From positions 16,837,001 to 16,901,000 of the forward strand of contig OY540817.1 in NCBI GenBank assembly GCA_961205875.1: 64,000 bases of DNA, written 5' to 3'. The notes beneath the pieces are model-generated. The model did no database searches and was not told where the DNA came from. It saw nothing but the letters and a program-made list of their open reading frames with translations. The DNA is from Sialis fuliginosa (lineage: Eukaryota > Arthropoda > Insecta > Megaloptera > Sialidae). Numbering within the stretch: position 1 is the stretch's first letter; the number at the start of each line of letters is the position of its first letter. Of the stretch, positions 1 through 64,000 are shown piece after piece. Made by a program: the position numbers and the translations under genes.

Positions 1-251
1 AATCTTTCGTGGGGGGGTTAAAGCTTCTCTCATGATCGTATCCTTTTTTTAAATTTAAGGTGTTACGAGTGACAAAAGGTTCAAATAAGTTTCTTCATTC
101 ATTCTGAGATAATTATGCCAATCACGCGAATATCTCTTCAATTCACTCAGTAACTTAATGTGGGAATAGGTTTCTTCTTCCTTCGTGTTTTCCTCTTGTG
201 GACAAGGCAAAAAGCAGTCAAAACGAGCGCATCGTCGTCCGAGCTTAACAT
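1..251 (-). pseudogene. HARBI1-like PIF/Harbinger transposase, N-terminal remnant (broken)
   Basis: This is a decayed nuclease-type transposase of the PIF/Harbinger superfamily, cut by the window edge. Read on the minus strand, an N-terminal piece beginning MLSSDDDALVL lies in one frame. The diagnostic helical motif LLSELKRYSRDWHNYLRMN, followed by LLSLVTP, lies in another frame, so a frameshift or small deletion sits near 165-185. After VTP there are two in-frame TAA stops (55-57 and 49-51), and the same frame then resumes with KKDTIMREAL, which matches the family pattern after that position. The order of motifs (acidic DDD-rich start, ELR..NYLRM, I.K.DT.MREA) is what is known for HARBI1/ALP1-like proteins. 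The DDE catalytic residues would lie beyond base 1 and are not visible. It cannot encode a functional protein. Confidence 0.85.
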
Positions 252-382
252 AGTCCAAGCGTAAACTGGCGCTTGTTTAAGCATACTTGTACCGTGTGGT
301 GGTGTCAGGGAAATTGTGCGTGCTTGTTCAAAAAGATGGATCATGCATGCTTGTCAAGTTTGCATTTACGTGTGTAACCACC
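1..382 (-). mobile_element. PIF/Harbinger element, 5' end
   Basis: This is the DNA element carrying the broken transposase. On the minus strand its end reads GGTGGTTACACACG, starting at 382 and directly preceded by the 3-bp TAA/TTA (383-385) expected as a Harbinger target duplication. Subterminal CAAGCATGC and CAAGC motifs follow, as is common in this superfamily. The other end lies outside the window, so the target duplication cannot be confirmed. Confidence 0.65.
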
Positions 383-385
383 TTA

Positions 386-1944
386 ACAGTGTATTACAAA
401 AATATATAAAATTATAAAAATATATGCATATACTATTTTATATGTAGGTATATGAATATTTTGTAATGTTTGGTTTTAATTAATACTAGCTGGAATGTAG
501 AACCATTCACAGAATTCATAGTGATAATTAATACTTCATATGTATAGTAACGTGCACTACACATGTACATAGGTATGTTCTGTTTGACCGCGTACATCAA
601 AGCATGCGAAATTGTAACAGATACTGGACTGAATATAATTTCATTATAGTACTACCTATGTTTGTAAGTTTGGTTATTAATATTGAATATGTTTGTATGA
701 TTAATCGTCCTAATCATTATAAACGTATGTACAATAATGTACGTACAATGTACAGTCAGTTATCAAAACTAGTAAACGACAAATCTCTAGATATTTTTAC
801 TGAAACATTGAGAGCGTTCACGTCTGACCAAAAAAACGGAACAACGAGCTTTGATTGGTTGATAGTGACCAGGCTAACCAAATAACTTTTATGTTCACTT
901 CATGTTGAGCGTTTCTGCCAGAACATTCTTTCTCACTTCCTTACACGCTTAAAAAGTGACATTCTTTAATTTTCTGGTACATTCCACCAGAAATTCCATG
1001 AATCAACCAATCAAAGCCGTTTAAAAATGGATGAATCCGCGGGTAACTTAAAATTTACAATACAACTTTTTTAAATTATCTAAATACTTAAGTTAATCAA
1101 TTTTCCCTACTGTAAATAATCCGTTCCAAAATATTTTATTATTTGAAAAAGTGTTAGTGTGTTAAAAAAATAGTCAAATAAATTCTACAACTTATAGAAA
1201 TCGAAATAAAGTTTTAGTGAAAGTGTAGTAGGTATATATGTATTTATATCCTTTAAATAAAAATCTCTTTTGTTCTCAAATATGTTGGAAAAACCATTCT
1301 TCAGAATTCGTCTGATGTGAAAAAGTAATGTTAAGGAACTGGAAATATTTAGTGATGCGTATTTATATAAAAGATGTTGCAGAGAAAGCAATAAAAGTCA
1401 AACTAAATGACAAGAGTCAATGAATACAACTCGAAAATACTGAATAAAGATTCTAATATATTATACACTTAAATAAATATCCAAACTACAGTAAATTAGT
1501 TAGCTTTTCATATATATAATGTACGTACTTGTTCTTTTGATATTAAATTTATGTTTAAATAATTGAATTGTATTTTATTAAATCATCTGTTTCAATAAAA
1601 TCAAGTATCAAACCTTGGAAAATAAGTCAACAATGTAATTTTGACGTGTCAACCTTAAGAATCTTAAAACTTTAGCCAGCGTCGTATTTTGACATTGACT
1701 AAAGTGCCACGCTCATTCATTTACACAGTTTGAATTCTCGATGTTACAGCGTTGTCTTATTTGCCAATGCTTAAACCACTTATTTCGTTATTAAGTAACA
1801 TAAATAGAGATATTTAAAAAATTGATTTGATCAAAAAATTTATAGCTAGTAAATTAAAATATTTTTACTTGAATACTGCATAATATGTATTTTTAGCGAT
1901 AGATCTCCTAGCTATTGAGAAAGCGATGAATTTGTGTAGAATAA
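386..1944. other. AT-rich stretch without recognisable gene
   Basis: No coding signal was recognised. The plus-strand frame at 604-885 has no family resemblance, and its C-terminal part overlaps an inverted repeat (849-1021). The remainder is AT-rich, with runs such as repeated TATGTA near 420-480. Confidence 0.6.
849..1021. repeat. Short inverted repeat, possible MITE remnant
   Basis: GCTTTGATTGGTTGAT near 851-866 recurs inverted near 1005-1020 (ATCAACCAATCAAAGC), giving 16-bp arms about 140 bp apart. A smaller hairpin (TTCTGG..CCAGAA) lies between them. No target duplication was found, so the class is unknown. Confidence 0.45.
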
Positions 1945-2157
1945 ATACAAGTTGAATTTCCCGCGCCGGAAGCGAGGCCGGTGTATCCGGGAAGAAGGAG
2001 AGAGGGTGTTGTTTACTTGAAGGAGAACGCACTTCTTACTGAACCTCCGCTGTTTGTACAAGGCGCTTCCGAAAATCCCAACAGCATCGATCCGGCCACT
2101 TTAATCGCACTTAACAAAATGTGTTGCACAGTTTTTATACCCTGTACTTTTAGTTAG
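1945..2157. other. GC-rich, exon- or promoter-like block, open on both strands
   Basis: G+C jumps to about 50 percent between roughly 1958 and 2105, amid sequence near 25 percent. On the plus strand a frame is open from 1945 to a TAG at 2155-2157 (about 70 codons, with NPNSIDPATLIAL near its end and no ATG near its start), so it could only be a terminal exon. On the minus strand another frame of about 60 codons is open. An ETS-type CCGGAAGC (1966-1973) and several CpGs also fit a promoter or 5' exon. No protein family was recognised. The strand and role are undecided. Confidence 0.35.
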
Positions 2158-2356
2158 TGTGTATTTTATGTATTCATGCATTTTTTATAATTTTTATAAG
2201 ATTTTACTTGTATGTACTTTTTTGTATTTATGTAAAATTATATTATTTGTATAAATGACATCAATATAAGAAGTTTACATTCGTTGTATATTTCCGTTAC
2301 AATCAATGCAGCGAGGGGGCAAAACTTGAAAATACAATAAATTTTTTTACTGTAAA

Positions 2357-2475
2357 CCAAGGTATGTTAAGTACAAGGTAGCCTCAGTAGCGCGAGAGAG
2401 GGAAATACGTCATCTGGGGTGCTCAAGCTGATTGGTCAAAAGCTACTGAGGCAACCTATGTATTTACTAACCTTG
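2357..2475. mobile_element. Compact MITE with about 33-bp inverted ends
   Basis: The left arm 2357-2391 (CCAAGGTATGTTAAGTACAA.. then CCTCAGTAGC) is matched inverted at 2443-2475 (..CCTATGTATTTACTAACCTT GG), sharing CCAAGGT and GCCTCAGTAGC. The core is GC-richer than its flanks. With a total length of about 120 bp and no coding, this is a nonautonomous DNA transposon of undetermined superfamily. Confidence 0.65.
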
Positions 2476-4808
2476 GCTGATCACCACAAATTTTACTAAT
2501 CGATATTTATCAGTAAAATTTATACATTGTAAAATAAAATAAATAAAATACATTTAAAAAACAGTACACGAAATTTATTTTACAAAAGTTCTTATTGTTT
2601 TGTTGATCTAGGATTTTTTATATTTTATTTGCTTATTTTCTTAATCAAATTAAAAAAAAGCTAGAGGATAATTTAACATTTGCAATCAATTTTGTATAAC
2701 ATAAAAAATTTTAATAATTTTAATACAATACAAAAGCCAGTTGTCTGTATGCATGTTCTAGAAAATACGAAATTACTTATAATAATACGTGTTTCTCTCT
2801 AACTCTGCCGAAAAACTATATTTTACCGTGATGAAAAGTAAAAATTGCATGCTGCACTTGAATTAAATAGTAATTTTTGGTACAGTTTGTCCATTTATCT
2901 CCTCGTTACATTTTACTGTGAATTTATATAAAAAGAAGAAATTTTAAAAGCGTAACTCTCAATTTTAAATTTTCATTTTTTGTAAAAAAAACAAAACTGT
3001 CTACTAGATTTCCAAATCTCTATTGAAATAAAGAGCAAATCTTAAACCACCAAAGTGTATTTTATCACATCTATCTTAATAAAGTCTTGTATTTAATAAG
3101 AATTTTCAGAAAGACTTAAAATATTCAACAATATAATTTTCATCAAGTTCACACACAATAGTTACAAAAAATTATATTGTCCTCTAGACACAACTTGAAA
3201 ATTTTCCATACCCCTTTTGTGGAACGTTCACATATTATAACGTAGTAGTTTCTTTTTTCGGTGTTCTGTTTAAAAACTGTTTAACAAAAGTTTCAACAAG
3301 CGGGCTCGTTTCATACAAATGAGTTTATTTTTTCAACTTTTTTAAAACGATTTACTTTGCATTTATATTAAATAATTAAAATAAGTTGTAAATGTACCTA
3401 TAAGCTTCAAATTTAAATATTTATATTTTTAATAATGTTGTCTCAACTTGAGCATACAATATAAGTACTTCGTCAAAAGCAATTTAGAAAATTAAAGGTA
3501 TATTTTAAATAATATACGTCAAGATGGTCAGAATCTTTATAGAAGTCAGTGCAATCAAAATTAAAAAAAAAACATGTACCACCTTCCTAAATTCCCCAAA
3601 TGTAGCTAATTATCGAAGAATACAGTATTATGATAATTATGTATGTCTTATCACTTAACCTATTCATTTTTACACGATTTTATTAGAAAATATATAAGTA
3701 CTTTATTTTATTTTTTTATTAGAAAATATATAAATACTTTACCCCATATTTTCTGTTATATATATACACGTCAAAAATGACATATTTATTTATTTACATG
3801 TCAAACAAAAAGCACTGTATATTGAAACAATTGACGATGGCTAGAATTTTAAGAAACAAAATTCTGTATATCTTAAGTATTTTACTACAAAAGTTGTAAT
3901 GAACTTTCATATAGAAAATTTAATTCTTAACAAAAAAGAGTTTACAACTTTTCACGTAACACTCGTCGTTATAAATATACCACCCCATCCCCCCCCCACA
4001 CGATTTTTATGATTTTCATATGAGACCATCTACAAGAGACAGAAATACAGATAGACAATAACGAAATGAAAAGTGTTTTTTTTGCCTGAAACGGAAAAAT
4101 CAAGTAGAAATTTTGAAATCGGAGTATGATTTTTTGTCTGCTTTCGTAAATGATCACAAAGCTCATTGGATATGGCGAGGAAGAAATAATATAAAGACAT
4201 TTAAAGTTGTAGTATTCTTTTTACTAACAAGTTTTACTTAAGGGTGCTTGTAACAAAGAAGCTAATAGAGGAACAATGAAAAGAAGCTTCTATTGATTCC
4301 AATTATATTGATAGAGAAAAATCCGATGTACTTCATTGTTCAGATTCAGTTGTAGATATGTAGTAGATAACATTAATTCTTAATAAAATATTTTTTTGTG
4401 CCTAATTTAATAATAATAATAAATAATTCAATATTTCAAATTCCGTTAGAACATTTTTGAAACTTCTGTAATAAATCTTTGTCACAGCTCATCACCCATT
4501 AACCGAATGATAAATGTTAATACACATCAACATACCACTTCAAAAACCAACTCTGTTAGGTGAAATTTATAGTGTGAAGTATACTGTGGATATACAGCAA
4601 ACATTACGACAAATATCCCAAGGCGGCCATGTACATTGTAAATATATATACATTCATATTATAAATGTACAGGATGTCCAATAAAACTAAATAAAAATCG
4701 AGTTATAAGTATAAAATGGATAAATTAGTTAATTTACCTACAGAATAGACAACTTAAAAAAAATTAAATACTAATTGTAAGCAGTTGTTTCATGCTATAT
4801 GTATATAT
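2476..4808. other. AT-rich stretch, nothing recognised
   Basis: No gene, RNA or complete element was identified. There is a small tandem duplication of TTATTAGAAAATATATAA (about 3681 and 3718), a C-run near 3988-3996, and a lone ACAGGATGTCC near 4669 of the sort found at transposon ends. Confidence 0.6.
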
Positions 4809-5330
4809 AAGGTAATGACACCAGTCTTGGCCCCTTTAATAACAAAGTATACTGTTTGGGGGGGGGGGGGGTAGATGGGCTTTGTAATTCTCATGAACTT
4901 ATGTTACTAATTAAACAAATACCCCTTTATTTATTCAATTTAACTACCGTCAATATAGTTATTTTTTAATTTATAGCCTTTTATTTTGTTTATTTTTTTC
5001 CACAGTAATGGATAAAGTAAAATCAGTAATGGACACTTGCTAATGATTACAATAAAATGAAGAATCGTGAAATTTGAAACAATTTAAAGCAAACGCTATG
5101 ATAATATAATAATTAATAAATAAATTACACTAATAATTAATTTAAATGTCTACCATCTTGACATCCATTGGCCAATTGTCATCAAATTAAGCTGTTTTAC
5201 AGTTAAGTTTCTATAGATTATGATTCAGTAATGGAACTAATTAAATATCAACATATTTTTCTAATTTAGTCAATTAAATTAAACAAGAATCCAACACTGG
5301 GGTATGATCCAAGACTGGTGCCAGTACCTT
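4809..5330. mobile_element. TIR element, family C copy 1
   Basis: The ends are inverted: AAGGTAATGACACCAGTCTTG at the left and CAAGACTGGTGCCAGTACCTT at the right. Internal sequence (TTATAGCC..TATTTTGTTTAT, GTCTACCATCTTGACA) recurs in copies at 38253 and 49716. It is nonautonomous with no coding frame. A 13-base G-run (about 4858-4871) lies within it. No clear target duplication was found. Confidence 0.75.
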
Positions 5331-5384
5331 ACATACTATAATCTAGAATCTAAGCAGGTATCTCTGCAAGCAATCAATACAGTG

Positions 5385-5561
5385 GATCTTGGCTTCTGGG
5401 TGTAAGCCAACATCTTCAAGGCTCTTCTAAAAGTGCACTTTTAGAAGAGCCCTAAAGATGTCCACTGCAATATGTGACGAAACGTTGGCCGATAACACAA
5501 CCAAACCGACGCGGCTTACACCCAGAAGCCAAGATCCATATCAAGGTCACCGCGGAAGCCT
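5385..5561. mobile_element. Hairpin retroelement with hammerhead-like motif, family A copy 1
   Basis: The insertion is flanked by near-identical 10-bp direct repeats CAATACAGTG (5375-5384) and CAATATAGTG (5562-5571). The left part is an inverted partial copy, with GGCTTCTGGGTGTAAGCC opposing GGCTTACACCCAGAAGCC at about 5511. A long palindrome lies at the junction (AGGCTCTTCTAAAAGTGC / GCACTTTTAGAAGAGCC). The plus arm ends CCGCGGAAGCCT. This head-to-head dimer layout, with target duplications, suggests reverse transcription with 5' inversion. Confidence 0.7.
5449..5489 (+). ncRNA. Hammerhead-like motif, degenerate (family A copy 1)
   Basis: The order is GCC (stem I), CTAAAGA (core, with the G of CTGANGA changed to A), a stem-II hairpin pairing GTC-CAC with GTG-GAC imperfectly, GAAAC, GTT and GGC (stem I). 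The core mutation predicts loss of cleavage. Confidence 0.45.
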
Positions 5562-5571
5562 CAATATAGTG

Positions 5572-7116
5572 TATATTTTTATGAACATATACCTACTATG
5601 TTCATTTATTTATACCCGTTATAATTTATCGTACTAACTATTCCACCAGAATACTCAGAAAAATATAAAACACCATGTATATAGAATACTCGTACATACT
5701 AAAGCGTCCCGTAATGAAGTTAGAGCTATGACAGATGCCGCTCTGTTTTGGATAACAAACGCTCCTGCTGGAGTAGGTAGTAATGTTTTGTGCAGTTTTA
5801 TTTAATGGTGCGTGATGGGTTTAAGAATAGCAGGAATTACACATTTATTTGTATGCTGCAGGCACGAATCCTGCAGCTTTAATTAAATTGTGAATCGGGT
5901 TCTGTTACTACGAACTTTTTCATACGTTTCAGTAATTTTAATATCGTGTTGGAGTATTGTCGAAATAAATATATTTCAAAATTATAAAAGATTGCCTAAC
6001 TAACAATAACTGATGGAGAAAGGAGAGTAAAATAAGATTCGAATAAATACAATTATGTATTATTTTTAACACTTTACTTTTGTTGTCAATGCATTCTATT
6101 GTATTATTTTTTATATTAATTTGTATAAATATTGATATATAGAAATAAGGTAAGAAGGGGTAAGTAGGGGATAGAGTGTAAGATGATGCAGGCATTTATT
6201 ATTATTATATTGTTATTCTGGTTGAATAAATAAAAAAATAATAAGAAAATCGAATTTATTTGTTAGAAAATTATCAAAATTTATATTTTTATTTTACAGT
6301 TTTTTTTGCTACAAATAATTACTAACCATTTCTCACTTAAATAATTTAAAGAGTATTTTAACATAGTTAAAACCTTATACTTATTATTAAATAAATATAT
6401 CTAAATTTAAACTAGAAGTGAGGTAAAAGACAAAACGGATGGAATTTGACAAATTCACTCCATTGAACACTTTCGTCCTACGATCGCGCGTAAAAATATT
6501 TACACATCAAAAATTTAAAGAGTAATTTTTTCGAGTAACCATTTTGTATATATCAAAATGATATTTATCTTCAGTGGTAATATCGTTACAATATAATAAG
6601 GGTCCCAACTTGCCCCCTTCGCTCCTATATAATACGTTATTTAGATTTGTATTCAGGGTTAAAGTATAAACAATATTTATACCTCCAAGAACAATATATC
6701 TTAAAATTCACCTTTATAAATATGTTACAACATTATTAAATTATTTTTATATCAAAATTAGTTTAAGGTTACCACTTTATTTTGATAGGTACTTAAATCA
6801 CATCAGATAAACATTATACACGTATATTTAGGGTACCTGCTATATGCACATTGCATATAGATCCCCATTATCCCTAACCAAAACAAACAGCCCTGTTCAC
6901 ACGTGAGCGAAATGCACTCGGGGTATAATGCTCATCGCACAGTGAGCTCTAATACAGAAAAGTTGGCCAAAGCTAGATAATTTTTTTATTTAAATAATTT
7001 TAGTGCTATAATGATTTATTACAGTTGCTAATACAGAAAGATATACAAAACATTAATTTAAGACGTTGAATTAAAACTATAATATTTACTTACACCAAAA
7101 TAGTACTTATTTCATC
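5572..7116. other. AT-rich stretch, nothing recognised
   Basis: There is no gene-like frame. A slightly GC-richer patch at about 6820-6960 includes CACGTG (6900-6905) and the local inversion ATATGCACATTGCATAT (6841-6857). The phrase CCCAACTTGCCCCCTTCGCTCC (6604-6625) resembles, inverted, GCAGCGAGGGGGCAAAACTTG near 2310, perhaps ends of one repeat family. Confidence 0.5.
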
Positions 7117-7443
7117 TATATACAGCGTTTCTCTGTCTGTCCGTCTGTCCGTTAGTGCACTTATCCGATGTATGTGTTTTTATTTTATTTAATCTATAGA
7201 TATGTTATTTGCCTTTTTTGTTACGTTAGGTAACATAATGAATAAGCAGTGACGATAATAGTAAATGAAGTCGGAAAAAAGTTTGCCGGCAATACGATGC
7301 CTAAATCTTTAATTATATTGAACAATTTAATGTAGTAAATAACTGTGTAGAGTAAAAAGATCTAAAATAATTTAACTATATATTTTTAAATCCTCAATAA
7401 TAATTCCGTAGTACACGCGAGCGAAGCCGCGGGCAAAGCTAGT
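7117..7443 (+). mobile_element. LINE/SINE-like 3' tail, family D copy 1
   Basis: It begins with CTGTCTGTCCGTCTGTCC and contains TTACGTTAGGTAACAT and GAATAAGCAGTG. It ends CACGCGAGCGAAGCCGCGGG followed by CAAAGCTAGTT, a tail type known from insect non-LTR elements. Homologous copies lie at 8043-8725 (minus), 44482-44690 (minus) and 63515-63842 (plus). No reverse transcriptase frame is attached. Confidence 0.7.
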
Positions 7444-7444
7444 T

Positions 7445-7640
7445 ATACATAAATGTAATAGTAACTTTATCTATCTGTTTCTTTGTTACCTTTTCACGGC
7501 TAAATCGCTTAACCGATCTTGATCAAATTTGGTAAGGAGATACCTTGCATCCTGGGGACTACATAGGCTACTTTGTATCCCAAAAATTGATTGGATTAAA
7601 AAAAATCATGCGGATGAAGTCGCGAGTAACAACTAATATG
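7445..7640 (+). mobile_element. RTE-like LINE 3' tail, family E copy 1
   Basis: It directly follows family D. The motif series CTATCTGTTTCTTTG, CTAAATCGCTTAACCGATCT, TGATCAAATTTGGT, GACTACATAGGCTACTTT and GCGGATGAAGTCGCGAG is the familiar 3' untranslated pattern of RTE-type LINEs in insects. It is truncated and carries no coding sequence. Confidence 0.65.
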
Positions 7641-8042
7641 TTTAATAATAGATTTCTCCGTTTTAAACAATATTTCTTCAAAATATTTTATATTATAATA
7701 GACAGTATTAACTCAGTTTATTAAAATAAATAATATTATATGGTGACAGCCAGATGGGACATTATGTATGTGAAGGTGCATGTTATACACTGGTGTTTTG
7801 CTTTAAATTATAAATAACGGTGCATTCTGGGATACCTTTACATATGTGTATAGAATAAGGTAATTTTAATACCGCGTGTGTTATACTAGGGAGCCACTAA
7901 CTTATGACTCCTGGGTCTCATAAGTGTCTTCTGTCTGGATCATATAAAGACAATTTCCCTTGCCAACGGTAATCCATGTCTGGTGATAGTTTTGTATATC
8001 GGTTACTAGCATTTCTTAAAACAGTTTGTATTTTTATTATTA
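7641..8042. other. AT-rich stretch, nothing recognised
   Basis: No coding or repeat assignment could be made. Only scattered AT-rich sequence was seen, with a short less AT-rich part at 7870-7990. Confidence 0.5.
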
Positions 8043-8725
8043 TAAACTATGCTATGCTCGCGCGACTTCGCTCGCGTGGACTACGGAATTATTGTTTAGA
8101 ATTTTTGAAAAATATAGTTGTATTAAGTATATTGTAATAATAACTAATCAAAACATAAATTACCTAACAAAAACGAATCAGAAAAAAAAGTACAAATCAT
8201 TTTTGTTCTATTAAATTATTGAAAATAATACTTATTTAATTTAATTAGTGTGTTAATAATATTTTACCGTATATAACTTATTTCAAGATATTTCCTAAAC
8301 TATACGACTAAATTGGATACTGTTAAGGGCAAATTATATCTACATTAAGTACTTATGACGATGAAATCATTTATTTCGATAAAGATTAATGTTTTGCAGG
8401 TCAAACAGAACCAAAATATTTTTAATTTTCTTTGTAACATAAAAACAGTCACTTAAATATAAAAGTGAGACATAAGGTGTCGCGGACTTTATTTTAGATC
8501 TTTTGATTCTACACAATTGTTTACTGCATTATTTTGTTCAATATTGAACGGCTTAGGCTGCTTATTCCTTATGTTACCTAATATAACAAAATATAGCTTA
8601 TAACCTGGCCAGAGAGCGTATCTATGAATTAAAAAAAAACGTAAATCGGATAAATGGTTCTCGAGTTACAAGCGCACTAATGGACAAACAGACAGACAGA
8701 GAATTTGAGCTTTATACATATTAAA
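8043..8725 (-). mobile_element. Family D copy 2, minus strand, interrupted
   Basis: 8043-8100 is the inverted tail (GCGCGACTTCGCTCGCGTGG, ACTACGGAATTATTG). 8555-8725 is the inverted head, with CTGCTTATTCCTTATGTTACC, CGTAAATCGGATAA and the GACAGACAGACAGAG run. The roughly 450 bp between them is longer than in copy 1, suggesting an insertion or a longer subfamily. Confidence 0.6.
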
Positions 8726-8947
8726 GATAAACCTTTTATCAAAATCACTGAATTAATATTCCAATCAACTCAGTTAAATCAATATTATTCGTATATTTAA
8801 TTATTATTAATGGGAAGAATTTAGAAGAAAAATAGAATAGATAACAAGGTGTCGAATAAGTGTAACTTAGGGTAAGAAGATTCGTTGAGAAGTTCTACAA
8901 AGAAAGAGAGATACACAATGAATTTTAAGAAAAATGCAGTAGCCTAC

Positions 8948-9136
8948 TTATACTATCAAAATTTCCAAATTCCGGATCACTGTAGTAGGTACATTGTATC
9001 GATTCGAAGCAACAAAAACTTGTCTCCGGTAGAGATGATGCTCCATGACGCGATGTCGGCCACTTCCGGTCTCTGTGCAGACCAACCTCGACAATCTCTT
9101 GTCTTGTTCAACCTCTCCGCTGTTCTCCAATCCTGA
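8948..9136. other. GC-richer block, exon-like, strand uncertain
   Basis: About 9020-9130 is near 50 percent G+C in AT-rich surroundings, and several frames stay open on both strands. A minus-strand reading after a possible acceptor (TATTGTCAG, 9135-9143) gives DWRTAERLNKTRDCRGW and then ends in a stop near 8980. A plus-strand frame ends at 9136. The minus reading has a flavour of retroelement C-termini, but no family was recognised. It could be an old repeat fragment. Confidence 0.25.
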
Positions 9137-9139
9137 CAA

Positions 9140-10169
9140 TATTGTTATTGTTATATCTAAGCTGTATGCTGTGATTTTCTCTACAATATCGAATATTGCA
9201 ATGTTTTATTTATTTTTTAGTTTTTATCCGTACAAGAAATGGAGTTATTGTTATTTGTTTAAAAAACTGTTATGAAAGGTTTTTGTTATTAATAAAACTC
9301 GATAGTTTTTAATCTGATTTATTTATTTTATTTATTAACAAAGTAAAAAATTCCATGTATTCTGCATATAAATTAAAACCTAAATTTTTCGAAATTAATT
9401 TTTTTTCTCAACTAAAAGAATTATAACTTTAATTTGACAGACATATATGAGGATTCATTCATCTAAAATATGATTTTTAGAAAGTTTGTTTACAAAATAT
9501 TATCTTAAGCACATTTCATAGTCATCTGAAAATCCTGAAAAAAAAACTAACAAAAATATACGAACCCATATACATACATATGAGCACAATGACTTCAAAA
9601 AATAATACTCACTTTGATAAATGAATGTTATTCTTACAATTGGAGAGAGCTTTTGTTGCTGTACATATTTAAACTTCATCTTTTCCATTCGCCTTTGGCC
9701 ATTTCAACTTTCCCCCTTTCATGCACACTGCATTTGTAGTTTTTGTGCATTGCATGTTTATTTATTGGCCTGTTTGTCTGGATTAGTAAAGTTTTCTAAG
9801 GGTTATGTCGTTCACTTTTATATCAGTTGGACGGAACTTTGGGCGACAAAAAATTGCACTAGTTCAATTGAGCGTGCTATTTAATAAATCGAAATGCCCT
9901 AGTGATTTATTACAGTTATTTTTAACTTCAAATATTCTTAGACTAAACATAATACTGTCTTTTTTGTTTCTTATAGTTAAAGTTATTTTATTGAATGCCT
10001 TTTTTTGTTGCTGACTTTTTTATATAGAAGAGGAGCCCAGTTTCCAGGAAGATTACATACACTTACATTGGTTTTTTTTTAATGTAAGAATACAGGAGAT
10101 GTAGACGTTATAGAAATAAAACCTAAATTAACATATAAAACCTTTTAAGAAAAAAAATAAAATCGTCTT
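9140..10169. other. AT-rich stretch, nothing recognised
   Basis: The small frames at 9621-10014 are not supported by codon pattern or motifs. No repeat ends were recognised. Confidence 0.5.
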
Positions 10170-10480
10170 CAAAAAAAACCAAAAAATACTGAAAAGTTTA
10201 TAATAATTAAATTTAACAGTTTTTGAAGTCGGTTTAGTTTTTTTCTTTATTAAAAAGTTTTTTATTGGCTTAACTTTTTAGTATTTTTATGTTTTTTAAG
10301 TCGATTTTTGATTTTTCGATTTGGCTGGCGTATCTTCGAAGTCCATGGTCAGATTCTAATAAAATTTATATGGGACCATCTCTGGAGTATACTCTTTCAA
10401 AAAAAGCTCAAAATCTGAGCATATACACGAACATACATATATAAAAAATATCAATTGATTGAAGTCGGTTAAAAAAAAGT
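10170..10480. mobile_element. Insect LINE 3'-UTR-like repeat, family L copy 1
   Basis: The minus strand carries TTTGAAAGAGTATACTCC, a GGTCCC..TAAATTTTATTAGAATCTGACC block and ATGGACTTCGAAGATACGCC, matching the plus strand at 43370-43450. The nearby phrase TTTAACAGTTTTTGAAGTCG is in plus orientation in both copies, so the element has an internal inversion. Related ACTTCAAAAAAGGAG tails are known in insect, notably lepidopteran, LINEs. Confidence 0.6.
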
Positions 10481-11175
10481 GTACTACTATTGTATTTTCA
10501 CATTTTAAACCTTTATCTAGAAACTAGACTTATATTGTTTACAATAAATTTTTTTATTAATAATATAGATTTTCCGAAAAATATATCACAGATCCAAAAT
10601 TCGTTACATCAGAATCCATTATATTGAAGTTATACTATACTTGATTTTTAATTAATTTACCAGTAAATTGGAAAACATTTGTGCGTCTTCTATTTAATTA
10701 AGTATACCTTCATATTTATAAATATCAATTTCTGTGAAGTATTTTTGTTTATGCTTAATTACTTCAGTTACGAAAATATGTAATGAATAAAATAAGAAAT
10801 AAAAAAAATTCTAGACGGAGCACAGTTCTCGACATTTGAAAAATAAAAGACCGAATTAATTAAAGTTAATACATTTGGAAATGCACCTTTTCCGCTCTAG
10901 AAAATAGACAAGATAAGATATTAAAGCCATTATTTACAAAACTTGGTCCAATGAATCCAAATGTTCTAGACAGCCAATTGACCAAAAAGTAAGTTCACGA
11001 GCGCGTAGGTAGCTTAAAGCTAAGTAAATATTATTTTGTTAAAGTTAATTAAATGTTATAACTTGTTTAAAAATATTTTTATCACCACCAAATATTTAGA
11101 TTTAAAATAACTTTATACTTTTTTAGTAAAAGTTATAGAATATCTAGGTTTCTAGTTGTAAGCTATGTCTCCTTG
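10481..11175. other. AT-rich stretch, nothing recognised
   Basis: No gene or element was recognised in this interval. Confidence 0.5.
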
Positions 11176-11260
11176 TTTATCCAATAGAATTTCAATTTTT
11201 TAAAGTTGTTTTTGAAATTGGGTTTGAGGTGCCAATATTAAATTTGAAACAACTTTTCTT

Positions 11261-11429
11261 ACAATTAGTAAATCTTGAGGTTTCCACGATGATCTTGATA
11301 TGAATCTTGGCTTCTGGATGTAACCCGCACACTTTTAGAAGAGCCTTGAAGATGTCCACTGCAATGTGTAACGAAATGTTAGCCAAAACACGACCAAATC
11401 GACGCAGTTTACATCCAGAAGCCTAGATT
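11261..11429. mobile_element. Hairpin retroelement with hammerhead-like motif, family A copy 2
   Basis: It is inserted into family B and flanked by a perfect 13-bp duplication, AACAACTTTTCTT (11248-11260 and 11430-11442). The left arm is an inverted copy including the tail (GAGGTTTCCACGATGATC) and GGCTTCTGGATGTAA. The right arm is direct and ends TTACATCCAGAAGCC. The architecture matches copies 1 and 4. Confidence 0.8.
11343..11384 (+). ncRNA. Hammerhead-like motif, degenerate (family A copy 2)
   Basis: The order is GCC, TTGAAGA (first core C changed to T), a stem II built from GTCCAC and GTGTAAC (one arm mutated), GAAAT, GTT and AGC. Two core or stem changes argue against activity. Confidence 0.4.
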
Positions 11430-11640
11430 AACAACTTTTCTTTGTAATTTTTTTTCTAATTTTGAAAAAGTAAGGTACTTTATACTTGGTAATTTTTTTT
11501 TACTTTGCTTATATGAAACACCCTGTAGAAAACCAAATAAACTAATTTTTGGTATATGTTAGTTTTACATCAAGGAGGACTCGATTTTTTTTTGTTCATT
11601 GCACCTCTTGTTAAATCTATCCTGAGACACAGTATAGGTA

Positions 11641-12259
11641 ATGTGATTCAATTTTGAATAAAAATTGGCTCATTGTATTTATAAAACTTTATATAAGTTT
11701 TATATATTATAATGAATTATAGTTTGCAGTTTTTACAAATATACTAACGTATGCTAAATTTGTGTATGACGTGCAGTGTATCAAAAATAACCAAAAATAG
11801 TTTATTGTAGTAGTAGAATACAATTTATTAATATACATTGAAACTAAACAGGTGAGGAGTGTATTTATTTTTAAATTACGTTTCTATTTAGAGTAGATGT
11901 TATTACTTACGGAACATTACATAAGAAATGTTTCGATCAAGATGAAACTTGGCATTTACAATGAAATTTAATAATTCTGGTGTATCTCACTTGTCAGATA
12001 TTTTTATTGATATATTTTGAATGTAGTAAATTACTGTTAATGTTTATTATTAATATAATGATTTTGCAAGCAGATAAGTAGTTTTAAATAACTCTTGTTC
12101 AGAAAATAAAGTGATTTACTCCTCAAGAATTAATTTTGTTATATTTGTTATATATACATAAAAGCTGAATATGAAGTAAGGAACATTAATTTAACATCAT
12201 TTACTTTAATATCAAATATTGTTACATTAAATATTATAAATACGTATATGCTGGTTATA
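11641..12259. other. AT-rich stretch, nothing recognised
   Basis: No gene or element boundary was seen. Confidence 0.5.
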
Positions 12260-12746
12260 TACAGGTTGTCCCGTAAATATACCAACAAACTTTCAAAATT
12301 TTAGTATTAATAAAAAGTTCTTAGAATTAGTTAAACGATATAAAAAATATAAGAAAACTTTTTTTATTACATTAACTAACTTTATCAAAAACTACTGAAC
12401 CAAAAAACTACTACTAATTCGAAGCATTTTTTATTCTTTGCAATTTTTTTAAAAGTTAAGAGATAAAAATAAAAATATTTATAAACATAAAATATTTGGG
12501 TGCCCCCTAAGCAGAAATTATGGATTTTTGTAGGTTGCGACCTTTACAACTTTTAATGAGTACACTTTTTTCACAAAAAATTTCAACTAAAAAGGCAAAA
12601 TTCATAGCATTTGTGTGTGGTCCTTCGTTTTGCTCTACTGCTTAAACGACTCGTTTGCAAACATGAGTTTATTAACAAAAAGCGATTGTTTTAATATCCT
12701 CGACAACTTCTGAAAGTTTGTCGGTATATTTACGGAACAGCCTGTA
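12260..12746. mobile_element. MITE with 37-bp inverted ends (TACAGG type)
   Basis: The left end is TACAGGTTGTCCCGTAAATA followed by TACCAACAAACTTTCA. The right end is TGAAAGTTTGTCGGTATATT followed by TACGGAACAGCCTGTA. It is about 487 bp with no transposase. Its right-hand interior (ATAAAATATTTGGGTGCC, GCAGAAATTATGG) recurs at 53930-54315. TA flanks both ends, compatible with, but not proof of, a TA duplication. Confidence 0.75.
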
Positions 12747-14095
12747 TAATATTTTATAAATTATTATTATATTTGTTAGAAGAAGGGACTTTAAACTCAA
12801 TAATATATCATATGGTAGCTAATTTACGCTTGATGTGCCATTACTTGGTGAAAAACTTTATGTTGTCGATGATAAACTGTAGGTCGTAAAAACAGTTTTT
12901 GATTGATTGGTGTATTAGTTCAATTATCACTAAAAAATACCTGTCATACGGTAAAATGGCACTCTGTCTGAAAGCCATTAATCAAACAACGTAACAATGC
13001 TTGTGGAAAATCATTCATTCACTTTAGACTATGAAATTAATGGTACAATTGATTTTTTTTAGTCTATGGAGCACAGTATTTTTTCTTAGCTTGAATTAAT
13101 TCTCAAAGAACTACAATTAACAAAGATGTGAGTATGTTACTAATTATTCTGCCACATTTTACAAGAGATATTTACTTTGGAAAATCTTAATTTTTATAAT
13201 CAAACTTCAATTATTAAAATTTTATTTTACAGTGGGGTTTTTTTTTTTTAAATATGGTACCAAAAACATTTGAATAGATTTTTTAAGAATTAAATTATAA
13301 TGTAATTAAATTTTGTTAAACTCACAGCACATCAGAACCGTAGCGTGGGGCTTATAACTGTAGAAGGGGTGCAGAAGCTTTACTTTTTAAATAAAACTCT
13401 AATACCCTATTTGACATTCACTTCCACTGAGCAACTAAGAAAAGTCAATCTCTTGTATAAATCAAAGAAAATGTTTTGTTTATACTCTTATATAATTAAA
13501 AAATAAATATTACTTTATTATTCGTGGAGCTCCATCTTATTGACTCCCTCAGAAATCTGGGAATGATGTTGATATGAAATATATTTTTAACTTTTTTTTT
13601 ATTTTGAGCTAAATTCTGTGTACTACATCACTTCCGCCCATTTGTTTTATTAATCCCCGAAATTTAATGTTACCGTCAAAAAATTTTTGCTATAAATAAT
13701 AAATATTTAAAAATTAACATGGAAAAAATTCCGTCCATAATCAATATACTTTACTACAAATTAGAATATAGATATCTGTAAACTGCTGCTTTTATGAGAG
13801 ATTGTATCTTCTATAAAACAATAGGAATCCCCTACAATGCACTAATCGACAATAATACTTGACGTGTGCTTAGTGTATGTATATGAGAGATCACATTTAC
13901 GGTAGTTACTGTAGAATGTTGCAGTACAATGCATTTGTCATATGATTGTTGTAATTAACTTTGTGTAATGAACTTCATCTGTGAGTGTGGTGAAACTAGA
14001 ACAACTATGCCCTCACCAGGGGTGCACTCATATCAATCTCATTATGATTTTTATAATAAATTACAGTTATTTAACTCAATTAGGTTTATCTTGTT
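12747..14095. other. AT-rich stretch, nothing firm
   Basis: A GAACCGTAGCGTGGGG phrase at about 13335 and a CAGGGGTGCACTCAT at about 14018 look like transposon ends, but no partner was found for either. Confidence 0.4.
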
Positions 14096-14318
14096 CAGTG
14101 TGTAGTTGTAGCTTGTTCCAAAAATGAAAACTGCAGTTGTAAAAGCTAATTTGTGTAGTTGAAAAATTGCAAGTAGAAAGAAAAATATTTAAAAAGTTTT
14201 TGTGTAGAAAAAGTTTACTATAATTTGTAAGAGAGATAAATATACACAGTGTAGAGCAAAAAAAAAAAACAAAAAAAGAAGCTATTTGCAGTTGAAAATT
14301 TTTCTTAAAATAACCCCT
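14096..14318 (+). repeat. Family N repeat, copy 1 (ends lost)
   Basis: It shares TTGTAGCTTGTT, GAAAACTGCAGTTGT, AAAGCTAATTT, AAATTGCAA.CAGAAAGAAAA and TTTTCTTAAAATAACC with 36384-36545 in the same order. The GGCGTTTTTCGCG ends present in the other copy are not visible here. Confidence 0.6.
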
Positions 14319-14366
14319 GATCTTGTTGTAATTGTATTTTTCATAAAATACGGTTTCTACAAAATA

Positions 14367-14715
14367 CACTGCTTGTCACAATTAGTGGGACACTTTTTCA
14401 AATCATTAATGTGGCTTTATTTCAAAGCTCAAAGAGTTATAATAGATGGAAATCGCATTTTCAAGTATTTATAAACGGATTATTCGAAAATAAAACTAAA
14501 ATTCACAATAATTATTATTTGCACCCTAAAGGTACTATTTTATTAATTTTAATAACATTTTATTCTATTTACATTTTGGTATCACCTCTAAGTTTAGGTC
14601 AATAAAAAGTAAGAAGATTTCAAACTTTTAAAAAATTTCATAATTTGTTAGAATCAATCACAATTAATAAATATTTATAATATAAATTGTGTCCAACTTA
14701 TTGTGACAAGCAGTG
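14367..14715. mobile_element. Tc1/mariner-type MITE
   Basis: The ends are perfectly inverted over CACTGCTTGTCACAA / TTGTGACAAGCAGTG, with GTGGGACA / TGTCCAAC further in. TA dinucleotides flank both sides (14365-14366 and 14716-14717), as expected for Tc1/mariner integration. At 349 bp without a DDE/D frame it is nonautonomous. Confidence 0.85.
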
Positions 14716-14746
14716 TATAAACTATTAACTTTATTTCTCGTATTCA

Positions 14747-14835
14747 CTTAGGGAGCATCCATTAATTACATAAGGCTTTGGGGAAGGGGGTTCTATAAAC
14801 CTTATGTGAGGGGAGGGGAGGGATTGAATTTTATT
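14747..14835. mobile_element. MITE fragment (GGGAGCATCCATTAATTACATAAGG type)
   Basis: The phrase AGCATCCATTAATTACATAAGG followed by a G-rich stretch resembles the widespread GTCCATAAATTACGT repeat ends in invertebrates. Only one end is seen. A small inverted CATAAGG..CCTTATG lies inside. Confidence 0.4.
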
Positions 14836-14839
14836 TATT

Positions 14840-16709
14840 TCCCGCAGAATAATCGTATGTAATAAATTATGAAAAAAAAATGCAAATTTTTTATGAACTT
14901 TGTATGAATGCATAGGGTTATATAAAAAATATGTTTAAACAAAATCTCTTGATCGAACATAAAAAAGAATTTTAAACTAAAAACGATTACAAAAGATGTC
15001 CAAATATATTTTAATCCCATGCATCTACACAAAGGTTACAAATAATTATGCATTTTTTGCTTGCTTTATAACCCCATTATTCAGCAGAAAATGAATGAAA
15101 ATTCAATCTGTAAAAAGCATTGAAAAGTGAAATTCCAAGCTTTATTATACTTGTTTTTTCGATTTACTTGTATGTATGGTTTTTATCGTAATTACAAAGC
15201 TTTGCTTATTGCTCTCTCTTTTCTATTTGGATTTTTTTAATTTTTATATGGGGAGGGTAAATAAAATATATTTTGTTTGGCGACATAGTATTTTAGAACT
15301 CTTATTCTGACTATTTTTTTATTAGTAATAGCCTTTTAAATAAATTACATCAAAAATATTGGTATCCAAAGAGCAAGTGAGCCAATTTACTAGGTTAATT
15401 GTAATTGTTTTGAAGTCCACAAAATTGAAAGAAGGGCTTCTAAATCATTTAAAATTTGATTTAGTAGATAATTGTATTTGGAAAGAATTGAAAACGTTAG
15501 TGTACCAAAAATAACATACTCATATTGGATCAATTCTATTTTTTGTGTGATGGGGGGGATCTTTGGTAAAAAAAATAACAAAATTTGTATTTTACAAACA
15601 GCAAATGTTTCTGAAATATGTGCTATACTAGATAATAATTTTTATTCATTAATATTTTTTTATCTAAAAAATTAAACGAAGAACTTTTGATCTGTCTTTT
15701 TTAAATAACAGATTTGATCTGTTTATGTTATTTTTTCTATTTGTCTAAAAACATTTTCTTGGGTTTCTTTTTAAATTAAAAATTATGTTACCTTACTAAA
15801 TACTAAAAATATTAATACTTAATGGAGTAATTAGCTTTGTTTTATAAATGATTCATATATTAACTAAAAACATTCTATTTTGTTTCGGAACGTCTAATTA
15901 AAAGACAATCAGAAAAAGATAAATCTAAAAAAAACTAATCAAACAACTTGATCTATCCTTACTCATTTAATTTACTATTGCAACTCTAATAAATTTCTTG
16001 ATGCAAATTCCTTTTTCTGGAACACTTAAATATGTAGAACGTCACTGCAATAAACTAATTAATTACGATACAAAACCATCTCCAAGCATCTAGATGTAAT
16101 CTAATTACAAGCGAGAACTGGTGCACGAGCATATTTAAATAGATTTTGTTACAGAAATGCCGATAGCGGTTATTGTCTTTAACTTAATTACATATTATTG
16201 ATAAAAAAAGATTTTTATGTTTGTTTAAATTAGTTTCGTTTACTTTTTACTGTCCGAAATTATATATTATTAGATTCATATGTGCCTGCTTGGGGCGATA
16301 AAATTAATAGATTCTTAGAACAGATAGATATTAATTATTTTAATATTATGTAACTATATTTTTAGATTTCATAATACACAATATTATTTGATCAAATTTT
16401 TTTTGTGTGGTCTTTATTCGTAATGACATCTACTCTATTATGCAACGAAACGTTTGTTGGAAATATGATACACGGAAAAAAATATTTTATGTTTTCTATA
16501 CACATTCTATACACACGCATTCTAAACTTACAATTAGGACAGTACGATTTGGAAATTTTATTATATTGATATTTTTATATATTTACTTATAAAAATTCCA
16601 ATGCCCATTATAATTTTTATACTGATGAAATAATGTTAAAATAGATAGATTTTCGGTATTTTTTAGACATGAGATTACCAACAAAAAATCAATATACTAT
16701 GGCATGGGC
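14840..16709. other. AT-rich stretch, nothing recognised
   Basis: The short frames at 15390-15675 and 16407-16592 have AT-driven composition and no motifs. Confidence 0.5.
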
Positions 16710-17103
16710 TTTAGAAGTCGTCTGTCACCGAGGTCAGAATCATTTACAACAGATTCGATAATATTAAGAGAAACAACATCGGTTATCTTTTTCTAGGGCG
16801 GAAGTTATATAGTTACATCATTTTAAATAAAAACACAAATATACGTACATTTCATGAATTAATTTTATATCAAGTTTAGCATATTTAAATACTAAAATTC
16901 GGAATATCAAATATTTTTTGCAACAAAATTTACCTATACAATTTTCGATACACTGATTCTGAGTTTCAAAATATCTGTCTTTGTTTGGTACTATTGGAGA
17001 AATGATTTAAATATTATAATAATCAAATGGGAGGAGCCTACTAAATTGGTGATAAGCGAATTTCAATGAAAACTGGATGACCACTTCTGCATTTCAGTGT
17101 ACA
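16710..17103. mobile_element. Family F mariner-like MITE, decayed copy
   Basis: Its interior is nearly the same as at 31863-32253: TACAACAGATTC, TTTAAATACTAAAATTCGGA, ATATCAAATATT, ATATCTGTCTTTGTTTG, and AGGAGCCTACTAA. The terminal CAGTC.CCTGCA is eroded (AGTCGTCTGTCACC and CTGCATTTCAGTG). Confidence 0.65.
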
Positions 17104-17794
17104 CACATCACTTAACCTTTTCTTTTACGCTAGTACAAATATATTTGATTATTTTCTTATAAGAAATCAAATTGTGTACAAACGTTTATTTTATTATCTT
17201 TTTTTCAATCGGAATTTATTGTACATACAAATAGCGAGAGTGAAAAGTTCGAAGGTGGACATAACCTAACAAAAAATGCTGACGACAAAATGTCTAGACG
17301 GGAATTTGAATACTTGTAAAAAATTTAATAAAATCTCTGCACCATTTCGTCTCGCTTTTTCCATATATTTATTATATTGCACAAATATTATTATGAAATT
17401 ACGAGTCCGTGCATGCGACAATGTTTGTTTTGTCTGTAGATGAAATGTATTTTTATTGTACACATGTGAGCTAAAGTGAATGGATGCTGGCAATAAAAAT
17501 TAATGAAAAATCATAAAACATCTCTGAAAACAATATCATTAAATTATCTAATTTTGTAAGATAGTGCCATTCATAATTTTATCTTTTTAAAGTTTCATGA
17601 ATACTTCTTGTCTCTATGAAAAATCTAAGGGGGTGAAACGACCCCTCTTCTCTGGAAAATAGTGGGCTACTTATATAAATTTCGCCCAGATTTTTTTTAA
17701 TGCAGATGTTGAAATGATTTTAATATTTAATAATTATAACGAATGACCTGACTTTAAGTATGAATCTTTATATAAATATATATATTATATAAAT
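17104..17794. other. AT-rich stretch, nothing recognised
   Basis: No gene-like frame or repeat end was recognised. Confidence 0.5.
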
Positions 17795-18310
17795 AAAACG
17801 GATAGGGTTCCGTAGTCATTCTCACTATGATTTATAGTATTAATTTAAAGCTACATTCTGGAATTTTTTCAGATTTTTTGAATGGACAGTTGAGAAATTA
17901 GAGAGGAGAGGTTCTAATAACGACATTTAAAAGAAATATATCGTGACTGAAGGGTTTAAATCAATAGGATTAAGTGAAAAAAAAATTTTGAATATTCTTT
18001 TCAGTTTTTCATAGTTTTTGGAAACTTTAACTGGTATAAAATTATTGTTCATATATTTAATTTCCTCATATGATACCCTACTTTCCTCAAACTAATTTTC
18101 CTCAAAAAAAATCGTGTCTATTTTTTGTGTATCACATGTCTACCAAATGTGTAAAAAATTTCAGTTTCCTAGATTAAGTATTTCGGAAATTAGAAGCATA
18201 TAATAGAGAGACAAAGTATTTAATTTTTTACCGATTTTGGTGAAGACCACGTCAGTTTTAAAATTATATATATGAAATATTGATATATAAGATTAAAAAC
18301 ACAATATCTC
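17795..18310. mobile_element. LINE 3'-UTR-like sequence
   Basis: GGATAGGGTTCCGTAGTC (17800-17817), followed by CAAATGTGTAAAAAATTTCAG and TATTTCGGAAATTAGAAGCA, resembles the conserved 3' region of insect LINEs whose inverse reads TACGGAACCCTA. No coding frame remains. The boundaries are approximate. Confidence 0.4.
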
Positions 18311-18576
18311 AAATCACAGTTTATCCAAGCGAAAGTAAGAAGAAACAAATATAAATAAATCAAAACTTAAAACAAATAAACAATAAAGACATACTCAACA
18401 TATCGTAAAAAACTATTCGATATTTGTTCTACGAATAACAAGAAATCTGTTCTGACAAAACCTAGGGATGTTTACCCGCCAACTGATAAACAAAAAAATA
18501 CATAAATATCAAACCAGTGCTTCTGAAAATGTCAACTGTCACACCACATGAAATTTATTTTTTGAAATATCTATCT

Positions 18577-19193
18577 CAGTGCTCTTCAAACTTTGTCGAC
18601 TCACGGAACTCTTAGAACTAAAAGGTTTTTTTCGGCGAACCCCTTCCCACCCTTAGAAAAATACTGACCTACCATACATTTGTTTAATACTGGTGGTCCG
18701 ACGAGAATTGGTTACTGCGAAAGTATTTATGTTATTAGGATTAGCTAGAATAACAGAAAAACTCACACATAATTATTGTAAGCACACAAGTAACTTCTTG
18801 GAATACATTAATTTTCAAATATAATAACTAACAATAAGTAAATGCATCTTTATCTTTTTTAAGTTAACAATCATTAGTCAACTAGTGTGAGCACTTTATA
18901 CAATTTTTTTCGAATTTTTATTTTAACTCGCGGAACCCCCGAGGTATACAGTTTGAAATTATTAATAATTAAACTATAATATTTTAATTTTACCTACTTA
19001 TGTTTTTATTTTTTATTAAAAATGAGAAGTCAGGAAACAACGATATAAATGCAAATAGAGTGCCAAATAATTGTTGCTTCGCCGTAGTCAGATAAAAAAT
19101 TAAAAATTACATTGCATATTTATTCGTATATACATTTTTGTATGTGTAGATTCATTAAAAGGTTCTGTGTTTTGTACAGTTTGAGAACCACTG
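18577..19193. mobile_element. hAT-like nonautonomous element
   Basis: The left end CAGTGCTCTTCAAACTTTGT and right end ACAGTTTGAGAACCACTG are inverted and of the CAGTGGTTCTCAAACT type typical of hAT elements. Internal GACTCACGGAAC and ACTCGCGGAACCCCCGAGG also recur inverted. The 8-bp flanks (ATCTATCT, ATTGATAC) do not match well, so the element is old or one end is displaced. Confidence 0.65.
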
Positions 19194-19831
19194 ATTGATA
19201 CAAGTAAAAACTATGTACAGGCTAGTTGTATGAAAGTGAGAAACAGCAGTGGCAGTTGTTAAACGTGTAGATAAAAACCTACAGAGCTGCGAGAGACGTG
19301 AACGTTTGTTAAATTTATGGCAACTGTATGATGTACATAAATATGAGTGCATGTTGATTATAAAGTTCACAGACAGAGATTTAATACTCGCATCAGTTAG
19401 ATATTTGACACTGCAGAACCCTTACCATATTTATATTTCGTGGACACTCCCCTCTCAACATAAATAAGACATTAAACAAGAAAAAATGTGTTTTGATATA
19501 CATATATTCAAGCGGTTAATTAATCCATTGTATATTTATGATTTAATTTATTGTTAGAAGTGTAATTAAACACACGAAATACGTAGATTTTCCGGGTAAA
19601 CCCCCAAACAGAGACGGTGTTGATTCAACTAGCGTTTCTTTTTCCGATTGCAAAAAAAATTTACCCCATTCGCATTCCATTGTTTTCAATAAAATTTAGG
19701 AAAATATAAAGTTTCTTTACGAGTATAATTTGTTTTTAAACAAAAAGGATTAGATATTTTAATTATAAAACTATAGTTTTTAATTCTATATCTGTAAAAG
19801 CAGACATTAATATTACTAGTATTTAAGTGTA

Positions 19832-20223
19832 CTAGGGTGGGCCAATTTTCCAACCGACCTCGGTTACCCCCCTACGTGAAAGTACTCTCAATTCTAAGAA
19901 AAAACGCCCATGGAACTATACCTACCCCTACATTCAATTTTAGTTCGGCGCATTTTGGATTGAAAATTTTTAATTTGTTTCCAAAACTGGCACTCAAAAA
20001 AATGGATGTCAAATTCGGATTCTTCAAACCCATAAACCCGTAGGTTGATGTTTTACATAAAAAAAATCAATGAAAAATTGTAAATTTTCATGTATATTAA
20101 CATACATACATATTGAATTTTAGGGACTCAAACTTAAAATAGGCGTTTTTTCTTAGAATACTTTCACGTAGGGGGGTAGCCGAGGTCGGTAAAATTCCTT
20201 CCATAAAATTTGGCCTACCCTAG
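19832..20223. mobile_element. MITE with CTAGGGT ends (family J)
   Basis: Inverted ends run CTAGGGTGGGCCAA, then GACCTCGG, CCCCCCTACGTGAAAGTA and TTCTAAGAAAAAACGCC at the left, matched in reverse at the right. A TGTA direct repeat flanks both ends (19828-19831, 20224-20227), a possible 4-bp target duplication. The element is 392 bp. The plus-strand frame at 19837-20043 is accidental, lying entirely in this repeat. Confidence 0.75.
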
Positions 20224-20419
20224 TGTATACGTATTATATTAATTCATGTGATATCCCCTACACTGTGTTGTGTTTGCTAACAAGAAGTTTGTAAGTGTAA
20301 ATATCTACTGTAACACGTTACTCATTATATTATTCTATAATTATAAACGCATTACGTGGTCTATGCGATAGGAAGTTAATTAATATATGTATGTTAGAGA
20401 CACGGCTACCCTTTTCGGC

Positions 20420-20456
20420 AATATATATATATATATATACATACATATATATATGA
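20420..20456. repeat. (AT)n / ATAC microsatellite
   Basis: An uninterrupted alternating AT run passes into CATACATAC and back to AT. Confidence 0.9.
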
Positions 20457-21664
20457 TATGTAATACATGTGAATGTAGGTACATATATAAATATATTTAT
20501 GTATATTGCTTGTGTGTTATTTTTTGATTATGATTAAATTTGAATTATTTATGCGTTGAGAATTATTTCTGTATCTACATATATATCGATCTTGTAGGTC
20601 ACAAAAATATTTTAAAATATACGTACAAAAAAAACTTTTTAAACAAAACAAATTTTGTAATATATTAATTTTATTTTTTATTTTTCAGGTAAGTGTCAAT
20701 CTTCCGTTTTATTGGTGAACACCTATTGTTAGTAAGTACATATTATTATAAAATATAACGATATATTTGTGGTATGAATGTCACATGTTGACATACATAG
20801 TTGTGTTATTGGACATTTAAGTCCCCCTGCTGATTCTATATCCGAAGTAACCCCCCTTTATTATAAGTAATTATTAGATTAATATGTCAGTTTAACCGTG
20901 AATAAATTATTGACCTTGTTAACTGTTATTATACAACATTTTTTTATTTAGTTATTATCCTGCAAATTTTATTGTCTATTTTTAATTAAGGACGTTTATA
21001 GGAGACACATTTAATCACTTTTTATTTTTTTATTTGCTACATTGTTATTAATATCTTTAAAAATTATTTTATTTTTTTTAAATTAAAAGTTTAAATTAAT
21101 TTAAAAAAAAATCTTGGATGATTTAAAAATAATACATATTATTTTTTATGAATATTATATATTAAATGAAAAGGTCTGATAAAGAATACGTCAATGCACT
21201 GTGGGTAAATTTAAAGAACCTTTTTTCAATTACATTTAAAAGTAGAGCACTCGTTTGAAATTAATGTCACTTTTATAAAAATTAGAGAATTAAGGACGCC
21301 TCCGATTTAAAAAAGCGTTTCCCGATACAGAACTTAAAAAGGGTCTGACATTTTCCCGAGCACACAAAAACTAGTTCAACGCGGACGGGATCGAGAAATC
21401 TGTTATTTACTGGAAACAAAAAAACTTTTTTTTTATATTTATTCATCACGGAAATTGTGTTAACTATTTTACTGTTTCCTAAATTGTCAACCGAACATCG
21501 ATTTATTTATTTTTATTTTAATATTTGACAATTTCTAAAAAGGCTTTTGCAAAAATGGTATAGATACATAGATATATACTTTGACAGATACGAAACGATT
21601 TTTTGATCTCATTTTGTTGATTTCGACCAATAAAAATTGGAAAATACGATAATTTATGTTTTTA
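20457..21664. other. AT-rich stretch, nothing recognised
   Basis: No gene or element ends were recognised. Long A and T runs are present near 21020-21130. Confidence 0.5.
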
Positions 21665-22230
21665 GCCAGGGACTTGAACCGGAATTTATTTATGGTTCGG
21701 GTTCGGTTCAGGTTCAAATATAAATTTTCGTTCGGGTTCGTTTTTGGGTTTAGCATAGTGAAAACTATTTAGATTCAAAAACAGTTCTTTTTAAGGGTTC
21801 AGGTTCGGTTTCGAGTTCGGATTCATGTTTGTAATTGAAAGAAAATGATTTTGTTCGAAAAAAAATTATAATTATCAAATTTAACATTTTCTGAAGAAGA
21901 ATAAAACATTAATCGTTTTTAATATTTTAAAGGCTAAAATTTCTACTTTTCGGATATTTTTTTGCAAATTGAAACGTAACTCCGTTATAGAATTTAAAAA
22001 ATATGTCAATTTTAGTAGTGAACCATATAAGTCACAAATACCATAAAATTTAAACAGATTCCCAGCTTGTACATTTTATAATCTCTTTTAAAAATCATTG
22101 AAAAAAATAATAAAACATTTTTAAATAATTTATTGAACCTTTTAAAAATATATGGTTCGGATTCAGATTTAGGTTCGTTTCCTTTGAAATATAGTGGTTC
22201 GGTTCGGGTTCAGATTCAGGTCTCTATTTC
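21665..22230. repeat. Element with GGTTCGGGTTC clusters (family R copy 1)
   Basis: Three clusters of degenerate GGTTCGG/GGTTCAGG units (21690-21745, 21796-21832, 22152-22225) lie between AGCCAGGGACTTGAACC at the left and a weakly inverse TTCAGGTCTCTATTTC at the right. Similar GGTTCGG/CCGAACC clusters occur at 56385-56716. It is probably a decayed nonautonomous DNA transposon. Confidence 0.5.
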
Positions 22231-22364
22231 TAGCTACAATTAATCTTGAGATATGACATAACAACTAATCCAAATAAGAGTTGAATTTATCATCCTTTCT
22301 TTTACACATTAATAATTTGGATAATTATAAAGGTTAATCATCCCCCCCCCCCATTTGTGAGCAG

Positions 22365-22600
22365 TTTAAGCACGCACCTTGTCTTGACAGGACGTTCACA
22401 TCGGGACGGATCAAGCCATGTCCTTATATATGTGCCCGCTTAGCAAACCGGAAGTCAATTGTTGTAGAAAGTAATTGTTGGGCTTAGACGAAGACAAAGT
22501 GGCGGGCCGGAACCGGAAGACGCGCGCGGTAATTTTGGAAAAGCTTACGTAGATCTCTTGCATGATTGCTATCTCTGTTAAATTACAAATTCGATTTGAT
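22365..22600. promoter_or_regulatory. CpG-rich island with ETS-type sites
   Basis: This segment stands out from its surroundings: GACGTTCACATCGGGACGG, CCGGAAGT (22448-22455), GGCGGGCCGGAACCGGAAGA and CGCGCGCGG (22501-22529). Two CCGGAAG motifs match the ETS-family consensus. The minus-strand frame at 22411-22608 has no recognisable domain. The island may be a promoter, an enhancer or an old element. A C-run lies just upstream (about 22342-22353). Confidence 0.35.
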
Positions 22601-22609
22601 TTAATCACA

Positions 22610-23115
22610 GTGTGGTTTTATTCATTAAACAATGTGTGTTAAATTAAAATAAATTAAATAAAAGTTGTTTATTATAATCAAAAAGTGTGTATATAAATGA
22701 ACATATAAGTAATACAGAACGTGTTCTTCTTGTAAATAACGTCTATCCACTTTTATATTATGATATTGAGAAAAGCTTTTGTTTATTCAATTTTCAAAAT
22801 ATATTTTCACAGACATAACTTTGAATCATATATTCATATTGTAATGTTTCCAGTTACTTTAACATATCCCATTCAATTTGCCATCACTGTGATATATTTA
22901 CATACATATAGATATTCAAACAAAGGATGTACAGTTTTCACTTTTATAAATACAAAAAAAAAAAAAAACTATCATATATTATAGGTATAATAGAATACGC
23001 ATAGAATTTCCCTACAGATTTGCGTGTATTTATTTTAAAATCGACAACTGGCCGCATAACTAACTGCTCTAAAACGTAGGCACCATATTTCCACCATGAC
23101 ATCAATTTAATATTA
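22610..23115. other. AT-rich stretch, nothing recognised
   Basis: The frame at 22760-22984 runs into a poly-A stretch and has no motifs. Confidence 0.5.
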
Positions 23116-23187
23116 TAGATTTAGTTTCTGGGTATAAGCCGTGTCAATTTGGTTGTCATATCAGACGAAGTTTTGTCGCACATTACC
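23116..23187 (-). mobile_element. Family A hairpin element, decayed fragment (copy 3)
   Basis: The minus strand reads AATGTGCGACAAAACTTCG, then GACAACCAAATTGACACGGC and TTATACCCAGAAACTAAATC. This aligns with AATGTGTGACGAAACGTTGG..ACGCGGCTTACACCCAGAAG of the intact copies. Only the part from stem II to the tail remains, and GAAAC has become AAAAC. Confidence 0.55.
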
Positions 23188-23335
23188 TTAAAAATTCTAT
23201 TGTATGTTAGTTATTATAAAGAATATGAGTTTTTCTCAAATATTTATTGTCTTTGCCTTTAAAAATGTTATAGTTGAACAAATATGTAAATTCTAATATA
23301 CCAAGTTATATAAATAGATATAATAATAATAAAAT

Positions 23336-23820
23336 GTCTAGCGAATTTGCTAGCTAGCAAACAGTTTCAAATGGGGTATATATTCCGTTATAGTATCTAT
23401 GGATTAGTTACGAAATTAAGAGCAGTGATTCTTCAACTTATTGTAACACAGTATGCGACTCTAACCGTACAAAGTAATATTCATAATATCGCCACTGTTT
23501 TAATACCGTTGGTGTTTACTACATACCACGCGTGCGTGAAAATTGTCAAACATTTCATGAAACTATAGGAGAACTGTCAGATAGGTTAAAAACGTCATTT
23601 TAAAGTGCTTGTTAGCTAGCAAATTTTGCTAGCTCCTTTATAATACCAGACATAAGTGATGCAGTTTTAATATCAAAAGAAATAGCTAGAAATAACACAT
23701 AGTATAAAAAACATTAATGTCTATTTCATGAAACTAAAGGAGCTGTCAGATAAGATAAAAACCTCATTTGAAAGTGCTTGTTAGCTAGCAAATTTTGCTA
23801 GCTCGTTTATATTACCGGAC
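23336..23820. mobile_element. GCTAGC-ended MITE with duplicated right end
   Basis: The left end GTCTAGCGAATTTGCTAGCT is opposed by TTAGCTAGCAAATTTTGCTA at the right. The last about 98 bp is present twice as direct repeats (23552-23650 and 23723-23820), including ATTTCATGAAACTA, GTCAGATA, AAAGTGCTTGTTAGCTAGCA and a self-palindrome TAGCAAATTTTGCTA. No coding sequence is supported. Confidence 0.6.
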
Positions 23821-24614
23821 GTAAAAGATTTTTGTACAAAAGCAAATCTGCTAAAAATATTATATTTGTTATATGCATTGAAATTTTGTTAATAGAAATA
23901 TCTCTTCGTGTAATTAATGTTCACATATTGTATAATATATTGATAATATATGACAAAATTTTGCATCCCTAGAATTTACGTGTAGATCACAAACATCTGT
24001 ACGAAGTTTACAAACGCTATTTTGTTTGGAAAAACCTTTTTATTTCACTCACATCTCTTCATACTATGTCCCTTATCTGTGTCGGTTGATCGGCTCATGC
24101 CAGAACTGGATTTCGCGAGACTTGTTCTATAAACGACTTAGAAAATACCGCCCACGCACATACGCTCTATCTTTGTCTATTGTTACTGTTATTTATTACT
24201 TGTTGGATATGTAGACATACGTTTTCGGCTTTGAATTACTTTTTATTTGGTTCACTATTGTATTTGTTTGAGCGTAATGTATTTGTGTTTTATTATTTGA
24301 ATAATTGCAGTTTATTTAAATTTCAATAATATTTTTTAACAGTGTATTAGTAAGAAACATAAAAATTATCAATAAACTGGTTAAAAACAAATAATAATTA
24401 TTGAAAATATTAAATTACTTAAAACTTTGATACCAATTGTATATTGTCCTCTATGATAAAATAAAAAGTTTTACAGCTTTACTGAAGAAATGTAATAAAA
24501 ACTTCAAATAGATTTTCGTACAATTTTCAATGACCCAAATGATACAGAACGGTTTGAAGCAAAACAGTTTTTTTTCAAAATATAAATTTATAACTACTCA
24601 TGTAGGAAAAAACC

Positions 24615-24768
24615 AGCCTTGACGATGGGCTTAAGCTTGGCCCAATATTGGGTTGCCAGTGTTACTTTTTTTATATTTGTCCCACTCTAGGCCAATCTTC
24701 AGATACCGAGCTTTGGTCATCTATTCTCTACCCAAGATTGGGCCAACCTTTGTACGACAAGCCTTAAG
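24615..24768. mobile_element. Small inverted-repeat element (TTGGCCCAAT type)
   Basis: AGCCTTGACGATGGGCTTAA and TTGGCCCAATATTGGG at the left are matched inverted by CCCAAGATTGGGCCAACC and ACGACAAGCCTTAAG at the right. It is about 150 bp with no coding sequence. Confidence 0.6.
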
Positions 24769-24789
24769 CGAGTTTTGAACGAAGTTATC

Positions 24790-25549
24790 ATTTGTATCCT
24801 TGCTCAGTTGTTTTTGTTTAATTAAAATGAAAACTGAAAGCAAACAAATTTTTTTTTAAATGTCGTGATTTTTTGTCGTGTAATTATTAAGTCGTCAAAA
24901 TAGAAACATAGAATTCGAAAATCACAGCATCGTATATGTGCTTTCAGGCTCTAAAAGTTATATTTTTCGACAGAGATTTAAAAAAAATTCATATTTAAAT
25001 ATAGAAGATAAAAGAATACTTTATCTAGATGACAAATTGTTTATTTTGGTCCGATCAAATAATACCTACACAAACACCTTTGGAATGCGTTCTAACTCTT
25101 AACATTCAAATATAATTCATATAATTATTACACGTATACATTAAACTAACCATAACACTTTGAGATAACTGCCAAATATATTTTTTGTTTTTGAATAACG
25201 TCACATCCATTGTATTTATGTCAACCTGTTAATAAATCAGGTGTAATTATTGTTGTCATTGTCATATATATTTATCTTGTTTTGAATAGATAACTTTGTG
25301 TTGTAATGAAAGCAGATTGCACTTTGTAAATTATACGTCAATAAAATGTGCATCGTTGTGGCAGTGCAAGTGTTATAGTTCGTTGCTGCACAAGTTAATT
25401 AATTAGTGTACTTGTTTACGAAATAAAGATCAAAGGGTATTTGAAATTTGTGTGGAAGTTCTTATTTTTATTAAGTTTTTTACTTTCTTATACCCATGCA
25501 TAAGTAATAAGTAAGTATAGTGAAACCAATTTTTTTCGAAATCCGGATT
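24790..25549. other. AT-rich stretch, nothing recognised
   Basis: No gene or repeat end was identified. Confidence 0.5.
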
Positions 25550-25800
25550 TTCATGCAATTATCCATCCCTGAAACCATTCTGACTATTTTTCGCCATGAT
25601 ATCTGTGTGTCTGTCCTTCGGTCTGTAAGCGCTGTAACTCAAATACGACAAATCGTAGAAGGATGAAATTTTATAGGAGTATTTAAGATTAATTTTTGTC
25701 TGGGAAGAAAACTTCATATTTTTTAAAACGATCTTTCAACTGGATACAGATGTTTACCTACGTCGATTTTCGAATTTTTCGAATTACTTTGAAGCAGTGC
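25550..25800 (+). mobile_element. LINE 3'-tail-like sequence
   Basis: CTGTGTGTCTGTCCTTCGGT, then CTGTAAGCGCTGTAACTCAA, then GGATGAAATTTTATAGGAG is the style of 3' untranslated tail seen in insect LINEs. It is a single copy in this window and its ends are not defined. Confidence 0.35.
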
Positions 25801-28276
25801 GAATTAGAGAAAAATAGGTAATATTATTATCTATAATTAATGTTCTATTATTTTTTTCGAAAAAACAAATTTTTGGAAAAGAAAAGATTATAGTTCAAAT
25901 GGTACATAACAGAAAAGAAATCTGTAGTTTATGTCCCATTCATTTTATTCTATCTTTTATTAATTTGTCAGAAATATTTTTTAATAAAATAAGAATCACG
26001 TATACTGTTCACTGTCAGGATTACGTATAAGAAAGCCCCCAAAAATATGTATTATAATTTATAAAATAAAAAAAATCTGAGAAGCAATTAATTAATAATT
26101 TGAAGTTTGCATCAACCTCTTAGCAGTTCAAATATCAATAGTGAAAATGCTAATAAACTCATAACGATTGATTTTTTGCAAATAAGCTACAATCCATTGT
26201 ATATTTTGTATGGGATATGAATCATGGGAGCTTTTTGAAAACTCGTCGCCAACGGGAGTGTTTTTGTGAAGCTTTTTACAGGAATATGATCACTCTAGAC
26301 TCTAGACGTTGTTGACTCTCGAGGAGTGAGGGAAGGATTACTGGTTTTATATTTCACGAAGAAGTTAGAAGTTAATCTGGTTTCGTAGAAGTTTAATCTC
26401 GTTTAAAGAGGTTCACAACATACGTTGTTATTTTCGTGGTTTGTTTATCTTGTTTTCATCTTGAATTCTTCTTTGGTGATGTTTAAATATTTATTTTATA
26501 TTTCCATTCAATTAAATTTACATACGTAATTTAAAAAAATAAAAATAAACAGAAAGATCAAATTACAACATCGACTGTTGTAGAATTTTTACTTATAAAC
26601 GTAAAAAATATGGAAAATACATAAAAACTTTACGGCTAAGCTTCTCAAACCAACCACTTCTTGTGTAGGAGAAGTGGTCGGTAAGAGATAAACTTCGAGT
26701 GAATGTAAGGTATTATTTGTGTATTCAAAATTTTCAGATTTTCAGTGTTTAAAACACAATTCTGCCTGACATTTTTTTATCATTCTCATTGTTTATTAAA
26801 AATGCAGTCGTTTCTTTTGCAAATCATAAAAAACTACAATTTTAATGTATTTATGATTACATTTTTGAAAAATAACATAACTTATAAGCTTAATGTTCTC
26901 TGACGTGAATCAAAAATCCTAATTATGAATACATTAAAAGTGTAAAGAAATAGCGTACATATGAATAGAATAAGAGTAAGGCGTCAAATTTGTAAATTCA
27001 TCTCTGCACAAACGGAGTAAGGTATGATAATTATTATTCGACGACAAAAACACAGTTTGCCGCACAAGTAACTCTGCGCAAGCTCGCGTCTGTCATTGAG
27101 TGGCGGGTGCTTCTGACAACACCGGAATATTAAAACATGTATAATTACACTGGATTTATTTCAGACGAATTTGCACCTCCTTTTTTAATTGGAATGCAGT
27201 AGAATGCAATTGTTAGGTATTTGATTATTTTATGTTTCTTTGTAAGATTCTTATATTTATATTATGACGTATTTTGAGGGGGACATCTTTCAGAATTCAT
27301 AACATTGATGTGGGAAAGATTGTTTTAACACAACATAAGATGTTGGGTGATAAAAAGTAATAAATTAAAACTGTTTTTTAATCGGAACTGAAACTGAACT
27401 AAGTATAATTTTTCACAAAATTTTTGACATAAAATTTTACAGAACACTAGCTACTTCTTGCCTTGAAGTTATTGAGAAAATCGTGTAAAATTATATTTTC
27501 AATCTTCCCCCTTAGGGGCTGAATTTGAGAAAATCTCTTCTTACTGTTAGTGGGTAATTACGTCATAATAGGAAGACACCCCTAAAATTTCACGTTTCTA
27601 GGTCGATGGATTTGGAGTGGGCAATGATGAGTCAGTCACAAAAAATTTTCAATAATAAACAAAATCTATTTTTAATGAATTGATTACTAAAATGATATGA
27701 ATCACATTTTGCATTTGGATAATGAAAAAACAAAAATCACAAAAAATAGGTAATACAAAAATATCAATAGGAATATCAAAAAGAAATTAGTTTATTTTCA
27801 TTTGCAATTACGATTTTTCGATAACTTGGTATAAACGAAAATTGGATTCCTTTTTATTAAATATCATTAATTAATATCACAGATACATATCTAAATGAAA
27901 ATGTACTAAAAGCATTTCGTAATATTTTGGATACAAATAACATAAACAAATGGACAGATATAAATGAGACATTGCTAAATTTGTTTCAAAAGTTTTCCTT
28001 TCAAATCTTCCCAGCATCTTCTATTAATGACGCATTTAAATAAATTAGTGACAACATTTATAAATGTGTCGTCATTTCTAAAATCTTAATGTTTAACACG
28101 TTTACTACCAGACGTGATGTCATTAGAATTAAATGTGTTGTCTTTATAAATGACCGCGAAAATGTCAAACAAAATAAAAATCTGTATAAATTATTTAACA
28201 CTTTTTATCAAGAAAATGGAAATAGAATAGTCTTATTCAATTAGTGACGAAATTTTATATTTTAACAAACTATTAA
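25801..28276. other. AT-rich stretch with one hairpin and one GC-richer patch
   Basis: There is a short hairpin at 26661-26687 (ACCACTTCT..AGAAGTGGT, with extra CCA/CGG outside). A GC-richer patch at about 27055-27125 includes CTGCGCAAGCTCGCGTC and GAGTGGCGGGTGC, without a coding frame. TTAACACGTTTACTACCAGACG at 28093 resembles the piggyBac-like end at 38981. Nothing else was recognised. Confidence 0.4.
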
Positions 28277-28561
28277 TTAAATACTTGAAGACATATGGAA
28301 GATTTTAACAGATGATGTATATCTGAAATAAATGAATGAAATACTATATAAACATTTGGCAAACAACGGCAATTGCGGACTTATAAATTCTGTAGGTATA
28401 GCATAAACTCCTTTTGTGTAATCCTTAAAAAAACTCCCCGTCAATCGAAGGGTCTCATAAATGTCATCTTCCCTGATTATCCCAGGGCATAGCATTTTCC
28501 ATTCCTTTATATTATCCACGTTGGGAGAAGGTTCGGTTCGTCCAGTTATAACTGGCTGCAT
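28277..28561 (-). CDS. Candidate internal exon, unknown protein
   Basis: I do not recognise this protein. The minus-strand frame starts right after a strong-looking splice acceptor: a T-rich pyrimidine tract, CTTTACTATGATTAG, then the exon at 28561. An in-frame TAG lies just before the exon start, so the frame cannot extend upstream except by splicing. The first about 66 residues look protein-like, with balanced codon use: TEPSPNVDNIKEWKMLCPG, REDDIYETLRLTGSFFKDYT and YAIPTEFISPQLPLF. After about 28365 the frame drifts to AT-driven residues (SISFIYFRYTSS) up to the stop at 28277, so the exon probably ends near 28350-28410 at a donor I could not place confidently. It could be one exon of a minus-strand gene with large introns, or a processed or repeat-derived fragment. 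Confidence 0.4.
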   Translation of the reverse strand: MQPVITGRTEPSPNVDNIKEWKMLCPGIIREDDIYETLRLTGSFFKDYTKGVYAIPTEFISPQLPLFAKCLYSISFIYFRYTSSVKIFHMSSSI

Positions 28562-28563
28562 CT

Positions 28564-29489
28564 AATCATAGTAAAGCCAAAAAAGAAAAAAAAATTCTGT
28601 AGTCCAGAGACGACTGTAAACAAAATAAATTCTATTCGGGGCGTCCATTAAAAAATATTTTATAAAAATTTATCATAAAATTTATGACACTGCCCGAAGA
28701 CATATCTACTCTTTAAGAAGTTTTGGTGTGTATTAACTAAAAATATTAATTTTTTCACTAAAGATGCAAAAAATTGGTCTAACATACAATTTTATCATTT
28801 TAAAAATCCTAACAGAAAGTCGATGTATTTAAAAAAAAATACCTTTACCTTGCTGCTCGGGCTTCGCACAACACCCGCGGCTTTTAATTATTTTTTAATA
28901 TTCTCAAAATGAAAAAACATGTATTTAATATTTTCAATTCATCTAAATACTACCTCATATATTAATAAAATTTAATAATGCGAAAACTCCTAATTAAATT
29001 AAATTTTCTTCCTTAACTATGTTATATAAACAAGGACTAATATTCTATGAGACTAATAATGAATATGTAACACCGTGTCTTAGCAGCAGGGAGTTAAACA
29101 CTTGTTTTAATTTCTGTTGGCAACATCCATCATGGCCGCTGACAGCATGAGTTTAATATTGCTCGTTATCCATCACAAACAGAATAATATAATCCTTGTC
29201 AGCCCTCATTTATCATTCAGAGTTACAATATTTTATCACTTATCGTAACTTATTTCCTGCTTCGTTTTTTAATTTTTTGATATTGCATGTCAACTGTGCA
29301 TGGATTTTTATTTAAATTATAATTCTTGCGTTCATAATATTATTGGATTTTTTAATTTAAATGTTTTCCGATGTAATATTTAAGATATTGTTGTATGAGT
29401 TATTCAGAAGTCAAAAAGATTAAACGCACTTAATAAACATTGAATGTTTTATAAATGAGCCAAGAGTGGCTAAGTCCACATTTTGATTG
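28564..29489. other. AT-rich stretch, nothing firm
   Basis: GGGCGTCCATTAAAAAATATT at 28638 and a CCGCGGCTTT phrase at about 28875 may be repeat ends. A GC-richer phrase, CATCCATCATGGCCGCTGACAG, lies at about 29125-29146. No gene was recognised. Confidence 0.4.
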
Positions 29490-29674
29490 AGGCTGCACGG
29501 CGAGATGAAATTAATTTAAATTTTGATGAGACAAGATCAAGACGATATCAACATTATTTATAAGTCTCATAGAGAGGCTCGCTTAGATACATTTAAACAT
29601 TTATGTTACGAGACTGTTTGTTGTAAAATTTGACGAGACTTATCTAAATCTCGTATCGTCTTATATGCAGCCCT
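29490..29674. mobile_element. Small TIR element (AGGGCTGCA type)
   Basis: The left end AGGCTGCACGGCGAGATGA is matched inverted by ATCTCGTATCGTCTTATATG then CAGCCCT at the right. The interior carries further inverted GAGAC/GTCTC pairs. It is about 185 bp; TAGGGCTG-type ends occur in hAT elements, but no duplication was found. Confidence 0.5.
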
Positions 29675-29756
29675 AAATGTTTACAATTGCTACAGTAAAA
29701 TACAGTTTGACCTAGTATCGCCTATGATCCAAATTCGACCATTATTTTACCTACCC

Positions 29757-30033
29757 TAACGGCAACATACACACATGATTTTTTTTTGCACCTAACCTGT
29801 TTTTACAACAAAAATTTACAAATAAAAATACATCAATTGAACGCAAATTATACAAGCATTCTCTACGTTTGACAGAAACCCAAAACTATTTATTTTTACC
29901 GCTTGGTGACGCTAGGAGTATTGCTATGCGAGGGGAAATAAACAAACAACAAAAGGGGAAATCATGTGTGTATGTTAACTTTATTTTGTCTGCCTTAACA
30001 GCAACATACACACATGATTTTTTTTTGCACATC
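29757..30033. repeat. Repeat with GCAACATACACACATGATTT ends
   Basis: GCAACATACACACATGATTT occurs at 29762 and 30001 as direct repeats, and inverted as AAATCATGTGTGTATGTT at about 29958-29976. The first and inverted copies bound an element of about 215 bp. TTAA or TAAC lies next to each copy, so a piggyBac-like origin is possible. Confidence 0.5.
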
Positions 30034-31862
30034 TTTCGAATGATATAAGTTTTATTCACCTCCTTTTATAATAAATACTAAAACTCATATATTTTTTTTA
30101 AATCAGCTTTTTTTAATTTAAAGTTGTAATTTTATTTGCATCATCATATTCATTCATTAGGCATTTTTAACATCATTAAATATAATTAATCAAAATTTAA
30201 TGCACGGATAAAATGGAACAAATTAACTTTTAAATTAAATTTTTGAGCTTGCATATTGATTTATTGAATATATACTTATCTGGGATTATGAACATTCTTC
30301 GCATTTTATGTTAGTATAAAAAAAATCTATAAATCTAGTGAAATATTTTTATGAAAATCTAAAAACATATGACACTTTGGACAACTTAATATAGAAAATT
30401 CCTCGAGGAATATTTAACGTTTACAATGTACATTAATAATAAGAAAAAACATAAAAGTTGGTATCTGTGAAGACATTTTCGGAAATTTATTTAAACACGT
30501 TTAAGGAAATATCCACACTAAAAATAACTCAGTGTTGTTCTGAAAGGATTTTCGGTAAAACCTCCCGCGGACAAAGAAGATTGTCCCGTATTTCACATTG
30601 CGGAGTAAAAATAAACAACGTGAAACTAAATTTTGAAATTATTATCGTAAATACAAGTGCGTACGTTTTTGTAGATACATTTCTTCACAAAAAAATCTAA
30701 TATGTATGCAAAATAACTCATACATAATTATTGGATTAGATACCAATATTTTTTATTTTAATTCTTATTTTGAACATTTTACTACTCACGCTCAAAAAGA
30801 CATATTTTCTTGCGCGGTAATTCGTATTTTCGTTTATAAAAATATATTTATTTTTTCCTTTTACCACCACTAAACTTGCAGTGATCGACCCATAAGCAAC
30901 CTCCCCATGCTTCTTGTGTCCCCGCCTTACACATCAACACTTATAAATACTACTGAAAATTATGGAAAATCCAGAAGTTTCTCTTTGGTTTGCTCCTAAT
31001 CATAAAAATGTACATTTTCAAAAAAAAAATGTTTCAAACAAAAGTTGGTTTAGTTTATCTCTTAAAATCACGAATCTGCAACAAAAAATGTAGGTTAAGA
31101 TTTGAAAAATAAAAGCTGAACCTGAAAACCCATCAAAGTGACCTTTCTAAGGTCACCCCATAATGTCAATATTTAGTCCCCTCAAAACCATGAAACTTTT
31201 GTCTGAAATATTTTTTTCTGAAAATTCGTTATTTTGGAAATAATCCACTGGAAAGTTTTTAAAAAACAACCGGTATAACTTATTTCATTTCTATTATGAA
31301 TAAAAACAATAAAAGTGAGTCTAGAGGTAATCAACATGTTAGAAATAGGGTAATTATGTAAATAGTGCCAATAAAGATCATAATTTTTATAGCTTCCTCT
31401 TCGTAAATGGTGTTTTTTTACACCAGAACATGTACTTAAAGGTTAATAAAAATAGCAATGCAAGAAAACAATCAAGCAAATACATAATAAAAAAACTCCA
31501 AAGTTTTAACTACGTATAAATACATAAATGCAATATTTTAAAGTAATTTATAAATTGTAGTTGCAAGCTCAATTCTGATAATATGACCTGATTCTTATGG
31601 CTAGCTCATACCGTCATACATTGCAAGCCTTTAAGAAACTTTTAATGACGTCAGAATGTAGTCGTAACTCGATCTACAAACAACATTTTGATGCGTGTTT
31701 ACAAAGTGCCACCGTTCAATCTAAAAACTTATATCGCTTGGAACTTAAATACTTACATAACTTTCAAAACAGGTAAATTAATATGAATTGTTGTCCTAGA
31801 ATAAGCAACTGTATTTGCATTGTGAAATAATTGTGGGTGCGTTCAGAAGGAAAATATGTGTA
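30034..31862. other. AT-rich stretch, nothing firm
   Basis: The plus frame at 30458-30700 has no recognised motif. GTGACCTTTCTAAGGTCAC (31138-31156) is a perfect short palindrome and contains TGACCT and AGGTCA half-sites. A TGACGTCA lies at 31646. These may be chance. Confidence 0.4.
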
Positions 31863-32253
31863 CAGTCGCCTGCAGAACTCGTCTGGCACCCTAAAGGCTA
31901 GAATCGCTTACAACAGATTCCAAATTTAAAGACAAACATCATCGGTTATCCTTTTCTATCAATTTTAATATATTTAAATACTAAAATTCGGAATATCAAA
32001 TATTTATTGCCACAAAATTTACGAATACAATTTTCAATAGATTACATAATAATTTAATTGCACAAATATATATGAGTACCTATTATAAACGAAGAGTAGT
32101 TCTTTATCTAGCAAATGAATTTTAAAATATCTGTCTTTGTTTGATACATGGAGAAATGATTTAAATATTATAATAATCAAATAGGAGGAGCCTACTAAGT
32201 TTGTGATAAACGAAAATGAATACAAACTGCAAGACCATTAATGCAGGTGACTG
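31863..32253. mobile_element. Mariner-type MITE, family F copy 2
   Basis: The inverted ends CAGTCGCCTGCA and TGCAGGTGACTG are flanked on both sides by TA (31861-31862, 32254-32255), matching the Tc1/mariner rule. The interior matches the decayed copy at 16710-17103. At 391 bp it lacks a transposase. Confidence 0.8.
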
Positions 32254-32661
32254 TACATATAATAGACTTCAGATATATCGTATAAAAATCTATATTTGAT
32301 TTTTTAAATTGAAATTTTCGTCGATAAAATAAATATTTGTAACACCTAATCCGAACACCCACTAATATGGGATTTTCAATTCAACCTATCAAGGAGAAAG
32401 ATGTAATTTTTTTAATTGTGATACGTTTACATCGGCGTAACCAAGATATTTTTTGGGGGTGAGAGGGCGGGGGCATTGATATATAACATATATTTTATAT
32501 GGGTTAACCATTTGGATCCTCGTTGGTTACAAATCAGCAGGGGCAGAGGATTTCCTGCCCCCCCCCCCCACGTTTATCTACATACCTGTTAATATTACAA
32601 AAGTTTATTTGTAGTAAAATAATCTTATATTAAAATTAAAACACGTTTTTAACTAATATAT
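32254..32661. other. AT-rich spacer with G- and C-runs
   Basis: It contains GGGGGTGAGAGGGCGGGGGC (about 32455-32475) and a C-run (about 32559-32569). No gene was recognised. Confidence 0.5.
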
Positions 32662-33142
32662 AGGATGGTTCGGTTTGGAATACAGATATTTTAGAAGCTG
32701 TGATTAAAAAAAACTGTACGGGTAGGCGGGGTCTATTTTCATTACCCTCTAAGCTACAGGATGTTTAAAAAGTTCCTTTAGAGTAGTACTTACAAACAAA
32801 GATTATCTCATAACTTCCAAAATAACGTAACTAGAGCAACCACAATAAGTCAGTTTCATAGGTAATTAAATATATTTTTTTACTTTGATGAGCAATAACT
32901 CTGAACTGGAAACACGGCTAGCAATAACGCTAATACTAAAAAATAAACAAATGCTCTAGTTACGTTACTTTGGATGTTATGAGATAATCTTTGTTTGTAA
33001 GTACTACTCTGAAGGAACTTTTTAAACATCCTGTAGCTCAGAGGGTGTTGAAGATAGACTCCACTTTCCCGTACAATTGTTTACTCACAATGAGCCAAGG
33101 AATCAGCTCCTAAAATATCTGTATCCCAAACTGGACCATCCT
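32662..33142. mobile_element. Foldback element with arms of about 190 bp (family G)
   Basis: The left end AGGATGGTTCGGTTTGG opposes CCAAACTGGACCATCCT. Pairing continues inward through CAGATATTTTAG, CTACAGGATGTTTAAAAAGT, GTACTTACAAACAAAGATTA and ATAACGTAACTAGAGCA to a loop around 32840-32950. The arms differ only at scattered sites. It is noncoding. Confidence 0.8.
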
Positions 33143-33439
33143 GTATAATCAATTCAACTATTAGTAAAGTGATTTTATTAGCTACTATTTCTCATTAAAA
33201 ATAAAACGGTTTTTTGCTTTATCCAAGACTCATTTAAATTCATATACCTTAGAAAGTAATAATCCTAACTAGGTTACAGAAAGTTCTAATTAGATATTTT
33301 AAATCAAATTACACATTTCATGCAGGAAAAATAGAATTAAAGAAAAGTTTCTGTGGAAAAATTGCAGAGCATATTTCTGTTGAAAAAATTTCAACGGAAT
33401 TAAATTGCGTTCATAACTTAATTTGAAGGAATGGTACAC

Positions 33440-33466
33440 ATAATGCCCTTAGATTAAGGGCATTAT
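33440..33466. repeat. Perfect 12-bp hairpin
   Basis: ATAATGCCCTTA (33440-33451), loop GAT, TAAGGGCATTAT (33455-33466). An outer GAAGGA (about 33426) can pair with TCCTTC (about 33469) across an uneven internal loop. It has no T-run and no context suggesting a known RNA. Confidence 0.7.
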
Positions 33467-34578
33467 AATCCTTCTGAAGGAATTCCACAGTTAAACTGAG
33501 AACAAATAAAACAGAAAGATTTTTCAAGTGCTTTTCTTTTTGTTCTAAATTCTTACAATTAGTTTTATTCGTATAGTTAATTTTAATACAATTAAATCAA
33601 GTTTAAATGATTTTTAATTTATTTGTTATTTTCAATATTTCTTATAAATGAAAAACATTTTTTGGGGATTTTCCATAAGTTTATTTTCTTTTTCAAAAAT
33701 TAGGAGAAAAACGGTCGTAATTTTGTTGTTATAGAATTTTTTTAATCAACGCATCAGTAAGACATGTTATATAAAAACTAAGGCATATAAATTCAAAATT
33801 ATTTAATATAATTTTTGATACACAGATTAAAAAAAAATAACATCAATAAAACCAAATCATCCAGTTCAAACTTACGGATTTTTCCCAAAAGTAAATAAAA
33901 ATCTAAAACTTATTTTATTATTAGACCGTATCTCACGAACATATTAAAGATTTCCAATGAATTTTCTCAAATTAAATTTTCGGTTGTCCAATATAATGAT
34001 ATTAATAAAATTAATAAAAATAAAACGAAAAACTGCTGTGAGTTAAAAATTATTTTATATGCAATGAAAACAAAATAAATCACCAGTTTTTATTGTATGG
34101 TAATAAAACAACATTATGCACACAACACATAGTAAATAGCATTTTATGTACATCAAAAAAACATCTTAATGTTTTCGTTGTCTGTTAGATTTGTTTATTA
34201 CCCGTTGTTCCCGAGATAATGTAGAATTTATAGTGTCTATCGGCGGTACCGACTGTCTAAAGTCGATAACGCATTAAAAACAAATACATAACAATCTGAC
34301 ATGTTGCAAGAATATGAAACTCTCATTTAAAATGGTGATTTTGGAAAAATTCTCTCATTACGTCGAATTATTTGTTAAACTTGTAGACAAAGTATTTTGC
34401 AAGTCATTTTATTTGTATTATAACTTCCAATTTAAAATCACCGTATTATCCAATTTATATACTAATATCCGGTATTACAAAGATTTTGCTCTCAAGCAAA
34501 AGTTGAGCTAATCGCTATTATCGCTATCATTATCAACGTTAAGTAGAAATCGGCGATTTAAAAGCAGTGGTGACTATT
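33467..34578. other. AT-rich stretch, nothing recognised
   Basis: The frame at 34314-34511 has no motifs. No element ends were seen. Confidence 0.5.
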
Positions 34579-34588
34579 GTACATTACA

Positions 34589-35666
34589 GTGGCGAGGCGT
34601 GAAATTTTTAATAAGGGAAGCATATTTTGTCAATCCCCCTCTCCTATTAACAAAAAAAACTAATTATGAAACACCTTAAGTTCAAGCTTTTACTTTTTTA
34701 AATAAATTCTTATATATTTATATAGTAACTAAATCTTATTTTATTGTATTTTAGTTGATATTTGTATGACGAGTTGAAGTTCACTGCAGGAAATTTCACT
34801 AAAAAATTTAGAATTTTTTATTTCGTTAAAAGTATATTTATTGTATAGAAAATGACGTGAAAAGTTGTTTGTTTCAAACCGCAGGTCGGTATCTCAAACC
34901 GTTCTCGAGATATAGCCTCTCAAAGTTTTAGTTTTTTCAAATTTTTGGAGAAAAAACGCCATAACTTTTGAACGCGTGGTCGGAATTGATTTTAGTTGAC
35001 GGATTTGAAATCAGCGTGTCAAAATCTATATAATGACATGTATAATACTTTAAAATTCGACAAAAAAAATTTCGTCAAAAATCGACATTTTTTTAAGGTA
35101 TACCCCTTTGAATTTTTTCGATTTTTCGCGAAATTTTTTTTTTAGAGTTTTAAAGTATTATACATGTCATTATATAGATTTTGACACGCTGATTTCAAAT
35201 CCGTCAACTAAAATCAATTTCGACCACACGTTCAAAAGTTATGGCCTTTTTTCTCCAAAAATTTGAAAAAACTGAAACTTTGAGAGGCTATATCTCGAGA
35301 ACGGTTTGAGATACATACCTGCGGTTTGAAGCATTCAACTTTTCACGTTATTTTCTATACAATGAACATACTTTTAACGAAATTAAAAATTCGAAATTTT
35401 TTAGTGAAATTTCCTGCAGTGAACTTCAACTCGTCATACAAATATCGACTAAAATACAAGAAAATAAGACGTAGAGGAATTATAATTTTATAATTGAGCG
35501 TGTAAATTAATATTAAATGCTATATTTGATTTTTGGTTACGATGTTTGAGTTGCGCATAAAGATAAATATTCTAATAATATTTTTAAATTATTTGTTAAC
35601 TGAAAACACAGATTTGTATTAATTTTCCCATAAATTAAGGGAAGCACTATTTCCCCTGCTTCCATG
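34589..35666. mobile_element. Insertion with a giant internal palindrome, 10-bp target duplication
   Basis: A perfect 10-bp direct repeat, GTACATTACA, flanks this 1078-bp unit (34579-34588 and 35667-35676). Near both ends, AAGGGAAGCA occurs in the same orientation (about 34613 and 35638). The ends themselves (GTGGCGAGGCGTG at the left, CTGCTTCCATG at the right) are not obviously inverted. The interior holds a palindrome of about 735 bp. Duplication length suggests a cut-and-paste or Mutator-like mechanism, but the superfamily is not established. Confidence 0.7.
34734..35469. repeat. Palindrome of about 735 bp with arms of about 350 bp
   Basis: The left arm, read from TCTTATTTT and GTATTTTAG, matches the reverse complement of the right arm ending at 35469 through ATTTGTATGACGAGTTGAAG, CACTGCAGGAAATTTCACTA, TCTCAAACCGTTCTCGAGAT, TTGACGGATTTGAAATCAGC and AATGACATGTATAATACTTT. 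The few mismatches are scattered. The loop is short, centred near 35100. A transcript would form a long double-stranded hairpin. Confidence 0.9.
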
Positions 35667-35676
35667 GTACATTACA

Positions 35677-36340
35677 AAGTGTATAACATTTACATTATTA
35701 TACATCTATTATCACTGCTATAAAATCCCGAGCAAATTCATAAAGATTTGATACCACCTTAAATTTTTGCTCGAGACAAAATTCTTTATATTACTGGTCT
35801 TAGAGTCTTAAGCCATTTCAGTATTAAAGATTTCTATTAAAACATGTATTTTCACTCATAAATATTACTAAATAAAAATTTTACCCATTAAAATAATAAC
35901 TATTCTAAAAAATATCATTCTAATTTGAAATTTTTGATTCATTTAATATTTAATACAAAGTACATTTTCTAGTTAAAGTATAATATGACATCTAATCTGA
36001 TAACTTGAACAATATATTAAGGTGAAGTATGAAATTATAAAAAGTAGATATCTGCAGCGAAATGGATTGTTATTTTATGAGAAAATGCCCGTCCGTGCCC
36101 CCTCCCCCCTTCCGACTAACGCGTCGCTTGTCGAGAACTATGTAGAAACTTTTTGTTAAGATTTTTTTGTAGAATCGGACACTCATGATACCCCATTATA
36201 ATGATTATTTTATCTCAGAAGTTTTTTCATTTAACGAAATATTTGAGAATCGTACATAATATTTCATAAAAGGGTTGACTGTACGTTATATTGAATTTGT
36301 TGTAAAAAATTACTGATGAAAAATGGTAAATACGATTATA
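35677..36340. other. AT-rich stretch, nothing recognised
   Basis: It contains the less AT-rich phrase GCCCGTCCGTGCCCCCTCCC (36088-36107) but no identifiable feature. Confidence 0.5.
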
Positions 36341-36654
36341 AGGCGTTTTTCGCGCTGCAACTTATTTACAGAACGTTTTAAAACGTGTGTAATTGTAGCT
36401 TGTTTCTGCAGTTCCAAAAGGGAAAACTGCAGTTGTGAAAGCTAATTTATGTAGTTAAAAAATTGCAAACAGAAAGAAAAATATAAAAAAAAGTAAGTAA
36501 AAAAAGAGTATTTGCAGATGAAAAATTTTCTTAAAATAACCACTACGACTTGAAGTCCTAGCTTAAAGCGTATTCGAGTAAGACATCACTGTTTGAACGC
36601 AAAAATTCCACGTATTGAAGACACTTTAATAGGCTGCAACGCGAAAAAACGCCT
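36341..36654. mobile_element. Family N MITE with AGGCGTTTTTCGCG ends (copy 2)
   Basis: The left end AGGCGTTTTTCGCGCTGCAA is matched inverted by GCTGCAACGCGAAAAAACGC then CT at the right. The interior matches 14096-14318. It is 314 bp and noncoding. Confidence 0.7.
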
Positions 36655-37279
36655 ATAGTATTATATGTAGTCTTTATACAATTACAAAGAAAAACACATT
36701 TTATAACAAATTCTACAAACAATTGCTTCCCTTTTGCAAATAAAAACTAATTGGCCTTTGTAAACTTTAGTCATTAAACTTTTTTTCTTTGAATTTCTTT
36801 CGACACAATGCAGTAGCAACAGTAATTTGAGTTGGATGGACTTTTCAAGAAACAATTTGTCATCGAGAACGTTATTGAATAGTTTATCGGTTAGAATAAT
36901 CGGCCGAAGGCAGTTAGTTTGAATAATGGTGCAATTTGTCAAAGTTACAGTTGGCTATGGGATTAAATTTTCATCTAATTCGAACCTAAAACTTGAATTG
37001 AACCGCGCCATTGTCGTACATTCTGTATTCTTTATGGAATAGAGTTGATTGTTAGATCCGTGAAAGGGTCTCTCATTCATAGAGAAAGTTTCACATGAAT
37101 CATGTTTTAAATATTTAATCAATTGAAGAAAGAGACCTCTGCCGTTTTTTTACGAACGTGAACGTTAAATTATTATTTAAATAGTTTTTTTTTATTTATA
37201 AAAAAATAGATAATTATTTGTCACAAATCTTTATTGTTTATGTGATGTCAGTAGTGACGTTATCGACTTGTTTATAAAA
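36655..37279. other. AT-rich stretch, nothing recognised
   Basis: The minus frame at 36682-36942 has no recognised domain. Confidence 0.5.
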
Positions 37280-37335
37280 CAAGCCGTGGGATCGACCCTT
37301 GAGGTCCACACAACCAACTTCCCAACATGGTATAA
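37280..37335 (+). mobile_element. LINE/SINE conserved block, family K copy 1
   Basis: AAGCCGTGGGATCGACCCTT followed by GAGGTCCACACAACCAACTT and CCCA is shared with 58923-58967 and 59937-59980. GGATCGACCC is reminiscent of a pol III B box but is not canonical. The flanks differ, so only a tail fragment remains. Confidence 0.5.
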
Positions 37336-38252
37336 CGATTAATACTCAAACTTAAAATAATAAATAATAAAATGTATTCCTTGAAAGAAGATTTCTAGAA
37401 AGATATACAGACTATCACTAACATGACTGTTTTAGAAGAAAAATAAAACTACCTTTTTCTGTCTCCTCCCAAATGATTTAATACGTTATATCAAATAAAT
37501 TTTAAACTTGGACATAAGTAAACGAAATTTTAAAAAAGTTCAAAAATGATTTACAATGTACAGACATTACAAAATATACTTTTTTTTACTTATTATGTTT
37601 CATAAACGGAGAATATTTAAGTCTTAAAAGGAAACATTATAATAAATTACAAGAAAAATCAGTAGATACAACTTTCGCTGGTGTCTAGTGAGTTATGGCG
37701 ATCAGAACTTGAAACTATAAATAATATTTAAGTTTGGTTTCGGTACTACCTCGGAAGTGGAAAGATGAATATTTATTTACTACCAACACAAAGTTCGCGA
37801 GGGGTTTTATTTTCAATGTATCAGTTCATAAACATGTACGAATACAAATTAATATAGGATTATACTGGTAGAAACGTCGACATAGGCCAAGAAATCCTTG
37901 TTTTTTAAAGATTTTCCAGCGGACTTTCTAAAATAACGAATTTTCAGAGAAAATATTGTATGGGTTCACCTTAAATTCTTATTATTTTCCTTTTACTTAA
38001 GAATACATAGTTTTGGATGCAGATTACAATTTGACAAATGCAAGTACTAGTATACATACATATATAAACGCTTGTTACGGAGACTAGCACGTTTTAATTT
38101 TCTTATGAAAACTATCTTCTTCAAACTTCTTACGAAAACTAGCTCGTTTGAAATATAATCCTGAAAATTAACACGTTTAACATATTTTAACAAAAAATAA
38201 CACATTACTAAATACTAAAATTTGAAAGATCAATACGGTATTTTATTTTAAT
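37336..38252. other. AT-rich stretch, nothing recognised
   Basis: No gene or element was recognised. Confidence 0.5.
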
Positions 38253-38749
38253 AAGGTACTGGCTCCAGTCTTGACCGCTTTAAGAGCAAGGTATAAGTAT
38301 ACATGTACCTCTTTATTAATTAAATCGATTTAATTAACAAAGTCCGCAAATATAATTTTTTCTTCTTCAAATTATAGCCTATTATTTTGTTTATATTTTT
38401 TCTCCAGTAATAGATAAAATAAAACCAGAAATGGGCACTCAGTGATGTACACTTGCAAATAATTACAAAATGATAAGTACTACAACACAAAAATAATAAA
38501 ATAAAGAATCGTAAAATTTGAAACAATGTAAAGCAGTGCTATGATAATATAATAATTAATAAATACATTATACTAATAATATAATTAGTTTAAATGTCCA
38601 CCATTTTGACACCCAAGCTGTTATACACTTAATGGTCTATAGATTATGATTCAGTAATTGCAGTAATCAAATATCAACAAATATTTAGTACATTTAATTA
38701 AATAAGAATCTAATACTGAGGTATGATCCAAGACTGGTGCCAGTACCTT
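38253..38749. mobile_element. TIR element, family C copy 2
   Basis: The ends are AAGGTACTGGCTCCAGTCTT and AAGACTGGTGCCAGTACCTT, and the interior is collinear with 4809-5330. It is 497 bp and noncoding. Confidence 0.8.
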
Positions 38750-38980
38750 GTATAAAAGCTATTGTTATTAAACTAATTTAAAAACCACACTTCAATTCTA
38801 AAAAGAAAAAACACCTTCACCAAAAACTAAAAAAAGTCAATTGTGTGGAATTTAACAGCACCTTTAATATCCACACAAATAATTAGATATAAAAATCCCA
38901 ACAAAATGAACAAAAACCCCGGGTACAATAAAAAGGGCGTTTGGATTTTTTAGAGGCCATTACACATGATCATACATGCA
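38750..38980. other. AT-rich spacer
   Basis: No feature was recognised apart from an ACCCCGGGTAC phrase near 38916. Confidence 0.5.
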
Positions 38981-38984
38981 TTAA

Positions 38985-39123
38985 CACGTTCACTCCCGAT
39001 GGTACAGACGCAGCATCATCGTTGAACTCTCGTTCAAGCAGTTAATATGGGAGATTCTTATGCTTAACACATATCGACCGGTTGATATTTTTCGGTAGCT
39101 GAAGACCATTTGGATTATACGTG
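38985..39123. mobile_element. piggyBac-like MITE, TTAA-flanked
   Basis: TTAA lies on both sides (38981-38984, 39124-39127). The ends CACGTTCACTCCCGATGG and GGATTATACGTG share inverted CACG/CGTG. TTAA duplication with CACG-type ends is the piggyBac pattern. The element is 139 bp and noncoding. The inverted match is short, so this is moderately supported. Confidence 0.5.
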
Positions 39124-39127
39124 TTAA

Positions 39128-41126
39128 ATCAACAGACAAACTTGGAATAAATCGTTGGTTTTGTTTGTTTCAGTTGTTGTAGGAAATCGATGCGGAACTC
39201 TGTTATTACAATGAAAATGGGACAGGCGGTGGAAATTTATTGCATGGAAATTGGAATTTCCGAATAAATGTTCCACTACGTAATAGGTGTTGCAAATTTT
39301 TAATATCCGTGTCAGTAAATATGTGTGTTACTCTCTATGGAAAAAAACTGTTATCGAAATATCGAACTTCTTTTATTGCCTGATTCTGATTTTTATTACT
39401 CACAGTCAGAAATATTATTAACTTTATTTTACGTGTTTATGCAGGTCATTATTTATTTTATAGTGGTAGACCTGTCATAAACAAATATATCTAAAATATT
39501 GCTATCTATAGAATACGTTATATGTGTATCTCATATATGTTGTTGCATTTTTTTATCGGTGAAGTAGAATATTTTTAACTTTATCCTTTTTTCTCGGGGC
39601 GACCTTTATTTTGCACCATTTCTTATGAATTCAAGACAAACAATACGTTACTCTTTACCCCTCTTGAGTTTGAAGCATCTGTTCAAGTGATGCGAGCGTT
39701 ACTATAAGTCTTTGTAAATAATACAGATTTAAAATTTGTAATAAATACGAATACTTAAAAAAATACTTTTTACATACTTATACAAATAATTGTACTTGTA
39801 TTTAGAATGTCCTTAATTACTTCTTTAGTGTAGGGGATATACGCAATGAAATAGACACTTGATTGAATTGAAAATGTTTTTTTTAACTATAAACATTATA
39901 AAAAACAACTACGTTATATGTACATATCTCTTATTACCTAATTGATTCTGAAATTATTAAAATTTTTTTTTTTTTAATCTGCATTTTTTCTTAAACTTCT
40001 AGAAGAATAATTGAAGAATTTTTTAACGCAAACAAATTACCTACATTAAAATTAAAATTATTATTAAATTAAAGTATACAATTCTGTTTTATACGATATT
40101 TTCATTTTATCTCAATATTTGAGACCAACTTTAACAATATATAATATAATACACGTATATATTAATATAAAACAAACTTGAACCAGTTAAACGTCGAAAA
40201 TTATAAACGACCGACAAATTATAAAGTTAATTATCAGATATGAAAATAAGATAAAATCAGATATTATGATAAAAGCACTAAATCTACTTCAACATGAATA
40301 TATTTTTTCCATTTTCAAATGAACTACTTGTCTATAGATTGATTTATCGTCGATACAAAGACCTACATATTATTCACCTACAAACTGAAAGCCACTGTTT
40401 GTATAATACCAATAAAAACTCAAAAATAAGACCATAAATTACATTTCAAATGGAATCAATGTCATGTTTTCATCTTAGAAAAAACTTTCCACAAGTCGAA
40501 AAGTACACAGTCGGCAAGTTTTTTTTCTAACGTAAAATTGAAAAGTTTTATTATATTATACATATATGTATTTATAGGTAGATGTGTGTGAATTTTTTTG
40601 TTAAATTGAATCCTAGCTTTTCTGGATATTTTTGTTACAAAAATTATGTAGAAAAAATAAATTTCTTTAATATAATATTTAAAAAATTTTATGAACATGG
40701 TATGGAAGCTATCGTTATTATTCATATAACATCATTTATTATTATTATATGTGGTTTAAATAGAATTTCAAATATTTTGACGTGCGAAAAATTTTAATTC
40801 ATTTTTTTAAGTTTGTTTTTACCTGTGCATGCGTTATATGACAAACACTCAAATGAAAGCTATTTGTATGTAACTACTAAAAGTGGAATATTTTACCTGA
40901 TATTCAACTTAAAAAAGGAGGCAGCTTTTACCCAAATGAATGCATCTAAAATGCACAATAACTTCAGCCATCTGTATCTTAAAATCCTGAAGCTTTAGGA
41001 GATTTTGCCTATTGAGACATTTGATCAGAGGGACAAAATACACAACATATGAAAAATTCAATCAATTTAACGGAAGTCAGTTTCCCATAAGGAAGTTGCG
41101 GGGTCCTTGGTTTTTCTTCTATAGAA
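39128..41126. other. AT-rich stretch, nothing recognised
   Basis: Several small frames at 40462-41000 show AT-driven composition. None has a domain, a splice signal I trust or a family resemblance. Confidence 0.5.
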
Positions 41127-41134
41127 CGTATAAG

Positions 41135-41511
41135 CAGGCCCGGATTTACCATGCAGGCAGAGTAAGCAGTTGCCTAGGGCGATTGGTGAACGATTATTAA
41201 CGTCATTGTTAATTTATTGTTAACAGTACGTGTGACAAGTTTCAACGGCATCAATTTCAGGTTTATTATCTTCACAAGTGTTTTTCTTACATACAGATTT
41301 CTAAAAAAACGCCATCGCAAATAAACAATGATTCTTGTATAACAGTTTACGTGATTTTCTATATCGTAGCGAAAACTTGTATGATCAATATGCAATTCAT
41401 CGATTCTGAGAACCGAAAATAAGAAGTTTAAAATGCGTAAAAATCGTGTAGGATGGGGGGCGGCAATTTTCGCAACTGCCTAGGGGCGGCAAATTTCTAA
41501 ATCCGGGCTTG
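41135..41511. mobile_element. hAT MITE with perfect 8-bp target duplication
   Basis: CGTATAAG occurs exactly at 41127-41134 and 41512-41519. The ends CAGGCCCGGATTTA and TAAATCCGGGCTTG are inverted with one mismatch. Further in, GCAGTTGCCTAGGGCG opposes CGCAACTGCCTAGGGGCGGC. An 8-bp duplication with CAGG ends is the hAT signature. At 377 bp it is nonautonomous. Confidence 0.9.
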
Positions 41512-41636
41512 CGTATAAGATAGTAAAGTTTAAATTAAGATCTCAAAACTAGTTAAGAATCTATATAATTAAAACAATCATCAAGTTGTTATTTAATTGA
41601 TCCGAACCAAAATAAACAGTAGAAGCACTTTCCGCC

Positions 41637-41905
41637 GAAAAAACAAACAGTCTATAATCCAATTCCATTTCCGCGCAAGTTTTACGGGCGGGAGTAATCC
41701 CGCGGGATGTGGGTCAAGTGGATGTCCCCTGATTGTATGGCGATTTAACGCGACCGCCAGTAATGTTGGCTACACTGTGCTTATCTGAGCTATTTGTTTA
41801 AACGCCAGTATGGATTTTCAATGCGCTAACAGTAAAAACGTTGCCGGACCCGGTGAATTACTTGTCGATAGTTCCGGAATCTGTCGGATGCAGTTGTCAT
41901 AAATG
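41637..41905. promoter_or_regulatory. CpG-rich noncoding segment
   Basis: G+C and CpG rise sharply: TTTCCGCGCAAG, ACGGGCGGGAG, CCCGCGGGATG, GCGACCGCCAG, TTGCCGGACCCGG. The small plus frame at 41597-41788 has no motif. Its position just left of the promoter-like island at 42414 suggests part of the same regulatory or 5' untranslated region. Confidence 0.35.
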
Positions 41906-42413
41906 TTTTAAAATACTCCGGATTCTCGTACTGGATTTTTATTAGATTGATGCAGTTCTCAAAAGGTCAAATCGGTAGAACAGACTGAAGAATAGAAAAT
42001 TACATGCAATTTTCTTATAAACAATCTCATGAAGTCTTAAAATGCAAAGATAGGATATAATTATTATTGTTTAAGGGAGAACACCACTGTTATTGAGTAT
42101 CTTTTATTAGTTTGTCAGAAATATGTTTTAATAAAATAAGAATCACGTACATTTTTCGTTGATCTGTTATTTTTATGGTATGTATTTTAAAACATAAAAT
42201 CGTTTTATCTGTCAATAAATTTCAAGTCATTTAACTTTTTATAAAAAAAAACAAATGATTTTATAGATAAATAAAAAAATTTTATTAAAAAAACAAACAA
42301 CTTCCAATCACGCCAGTTGATTACAATCAACTTAAACAAGTAAAAAAAATATTTGATTTTTCAACACCAAAAAAAACATCGTCAAATCAAATAAACATTG
42401 GCCGGCTAATCGA

Positions 42414-42600
42414 ATCGATTTGGATAACGGGTGACGGATAATTGCAACACAGCTTCGTGATGTGTTTCCAGCATCCGCGCTCCGGTGAAATCATCACCGG
42501 AGCCGACGCGCATGCGCTCCCGGTGTCAACGTCCTGTCACACACACGCCGTGACGTCATACACATGTGTATGTGTGTATGTGATGCTGGCGACAGCTTCT
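42414..42600. promoter_or_regulatory. Promoter-like CpG island with NRF1/Ewg and CRE sites
   Basis: GCGCATGCGC (42508-42517) is the full palindromic NRF1/Erect-wing consensus. TGACGTCA (42551-42558) is a perfect CRE, followed by CACATGTG (42561-42568). Upstream is a perfect hairpin, GCTCCGGTGA-AATCA-TCACCGGAGC (42479-42503). Such sites cluster at animal transcription starts. On the plus strand a short first exon could end at TTTGG|GTAAAG (about 42618-42625), but initiation could equally run leftward. Confidence 0.5.
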
Positions 42601-42767
42601 TCTGCGAGTTGAGATGTTTGGGTAAAGTTAGAGACGAAGTATACTTGTGTATTCTACCCACTAGAATTGAAGAGGTCTATGATTTATTTATACATGGCCA
42701 TTTATACAATATTAACTTTAAGTCATATATGTATTATATTAAATACAAAAAAAACATACTAGGTAGG

Positions 42768-42930
42768 ATCTTGGCTTCTGGGTGTAAGCCGCGTCGCACT
42801 TTTAGAAGAGCCCTGAAGATGTCCACTGCAATGTGTGACGAAATGTTGGCCGATAACACGACCAAACCGACGCGGCTTACACCCAGAAGCCAAGATCCAT
42901 ATCAAGATCACCGCGGAAGCCTCAAGACTG
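42768..42930. mobile_element. Hairpin retroelement with hammerhead-like motif, family A copy 4
   Basis: The left inverted arm, GATCTTGGCTTCTGGGTGTA then AGCCGCGTC, opposes GACGCGGCTTACACCCAGAA then GCCAAGATC. The plus arm runs on through CCGCGGAAGCCTCAAGA. The plus frame at 42564-42974 crosses both this repeat and the CpG island, so it is accidental. No convincing target duplication was found here. Confidence 0.7.
42810..42850 (+). ncRNA. Hammerhead-like motif with intact core (family A copy 4)
   Basis: Stem I GCC/GGC; core CTGAAGA (42813-42819); one extra base; stem II GTCCAC/GTG-T-GAC with loop TGCAAT; then GAAA, T, GTT. Stem III is reduced to almost nothing (A-U plus a T-G wobble). The core fits CUGANGA..GAAA, but the extra base after the core departs from the canonical hammerhead. 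Confidence 0.45.
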
Positions 42931-43194
42931 TAGGTGTAAATATCAATAATTTTTTTTTTTTACTTTTAAAGTAATTCAGATCACTTGTATTTAAAATCAA
43001 AAATAAAAATGTAATTGTAAATGTAAATGTTAATTGTAAAACTGATTTAAATTAATGTAACTCTACTTAAGGTTCATTACTTAATTAATACATTTTATCA
43101 CATATATTTCAAGAGAGATATAAAAAGTACAATCCATATTTGATTAATTTATGCAATTATACCAAATTCAGGGAAACTGGTTACATATCATTTC

Positions 43195-43530
43195 TTCGGG
43201 GGAAGGGTCTCAAATCTCAATTCGTTTGTATATATTTTTTATGTATTTTTTTTCAAAATCTGACCACTGACTTCAAAAAAGGAGATTTTCAATTTTGCTG
43301 TATATATTTTTTATGTATTTCTGGGTATTACTCCGACAAATATGCACCTACTCGGTGAAACTTTTTTTTGTTTGAAAGAGTATACTCTCCAGATAGTCCC
43401 GAATAAATTTTATCAGAATTTGACGATGGACTTCTTAGGTACGCCACTCAGAATAGAAAAAAATAAAATTTGAAAAAAAATCCTAAAAACACTGAAAATT
43501 ATATGAATATAATAATAATTAAATTTAACA
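43195..43530 (+). mobile_element. Insect LINE 3'-UTR-like repeat, family L copy 2
   Basis: GACTTCAAAAAAGGAGATTT, TGTATATATTTTTTATGTAT, TTTGTTTGAAAGAGTATACT and GATGGACTTCTTAGGTACGC form the known LINE-tail pattern and match 10170-10480. The frame at 43140-43358 lies within it and is not a gene. Confidence 0.65.
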
Positions 43531-44481
43531 GTTTTTGATGTAGGTACCAATAAAAAACTTTTTATGAAAAAAAACCGACTTAAAAAACTATTTAATTTAA
43601 TTGTTAGGGTTTTTTTTAAGTCGATTTATAGTTTTTTGTACTATGAAGTAACTTTTGTCAAATATGTTAATAAAAATAGTCAATTAAATTGCTTTAATAG
43701 TTTTAAAAATATGTGTGTACTGTGAAATGTTAACAAAAATTATTTTTTTATTTAAATTACCTTTTCCAATGTTTAAACTACAAAATACACAAATTTACAT
43801 TTCTAAAATAAAAAGCCACTTTTAAAATTGCCGCTTACAACAAACACGTAATCTGGCTGAAATTTCGTATTCTATCAAGCCGATTGATCTTTATTAACGA
43901 GCCAACAACATCAATGTTACATACATGACATGACGTGATGTGATGTGATGTGACGTGACACGAGCGTTTGCCAATTTTACACTTCTGTAAGTAATGTAAA
44001 CATAATGACGTCAGTGCTTATACATTTCACTAGATGTAGTGCACACAGGGTGCAGAATTTAACTACAGTGCATTGGGATTTCAAATAAAAATACATTTTC
44101 TCTCGGATTTATATTACATGCTAGAAAATATTCTTTTTTTCTTGTTAATTTTAAACTTGAAGAAGTTCTTACAAATTATTAAAAATTTACAGAAAATGCG
44201 ATGCTTAAGATTCGTTTACAACTTTATAAAGGCCCCCGTACAAAATCAGTTTTTTAATAATTCAGGGTCAAAGGTTAGGGTACTTTTAATCTGCACGTTA
44301 TTTTGAAATTTGAAGTTCAAATTTTTCAAGAAATATATTTTTGAATTTATTTTTAACCCCTGTCACGTATGGAGGCTTGTAATTAGTTTCATTAGATCCG
44401 GTGGGAAAAATATCACAGGAGTGGAGGTTTTAGAGGGGAAAAGAACCTTCTATCTCGCTTAGGAGCCGAAATATTTACGAT
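43531..44481. other. AT-rich stretch with a short minisatellite and a CRE
   Basis: TGATG/TGACG pentamers repeat at 43924-43964. A TGACGTCA lies at about 44005. No gene was recognised; the frame at 44073-44306 has no motif. Confidence 0.5.
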
Positions 44482-44690
44482 TTTTTCCAACTTGATTTAC
44501 TATTGTCGTCACTGCTTATTCCTTATGTTACCTAACGTAATAAAATATATCGTATGACCTGACCAGAGAACATATCTATGAATTAAAAAAACACACGTAA
44601 ATCGGATAAGTGGTTTTCGAGTGATAAGTACACATACAGACAGACAGACAGAGAGACGTTGAGCTTTATATTTTATATGGATTAACAGGA
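44482..44690 (-). mobile_element. Family D copy 3, minus strand
   Basis: TTGATTTACTATTGTCGTCA, CTGCTTATTCCTTATGTTAC, CGTAAATCGGATAAGTGG and the CAGACAGACAGACAGAGAGA run match the inverse of 7117-7300. The tail is truncated. Confidence 0.7.
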
Positions 44691-46795
44691 GATAATACAT
44701 TTGCATATGTCTGAAATATCATTTAAATCCCTATTCACTATACTTAAGTTGATATTTAAGTAGGGTAGTTAGTATTTGTTAAAAAAAAAATTGTTGAAAA
44801 TAACGACAGTATACTAATAATAAATATTTTTTTAATTTGATTTTGAACTTGTAACTATTGCTTTTTTTTAAATTAACTGCAGATATTTATTTTTTATTTG
44901 ACATTTATCTTTTCTATAACAATTTTCATATCGCCTTGGTATTTAAGACACTTCGAACTTGAGCATTCAGACCGTGTTAACTTTAGCGTTTTGGCGATGA
45001 CTCATTAATTTACACAAAATAAAATTAATAATTAATATATTGAATCTATTTTAACAGTTAATATCTATAGATAACTTAACATAACTGTCAAATAAACGCA
45101 GTCGATATATCACAAAAAGATTTTGAATATTACATTACAGTTTTCCCAACCCTCCCTACGTTTAATCATAATATAACGTAACTGATACAGTTTAATTAGT
45201 TTCCAAAGTGTTTTATTGGAATATGAATGTTAGAAGAGTTTTTTTCTCTGCGCAAGCTTTGGATATGTTATCTACAAAGGACGCTAACGAGAAAGTCATT
45301 TATTTCGGGTTATTTTAGAGAAAGTTTCACAGGAAGTTGTAAAGAGTTTATATGGCTTTCTGTGAGTTATAGACTGCTTTATTTTTAAGTAATATTATGG
45401 TTACAAACTGTGTTATTGCCACATAATTGTATATCGATTCAATAATTTATTAGTTTTTTGATCTTATATTATTAAAATTTTCTTTGATATTCTTTTTCTA
45501 GATAAATAATAAAAAGTTATTCAACTCGTTTCAACCCTTTTATAGTTATTACTACAATATTATGTTATTGATTTGAACTAGGAATTATTAAAATAACTGA
45601 AGATAATTTGGACTGTGTTATGCACTAATATAAACCTTATTTCGAGATATCAACATTTGTGATTTTGTTACATTTATTTTATTGAACAAAAAGTATTGTG
45701 TGGGCTTATACATTATTGCGTAACATTTAGTCATTATAAATCGGGAATAAAATATTTATAATTTTCTAAATTTCAAAATCATTTTTTTGTTTTTAAAGAT
45801 ACATTAAGTATATGTATTGAATTATTATTAGTAAATACTAAATAATAAAAACTTTTCTACTCACAAAAATAAATCTAAATTGCTACTATATAAATATTGT
45901 AATAACATAATAATTCATTCAAATGAAATTTTGAATACATGAATTTTCTACCTAATAAAATTAATTTTAAAAAATCGCATCCGTGTACACAAAAACCTAT
46001 AAACAATATACAATTAAATTTCGTATATCAAATAAATAAAAGCACACAACACAATACCAACACAAATTATACGTATTTGTGGTTATTTGAATCGAGTTAA
46101 CACCAGGTTTGTTGTGCCTTTTTTGTCGCAATAATTACATAAGTATATACGATTATTTTATCATTGTACTCACGCGTTGTGTCGGCACATTCAGCTATGT
46201 TGTTGTCGAGCGTTGTGCAGTGGCGTCACAATTGTTTACATGTTGGGAGAACACAAATACTTGTCTATTATATCCCCGGCATTTGTACATAGATGTGCAA
46301 GTCTCATGTATTATAAGATATAATCAGCGCTAATGTGAGTAAAATGTGTACTATTAGTTTAAATATCTATTATTGCACATTAACCTATATAACAAAAACT
46401 ACCCAAACTGATTTCTCCCAAATAGATTGCCCTAATCAAGGACAGTTCGATTAAATCATCGTATTATGCATAATTTAACCAATTAACGCCCAAAAGAAAA
46501 CAAAGAGATGCAGAAGATTTTTTTAAATGAAATTTAACTAAATATTACAACGAAAACTTATATTTAGAAAAAAAATAACAAATGTAATCATAATATTTGG
46601 CGCCACTGTATTCATTACATTTATTATCTGGGTAGTAAAGCTTTAAGAAAATTTTCATGTCTTTTGACTTTTACCATCTAAAAACAAAAAACAAATGAAA
46701 TATCACTCAAATAATATATTTTTAAACTTACAAAAATAATTTCTATACATATATTTTTGTGAAAGTACACGCGTACAGTTTAAATCGCAATATGT
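44691..46795. other. AT-rich stretch, nothing firm
   Basis: A modestly GC-richer part at about 46165-46280 (CACGCGTTGTGTCGGCACAT, GTCGAGCGTTGTGCAGTGGC) lies in a plus frame at 46109-46333 that I cannot assign. GGCGCCACTG at about 46600 resembles a transposon end. Confidence 0.4.
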
Positions 46796-46853
46796 GTGTA
46801 TGTGTATGTGTCTTCATTAATAACGAGTATGTGTGTGTGTGTGTGTGTGTGTG
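46796..46853. repeat. (GT)n microsatellite, interrupted
   Basis: TGTGTGTATGTGTATGTGTC is followed by a spacer and then about 24 bases of uninterrupted GT. Confidence 0.9.
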
Positions 46854-47102
46854 GTGACAGCCTTGATCGGTCATCGTGCTCTTATGAATGAATGCAGAAC
46901 CGTAATCGGCGAATATAAGGTCACGTCCAAAAAAAAAAGCTAAACATTTACAGTTTTGAATTTCAATTACGTATTTATACATGTATGTTTACAATGTATA
47001 CGACGTACATCATTAGCCTTCGATTGTTGCATGTATATTATATAGATTTAGTTTAATGGTTCTTATTAAAAAGTATTAAAAAAACATAATGAATATAATC
47101 TA
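46854..47102. other. AT-rich spacer
   Basis: No feature was recognised. Confidence 0.5.
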
Positions 47103-47465
47103 AAGAGTGACCGCAAAAAGGCTGTTTTTTTGGACCTCGTTAGCGACCTGGGGAAGAAATATAAAAATATGTTACAGGTACCAAGTTACTCGTCATTGAA
47201 AACTAAAGTGAGCATCGCTTTTCTTTTTTTGAAAATTTCTATAAATTATCCCTATTCAGGGTTGAAAAAATTCAAAAAAATCAAAAATACCACTAATTAT
47301 AAAATCATTTATCATTGTATTTTTCCTATAAAATAAACCTTACAAATATGTTATCACGTATTTTCATGCTCACTTTGGTTTTCAACGACGAGTAATATTT
47401 AATATATTTTTTCCCCAGGTCGCTAGCGAGGTCCAAAAAATAGGCTAACTTTGCGGTCACTCTTT
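47103..47465. mobile_element. MITE with long inverted ends (AAGAGTGACCGC type, family Y)
   Basis: AAGAGTGACCGCAAAAAGGC, TTTTTGGACCTCGTTAGCGA and CCTGGGGAAGAAATAT at the left, and ACTCGTCATTGAAAACTAAA further in, are matched inverted at 47365-47465. The arms are about 110 bp. Both small frames here (47130-47336 and 47326-47547) are translations of the same arm. Its right end abuts the next hairpin element. Confidence 0.75.
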
Positions 47466-47626
47466 TCGAGCTGTTGTCCACGTTGCCGTATTTTTTTATT
47501 TCGACTCTCATGTTTCTGAAATACTTCTGAAGAAGAATGTGAGTCAATACGTCAAGTGAGAAAATACAACGTGGACAACAGCCTGAAAAGTTAGATCATA
47601 TGGACAACTGTCACAAAAACCTACAG
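47463..47626. mobile_element. Hairpin retroelement, second family (A-prime) copy 1
   Basis: The inverted arms TTTTCGAGCTGTTGTCCACG and CGTGGACAACAGCCTGAAAA flank a centre containing CTTCTGAAGAAG. The tail, GTTAGATCATATGGACAACT then GTCACAAAAACCTACAGAAA, aligns with the inverse left flank of the copy at 51442. Core CTGAAGA (47527-47533) is intact, but the GAAAC part reads CAATAC, so the motif is dead. Confidence 0.65.
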
Positions 47627-49715
47627 AAACATAATAAAAAAATTTTTACAAGCAAAACTAAATACAAATCTTTTTGAGGAGTATTTTCAGTGTGAACTTG
47701 AATTGATATTGCTTTGAAATTTCCAATGAATACGACCCTGTTTAACTAAATCATGTATCGTTTTGCATTATTCCTTTTAAAGAAAACCAATTTAATCGAA
47801 TGATTTATTAAAATATAATATAAGACATCTTTTGTGATTTTAAATCATATACCCCAATTAAGAAGATATTCAGAATTGTAATTTTACACCAACGTTTCTA
47901 ATGTATGAAATTGTATTTAATAATATATCCATATCCAAATTTGGTAAAATTATATATGCCATAGATAAATTTTGTTTCTATTATCTGTATAAAACAACTC
48001 ATACTTTTGACGTGAATAACGTCTAGAGTTTCAGGCCAGATACTGGATGGGAATTTAAGAAACTATATGTAACGTGCAAAGATCAGTTTTGCACGCTGAA
48101 ATCAAAACGCTTAACCAGTTTTAATGAGTGATTTTAATATTATAAAAAAACAATAACAAAAAATTAAATTTTATATTTCCACACCCATTTTTTAGAAATA
48201 TTTTTATCAATTATTTTCTTCATATATTGAATGTCAAAGAAAAGTTATTTCCATGTACGTATACATTTTTACTATTATATAAGAATGCAATTAACATTAT
48301 CATGTTAGTAGATATGTATTTAATTTTACTCATTAATCATTAAATGTATGAATACTATAAATATATTATCACAAAACTTTATCAATTAATAATTTATACT
48401 TAATAAAAACAATTAATTTCGAAAGTAATTAGTCATATAATTTCATTTGAAAACAAATATCATATTATAGATGTTAAATAATTCAAATAAGCAATTAAAA
48501 ATCAATTTTAATATCGCAATTAAAAATTACACTAAATAAATGTCACAAAAAAATTAATGATATAAATACGACACATGATTGACAAATTATATTGCCTGAA
48601 AAAAATGTGTTTGGTTTTACATAAATCAATTTTCTATTAATATTAATACTCGATTTAAATGAAAAGGATTATATTATATTTATTATAGCAATGATACTCG
48701 TACGTAATATGTCCACATAAAGGATGAATTTAAAGTATCTATAAGGATATTTATTCTATAATTAAAAATATAAACTTTATACGAATAAATGTATAAAAAA
48801 ATAATTTTATATTAAAATGGTTGTCCCTGGACTCGAATGGTTCCTTTAGACAGCCATTGAGTGGTTATAGAACTTTGTCTTTGTTTTTATTATTTTTTTT
48901 ATTTTTATTTTTTCTGGTAATTTTTTTTTGTCGCGGTTGTTTTTACGTTGTTTGTCTTGGTTTAATGTCTCCTACACAACCTTTCCCAAACACAGAGACA
49001 CTAAGATGGAAAGGATTAGCTTCGGGTCGATCATATATATACATATATGAATATATAACATCGTCAGGATAAGTACCTTATTTTTTATACTTTTTTAGTT
49101 ATTACATTTATATTATAATAAATGAAAAATATTGATAAAATTTTCAAAGTAATTTACAATAAAACAATTCAAATATTTTTTCTCAAATCTGCACGATATT
49201 TTACACGAATGTTGAAAAAATACATAAACCATCTAAGAGTATAATTAATACTTATTATTATTAACTTTATTAATATAACTGACATCACATAATATCAAAA
49301 ATAATTATTATTTTCAGATTGAAAAATCTTTCTTCCTTACTTTTTGATCATTCTATATGTATTTATGATTCATTTAATAAATTAATCCACTAAATTTGAC
49401 CGAGTTTCAATCAGAAACGTGGGTGCAAATAAATATTACGTACTTTAATTAATTAATTTGCGATTTAGTTAAATGATCAACAGGTATTATTTTTAATCTT
49501 TTTCATTAATGGCTTTGTGTCCTTTTATCTCTTTTGAGCTTGTTGACTGTAAAAACGAATTTGTATTTGCAATACGTTTTGTTGTATATTATATTGCATT
49601 TAACTTTCCAAAAATAGTATTATTGCAAAAATATATTCATTCTTATGACATAACTAATTGATACCTGAAATAAGTAAAAATAAATTAAAATTATTGAAGA
49701 ATGAATTTAAAAACC
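47627..49715. other. AT-rich stretch, nothing recognised
   Basis: The small frame at 48821-49072 is T-run driven. No element ends were seen in about 2 kb. Confidence 0.5.
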
Positions 49716-50123
49716 TACCTAGTCTTGGATATGACCCCAGTAATGGCTATTTTTTAATTAAATGTACTGTATTATAAATATTTGTTTATATCTGATTAAT
49801 ACCATTTGTGAATAATAATCTATATATACATTTAACTGTCTTACAGCATGATTTTATAACAATCGTCCAATAGGTGTCAAAATGGTGGACATTTAAACTA
49901 ATTATTAGTATAATTTATTTATTAATTTTTAGAAAAAACAAACAAAAGGCTATAATTTAAAAAACAAACTATATTTGCGGACTTTGGTAATTAAATTGAT
50001 TAAATAAAGAGTTACTTGTTTTATTAGTAGCATGAGTTAATGATAATTACAAAAAAGAAACCCGTCAATCACAAAAACAGTTAACCTTACTCTTATAGCG
50101 GCTATAACTGGTACCAGTACCTT
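49716..50123. mobile_element. Family C copy 3, inverse orientation
   Basis: TAGTCTTGGATATGACCCCA and GGTGTCAAAATGGTGGACAT are inverse to the interior of copies 1 and 2. The right end, ACTGGTACCAGTACCTT, is the family terminus. The section at about 50000-50110 matches the short copy at 57727-57883. Confidence 0.65.
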
Positions 50124-51309
50124 ATGTTCTGGAAAATTTAATTAAAATTATGGTATTATTATTAATTTAATGAGACGTCTAGAATCTATGTACAATTAAT
50201 GTTATTTTTAATTAACTACCAGTGTTGTATACTAACATTATATTAAATATACTGCACAGTTAATGTGATTTGTTAACATGAAACTGTTACTATTTATTGT
50301 TTCCTGTTAATATCAAATCAATAAAAGTTCAATCGTCTTTCTTATTTTGTTGTAGTAAATAAGATTTACCGTACAAGTAGGTATCTCATTTAAATAAAAA
50401 ACGAATCACCTTAATATCCTGCTTTGTTTAGCAGTGGCGCCACCAAAGAAAATAATTGAGAGCAGTAGTAAGTTATGATTTTCCTTCTTATTTGCTTATC
50501 TTTAAATTGATATTTCTATGATAAAATCTTAGGATAATACTTAATGCATAAAACTTTAATTGGTCATATAAATATCACCATAAAGATAAGAAAATCTTAA
50601 TTAACTAAATAAATAAAAATCTCTCGTAGAATCATGCCGAGGTGAACGATTGCCCTCATCCCTTTTTTTCCCGGACCGATGTTGGTTCTGGTATCCTTGC
50701 TTATAGATTACCCTAACTATTTACATTTGAAACACAAATAAACAAATTATTTATATCCTCAAATATTCCCATACAGTTTTCGCCAGTGTTTTATATGCCG
50801 AATTTCGATCAAACAGCTTCATAACACATTGAGTTACGACAAACGATAATGCACTGATCGGTCGGTAATGTAGCGAGCGACAATGTGTGGATATTTCTTC
50901 ACACGAGGCTAATGCAATATTTTAATTAATTTCACTAGAATAATTTATTGTTCGGTTTTTAATTCGAACGGAGACTGGAATCCGTTACTTCGCAATATTG
51001 TGATTTACATTGGTTTAGATCTGTATCACACACACACACTCATAAATATATATATTATATACACATACACATATGGAAATGTTGTTGATGATAATTTTTA
51101 ACCGTTAGAACAAGTTTGAATGGTTGTAAATAATAATAGCTTTGCGTTTAACTCTTTTGCGACAGATGTCTAGTTTAAAAATACATACCTACTGGCAGTT
51201 AAATAAATTCCTACTCGTTGCTCCAAGACACAAATTGCGGCGGCAAAAACAAATACTATAAGTAATAAAAATCCGTATTCGAAACTATATCCTAAATAAG
51301 AAAAACTCT
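50124..51309. other. AT-rich stretch, nothing firm
   Basis: It contains a GCAGTGGCGCCAC phrase at about 50431 and (CA)n near 51027. No gene was recognised. Confidence 0.5.
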
Positions 51310-51441
51310 ATCCGTAAAAGAAATCGATATATAGTGTGTCAGAGGATAGATACATGTATGTAAACTGTAACAAGAGGTGTAATGAACAAAAAATTTCGAA
51401 TTTCGTAACGACATTTAGGGATCGAGTCCTGCTTGATGTAA

Positions 51442-51642
51442 TTTTCTTCTGTAGGCTTTTGTGGCCGTTATCCATAGTAGCTAACTTTTCGGGCTGTTGT
51501 CCACGTTGTCGTATTTTTACACTTGACGTTTCGAAATTCTGAAATAGTTTCAGAATCACTTCTGAAGAAGACTCCGACATGAGAGTCGAAACGTCAAGTG
51601 TAAAAATACGACAACGTGGACAACAGCCCGAAAAGTTAGCTA
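51442..51642. mobile_element. Hairpin retroelement, A-prime copy 2, with 13-bp target duplication
   Basis: CTGCTTGATGTAA is duplicated exactly at 51429-51441 and 51643-51655. Comparison with family B at 11560 and 52190 shows the uninterrupted target, so the insertion is proven. Inside, 51477-51536 and 51588-51642 are near-perfect inverted arms (TAGCTAACTTTTCGGGCTGT ... ACAGCCCGAAAAGTTAGCTA). The minus copy includes the 3' tail (TTTTCTTCTGTAGGC at the left edge). The plus copy is cut at AGCTA. This is a head-to-head dimer of 201 bp. Confidence 0.85.
51557..51600 (+). ncRNA. Hammerhead-ribozyme-like motif, best copy
   Basis: Stem I is CACTT (51557-51561) with AAGTG (51596-51600). The core is CTGAAGA (51562-51568), with one extra A. 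Stem II is GACTC (51570-51574) with GAGTC (51583-51587) and an 8-base loop. GAAA (51588-51591) and C follow, then GTC (51593-51595), the expected cleavage triplet. Stem III would be only AC/GT with no loop, so a single molecule could hardly fold it, whereas two molecules pairing through ACGT could. Minimal stem III motifs of this kind are known from Penelope-like elements. The extra A after the core is unusual. Confidence 0.5.
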
Positions 51643-51790
51643 CTGCTTGATGTAAAATTAACGTACCTATACAAGAATAAAGCAAATTTTTTTATTATTT
51701 ATATACTGAGAAAAGTTGTTTAAAATGTAATTTTGGTACCTCATACCCAATTACAGAAATAACTTTAAAAAATCGAAATGTAACAAATTT

Positions 51791-52039
51791 AAAAAAATGT
51801 ATTTTATTTTGAACGATAAAATAAAAACAAACATTTTGTTTTAATACTTTGGTTTTGAGCTTGTTCAATATTGACGACAAATTAGAAATGACAACACCAC
51901 GTTTGGCAGATAGTCAATAACAACTAAATAATGTGTCTCTATTGTTGTTTCCATATCCTAATTTCCACTTCACAATAAAATATCTAGTTAATTTATTGAA
52001 AGGGTTAATTTTTAATGCTTTGAAATTCAATATAGGGTT
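51791..52039. other. AT-rich spacer
   Basis: No feature was recognised. Confidence 0.5.
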
Positions 52040-52290
52040 ACAAAATTGCATTTTAAACAAAATAGTGGATTTTTATCATATTTTGAACATAAAGACACTT
52101 CCTTCTTGATTATTTTTACAACTTTGATTATAAAACATCCTGTAGAATGTGTAGAAGACCGAATAGACTGTTTATTGGTATATGTTAGTTTTACATCAAG
52201 CAGAACTCAATACCCAAATGTCATTCCGAAATTCGAATTTTTTTTGTTCGTTACACCTCTTGTTATCCTGGGGCACACTGTATATTTTTA
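52040..52290 (+). mobile_element. Interspersed repeat family B, copy 3
   Basis: It shares ACATCCTGTAGAA, TTGGTATATGTTAGTTTTAC, ATCAAGCAGAACTC, TTACACCTCTTGTTA and CCTGGGGCACACTGTATA with copies 1 and 2. The uninterrupted stretch around 52185-52205 is the empty-site equivalent of the 51442 insertion. Confidence 0.65.
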
Positions 52291-53929
52291 GTGCATAAAA
52301 ATTCAAAGTTATATTAATTTTAGTACCGCATAATTTAAAACGCTTCAATTTTAGAAGATCCAAATAAAAAACTGCTTTTTTGTATGATATCCCTAACAAC
52401 CCTAAAATACATCCACAACAATGAAAGTCTTATCAATGTAACAGACAGATAGACAAACAAAAAATATGTCGAAATTCATGTCTATAAAACGACGGAATAG
52501 GTTCAAAAATCACAAAAAGTATACATTGTACAAACAGAGCCTGCATATTTATGTTCGTATATGTAAGAATAAGAAAGTGAAAATACGCAAAAGAAAGCGA
52601 GATTCTTTAAGAAAACAAAAACAGCAGCTTTTGTTTCTTCATTCCCGTTTTTATAGGAACATAATTTTCAATGTTAAATATCCTGCAGTTTGACTACTTC
52701 CTTTCCAGACGTAGCAAAGATAAAACGCAAACCGCGGTGACACCAGAGGATATAACTTTTTTACGCGTACTTATCTCGCAGTAACTGGTTATCTTTACTA
52801 CACATAATAATAACAACTTGCCTCGGAACAAGTCGGTGGAGATTATTAACATAGATCATTTTTTTACAAATAAAATTTATTACATAACGTTCGTACACAT
52901 ACATACATGGCTATCGATAGATAGATTTCTGTTTGATTTATCGGGTAACTTCTTTGTGTCGGAATTTATTTATCGTGGTTAGTTGGGGTGATTCACACGG
53001 TACACTTTTCATTTAAAAATTTTTATATTTTAGACCAGTGTTTACCTAAGTGCGGTGCTTCAAGGGGTACACTTAATATTTTTTTTATTAAATAATTTTG
53101 TGTTTTCAACAACAAATTCTGCATAATTGAGTTTGTTTTACCTTTTTTTAATTTCGTTAAGCGTATTTGATTTTTTTACATGAAATACAACTTTTTGTCA
53201 TGCATTTTTCACCCCCCCCCCCCCACCTAGAATTCAATGTCTTCATACAAAAAAAAGCCAAATTTAGATAATAATTAGCAATAATATAATATTAGGAATT
53301 TTATAAAAATTCACAAATTGATAATTGTTATAAGTTATATTTACTGTTGAACATGACAGTGTGAAGTAACACTAAAGAGTATGCAAAATTGTTTTTTTGT
53401 TTTTCTATGATGTCTAGAAGAATTTAATATTCTGGCTGTGCAAGATAAACTGTTTCTGCTGCAGGTAAAACTCAAATGTGAACCATTAAAGAGAGATGTA
53501 ATAATATGGTCTTGATTTATATTTCACAGTTAACAGTTAAACGGTTTCAAATAAATTTCAATATTAGTTCCTATACATATGTTAAAATTTTATTTTATGT
53601 ATTCGTAAAACATAAAACTTTAATATTTATAATGTTTCATAGTCAACGGATTACTATTTTTCAATTTATAATGTCCTAATACATTTACTGATGTTTTATT
53701 TTTCGTATAGTGGAGTCAGTTGCTTATTTAATTATTTTAGTTTATTTAAAAACTAAAAAACTTTTTGTATATTGTATTTTTTTTAACAATGATATTTCGA
53801 ATCATTCTTCAACAAGCCGTTTTAGTAGGAGACTAAAAAAGGACATCACGCCAAAGCAATAAATTTTGCCTTTTGGTTGAATTTTTTTATGAAAATGATA
53901 GTTCTAAATGCGCTGATCAAAAGTTGTAA
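52291..53929. other. AT-rich stretch, nothing firm
   Basis: CAGTGTTTACCTAAGTGCGG at about 53037 resembles a hAT end, but no partner end was found. A C-run lies at about 53211-53224. The Lys/Arg-rich frame at 52466-52693 is A-driven and not supported. Confidence 0.4.
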
Positions 53930-54315
53930 AGGGCACAACCTACGAGAATTCATAGTTCCTGCTCCAGGGTAACCCAAACATTTTATGTTTATGTTTATCT
54001 CTTAAAGTATCAACTTTTTAAAACCGTGCAAAGGATGGAAGTCCCTAAAATTAGTCAGCCAGTATAAAAAACATATATAGAACTGCCGATCCAAAAAACT
54101 AATAAACATCACCAAAAGTTCTAAAAAAAATTCTGTAGTTCAATGCTCTTTTTATTTTTTTCAAATTTCTATAAAAGTTGACTCTTTAGGAGATAAAAAA
54201 TAAATACAAATATAAACATGAAATCATGTTTTAAACATAAAATGTTTCGATGCCTCCTGGAGCAGAAATTATGAACTCCTGAAAGTTTGTCGGTATGTTT
54301 ATGGTACACCCTGTA
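53930..54315. mobile_element. Element related to the 12260 MITE, partly foldback
   Basis: The right end, CTGAAAGTTTGTCGGTATGT then TTATGGTACACCCTGTA, matches the right end at 12710-12746. The left part, AAAAGTTGTAAAGGGCACAA then CCTACGAGAATTCATAG, is the inverse of 12525-12560. GGAGCAGAAATTATGAACTC near the right end opposes GAATTCATAGTTCCTGCTCC at the left. The left terminus was not located. Confidence 0.55.
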
Positions 54316-55720
54316 TATGTATCTTGCAATTTTGTTAAAACACAGCGTATTGAGGTTTTATCTATGTGTAAAAATGGGTATTCGGTCTCGAGGGCATTCA
54401 TGTATGTATAAGATGTAAAATTTAATATTTTAATTAAGGAATATTTTTTAGTCAACGTCTCATCACATTTCCAACTAGTTAAAGTTTTACGTTAATAATT
54501 ATAATCATGACAGAAGCCTGAAATGTTTTATAATATCTGTACATGTGACCCAACTTCTAAGGGCAAGGCTTAAAAAGACCATTTTTCATGGTTTTTTCTC
54601 GTGCCTTTGACGATAAATGCGAATCTTTTTTGTTGCGTTTAATAGAACCGGCAGCCGAGTCAACTGTATTTTTTTTATTGTTTTTTCACATCGTTGAAAA
54701 ACTTTTTTTTTGCTGAATTCGTGCTATTTAAGTCAGATATATTTTATGTTCAACTTTTTCGATAAAAATTAATTTTATCTTAGTACGTTTTCTGATAATT
54801 ATATTTTTGTTGCCACAAGTAACTTGTGATATTTTACATACCTATTTTTTACATACACAAAAGATTCTCAGCAACAGAACAGTAATTGGTAAGCTACGAT
54901 TGATAAAACTAATGTTTATCTCAAGAATTGGAGATAAAACATCTCCGATTTGAATAGCTCGATAAAATTACCGAATATGGTTATATTCAGCAAAAAACAG
55001 CTTTCCAACATTGTATAAAAACTGAACTTAAAAAAACGCCCCAAAAAAATATGCAAGACAAAAAAAACATGAAAATCAAATAAATTGTCTAGTTCTTCAA
55101 AGCTGGGGCACCCTGTATATTGACACATGTTTTGGTTAATATAAATTTTACATAAGTAAATATGTAAAAACGATAAGAGCTAGAATAATTTGTTTAAATT
55201 AATTTCAAGAAATATTAAAATAACTACAAACGGAATTTATCGGTCTTCTTTTTTTGTAAAAAATGTTGCTCTGAATGTAGCAACTGAAAGGTATTTGTAT
55301 AAATTTGTCATGTCTTCCATAAACTTCTATAAGTATGTAATAAATATGTTTTGAAGAAATCGTACGTCACTTTCAGTTTTTGTTCAATTTTTATGGTGTG
55401 GATATATGCTCAGTTTTTGATTATTATGTATATGTTTTATGTATGTATAAAAAATATTGGGGTATTTTTAAAATTTTGTATTTGTAGATATAACATGAAA
55501 TTGACAGTTCAATTTGATGTTTTTCTTTTTATATCACGTAAAATTTGTTTATCTTTAGTGGCAGATACACATATATGTATAATGTAATTTTATTTTATTT
55601 CCAAGTTCCCAAAAAAAGTAGTTTTATATAAAATATTTATTGAATCATGCATGTGACGTAAATAGGTTTACTGTGATATTAACACACCCTATTTTCCAAG
55701 TAACGTAACGCCACTGATAC
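54316..55720. other. AT-rich stretch with one lone transposon-type end
   Basis: CTTCAAAGCTGGGGCACCCTGTATA (about 55096-55120) is a TACAGGGTGCCCC-type end without a visible partner. No gene was recognised. Confidence 0.4.
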
Positions 55721-55870
55721 ATAGAGTAATCTGGTGACGAATTTTGCAACCACTTCTTGCAATTTCCTGGTAGCTCTAATTAATTGCTCGGACAGATCTA
55801 GTGGCCGTGCACCGTTCGAACTCCAAACAACAGATAGTTGCATCGCAGGGGATGTGATTAGGTCACAATG
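55721..55870 (-). CDS. Candidate internal exon, unknown protein
   Basis: The protein is not recognised. On the minus strand, TTCTGTAAAAG is followed by 150 bp (exactly 50 codons), then GTATCAGT, a plausible donor. The translation includes DLITSPAMQLSVVWSSNG, then ARPLDLSEQLIRATRKLQEV and VAKFVTRLL, a mixed-composition segment with a likely amphipathic helix, unlike the F/I/Y/N/K-rich chance frames elsewhere in the window. G+C is far above the flanks. An in-frame TAA two codons before the exon supports splicing rather than extension. The opposite strand also has an open frame (55734-55928), but its composition is less protein-like. No neighbouring exon was found, so introns would have to be long. 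It could instead be a conserved noncoding element. Confidence 0.45.
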
Positions 55871-56384
55871 CTTTTACAGAAATCATTACAATTTAATCAA
55901 AGTAAATGGTTCTTTATTGGTTATTTAGATTAGGTGTTTTTAATTTTAAATAAAGATTTTTCTGTGTAGTATAGTACTTTTTAAAATTGAATCAAAACAA
56001 ATAATAAATTGAAAATTTGAATTTATAAACAAGTCCACTGAACAAACGATCAAGTATAGTATTGTTTCAGTAACGACAGTTACCTACAGTTTATATCAAA
56101 CTGTTTGGTAACTATTGATTGAACCAATCAAATACGTGAACTCACAATTCAAGTTATCGTTATAAGAATATATATATAAAAATTATGTTTATCTATTTTT
56201 CTGCTCATTTGAGTGTTTTAAACAGTAGATACTCTTTAAAAATCTAGTAAGTACACTAATTAAAATAGTAATATTTTCTAGATATTAATTAGATTGGAAT
56301 TATTATTAATTATTTGGAACTTTTCAAATTCGTATATTGTACACAAGTTACCAAAAATTTACATAATTGGCTCCAATTATACAT
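55871..56384. other. AT-rich stretch, nothing recognised
   Basis: No gene or repeat end was recognised. Confidence 0.5.
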
Positions 56385-56716
56385 ATTATGAGAAAACCGA
56401 AAACCGGAAAAACCATTCTTTTTTGCCGGATCGAAAACCGGAACCGAACTGGAAAAATGTCGTTTTTTTCGGTTCGGTACATGTTAAAATATGCGCGTTA
56501 ACATGATCTTACTCCCCACTTCAGTTGTTCAGGGCTATCATACAAGTACCATAAAATTTTCTAAATTATGGTAGAAAATAAATTTTTAATACAAATAAAA
56601 AAAAATTAATCACTCGGAGCTGAATCAAAAACAATATATATAAACCAATATGTATTTTTTTACTCGAACCGAAACGAAACCCGAAACAAAAAAATAACAG
56701 TTCGAAGCCCTGATAT
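56385..56716. repeat. Element with CCGGAACCGAAC clusters (family R copy 2)
   Basis: ACCGAAAACCGGAAAAACC, GATCGAAAACCGGAACCGAA and TTTCGGTTCGG at the left, and CTCGAACCGAAACGAAACCC with CAGTTCGAAGCCCTGA at the right, resemble the GGTTCGG clusters of 21665-22230. It is probably a nonautonomous DNA transposon. The frame at 56294-56506 is a translation of this repeat. Confidence 0.45.
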
Positions 56717-57726
56717 TATAACCAGACGTTCAATATTTTATAAACAAATATTATATAATGCAATTAATTGAGGAATATAAAGACCTAAAAAGTACCAAAC
56801 TTATTAATTTAATAAAAAGAGATTTAATTTTCTGCTTCCAAATGTTTTTGAAAATATTAAATAATGAAAATATAAAAACAATCCTATATAGAGATATTTT
56901 TTGTTATTTCCACATTTGAAAGCTATGTCTGCCATGTTTTTGTTACAATTACCCTCCCCCCCCACCTGCCAACGACAGTTTATAAACGGCAGCATGTTTT
57001 ATAAACTAATTGTTTTTGGGTGTAATATATGATAATTTGTGTTTAATGGCTATATTTACTCCACTGTCTGTACAAGTCATGTATGTTTTACCCGTGAAAT
57101 TAGTTGGCAAGAAGAATGATTATATCTACATGCATGTGTGTCTGTGTGTATGTACATACATATGTATAATGATCATGAAAAATAAATTAGATTTATGTGA
57201 AATATTACTATTATATTCATATGAAACAATTTAAGAAAGATTTATATTAAATAGTTCTATATAAATATTTAATATTTTGTATTCATAATATAAATGTTTA
57301 TTTACTTTTAAATAAATGCATTAAATGAAGAGCACAACATTAATTACAAAATAACACGACCGCCCACACTACTAAAAGATTACGTAAAGTTAAAAAAAAC
57401 ATAATTTGGGCGTTTCAAAACTTCATTCAAAAATCCCCTCAAAATTTAACTTTTTTTTTTTAATATTATACACATACAAACAAACATACTTACTAGTTGT
57501 AAATGAAGGAAATTCTAATTCTGTAATTTTTGCTACATTTGAAAATTAAATACAATCAACTTTACTATACTTTTCCAGTGGAAAAAATAGTAATTTTAAC
57601 TTGCTCGAGATTGTTTGAAGTTTTCCTGAAAAGAATTTATAAGCCAAAACATTCAGAAAAATACTTTTAAAAAATGCATTTGTCCAGCTCTGCCACACAG
57701 TGCGGCGGCCTCCCTTCACTGGTTAG
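56717..57726. other. AT-rich stretch, nothing recognised
   Basis: It contains a C-run at about 56952-56963 and TATGTGTGTCTG-like simple sequence at about 57130-57160. No gene was recognised. Confidence 0.5.
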
Positions 57727-57883
57727 AAGGTACTGGCACCACTTTAGTAATTAAATTAATTAAATAATGAGTAACTTGTTTTATTAGTAACATGAGTTCA
57801 TGAGAATTACAAAAAAGAAGCCCGTCAATCACAAAAACAGTAAATCTTCCTGTTATAGCGGCCATAACTGGTGCCAGTACCTT
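57727..57883. mobile_element. Family C, short MITE (copy 4)
   Basis: The ends AAGGTACTGGCACCA and TGGTGCCAGTACCTT are perfectly inverted over 15 bp. It is 157 bp in total. The interior (TAGTAATTAAATTAATTAAA, AGAAGCCCGTCAATCACAAA) matches 49990-50120. It is the best preserved copy of the family's termini. Confidence 0.85.
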
Positions 57884-58889
57884 ATGCATCGGTACCACAT
57901 TTAGATAAACTTTCGTGTTTAGAATCAGAATCTTACTAACCTCTAAATTACCTGTAAATGAAAGAGAGTAAGTGAAAACTCATTAAAGTCAAATTATAAA
58001 TAATATCCTGAGATTGCTAAAGAAACTAAAAAAAACTCTTGAAACCGTAAATAATGACTTATATATATCAGTATGAGATCTTTACCTCTGCATACTGCAA
58101 CAAAAGCAAAACACAGAAACAGATTAGATACAGAAGATGACATGCGCTTTCAAATCATAACTACTCCGGATATTAATGTGGTTTGAAATGAAAGGTTTAG
58201 CTTAGTCATTGAGTCGTCTTTTTATCTTTATTCTATGTTTTTTTAAAATTATATTAAACTTATTATTAGAATTAAAACATTTTTTTTTTACTTCCTAAAG
58301 TGATTTTAAAAATTAACGAAGAAAGACACAGACTGAGAAATTGTGTTTGATTATTTATGTTCAAGGATATCAAAAATCACCGGACCGATTTAGATGAAAC
58401 TTTCACTGGAGTATTCTTTAAAGTAGTGAATAATGAATGTTTAAAAAAAGACCACGAGAACCATTTAAGTCATATGCCTGGTTAAACTATACCTTTATAG
58501 AACATATATAACGTTTAATCAATTGTATACATAAGATATGTAAAAATTATACATTGACATTACACAATAAAATGGCGTATCTTCTACCAAGTAGGTGTGC
58601 ATTTTAACATACTTATTAAACAGCATAATAGCGAAGCTAGTAGACTATCGAGTACACTATAATCACCAACCTACTGTACTTATGTAGAACTGTGTGACGT
58701 CATCGACGTATCAACGTCGTCTGTAGGTTCTAAATTATATTATATGTATAGATCTTAAGCTCCGGTGTTTGCAATCTCCTGTTACAAACCTACTCTTTGA
58801 CGCTATTGTCAACATACTTACTGCACTTTAATATTGTTAACGTTACAATAACAATATTAAGCTTTAGATGTAGGTATTTAAGCTCCTTT
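57884..58889. other. AT-rich stretch with LINE-tail-like phrase and a CRE
   Basis: CACCGGACCGATTTAGATGA followed by AACTTTCACTGGAG (about 58379-58412) resembles insect LINE 3' tails. TGTGACGTCATCGACG at 58693-58708 contains a perfect CRE. No gene was recognised. Confidence 0.4.
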
Positions 58890-58985
58890 AAAGAAAGGAG
58901 CCCACGCAAAACAAATGTACACAAGCCGTGGGTTCGATTCTTGAGGTCTGCACAACCAACTTCCCAGTATAAATACTGATTATTT
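58890..58985 (+). mobile_element. LINE/SINE conserved block, family K copy 2
   Basis: AAGCCGTGGGTTCGATTCTT then GAGGTCTGCACAACCAACTT and CCCA are shared with 37280 and 59937. GGTTCGATTCT resembles a pol III B box. No A box was found at the usual distance, so a tRNA-derived SINE is possible but not shown. Confidence 0.5.
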
Positions 58986-59699
58986 ATTGTTTCCATATAA
59001 TTTATATGAATATTTTTTTTAATATGTAAATATATTAAAAAATTTAATTGAATTTGTCAGAAATAAAACTCACTTTTGTATTATGAATATTAGTTTTGAC
59101 GGTTGTTTTCATCTCTTCAATGGCTGTTTAGGCATTTGTATTGTAGAATATTTATTCTTGGTAAGTTTCAAGTAAATCCGACCAAAAAAATATTTTTACC
59201 CACACAAACTTTTACACCCCTTTTTATCTCCATAGGGATTGAATTTCGAAAAATCCTTTCTTTCAGATCAAGACGCTTCGGTAGATAAGTTTTTCTCAAC
59301 TAATTTATTTCTACATATCTGAGATTATTTGGACACAGTTTTTTCTAATTTTTTTGTTGTTCAAGTGCCAAAAATAACGAATTCCTTGAAGTAAGAATAC
59401 TAGTATAACATATATAAGATAATCGATGATTCAAAACGAAAAAATAACAAAGTATAAGATTTACGACAGGCAAAAAATAAAACATAGTTATTAGTCTATA
59501 TAGGATTGATCGCTTTAACGCCATTTCAATAAACCAAATTGGCACACAGTATGTTCTGTGCGGCCAAATGGGCAATGACCGCTGCAGAGATATTGCTCAT
59601 ATTAACTATTCTAGAACAAATCTACGCAGAGATCAATCATAGATAGCTTTTGTGTTACAATGTGCATCTAAACATACAATGCAGTATTTTTATTATTAT
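58986..59699. other. AT-rich stretch, nothing recognised
   Basis: The minus frame at 59345-59575 has no known motif. The patch at 59535-59590 is slightly GC-richer. Confidence 0.45.
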
Positions 59700-60075
59700 A
59701 CTTCGCCAATGAAAGTTTTTGTGTTTCGTACAGAAGTCAGAAAAATGGAACATTTATGGAATCAACACTCTATATGTCTACATGTCTGTCTATCTTTCTT
59801 AGGCTGCTAATTTCCGAACTGTTTAGCCTAGCAAACTGAAATTTTCCTGAAATATAGTATGCGACAGACTAAAAATTGATACGATTTTTTCCCCAAAACT
59901 CAAATTTTGAGGAAAAAGTTGTGTAAAAAAATAAAAAAAGCCGTGGGTTGAGACCTTTTAGGTCTACACAACCAGCTTCCCAAAATTACACGTACGTACA
60001 ACACACACACACACATATACATTCGATTTTCGGACCGTTTTCAATAACTTCCTGTTGGGAAGTTAATAATATTGA
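59700..60075 (+). mobile_element. LINE 3'-UTR, family K copy 3 (longest)
   Basis: TCTGTCTATCTTTCTTAGGC, CTAATTTCCGAACTGTTTAG, CAAACTGAAATTTTCCTG, AAGCCGTGGGTTGAGACCTT, CACAACCAGCTTCCCA, (AC)n and CTTCCTGTTGGGAAGTTAAT occur in order, with the GGGAAGT/ACTTCC pair near the end. This shows that the conserved block of the other two copies is part of a longer LINE-like tail. Confidence 0.6.
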
Positions 60076-61141
60076 ATCACAATTGCAACCGTTTGCATGC
60101 AGTGTTCAAATAAAAACAAAATGATACTTATGATAAAAAAAATTATACAAAAAACATAGCTTACATGAATGTAGGAAAGTAACATTTTTCTTCCAGGATG
60201 TAAATTTTATATTATATACCATCCTTTGTTCAGAAACTAAACCAAGCTAAAAAACCTTTTTTCACATAAAAACACTATATTTTTTAAATTTTACTGAAGA
60301 TTAAAATAATGCCATATATTTATATAATATGCAATAAACATCTTGTTGATTTTTTAGTATAGGTACTCAATAAAAATCAATACCTAATATTTGTTCAAGA
60401 ATTTCGGACCCCATGGACCACCAGTTTATAAAATCGGGTGTGAGATAAACACTGCCAACTCAAGTACAAAATATTTACACAAAACTTCGAGTTTAAAAGT
60501 AAATTTAAAGATCAAAGACTTATAATATAATTCAGTTCAGAAAATTAAAGACAGTCTTGTGTATATTCGTTATTTAATTCAAATAAAATTAAATTACTAA
60601 AATGAAACCCATTTTAATTACAACCGCTTTAAGACAATTGTACTGGAAAAGCTTTTAAACTATTACAATAGAACATTTTCACATTTCTGCGTAAAATAAT
60701 ATTGTTTTAACAAACACATATAAGGAAGGTTTTTTTAAGAATAATATTTACTCCTAGAATTACATTGTTTTCCATTTTCATTCGGCATTCATTGCCAGAA
60801 AGGCGCATCGAAAGCAATTAGGAGAAGGGGCGAAAAGGGAGATAAATATCAGTAAATATTTTTTCGACTTGGCGAAGTATGGGGAAGTGTTACTAAAAAA
60901 AATTCACAAAGAAAAAATATTATTAAATGTAATTCTGAAGAAACAATAAAAACCAAGAGATGTATTAAATTAATAATTAATATTAATGAAAATATTTATT
61001 ATTACTTAAATTTTAACCGTAAACTATGTTGAATAAATATGTATAAATTTTTCTCCTAGCTCGAGTAAAAAAGCCCTGAATTTCATAGCGAATCTATTCG
61101 CATAATGCTCTAACTTCTGTTAATTTAATGAAATAAAGGTG
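60076..61141. other. AT-rich stretch, nothing recognised
   Basis: No gene or element end was recognised. Confidence 0.5.
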
Positions 61142-61384
61142 TTATATCTCGGTAACGGGGAAAGATATTTGAATGCACAATAATTTAAATTAAAGAGCAG
61201 TCTAGTGTTTTTAAAATAATATGTAATGTATGTTTTTTTTAAATAATCTTATTTTGAGAGCATTTTTCAAACGATTAACTACAATAAATGTTTGTCTGTT
61301 ATATATCATTTTAAAGGTACTGAATGTCTCTTTAATTTAAACTATTTCGCATTCAAATATCTTACCCCGTTACCGAGATATAAT
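61142..61384. mobile_element. Foldback repeat with arms of about 60 bp (family V)
   Basis: TTATATCTCGGTAACGGGG, AAGATATTTGAATGC and TTTAAATTAAAGAG at the left are matched inverted by CTCTTTAATTTAAA, GCATTCAAATATCTT and CCCCGTTACCGAGATATAA at the right. The loop is about 125 bp. The phrase recalls TATCTCGAGAACGGTTTGAG in the 34734 palindrome, but the rest differs. Confidence 0.75.
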
Positions 61385-61589
61385 GCCCAAAGATGTATAT
61401 TTTTTTCTAATAAAGAAAATTATTTAGGAACCTCAGGATGATATCCAATTACAAATTCTTTCGGTAGGTGTTTTAAAGATATACGAATGCAAATTTTGCG
61501 CATATAGCGTTTAGAAGATTCAAGAAAAAAAATTCACTTCACCCTAATATACACCCTTCACAAAATACATACTGTATTTTTTATCATTT
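61385..61589. other. AT-rich spacer
   Basis: No feature was recognised. Confidence 0.5.
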
Positions 61590-61720
61590 TCGAGATACAA
61601 AATAACTTATGTCCTTCCTCAGGATACAAACTATCTCCCTGCCAAATTCCATCCAGATCGGTTTAGCGGTTTAGCCGTGAAAAGGTTATAGAAATAGTTA
61701 CTTTCGTATATTATATTATT
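61590..61720 (-). mobile_element. RTE-like LINE 3' tail, family E copy 2, minus strand
   Basis: CTATCTCCCTGCCAAATTCC, ATCCAGATCGGTTTAGCGGT and TTAGCCGTGAAAAGGTTATA are the inverse of the E copy at 7445-7640 (GGCTAAATCGCTTAACCGAT.., AAATTTGGTAAGGAGAT). It is truncated. Confidence 0.65.
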
Positions 61721-63514
61721 ATGAATCTTTCTTTGTGAGATTTTCAAACGTCGGCGACTATGTACTTTACAACTCTTATTCAATTAATTGTTTACAAATG
61801 TAAATAAAATGTTTCAATTGAATTATCAGCCTGAATTCGACGAAGCAATTATAGGATTTAAAAATGGAATCGAAATAGATTGCCTAATTGGCGGCAACAC
61901 GGATAGGGCGTGAGTCTATAAACCCTTCAGAAAATTAAATTTCTCCAAATGCCCACAGACTTGTGAGAATAACTTCCTGAAACTGTAATGTATGTAAATT
62001 ACTTTCCTTTGTTACCGACACTGTTTAATTTTAGCCAACAATTGTTATATTCATACATATTAATTATGTAGTGAATTTATATGTATATATTTGTTCCAAA
62101 TGCAAAAATCGATAAAATTAAGGTTTTAAATGATTGATATGATAATTTTTCAATTTAATGTATGTATCTATTTTTAATGGAAGTATTGTAATAACGTCAA
62201 AACCTGGTGGCTGAGCGCGTGTCTATCTATGTGTCTGAATGTAGAATTTTTTTTTTGATGTAAAAATGCACCGATTTGAATTATTTTTGGAGAAAATGTT
62301 TGTCTTAGTGAGTAATCCAGACCTATTGATTTTGGTTTTAACTGGATAAGGGGTTTTGGAAATAGAAAATTTTTCACATTATTTAAAAATAATTTAAATA
62401 TAAAAAAATTATACGGAACAAGGAATTCAGCATGTAAACTAATAACATAATAAAATAAATAAAAAATTAAGGACGCGTTTCTTTACCCACCCAGTATATT
62501 TAATTTATATATCTACTGTATTATATACCAACGTATAAGTCAATGTTTAAAAAAATATCATTAAATCAGAAAATAGGTTAAATAAATGTTAATAAATTTA
62601 TAAATTCTTTTGTTCTTTCCGTTTTTCATGGATTTATGAAAATTATTTTTTTTGCAAAGCCAACAAAAATAGAATTCATGATATTCATAAAAAATGTATC
62701 GAAAAAAATAACTTTACGTTTCTATTAAAACTAGTTTATTTTATATAAATATGTATTTTTTCTACATAATTATTGAAACCAAGATTTACGTTAAAATACT
62801 TATAGCTTTGTATCAGAAAAAAAAATATAGTGAAAACATTAACAAAATACATAATAAAGGCATTTCTACAAATCTTCTGAAATCCCATTGTCAAAATATA
62901 GGGCAAGGGACTAAATTGCATAATACCGAATTTCCATTTTTGCAGACAAATGTATTCACAGAAAAAAGTATAAGAGGGAGAGAAATTGGATATAGGGATG
63001 TATTAAAGTCGGAATTGAACCGAAGGTCTTCTGACAAAATCGTTTAAAGGAATTAAATGTAGTTCGTTATAAATCATTTTTTGTAGGTTAATCGCGAAAT
63101 TTATGGATCCCTTTAAGGATTATTATGACTATATACTATATTTAGAGAGATCTTTAGTCATGGTGACCTATATTTTCAAGGGATAAGAAAAATGTGCTTG
63201 TTTCAATAGAAAATTCTTATACAGAAAAGTAACAATAGAAAAGTTGTTTTTTCTATTTGTTTTAAACGAGTTATCGTTCTTCAAACTGTTCTCCAATTAT
63301 GGATTTTTATTGAAAAGAAATCAAATACAGGGAAATAATAATTTTAATAAAAGAAAATTTGTAATTGATAATAATTAAAATTTCATAAAAATAAAAAGAG
63401 TAAAAAAATTATTGAAAAAATATTTTCACAAGGAACCAATTTTTAATAGGAGTCCCCTTATTAAAATCTATTACCGGAAAATTTCGCTCGGCATGCTTTT
63501 TGAGTTATCTTAAC
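61721..63514. other. AT-rich stretch, nothing firm
   Basis: GGTGGCTGAGCGCGTGTCTA with ATGTGTCTGAATG (62205-62240) may be another repeat tail. The frame at 62751-63047 is A-rich and has no motif. Confidence 0.45.
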
Positions 63515-63842
63515 TATAGATATCTATACGTCTCTCTATCTGTCTGTCCATTAGTGCACTTATCACTCGAGAATCACTTATTCGATTTACGTGTTTTTTT
63601 ATTTTTTATTTATAAATATATTCATTGTCCAGGTTTTAGTATATATTTTGTTACGTTAGGTGACATAAGGAATAAGCAGTGGCTATAATAGTAAATCAAG
63701 TTGTAAAAAGTTTACCGCCAGTGTACTCTTCTGCAATACGCTGCCCAAACAAAATAATGTAGTAAAGAATTGTGTAGAGTCAAAATAATTCTATTTTTCA
63801 AAAATCTTAAACAATAATTTCGTAGTCCACGCGAGCGGGCAC
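63515..63842 (+). mobile_element. LINE/SINE-like 3' tail, family D copy 4
   Basis: CTCTATCTGTCTGTCCATTA, GTGCACTTATCACTCGAGAA, TTACGTTAGGTGACATAAGG, AATAAGCAGTGGCTATAATA and AGTCCACGCGAGCGGGC match 7117-7443 in the same order. The frame at 63500-63688 is a translation of this repeat. Confidence 0.7.
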
Positions 63843-64000
63843 TTTATGTACAATACATAAATATATAGAGATTATTAGAGATATATTTAATAGACATTTG
63901 ATAATGAAATCATATTGAGACCGAATTAGTTTAGACATATTTATACTTTAATCCTGGAAAATAATTGTAAAAACTGTAATTCAATTTTAATACCCATTTA
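63843..64000. other. AT-rich end of window
   Basis: No feature was recognised. Confidence 0.5.

What the first reader, a model, noticed from the sequence alone, without database searches (positions are those of the whole stretch)
51557..51600. Hammerhead-ribozyme-like motif with a nearly absent stem III
Seen: CACTT-CTGAAGA-A-GACTC..GAGTC-GAAAC-GTC-AAGTG, that is stem I, core, stem II, GAAA and a GTC cleavage triplet in the correct order. Known: hammerhead motifs with minimal stem III occur in Penelope-like elements and can act as dimers. Inference: this is a ribozyme or a recent derivative. One extra base after CTGAAGA, shared with the unrelated-sequence family A, may define a variant core rather than decay.
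Basis: partly seen in the sequence, partly recalled or inferred. Interest (0 to 1): 0.8.

Follow-up and report, generated by a model that had tools for sequence, protein, structure and literature searches.

The report
Retrotransposon hammerhead ribozyme at start codon
The motif is a real, already known type of self-cutting RNA carried by Penelope-like jumping genes; this copy sits in a short inserted fragment and is probably silent, but its odd extra base is shared by related families, where it usually completes the start codon of the jumping gene's protein.

Summary
Confirmed. The motif at 51557-51600 is exact and is the minimal, stem-III-less hammerhead of a Penelope-like element (PLE). It lies in a 201-bp insertion (51442-51642) with a 13-bp target duplication and a recognisable empty site; the insertion is two head-to-head copies of the PLE 5' end. 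The genome holds 214 exact family 1 cores; a larger copy encodes a GIY-YIG domain, just under Pfam's cut-off. Stems I and II covary across 12 hammerhead groups (score 0.847; shuffled 0.195).

The extra base after CTGANGA is inherited, not decay: 214, 991 and 182 sites carry it in three stem classes; 0, 0 and 1 (ambiguous) lack it. In most listed sites outside family 1 it is T, so A9-U-G10.1 spells AUG. Family 1 has A, with its AUG in loop II. Cleavage would then remove cap and start codon (inferred).

Of 47 cDNA arms in one unselected set, 37 run past the cut site and 1 ends at it, so insertions mostly came from uncut RNA. This copy is probably inert: a 59-bp hairpin takes up half the ribozyme. 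The type is known (Cervera 2014; Lunse 2017; PMC11167929); I did not find the extra-base/AUG coincidence in print, but two key papers were not held.

The parts
51429..51441 (.). left target-site duplication CTGCTTGATGTAA
   Evidence: same 13 bp at 51643 and, reversed, at 52191 in the other arm of the host repeat
51442..51475 (-). 34-nt 'tail' of the left-reading (inverted) arm, further into the reading frame
   Evidence: shared with many other insertions
51476..51534 (-). inverted arm: copy of the PLE 5' end reading left, fully complementary to 51586-51644
   Evidence: 59 nt, 100%
51535..51556 (+). junction palindrome; inferred RNA start (+1) at 51546
51557..51561 (+). hammerhead stem I, 5' strand CACTT
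51562..51568 (+). hammerhead core CTGAAGA
51569..51569 (+). extra base (A) between core A9 and stem II
51570..51587 (+). stem II GACTC/GAGTC with loop CGACATGA; ATG of the frame at 51579-51581
51588..51595 (+). GAAA, C, GTC; predicted cut between 51595 and 51596; ACGT is self-complementary
51596..51600 (+). hammerhead stem I, 3' strand AAGTG
51586..51644 (+). direct arm of the insertion (overlaps the hammerhead's 3' half), reading frame continues through it
51643..51655 (.). right target-site duplication CTGCTTGATGTAA (first 2 nt also fit the arm)
52181..52265 (-). opposite arm of the host repeat, showing the site without insertion
   Evidence: 62 of 73 identical to the joined flanks
47462..47628 (+). 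second family 1 copy, also head to head, decayed (stem II half lost, GAAA changed)
   Evidence: model R1 E 0.0034 at 47519
42766..42933 (+). family A copy: hammerhead at 42813, extra base T completing ATG 42819-42821, cut predicted after 42847
5383..5565 (+). family A copy, head to head with a long palindromic junction; core changed to CTAAAGA
11273..11428 (+). family A copy, head to head; core changed to TTGAAGA

Best explanation
The motif is the minimal type I hammerhead at the 5' end of an endonuclease-bearing Penelope-like retrotransposon. The window holds a 201-bp mini-insertion of it: two cDNAs of the RNA's 5' end, one primed from each side of a staggered target cut, joined head to head and flanked by a 13-bp duplication. 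One cDNA starts at the pLTR end, the other about 34 nt further into the frame, and both reach past the ribozyme's cut site, so the template was not cut there. In the active element the ribozyme would occupy about nt 12-55 of the mRNA and overlap the start of translation. The extra nucleotide between A9 and stem II is inherited. In most sites seen outside family 1 it is U, so that A9-U-G10.1 is AUG; in family 1 it is A and the AUG sits in loop II. Shown: anatomy of the insertion, the family and its copies, covariation, the fixed extra base, the position of the ATG and open frames, the cDNA ends. Inferred: the RNA's 5' end, that ribozyme folding and initiation exclude each other, that cleavage would remove cap and AUG. 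Most likely role of the ribozyme in active elements (my guess, about 0.35): protein-assisted cleavage late in the cycle that takes RNA out of translation. The copy at 51557-51600 itself is most likely inert.
For: Exact motif. Insertion with 13-bp duplication and empty site. 59-bp perfect inverted repeat. 214 exact cores in the genome, backward control 0. GIY-YIG at 22.0 bits (cut-off 22.6) between the two 5' ends of a family 1 insertion, L374; RVT_1 at 1.3e-19 and GIY-YIG at 23.0 bits in family B, L373. Covariation score 0.847 against 0.195 (sd 0.047) shuffled and at most 0.143 slid, 12 groups. Extra base present in 214, 991 and 182 sites, absent in 0, 0 and 1 ambiguous. Two-armed insertions: 51 of 51 in family 1 and 19 of 19 in family A have one short and one tailed end, as expected if each side starts at its own site; the anole PLE starts at two sites and extends both strands (PMC11167929). 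37 of 47 arms run past the cut.
Against: Folding energy of the monomer is ordinary. Rfam hammerhead model finds nothing in this genome, though it also rang in none of the 14 control genomes. Cofolding prefers another duplex (-25.4) to the double hammerhead (-18.1; two monomers -19.8). L374's GIY-YIG match is just below the Pfam cut-off. 24 of 77 loci show a single arm by the rule used (some have a short second arm that the rule missed). In groups FE and FJ the frame from the ATG is short (13 and 12 codons), and FF, FH and FI have no ATG in the motif, so the start codon does not explain the extra base everywhere. Open frames of some 25 codons are not rare by chance.
Confidence: 0.85

Rival explanations
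1. The motif is a fossil in this lineage: the extra base and missing stem III make it inactive, and it is kept only because the sequence is needed for something else (start of the frame, binding of the protein).
For: Monomer folding is ordinary; stem III has no loop; the double hammerhead is not favoured by cofolding; in vitro the anole PLE ribozyme does not cleave without protein and its loss does not affect insertion.
Against: Core letters, GAAA and both stems are kept across 12 groups with compensatory changes, and GAAACGT is read in two different frames (Glu-Thr or Lys-Arg), which points to RNA-level constraint.
Confidence: 0.2
2. [quoted passage not shown]
For: One arm of 47 (in L284) ends exactly at the cut position.
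Against: 26 of 47 arms end within 8 nt of the inferred RNA start and 11 more past the cut; only 1 at the cut. The same was inferred in vitro for the anole PLE.
Confidence: 0.06
3. A metazoan retrozyme (short tandem repeat with a hammerhead, spread as circular RNA).
For: Size of about 200 bp and a hammerhead fit loosely (PMC7229834 passages).
Against: Units are head to head, not tandem, in 51 of 77 loci; arms are the start of a PLE frame; larger copies carry PLE reading frames.
Confidence: 0.02
4. A hairpin DNA transposon (MITE), the ribozyme likeness being chance.
For: 59-bp perfect inverted repeat with a target duplication.
Against: Inner ends of the arms vary while the two outer ends are fixed and different; single-armed insertions occur; the arms are the 5' end of a PLE frame.
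Confidence: 0.01

Closest known systems
Minimal type I hammerheads of Penelope-like elements (Cervera and de la Pena 2014; Lunse et al. 2017; neither held, known here from reviews and reference lists)
   Same: No helix III beyond the conserved letters, no evident loop-loop contact sought or seen, position in the pLTR of a PLE.
   Different: One extra base after CTGANGA in the sites counted here; whether the original papers describe it I could not check.
PAc, Poseidon of Anolis carolinensis (PMC11167929; main text read)
   Same: [quoted passage not shown] tail between two reverse-transcription start sites; both strands cut and extended.
   Different: Other families, other host; in family 1 the ATG lies in loop II, 14 nt before the cut. 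PAc's two start sites showed no strand difference in vitro, whereas two-armed insertions here always pair one of each.
Penelope elements of Adineta vaga (PMC3846280; passages and Discussion)
   Same: Head-to-head pLTRs, tail on one of the inverted pLTRs, palindrome at the junction, short target duplications, frame starts in the pLTR.
   Different: There the inverted pLTRs mostly bracket longer elements; here most loci seen are bare 5' ends. The paper favours self-priming on an antisense template; the two fixed, different outer ends here fit two separate initiations better.
Plus-strand hammerhead of chrysanthemum chlorotic mottle viroid (PMC3705267 figure legend)
   Same: A natural hammerhead with an extra A in its core (its place next to helix II is recalled, not read).
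   Different: Viroid RNA without coding role.

Membership tests
Hammerhead ribozyme, type I | core letters CUGANGA, GAAA and UH at the cut, in order | tested here: met
   invariant across 12 groups
Hammerhead ribozyme, type I | stems I and II, supported by covariation | tested here: met
Hammerhead ribozyme, type I | stem II directly adjacent to A9 | tested here: not met
   one extra base in all sites counted; insertions of one or two nt here are said to be known (PMC10085705 passage)
Hammerhead ribozyme, type I | stem III | tested here: not met
   GAAA-Y-GT leaves no loop; only intermolecular pairing of ACGU is possible
Hammerhead ribozyme, type I | self-cleavage | not testable with these tools
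   needs RNA
Minimal hammerhead of PLEs | lack of helix III and location in a PLE pLTR | tested here: met
Endonuclease-bearing Penelope-like element | reverse transcriptase and GIY-YIG endonuclease in the frame | tested here: inconclusive
   family 1: GIY-YIG 22.0 bits against cut-off 22.6, RT part not in the copy seen; family B: both domains above cut-off
Endonuclease-bearing Penelope-like element | head-to-head pLTRs, tail on one arm, target duplication | tested here: met
   51 of 77 loci two-armed, all with one tailed end; duplication of 8 bp or more in 57 of 77
Metazoan retrozyme | tandem direct repeats of the unit | tested here: not met
   head-to-head units

The most novel reading that the evidence does not exclude
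PLE hammerheads are self-beheading mRNA switches: the one-base core insertion is kept so that A9-U-G10.1 can be the AUG, making ribozyme folding and translation initiation mutually exclusive, with the element's own protein tipping the RNA from translated message to cut, untranslatable RNA.
Probability: 0.3. Interest if true: 0.75.

Novelty: new member of a known kind. Interest (0 to 1): 0.45.

Why it matters
A 2020 review calls the role of PLE hammerheads unknown (PMC7761336 passages). Natural insertions in this genome argue against one role (making the template's 5' end) and the overlap with the start codon points to another that can be tested directly. The extra core base also looks like a stable trait in this genome, which strict hammerhead consensus searches would miss.

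Tried and rejected
Rfam at an E-value threshold gave only miRNA families below their gathering scores (MIR7504, MIR6445, MIR7696, mir-3167), an effect of the long hairpin. Viral contigs gave 0 stretches with the family 1 motif. A core with one extra base and a GTCC/GGAC stem II gave 8 stretches of viral contigs and, with a longer pattern, 2 of prokaryote contigs; 8 of these 10 have at most 3 stem I pairs, L113 has 4, and L119 has an 8-pair candidate further away, which I did not follow up. Model R1 reached at most 23 bits in 29 of those fetched loci. Reading frames of 75 aa or more in the window were listed and not identified. Dimer folding did not favour the double hammerhead. A few arm ends near the base of stem II (40, 43, 43 among 47) were too few to claim. 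The GIY-YIG search of the whole genome did not complete. No search without the extra base was made for the GC stem class. The hammerhead family search of the genome found nothing but rang in no control either.

Full report
What is there. The motif reads exactly as described: stem I CACTT/AAGTG, CTGAAGA, one extra A, stem II GACTC/GAGTC, GAAA, C, GTC. The core pattern is absent from 100 shuffles of the window. The monomer's folding energy, however, is ordinary: 53 of 200 shuffles fold as well.

Where it sits. 51442-51642 is an insertion. CTGCTTGATGTAA flanks it on both sides, and the site without insertion is seen in the opposite arm of the host repeat it landed in: 62 of 73 positions are identical when the flanks are joined. 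The inserted 201 bp are a head-to-head pair: the 5' end of one element, with the hammerhead, reads right, and another 5' end reads left, 59 of 59 complementary. The left-reading arm carries 34 nt more. The frame MRVETSSVKIRQRGQQPEKLA starts in loop II. The whole insert folds as one long hairpin (-118.3 kcal/mol; 0 of 200 shuffles as low) that takes up GAAACGTCAAGTG of the ribozyme. I therefore expect this copy to be silent even if transcribed.

The family. A DNA search gave 598 first-look candidates, of which 40 were scored; 41 of the 68 matches listed, besides the window itself, are 100% identical over 83 nt. Only the best candidates are scored, so this shows that many young copies exist, not that all are young. 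The intact core with stem II occurs 214 times exactly; the backward control gives 0. I compared 77 unique loci (76 fetched and the window). By the rule used, 51 have two arms, and each of these 51 has one arm ending at the pLTR end (S) and one ending about 32-34 nt further (T); none is SS or TT. 19 show T only, 5 S only, and 2 were unclassified (L331 '?', L349 '?T'). Some single-arm loci (L320, L322, L323) have a second arm that the rule missed. In family A, 19 of 32 loci have two arms, again all S plus T, and 13 show T only (the query held the tail, which favours T). A target duplication of 8 bp or more was found in 57 of 77 loci, and in 48 of the 51 two-armed ones. In the 69 loci compared for it, some being one place fetched twice, no sequence beyond an arm's outer end is shared between different places.

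That it is a PLE. A larger family 1 insertion (L374) has a frame with GIY-YIG between its two 5' ends (22.0 bits, E 2e-4; the cut-off is 22.6). A relative (L373, family B) has RVT_1 (E 1.3e-19) and GIY-YIG (23.0 bits, above the cut-off).

The ribozyme across groups. Patterns with part of stem II built in found further hammerhead groups. Twelve representatives, real genomic stretches, were aligned. With the structure named by me, 86.1% of 108 cells are paired (shuffled 50.0), 43 cells have changes on both sides (15.7), and the covariation score is 0.847 (0.195, sd 0.047); structures slid by 1-3 columns reach at most 0.143. The number of pairs with any change on both sides, 8, is not unusual (84 of 500 shuffles). 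Stem I was not part of the patterns by which the ten new groups were found: 40 of 48 pairs form over 12 groups (shuffled 21.0), and 23 of 28 in seven groups without look-alikes, family 1 and family A (shuffled 13.3; 13 of 20000 as high). Stem II pairs 3-5, not fixed by the GG and GC patterns, form in 29 of 36 (shuffled 13.3). The groups are not all independent, and I did not show for each that it belongs to a PLE with its own frame. A covariance model of the twelve finds five copies in the window, at 51554, 42805, 5444, 11338 and 47519 (E 3.8e-10 to 0.0034; 51554 was in the training set), and three weak matches (E 0.026 to 0.67) that I take for chance.

The extra base. Sites with it: 214 (GACTC stem), 991 (GTCCAC), 182 (GG; control 1) and 8 (GC). 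Without it: 0, 0 and 1 for the first three; the one is a site that also fits the pattern with insertion. The GC class was not tested without. Read by eye among the 100 sites listed of each, the base is A in 99 for family 1, T in 98 for family A and T in 92 for the GG class (6 A, 1 G, 1 C); for GC it is T in 7 of 8. Where it is T and stem II begins with G, core A9, the extra U and G10.1 make AUG. From that ATG the frame is open for more than 20 codons in groups FA, FB, FC, FD and FG, with some broken copies (L371: 5 codons); the copies are short, so the frames run into flanking DNA and chance openness is not negligible. In family A the cut lies 26 nt after the codon; [quoted passage not shown] In FE and FJ the frame is short, and FF, FH and FI have no ATG in the motif, so the start codon does not account for the insertion everywhere. 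GAAACGT is read as Glu-Thr in some groups and Lys-Arg in others, which speaks for constraint on the RNA.

The RNA's 5' end. Full-length arms end 16 nt upstream of CTGAAGA. Three loci (L367, L368, L374) continue upstream with a shared sequence in which TATATAAG begins 31 nt before that point; L364 shares only the last 12 nt. I infer that this is the transcription start, so that the mRNA begins with the hammerhead. No RNA data were available.

Was the template cut? I took all 27 insertions on contig C1 that hold an exact pLTR end (32 places), whatever their hammerhead. Of their 47 arms, 26 end within 8 nt of the inferred start, 11 at positions 9-49, 1 at position 51, just after the cut (L284), and 9 further in. 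So 37 of 47 arms were copied past the cut site. This agrees with the in vitro work on the anole PLE, where insertion does not need cleavage and the ribozyme cleaves only with protein present.

How it most likely works. The mRNA starts at the pLTR promoter and the AUG lies in the ribozyme (core or loop II). While ribosomes load, the ribozyme should be unfolded; when PLE protein binds the RNA, folding and cutting would remove cap and AUG. The ACGU of GAAACGUH is self-complementary, so a stem III can form only between two copies; dimers are reported for PLE hammerheads (title of Lunse 2017; PMC6466107 and PMC7761336 passages), but cofolding did not favour the double hammerhead here. This paragraph is inference apart from the published statements.

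Comparison. PLE hammerheads lack helix III and their role is called unknown (PMC6155905 and PMC7761336 passages). Insertions of one or two nt beside CUGAnGA occur in known alignments (PMC10085705 passage), and a viroid hammerhead has an extra A (PMC3705267 legend). Head-to-head pLTRs with a tail on one and a palindrome at the junction are described (PMC3846280), as are two reverse-transcription start sites that bound the tail (PMC11167929). In the searches (listings, and passages of the papers named) I met no statement that the extra base completes the start codon. The two most relevant papers are not held, so I do not claim that it is absent from print.

Noticed in passing
L250-L288, L319-L368, L289-L318: Every two-armed insertion seen (51 of 51 in family 1, 19 of 19 in family A) pairs one arm ending at the pLTR end with one tailed arm, never two alike, although the anole PLE showed no strand difference in start site in vitro. 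The coupling is unexplained.
   Followed up: partly
window 51368-52265: A host repeat with long inverted arms, one of which took the insertion; its identity was not sought.
   Followed up: no
L373:1-3601: A family B insertion in which both sides carry about 1.4 kb of nearly the same reading frame (RT and GIY-YIG) in inverted orientation: two-sided copying that ran far into the element.
   Followed up: partly
Several stand in series in one contig (L132: three).
   Followed up: partly
L119:1431-1460: A viral-contig core with one extra base, CTGAAGA-A-GTCC..GGAC-GAAA, with an 8-pair candidate stem I downstream.
   Followed up: no
window 23114-23184: Remnant about 75% like family A on the minus strand.
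   Followed up: no
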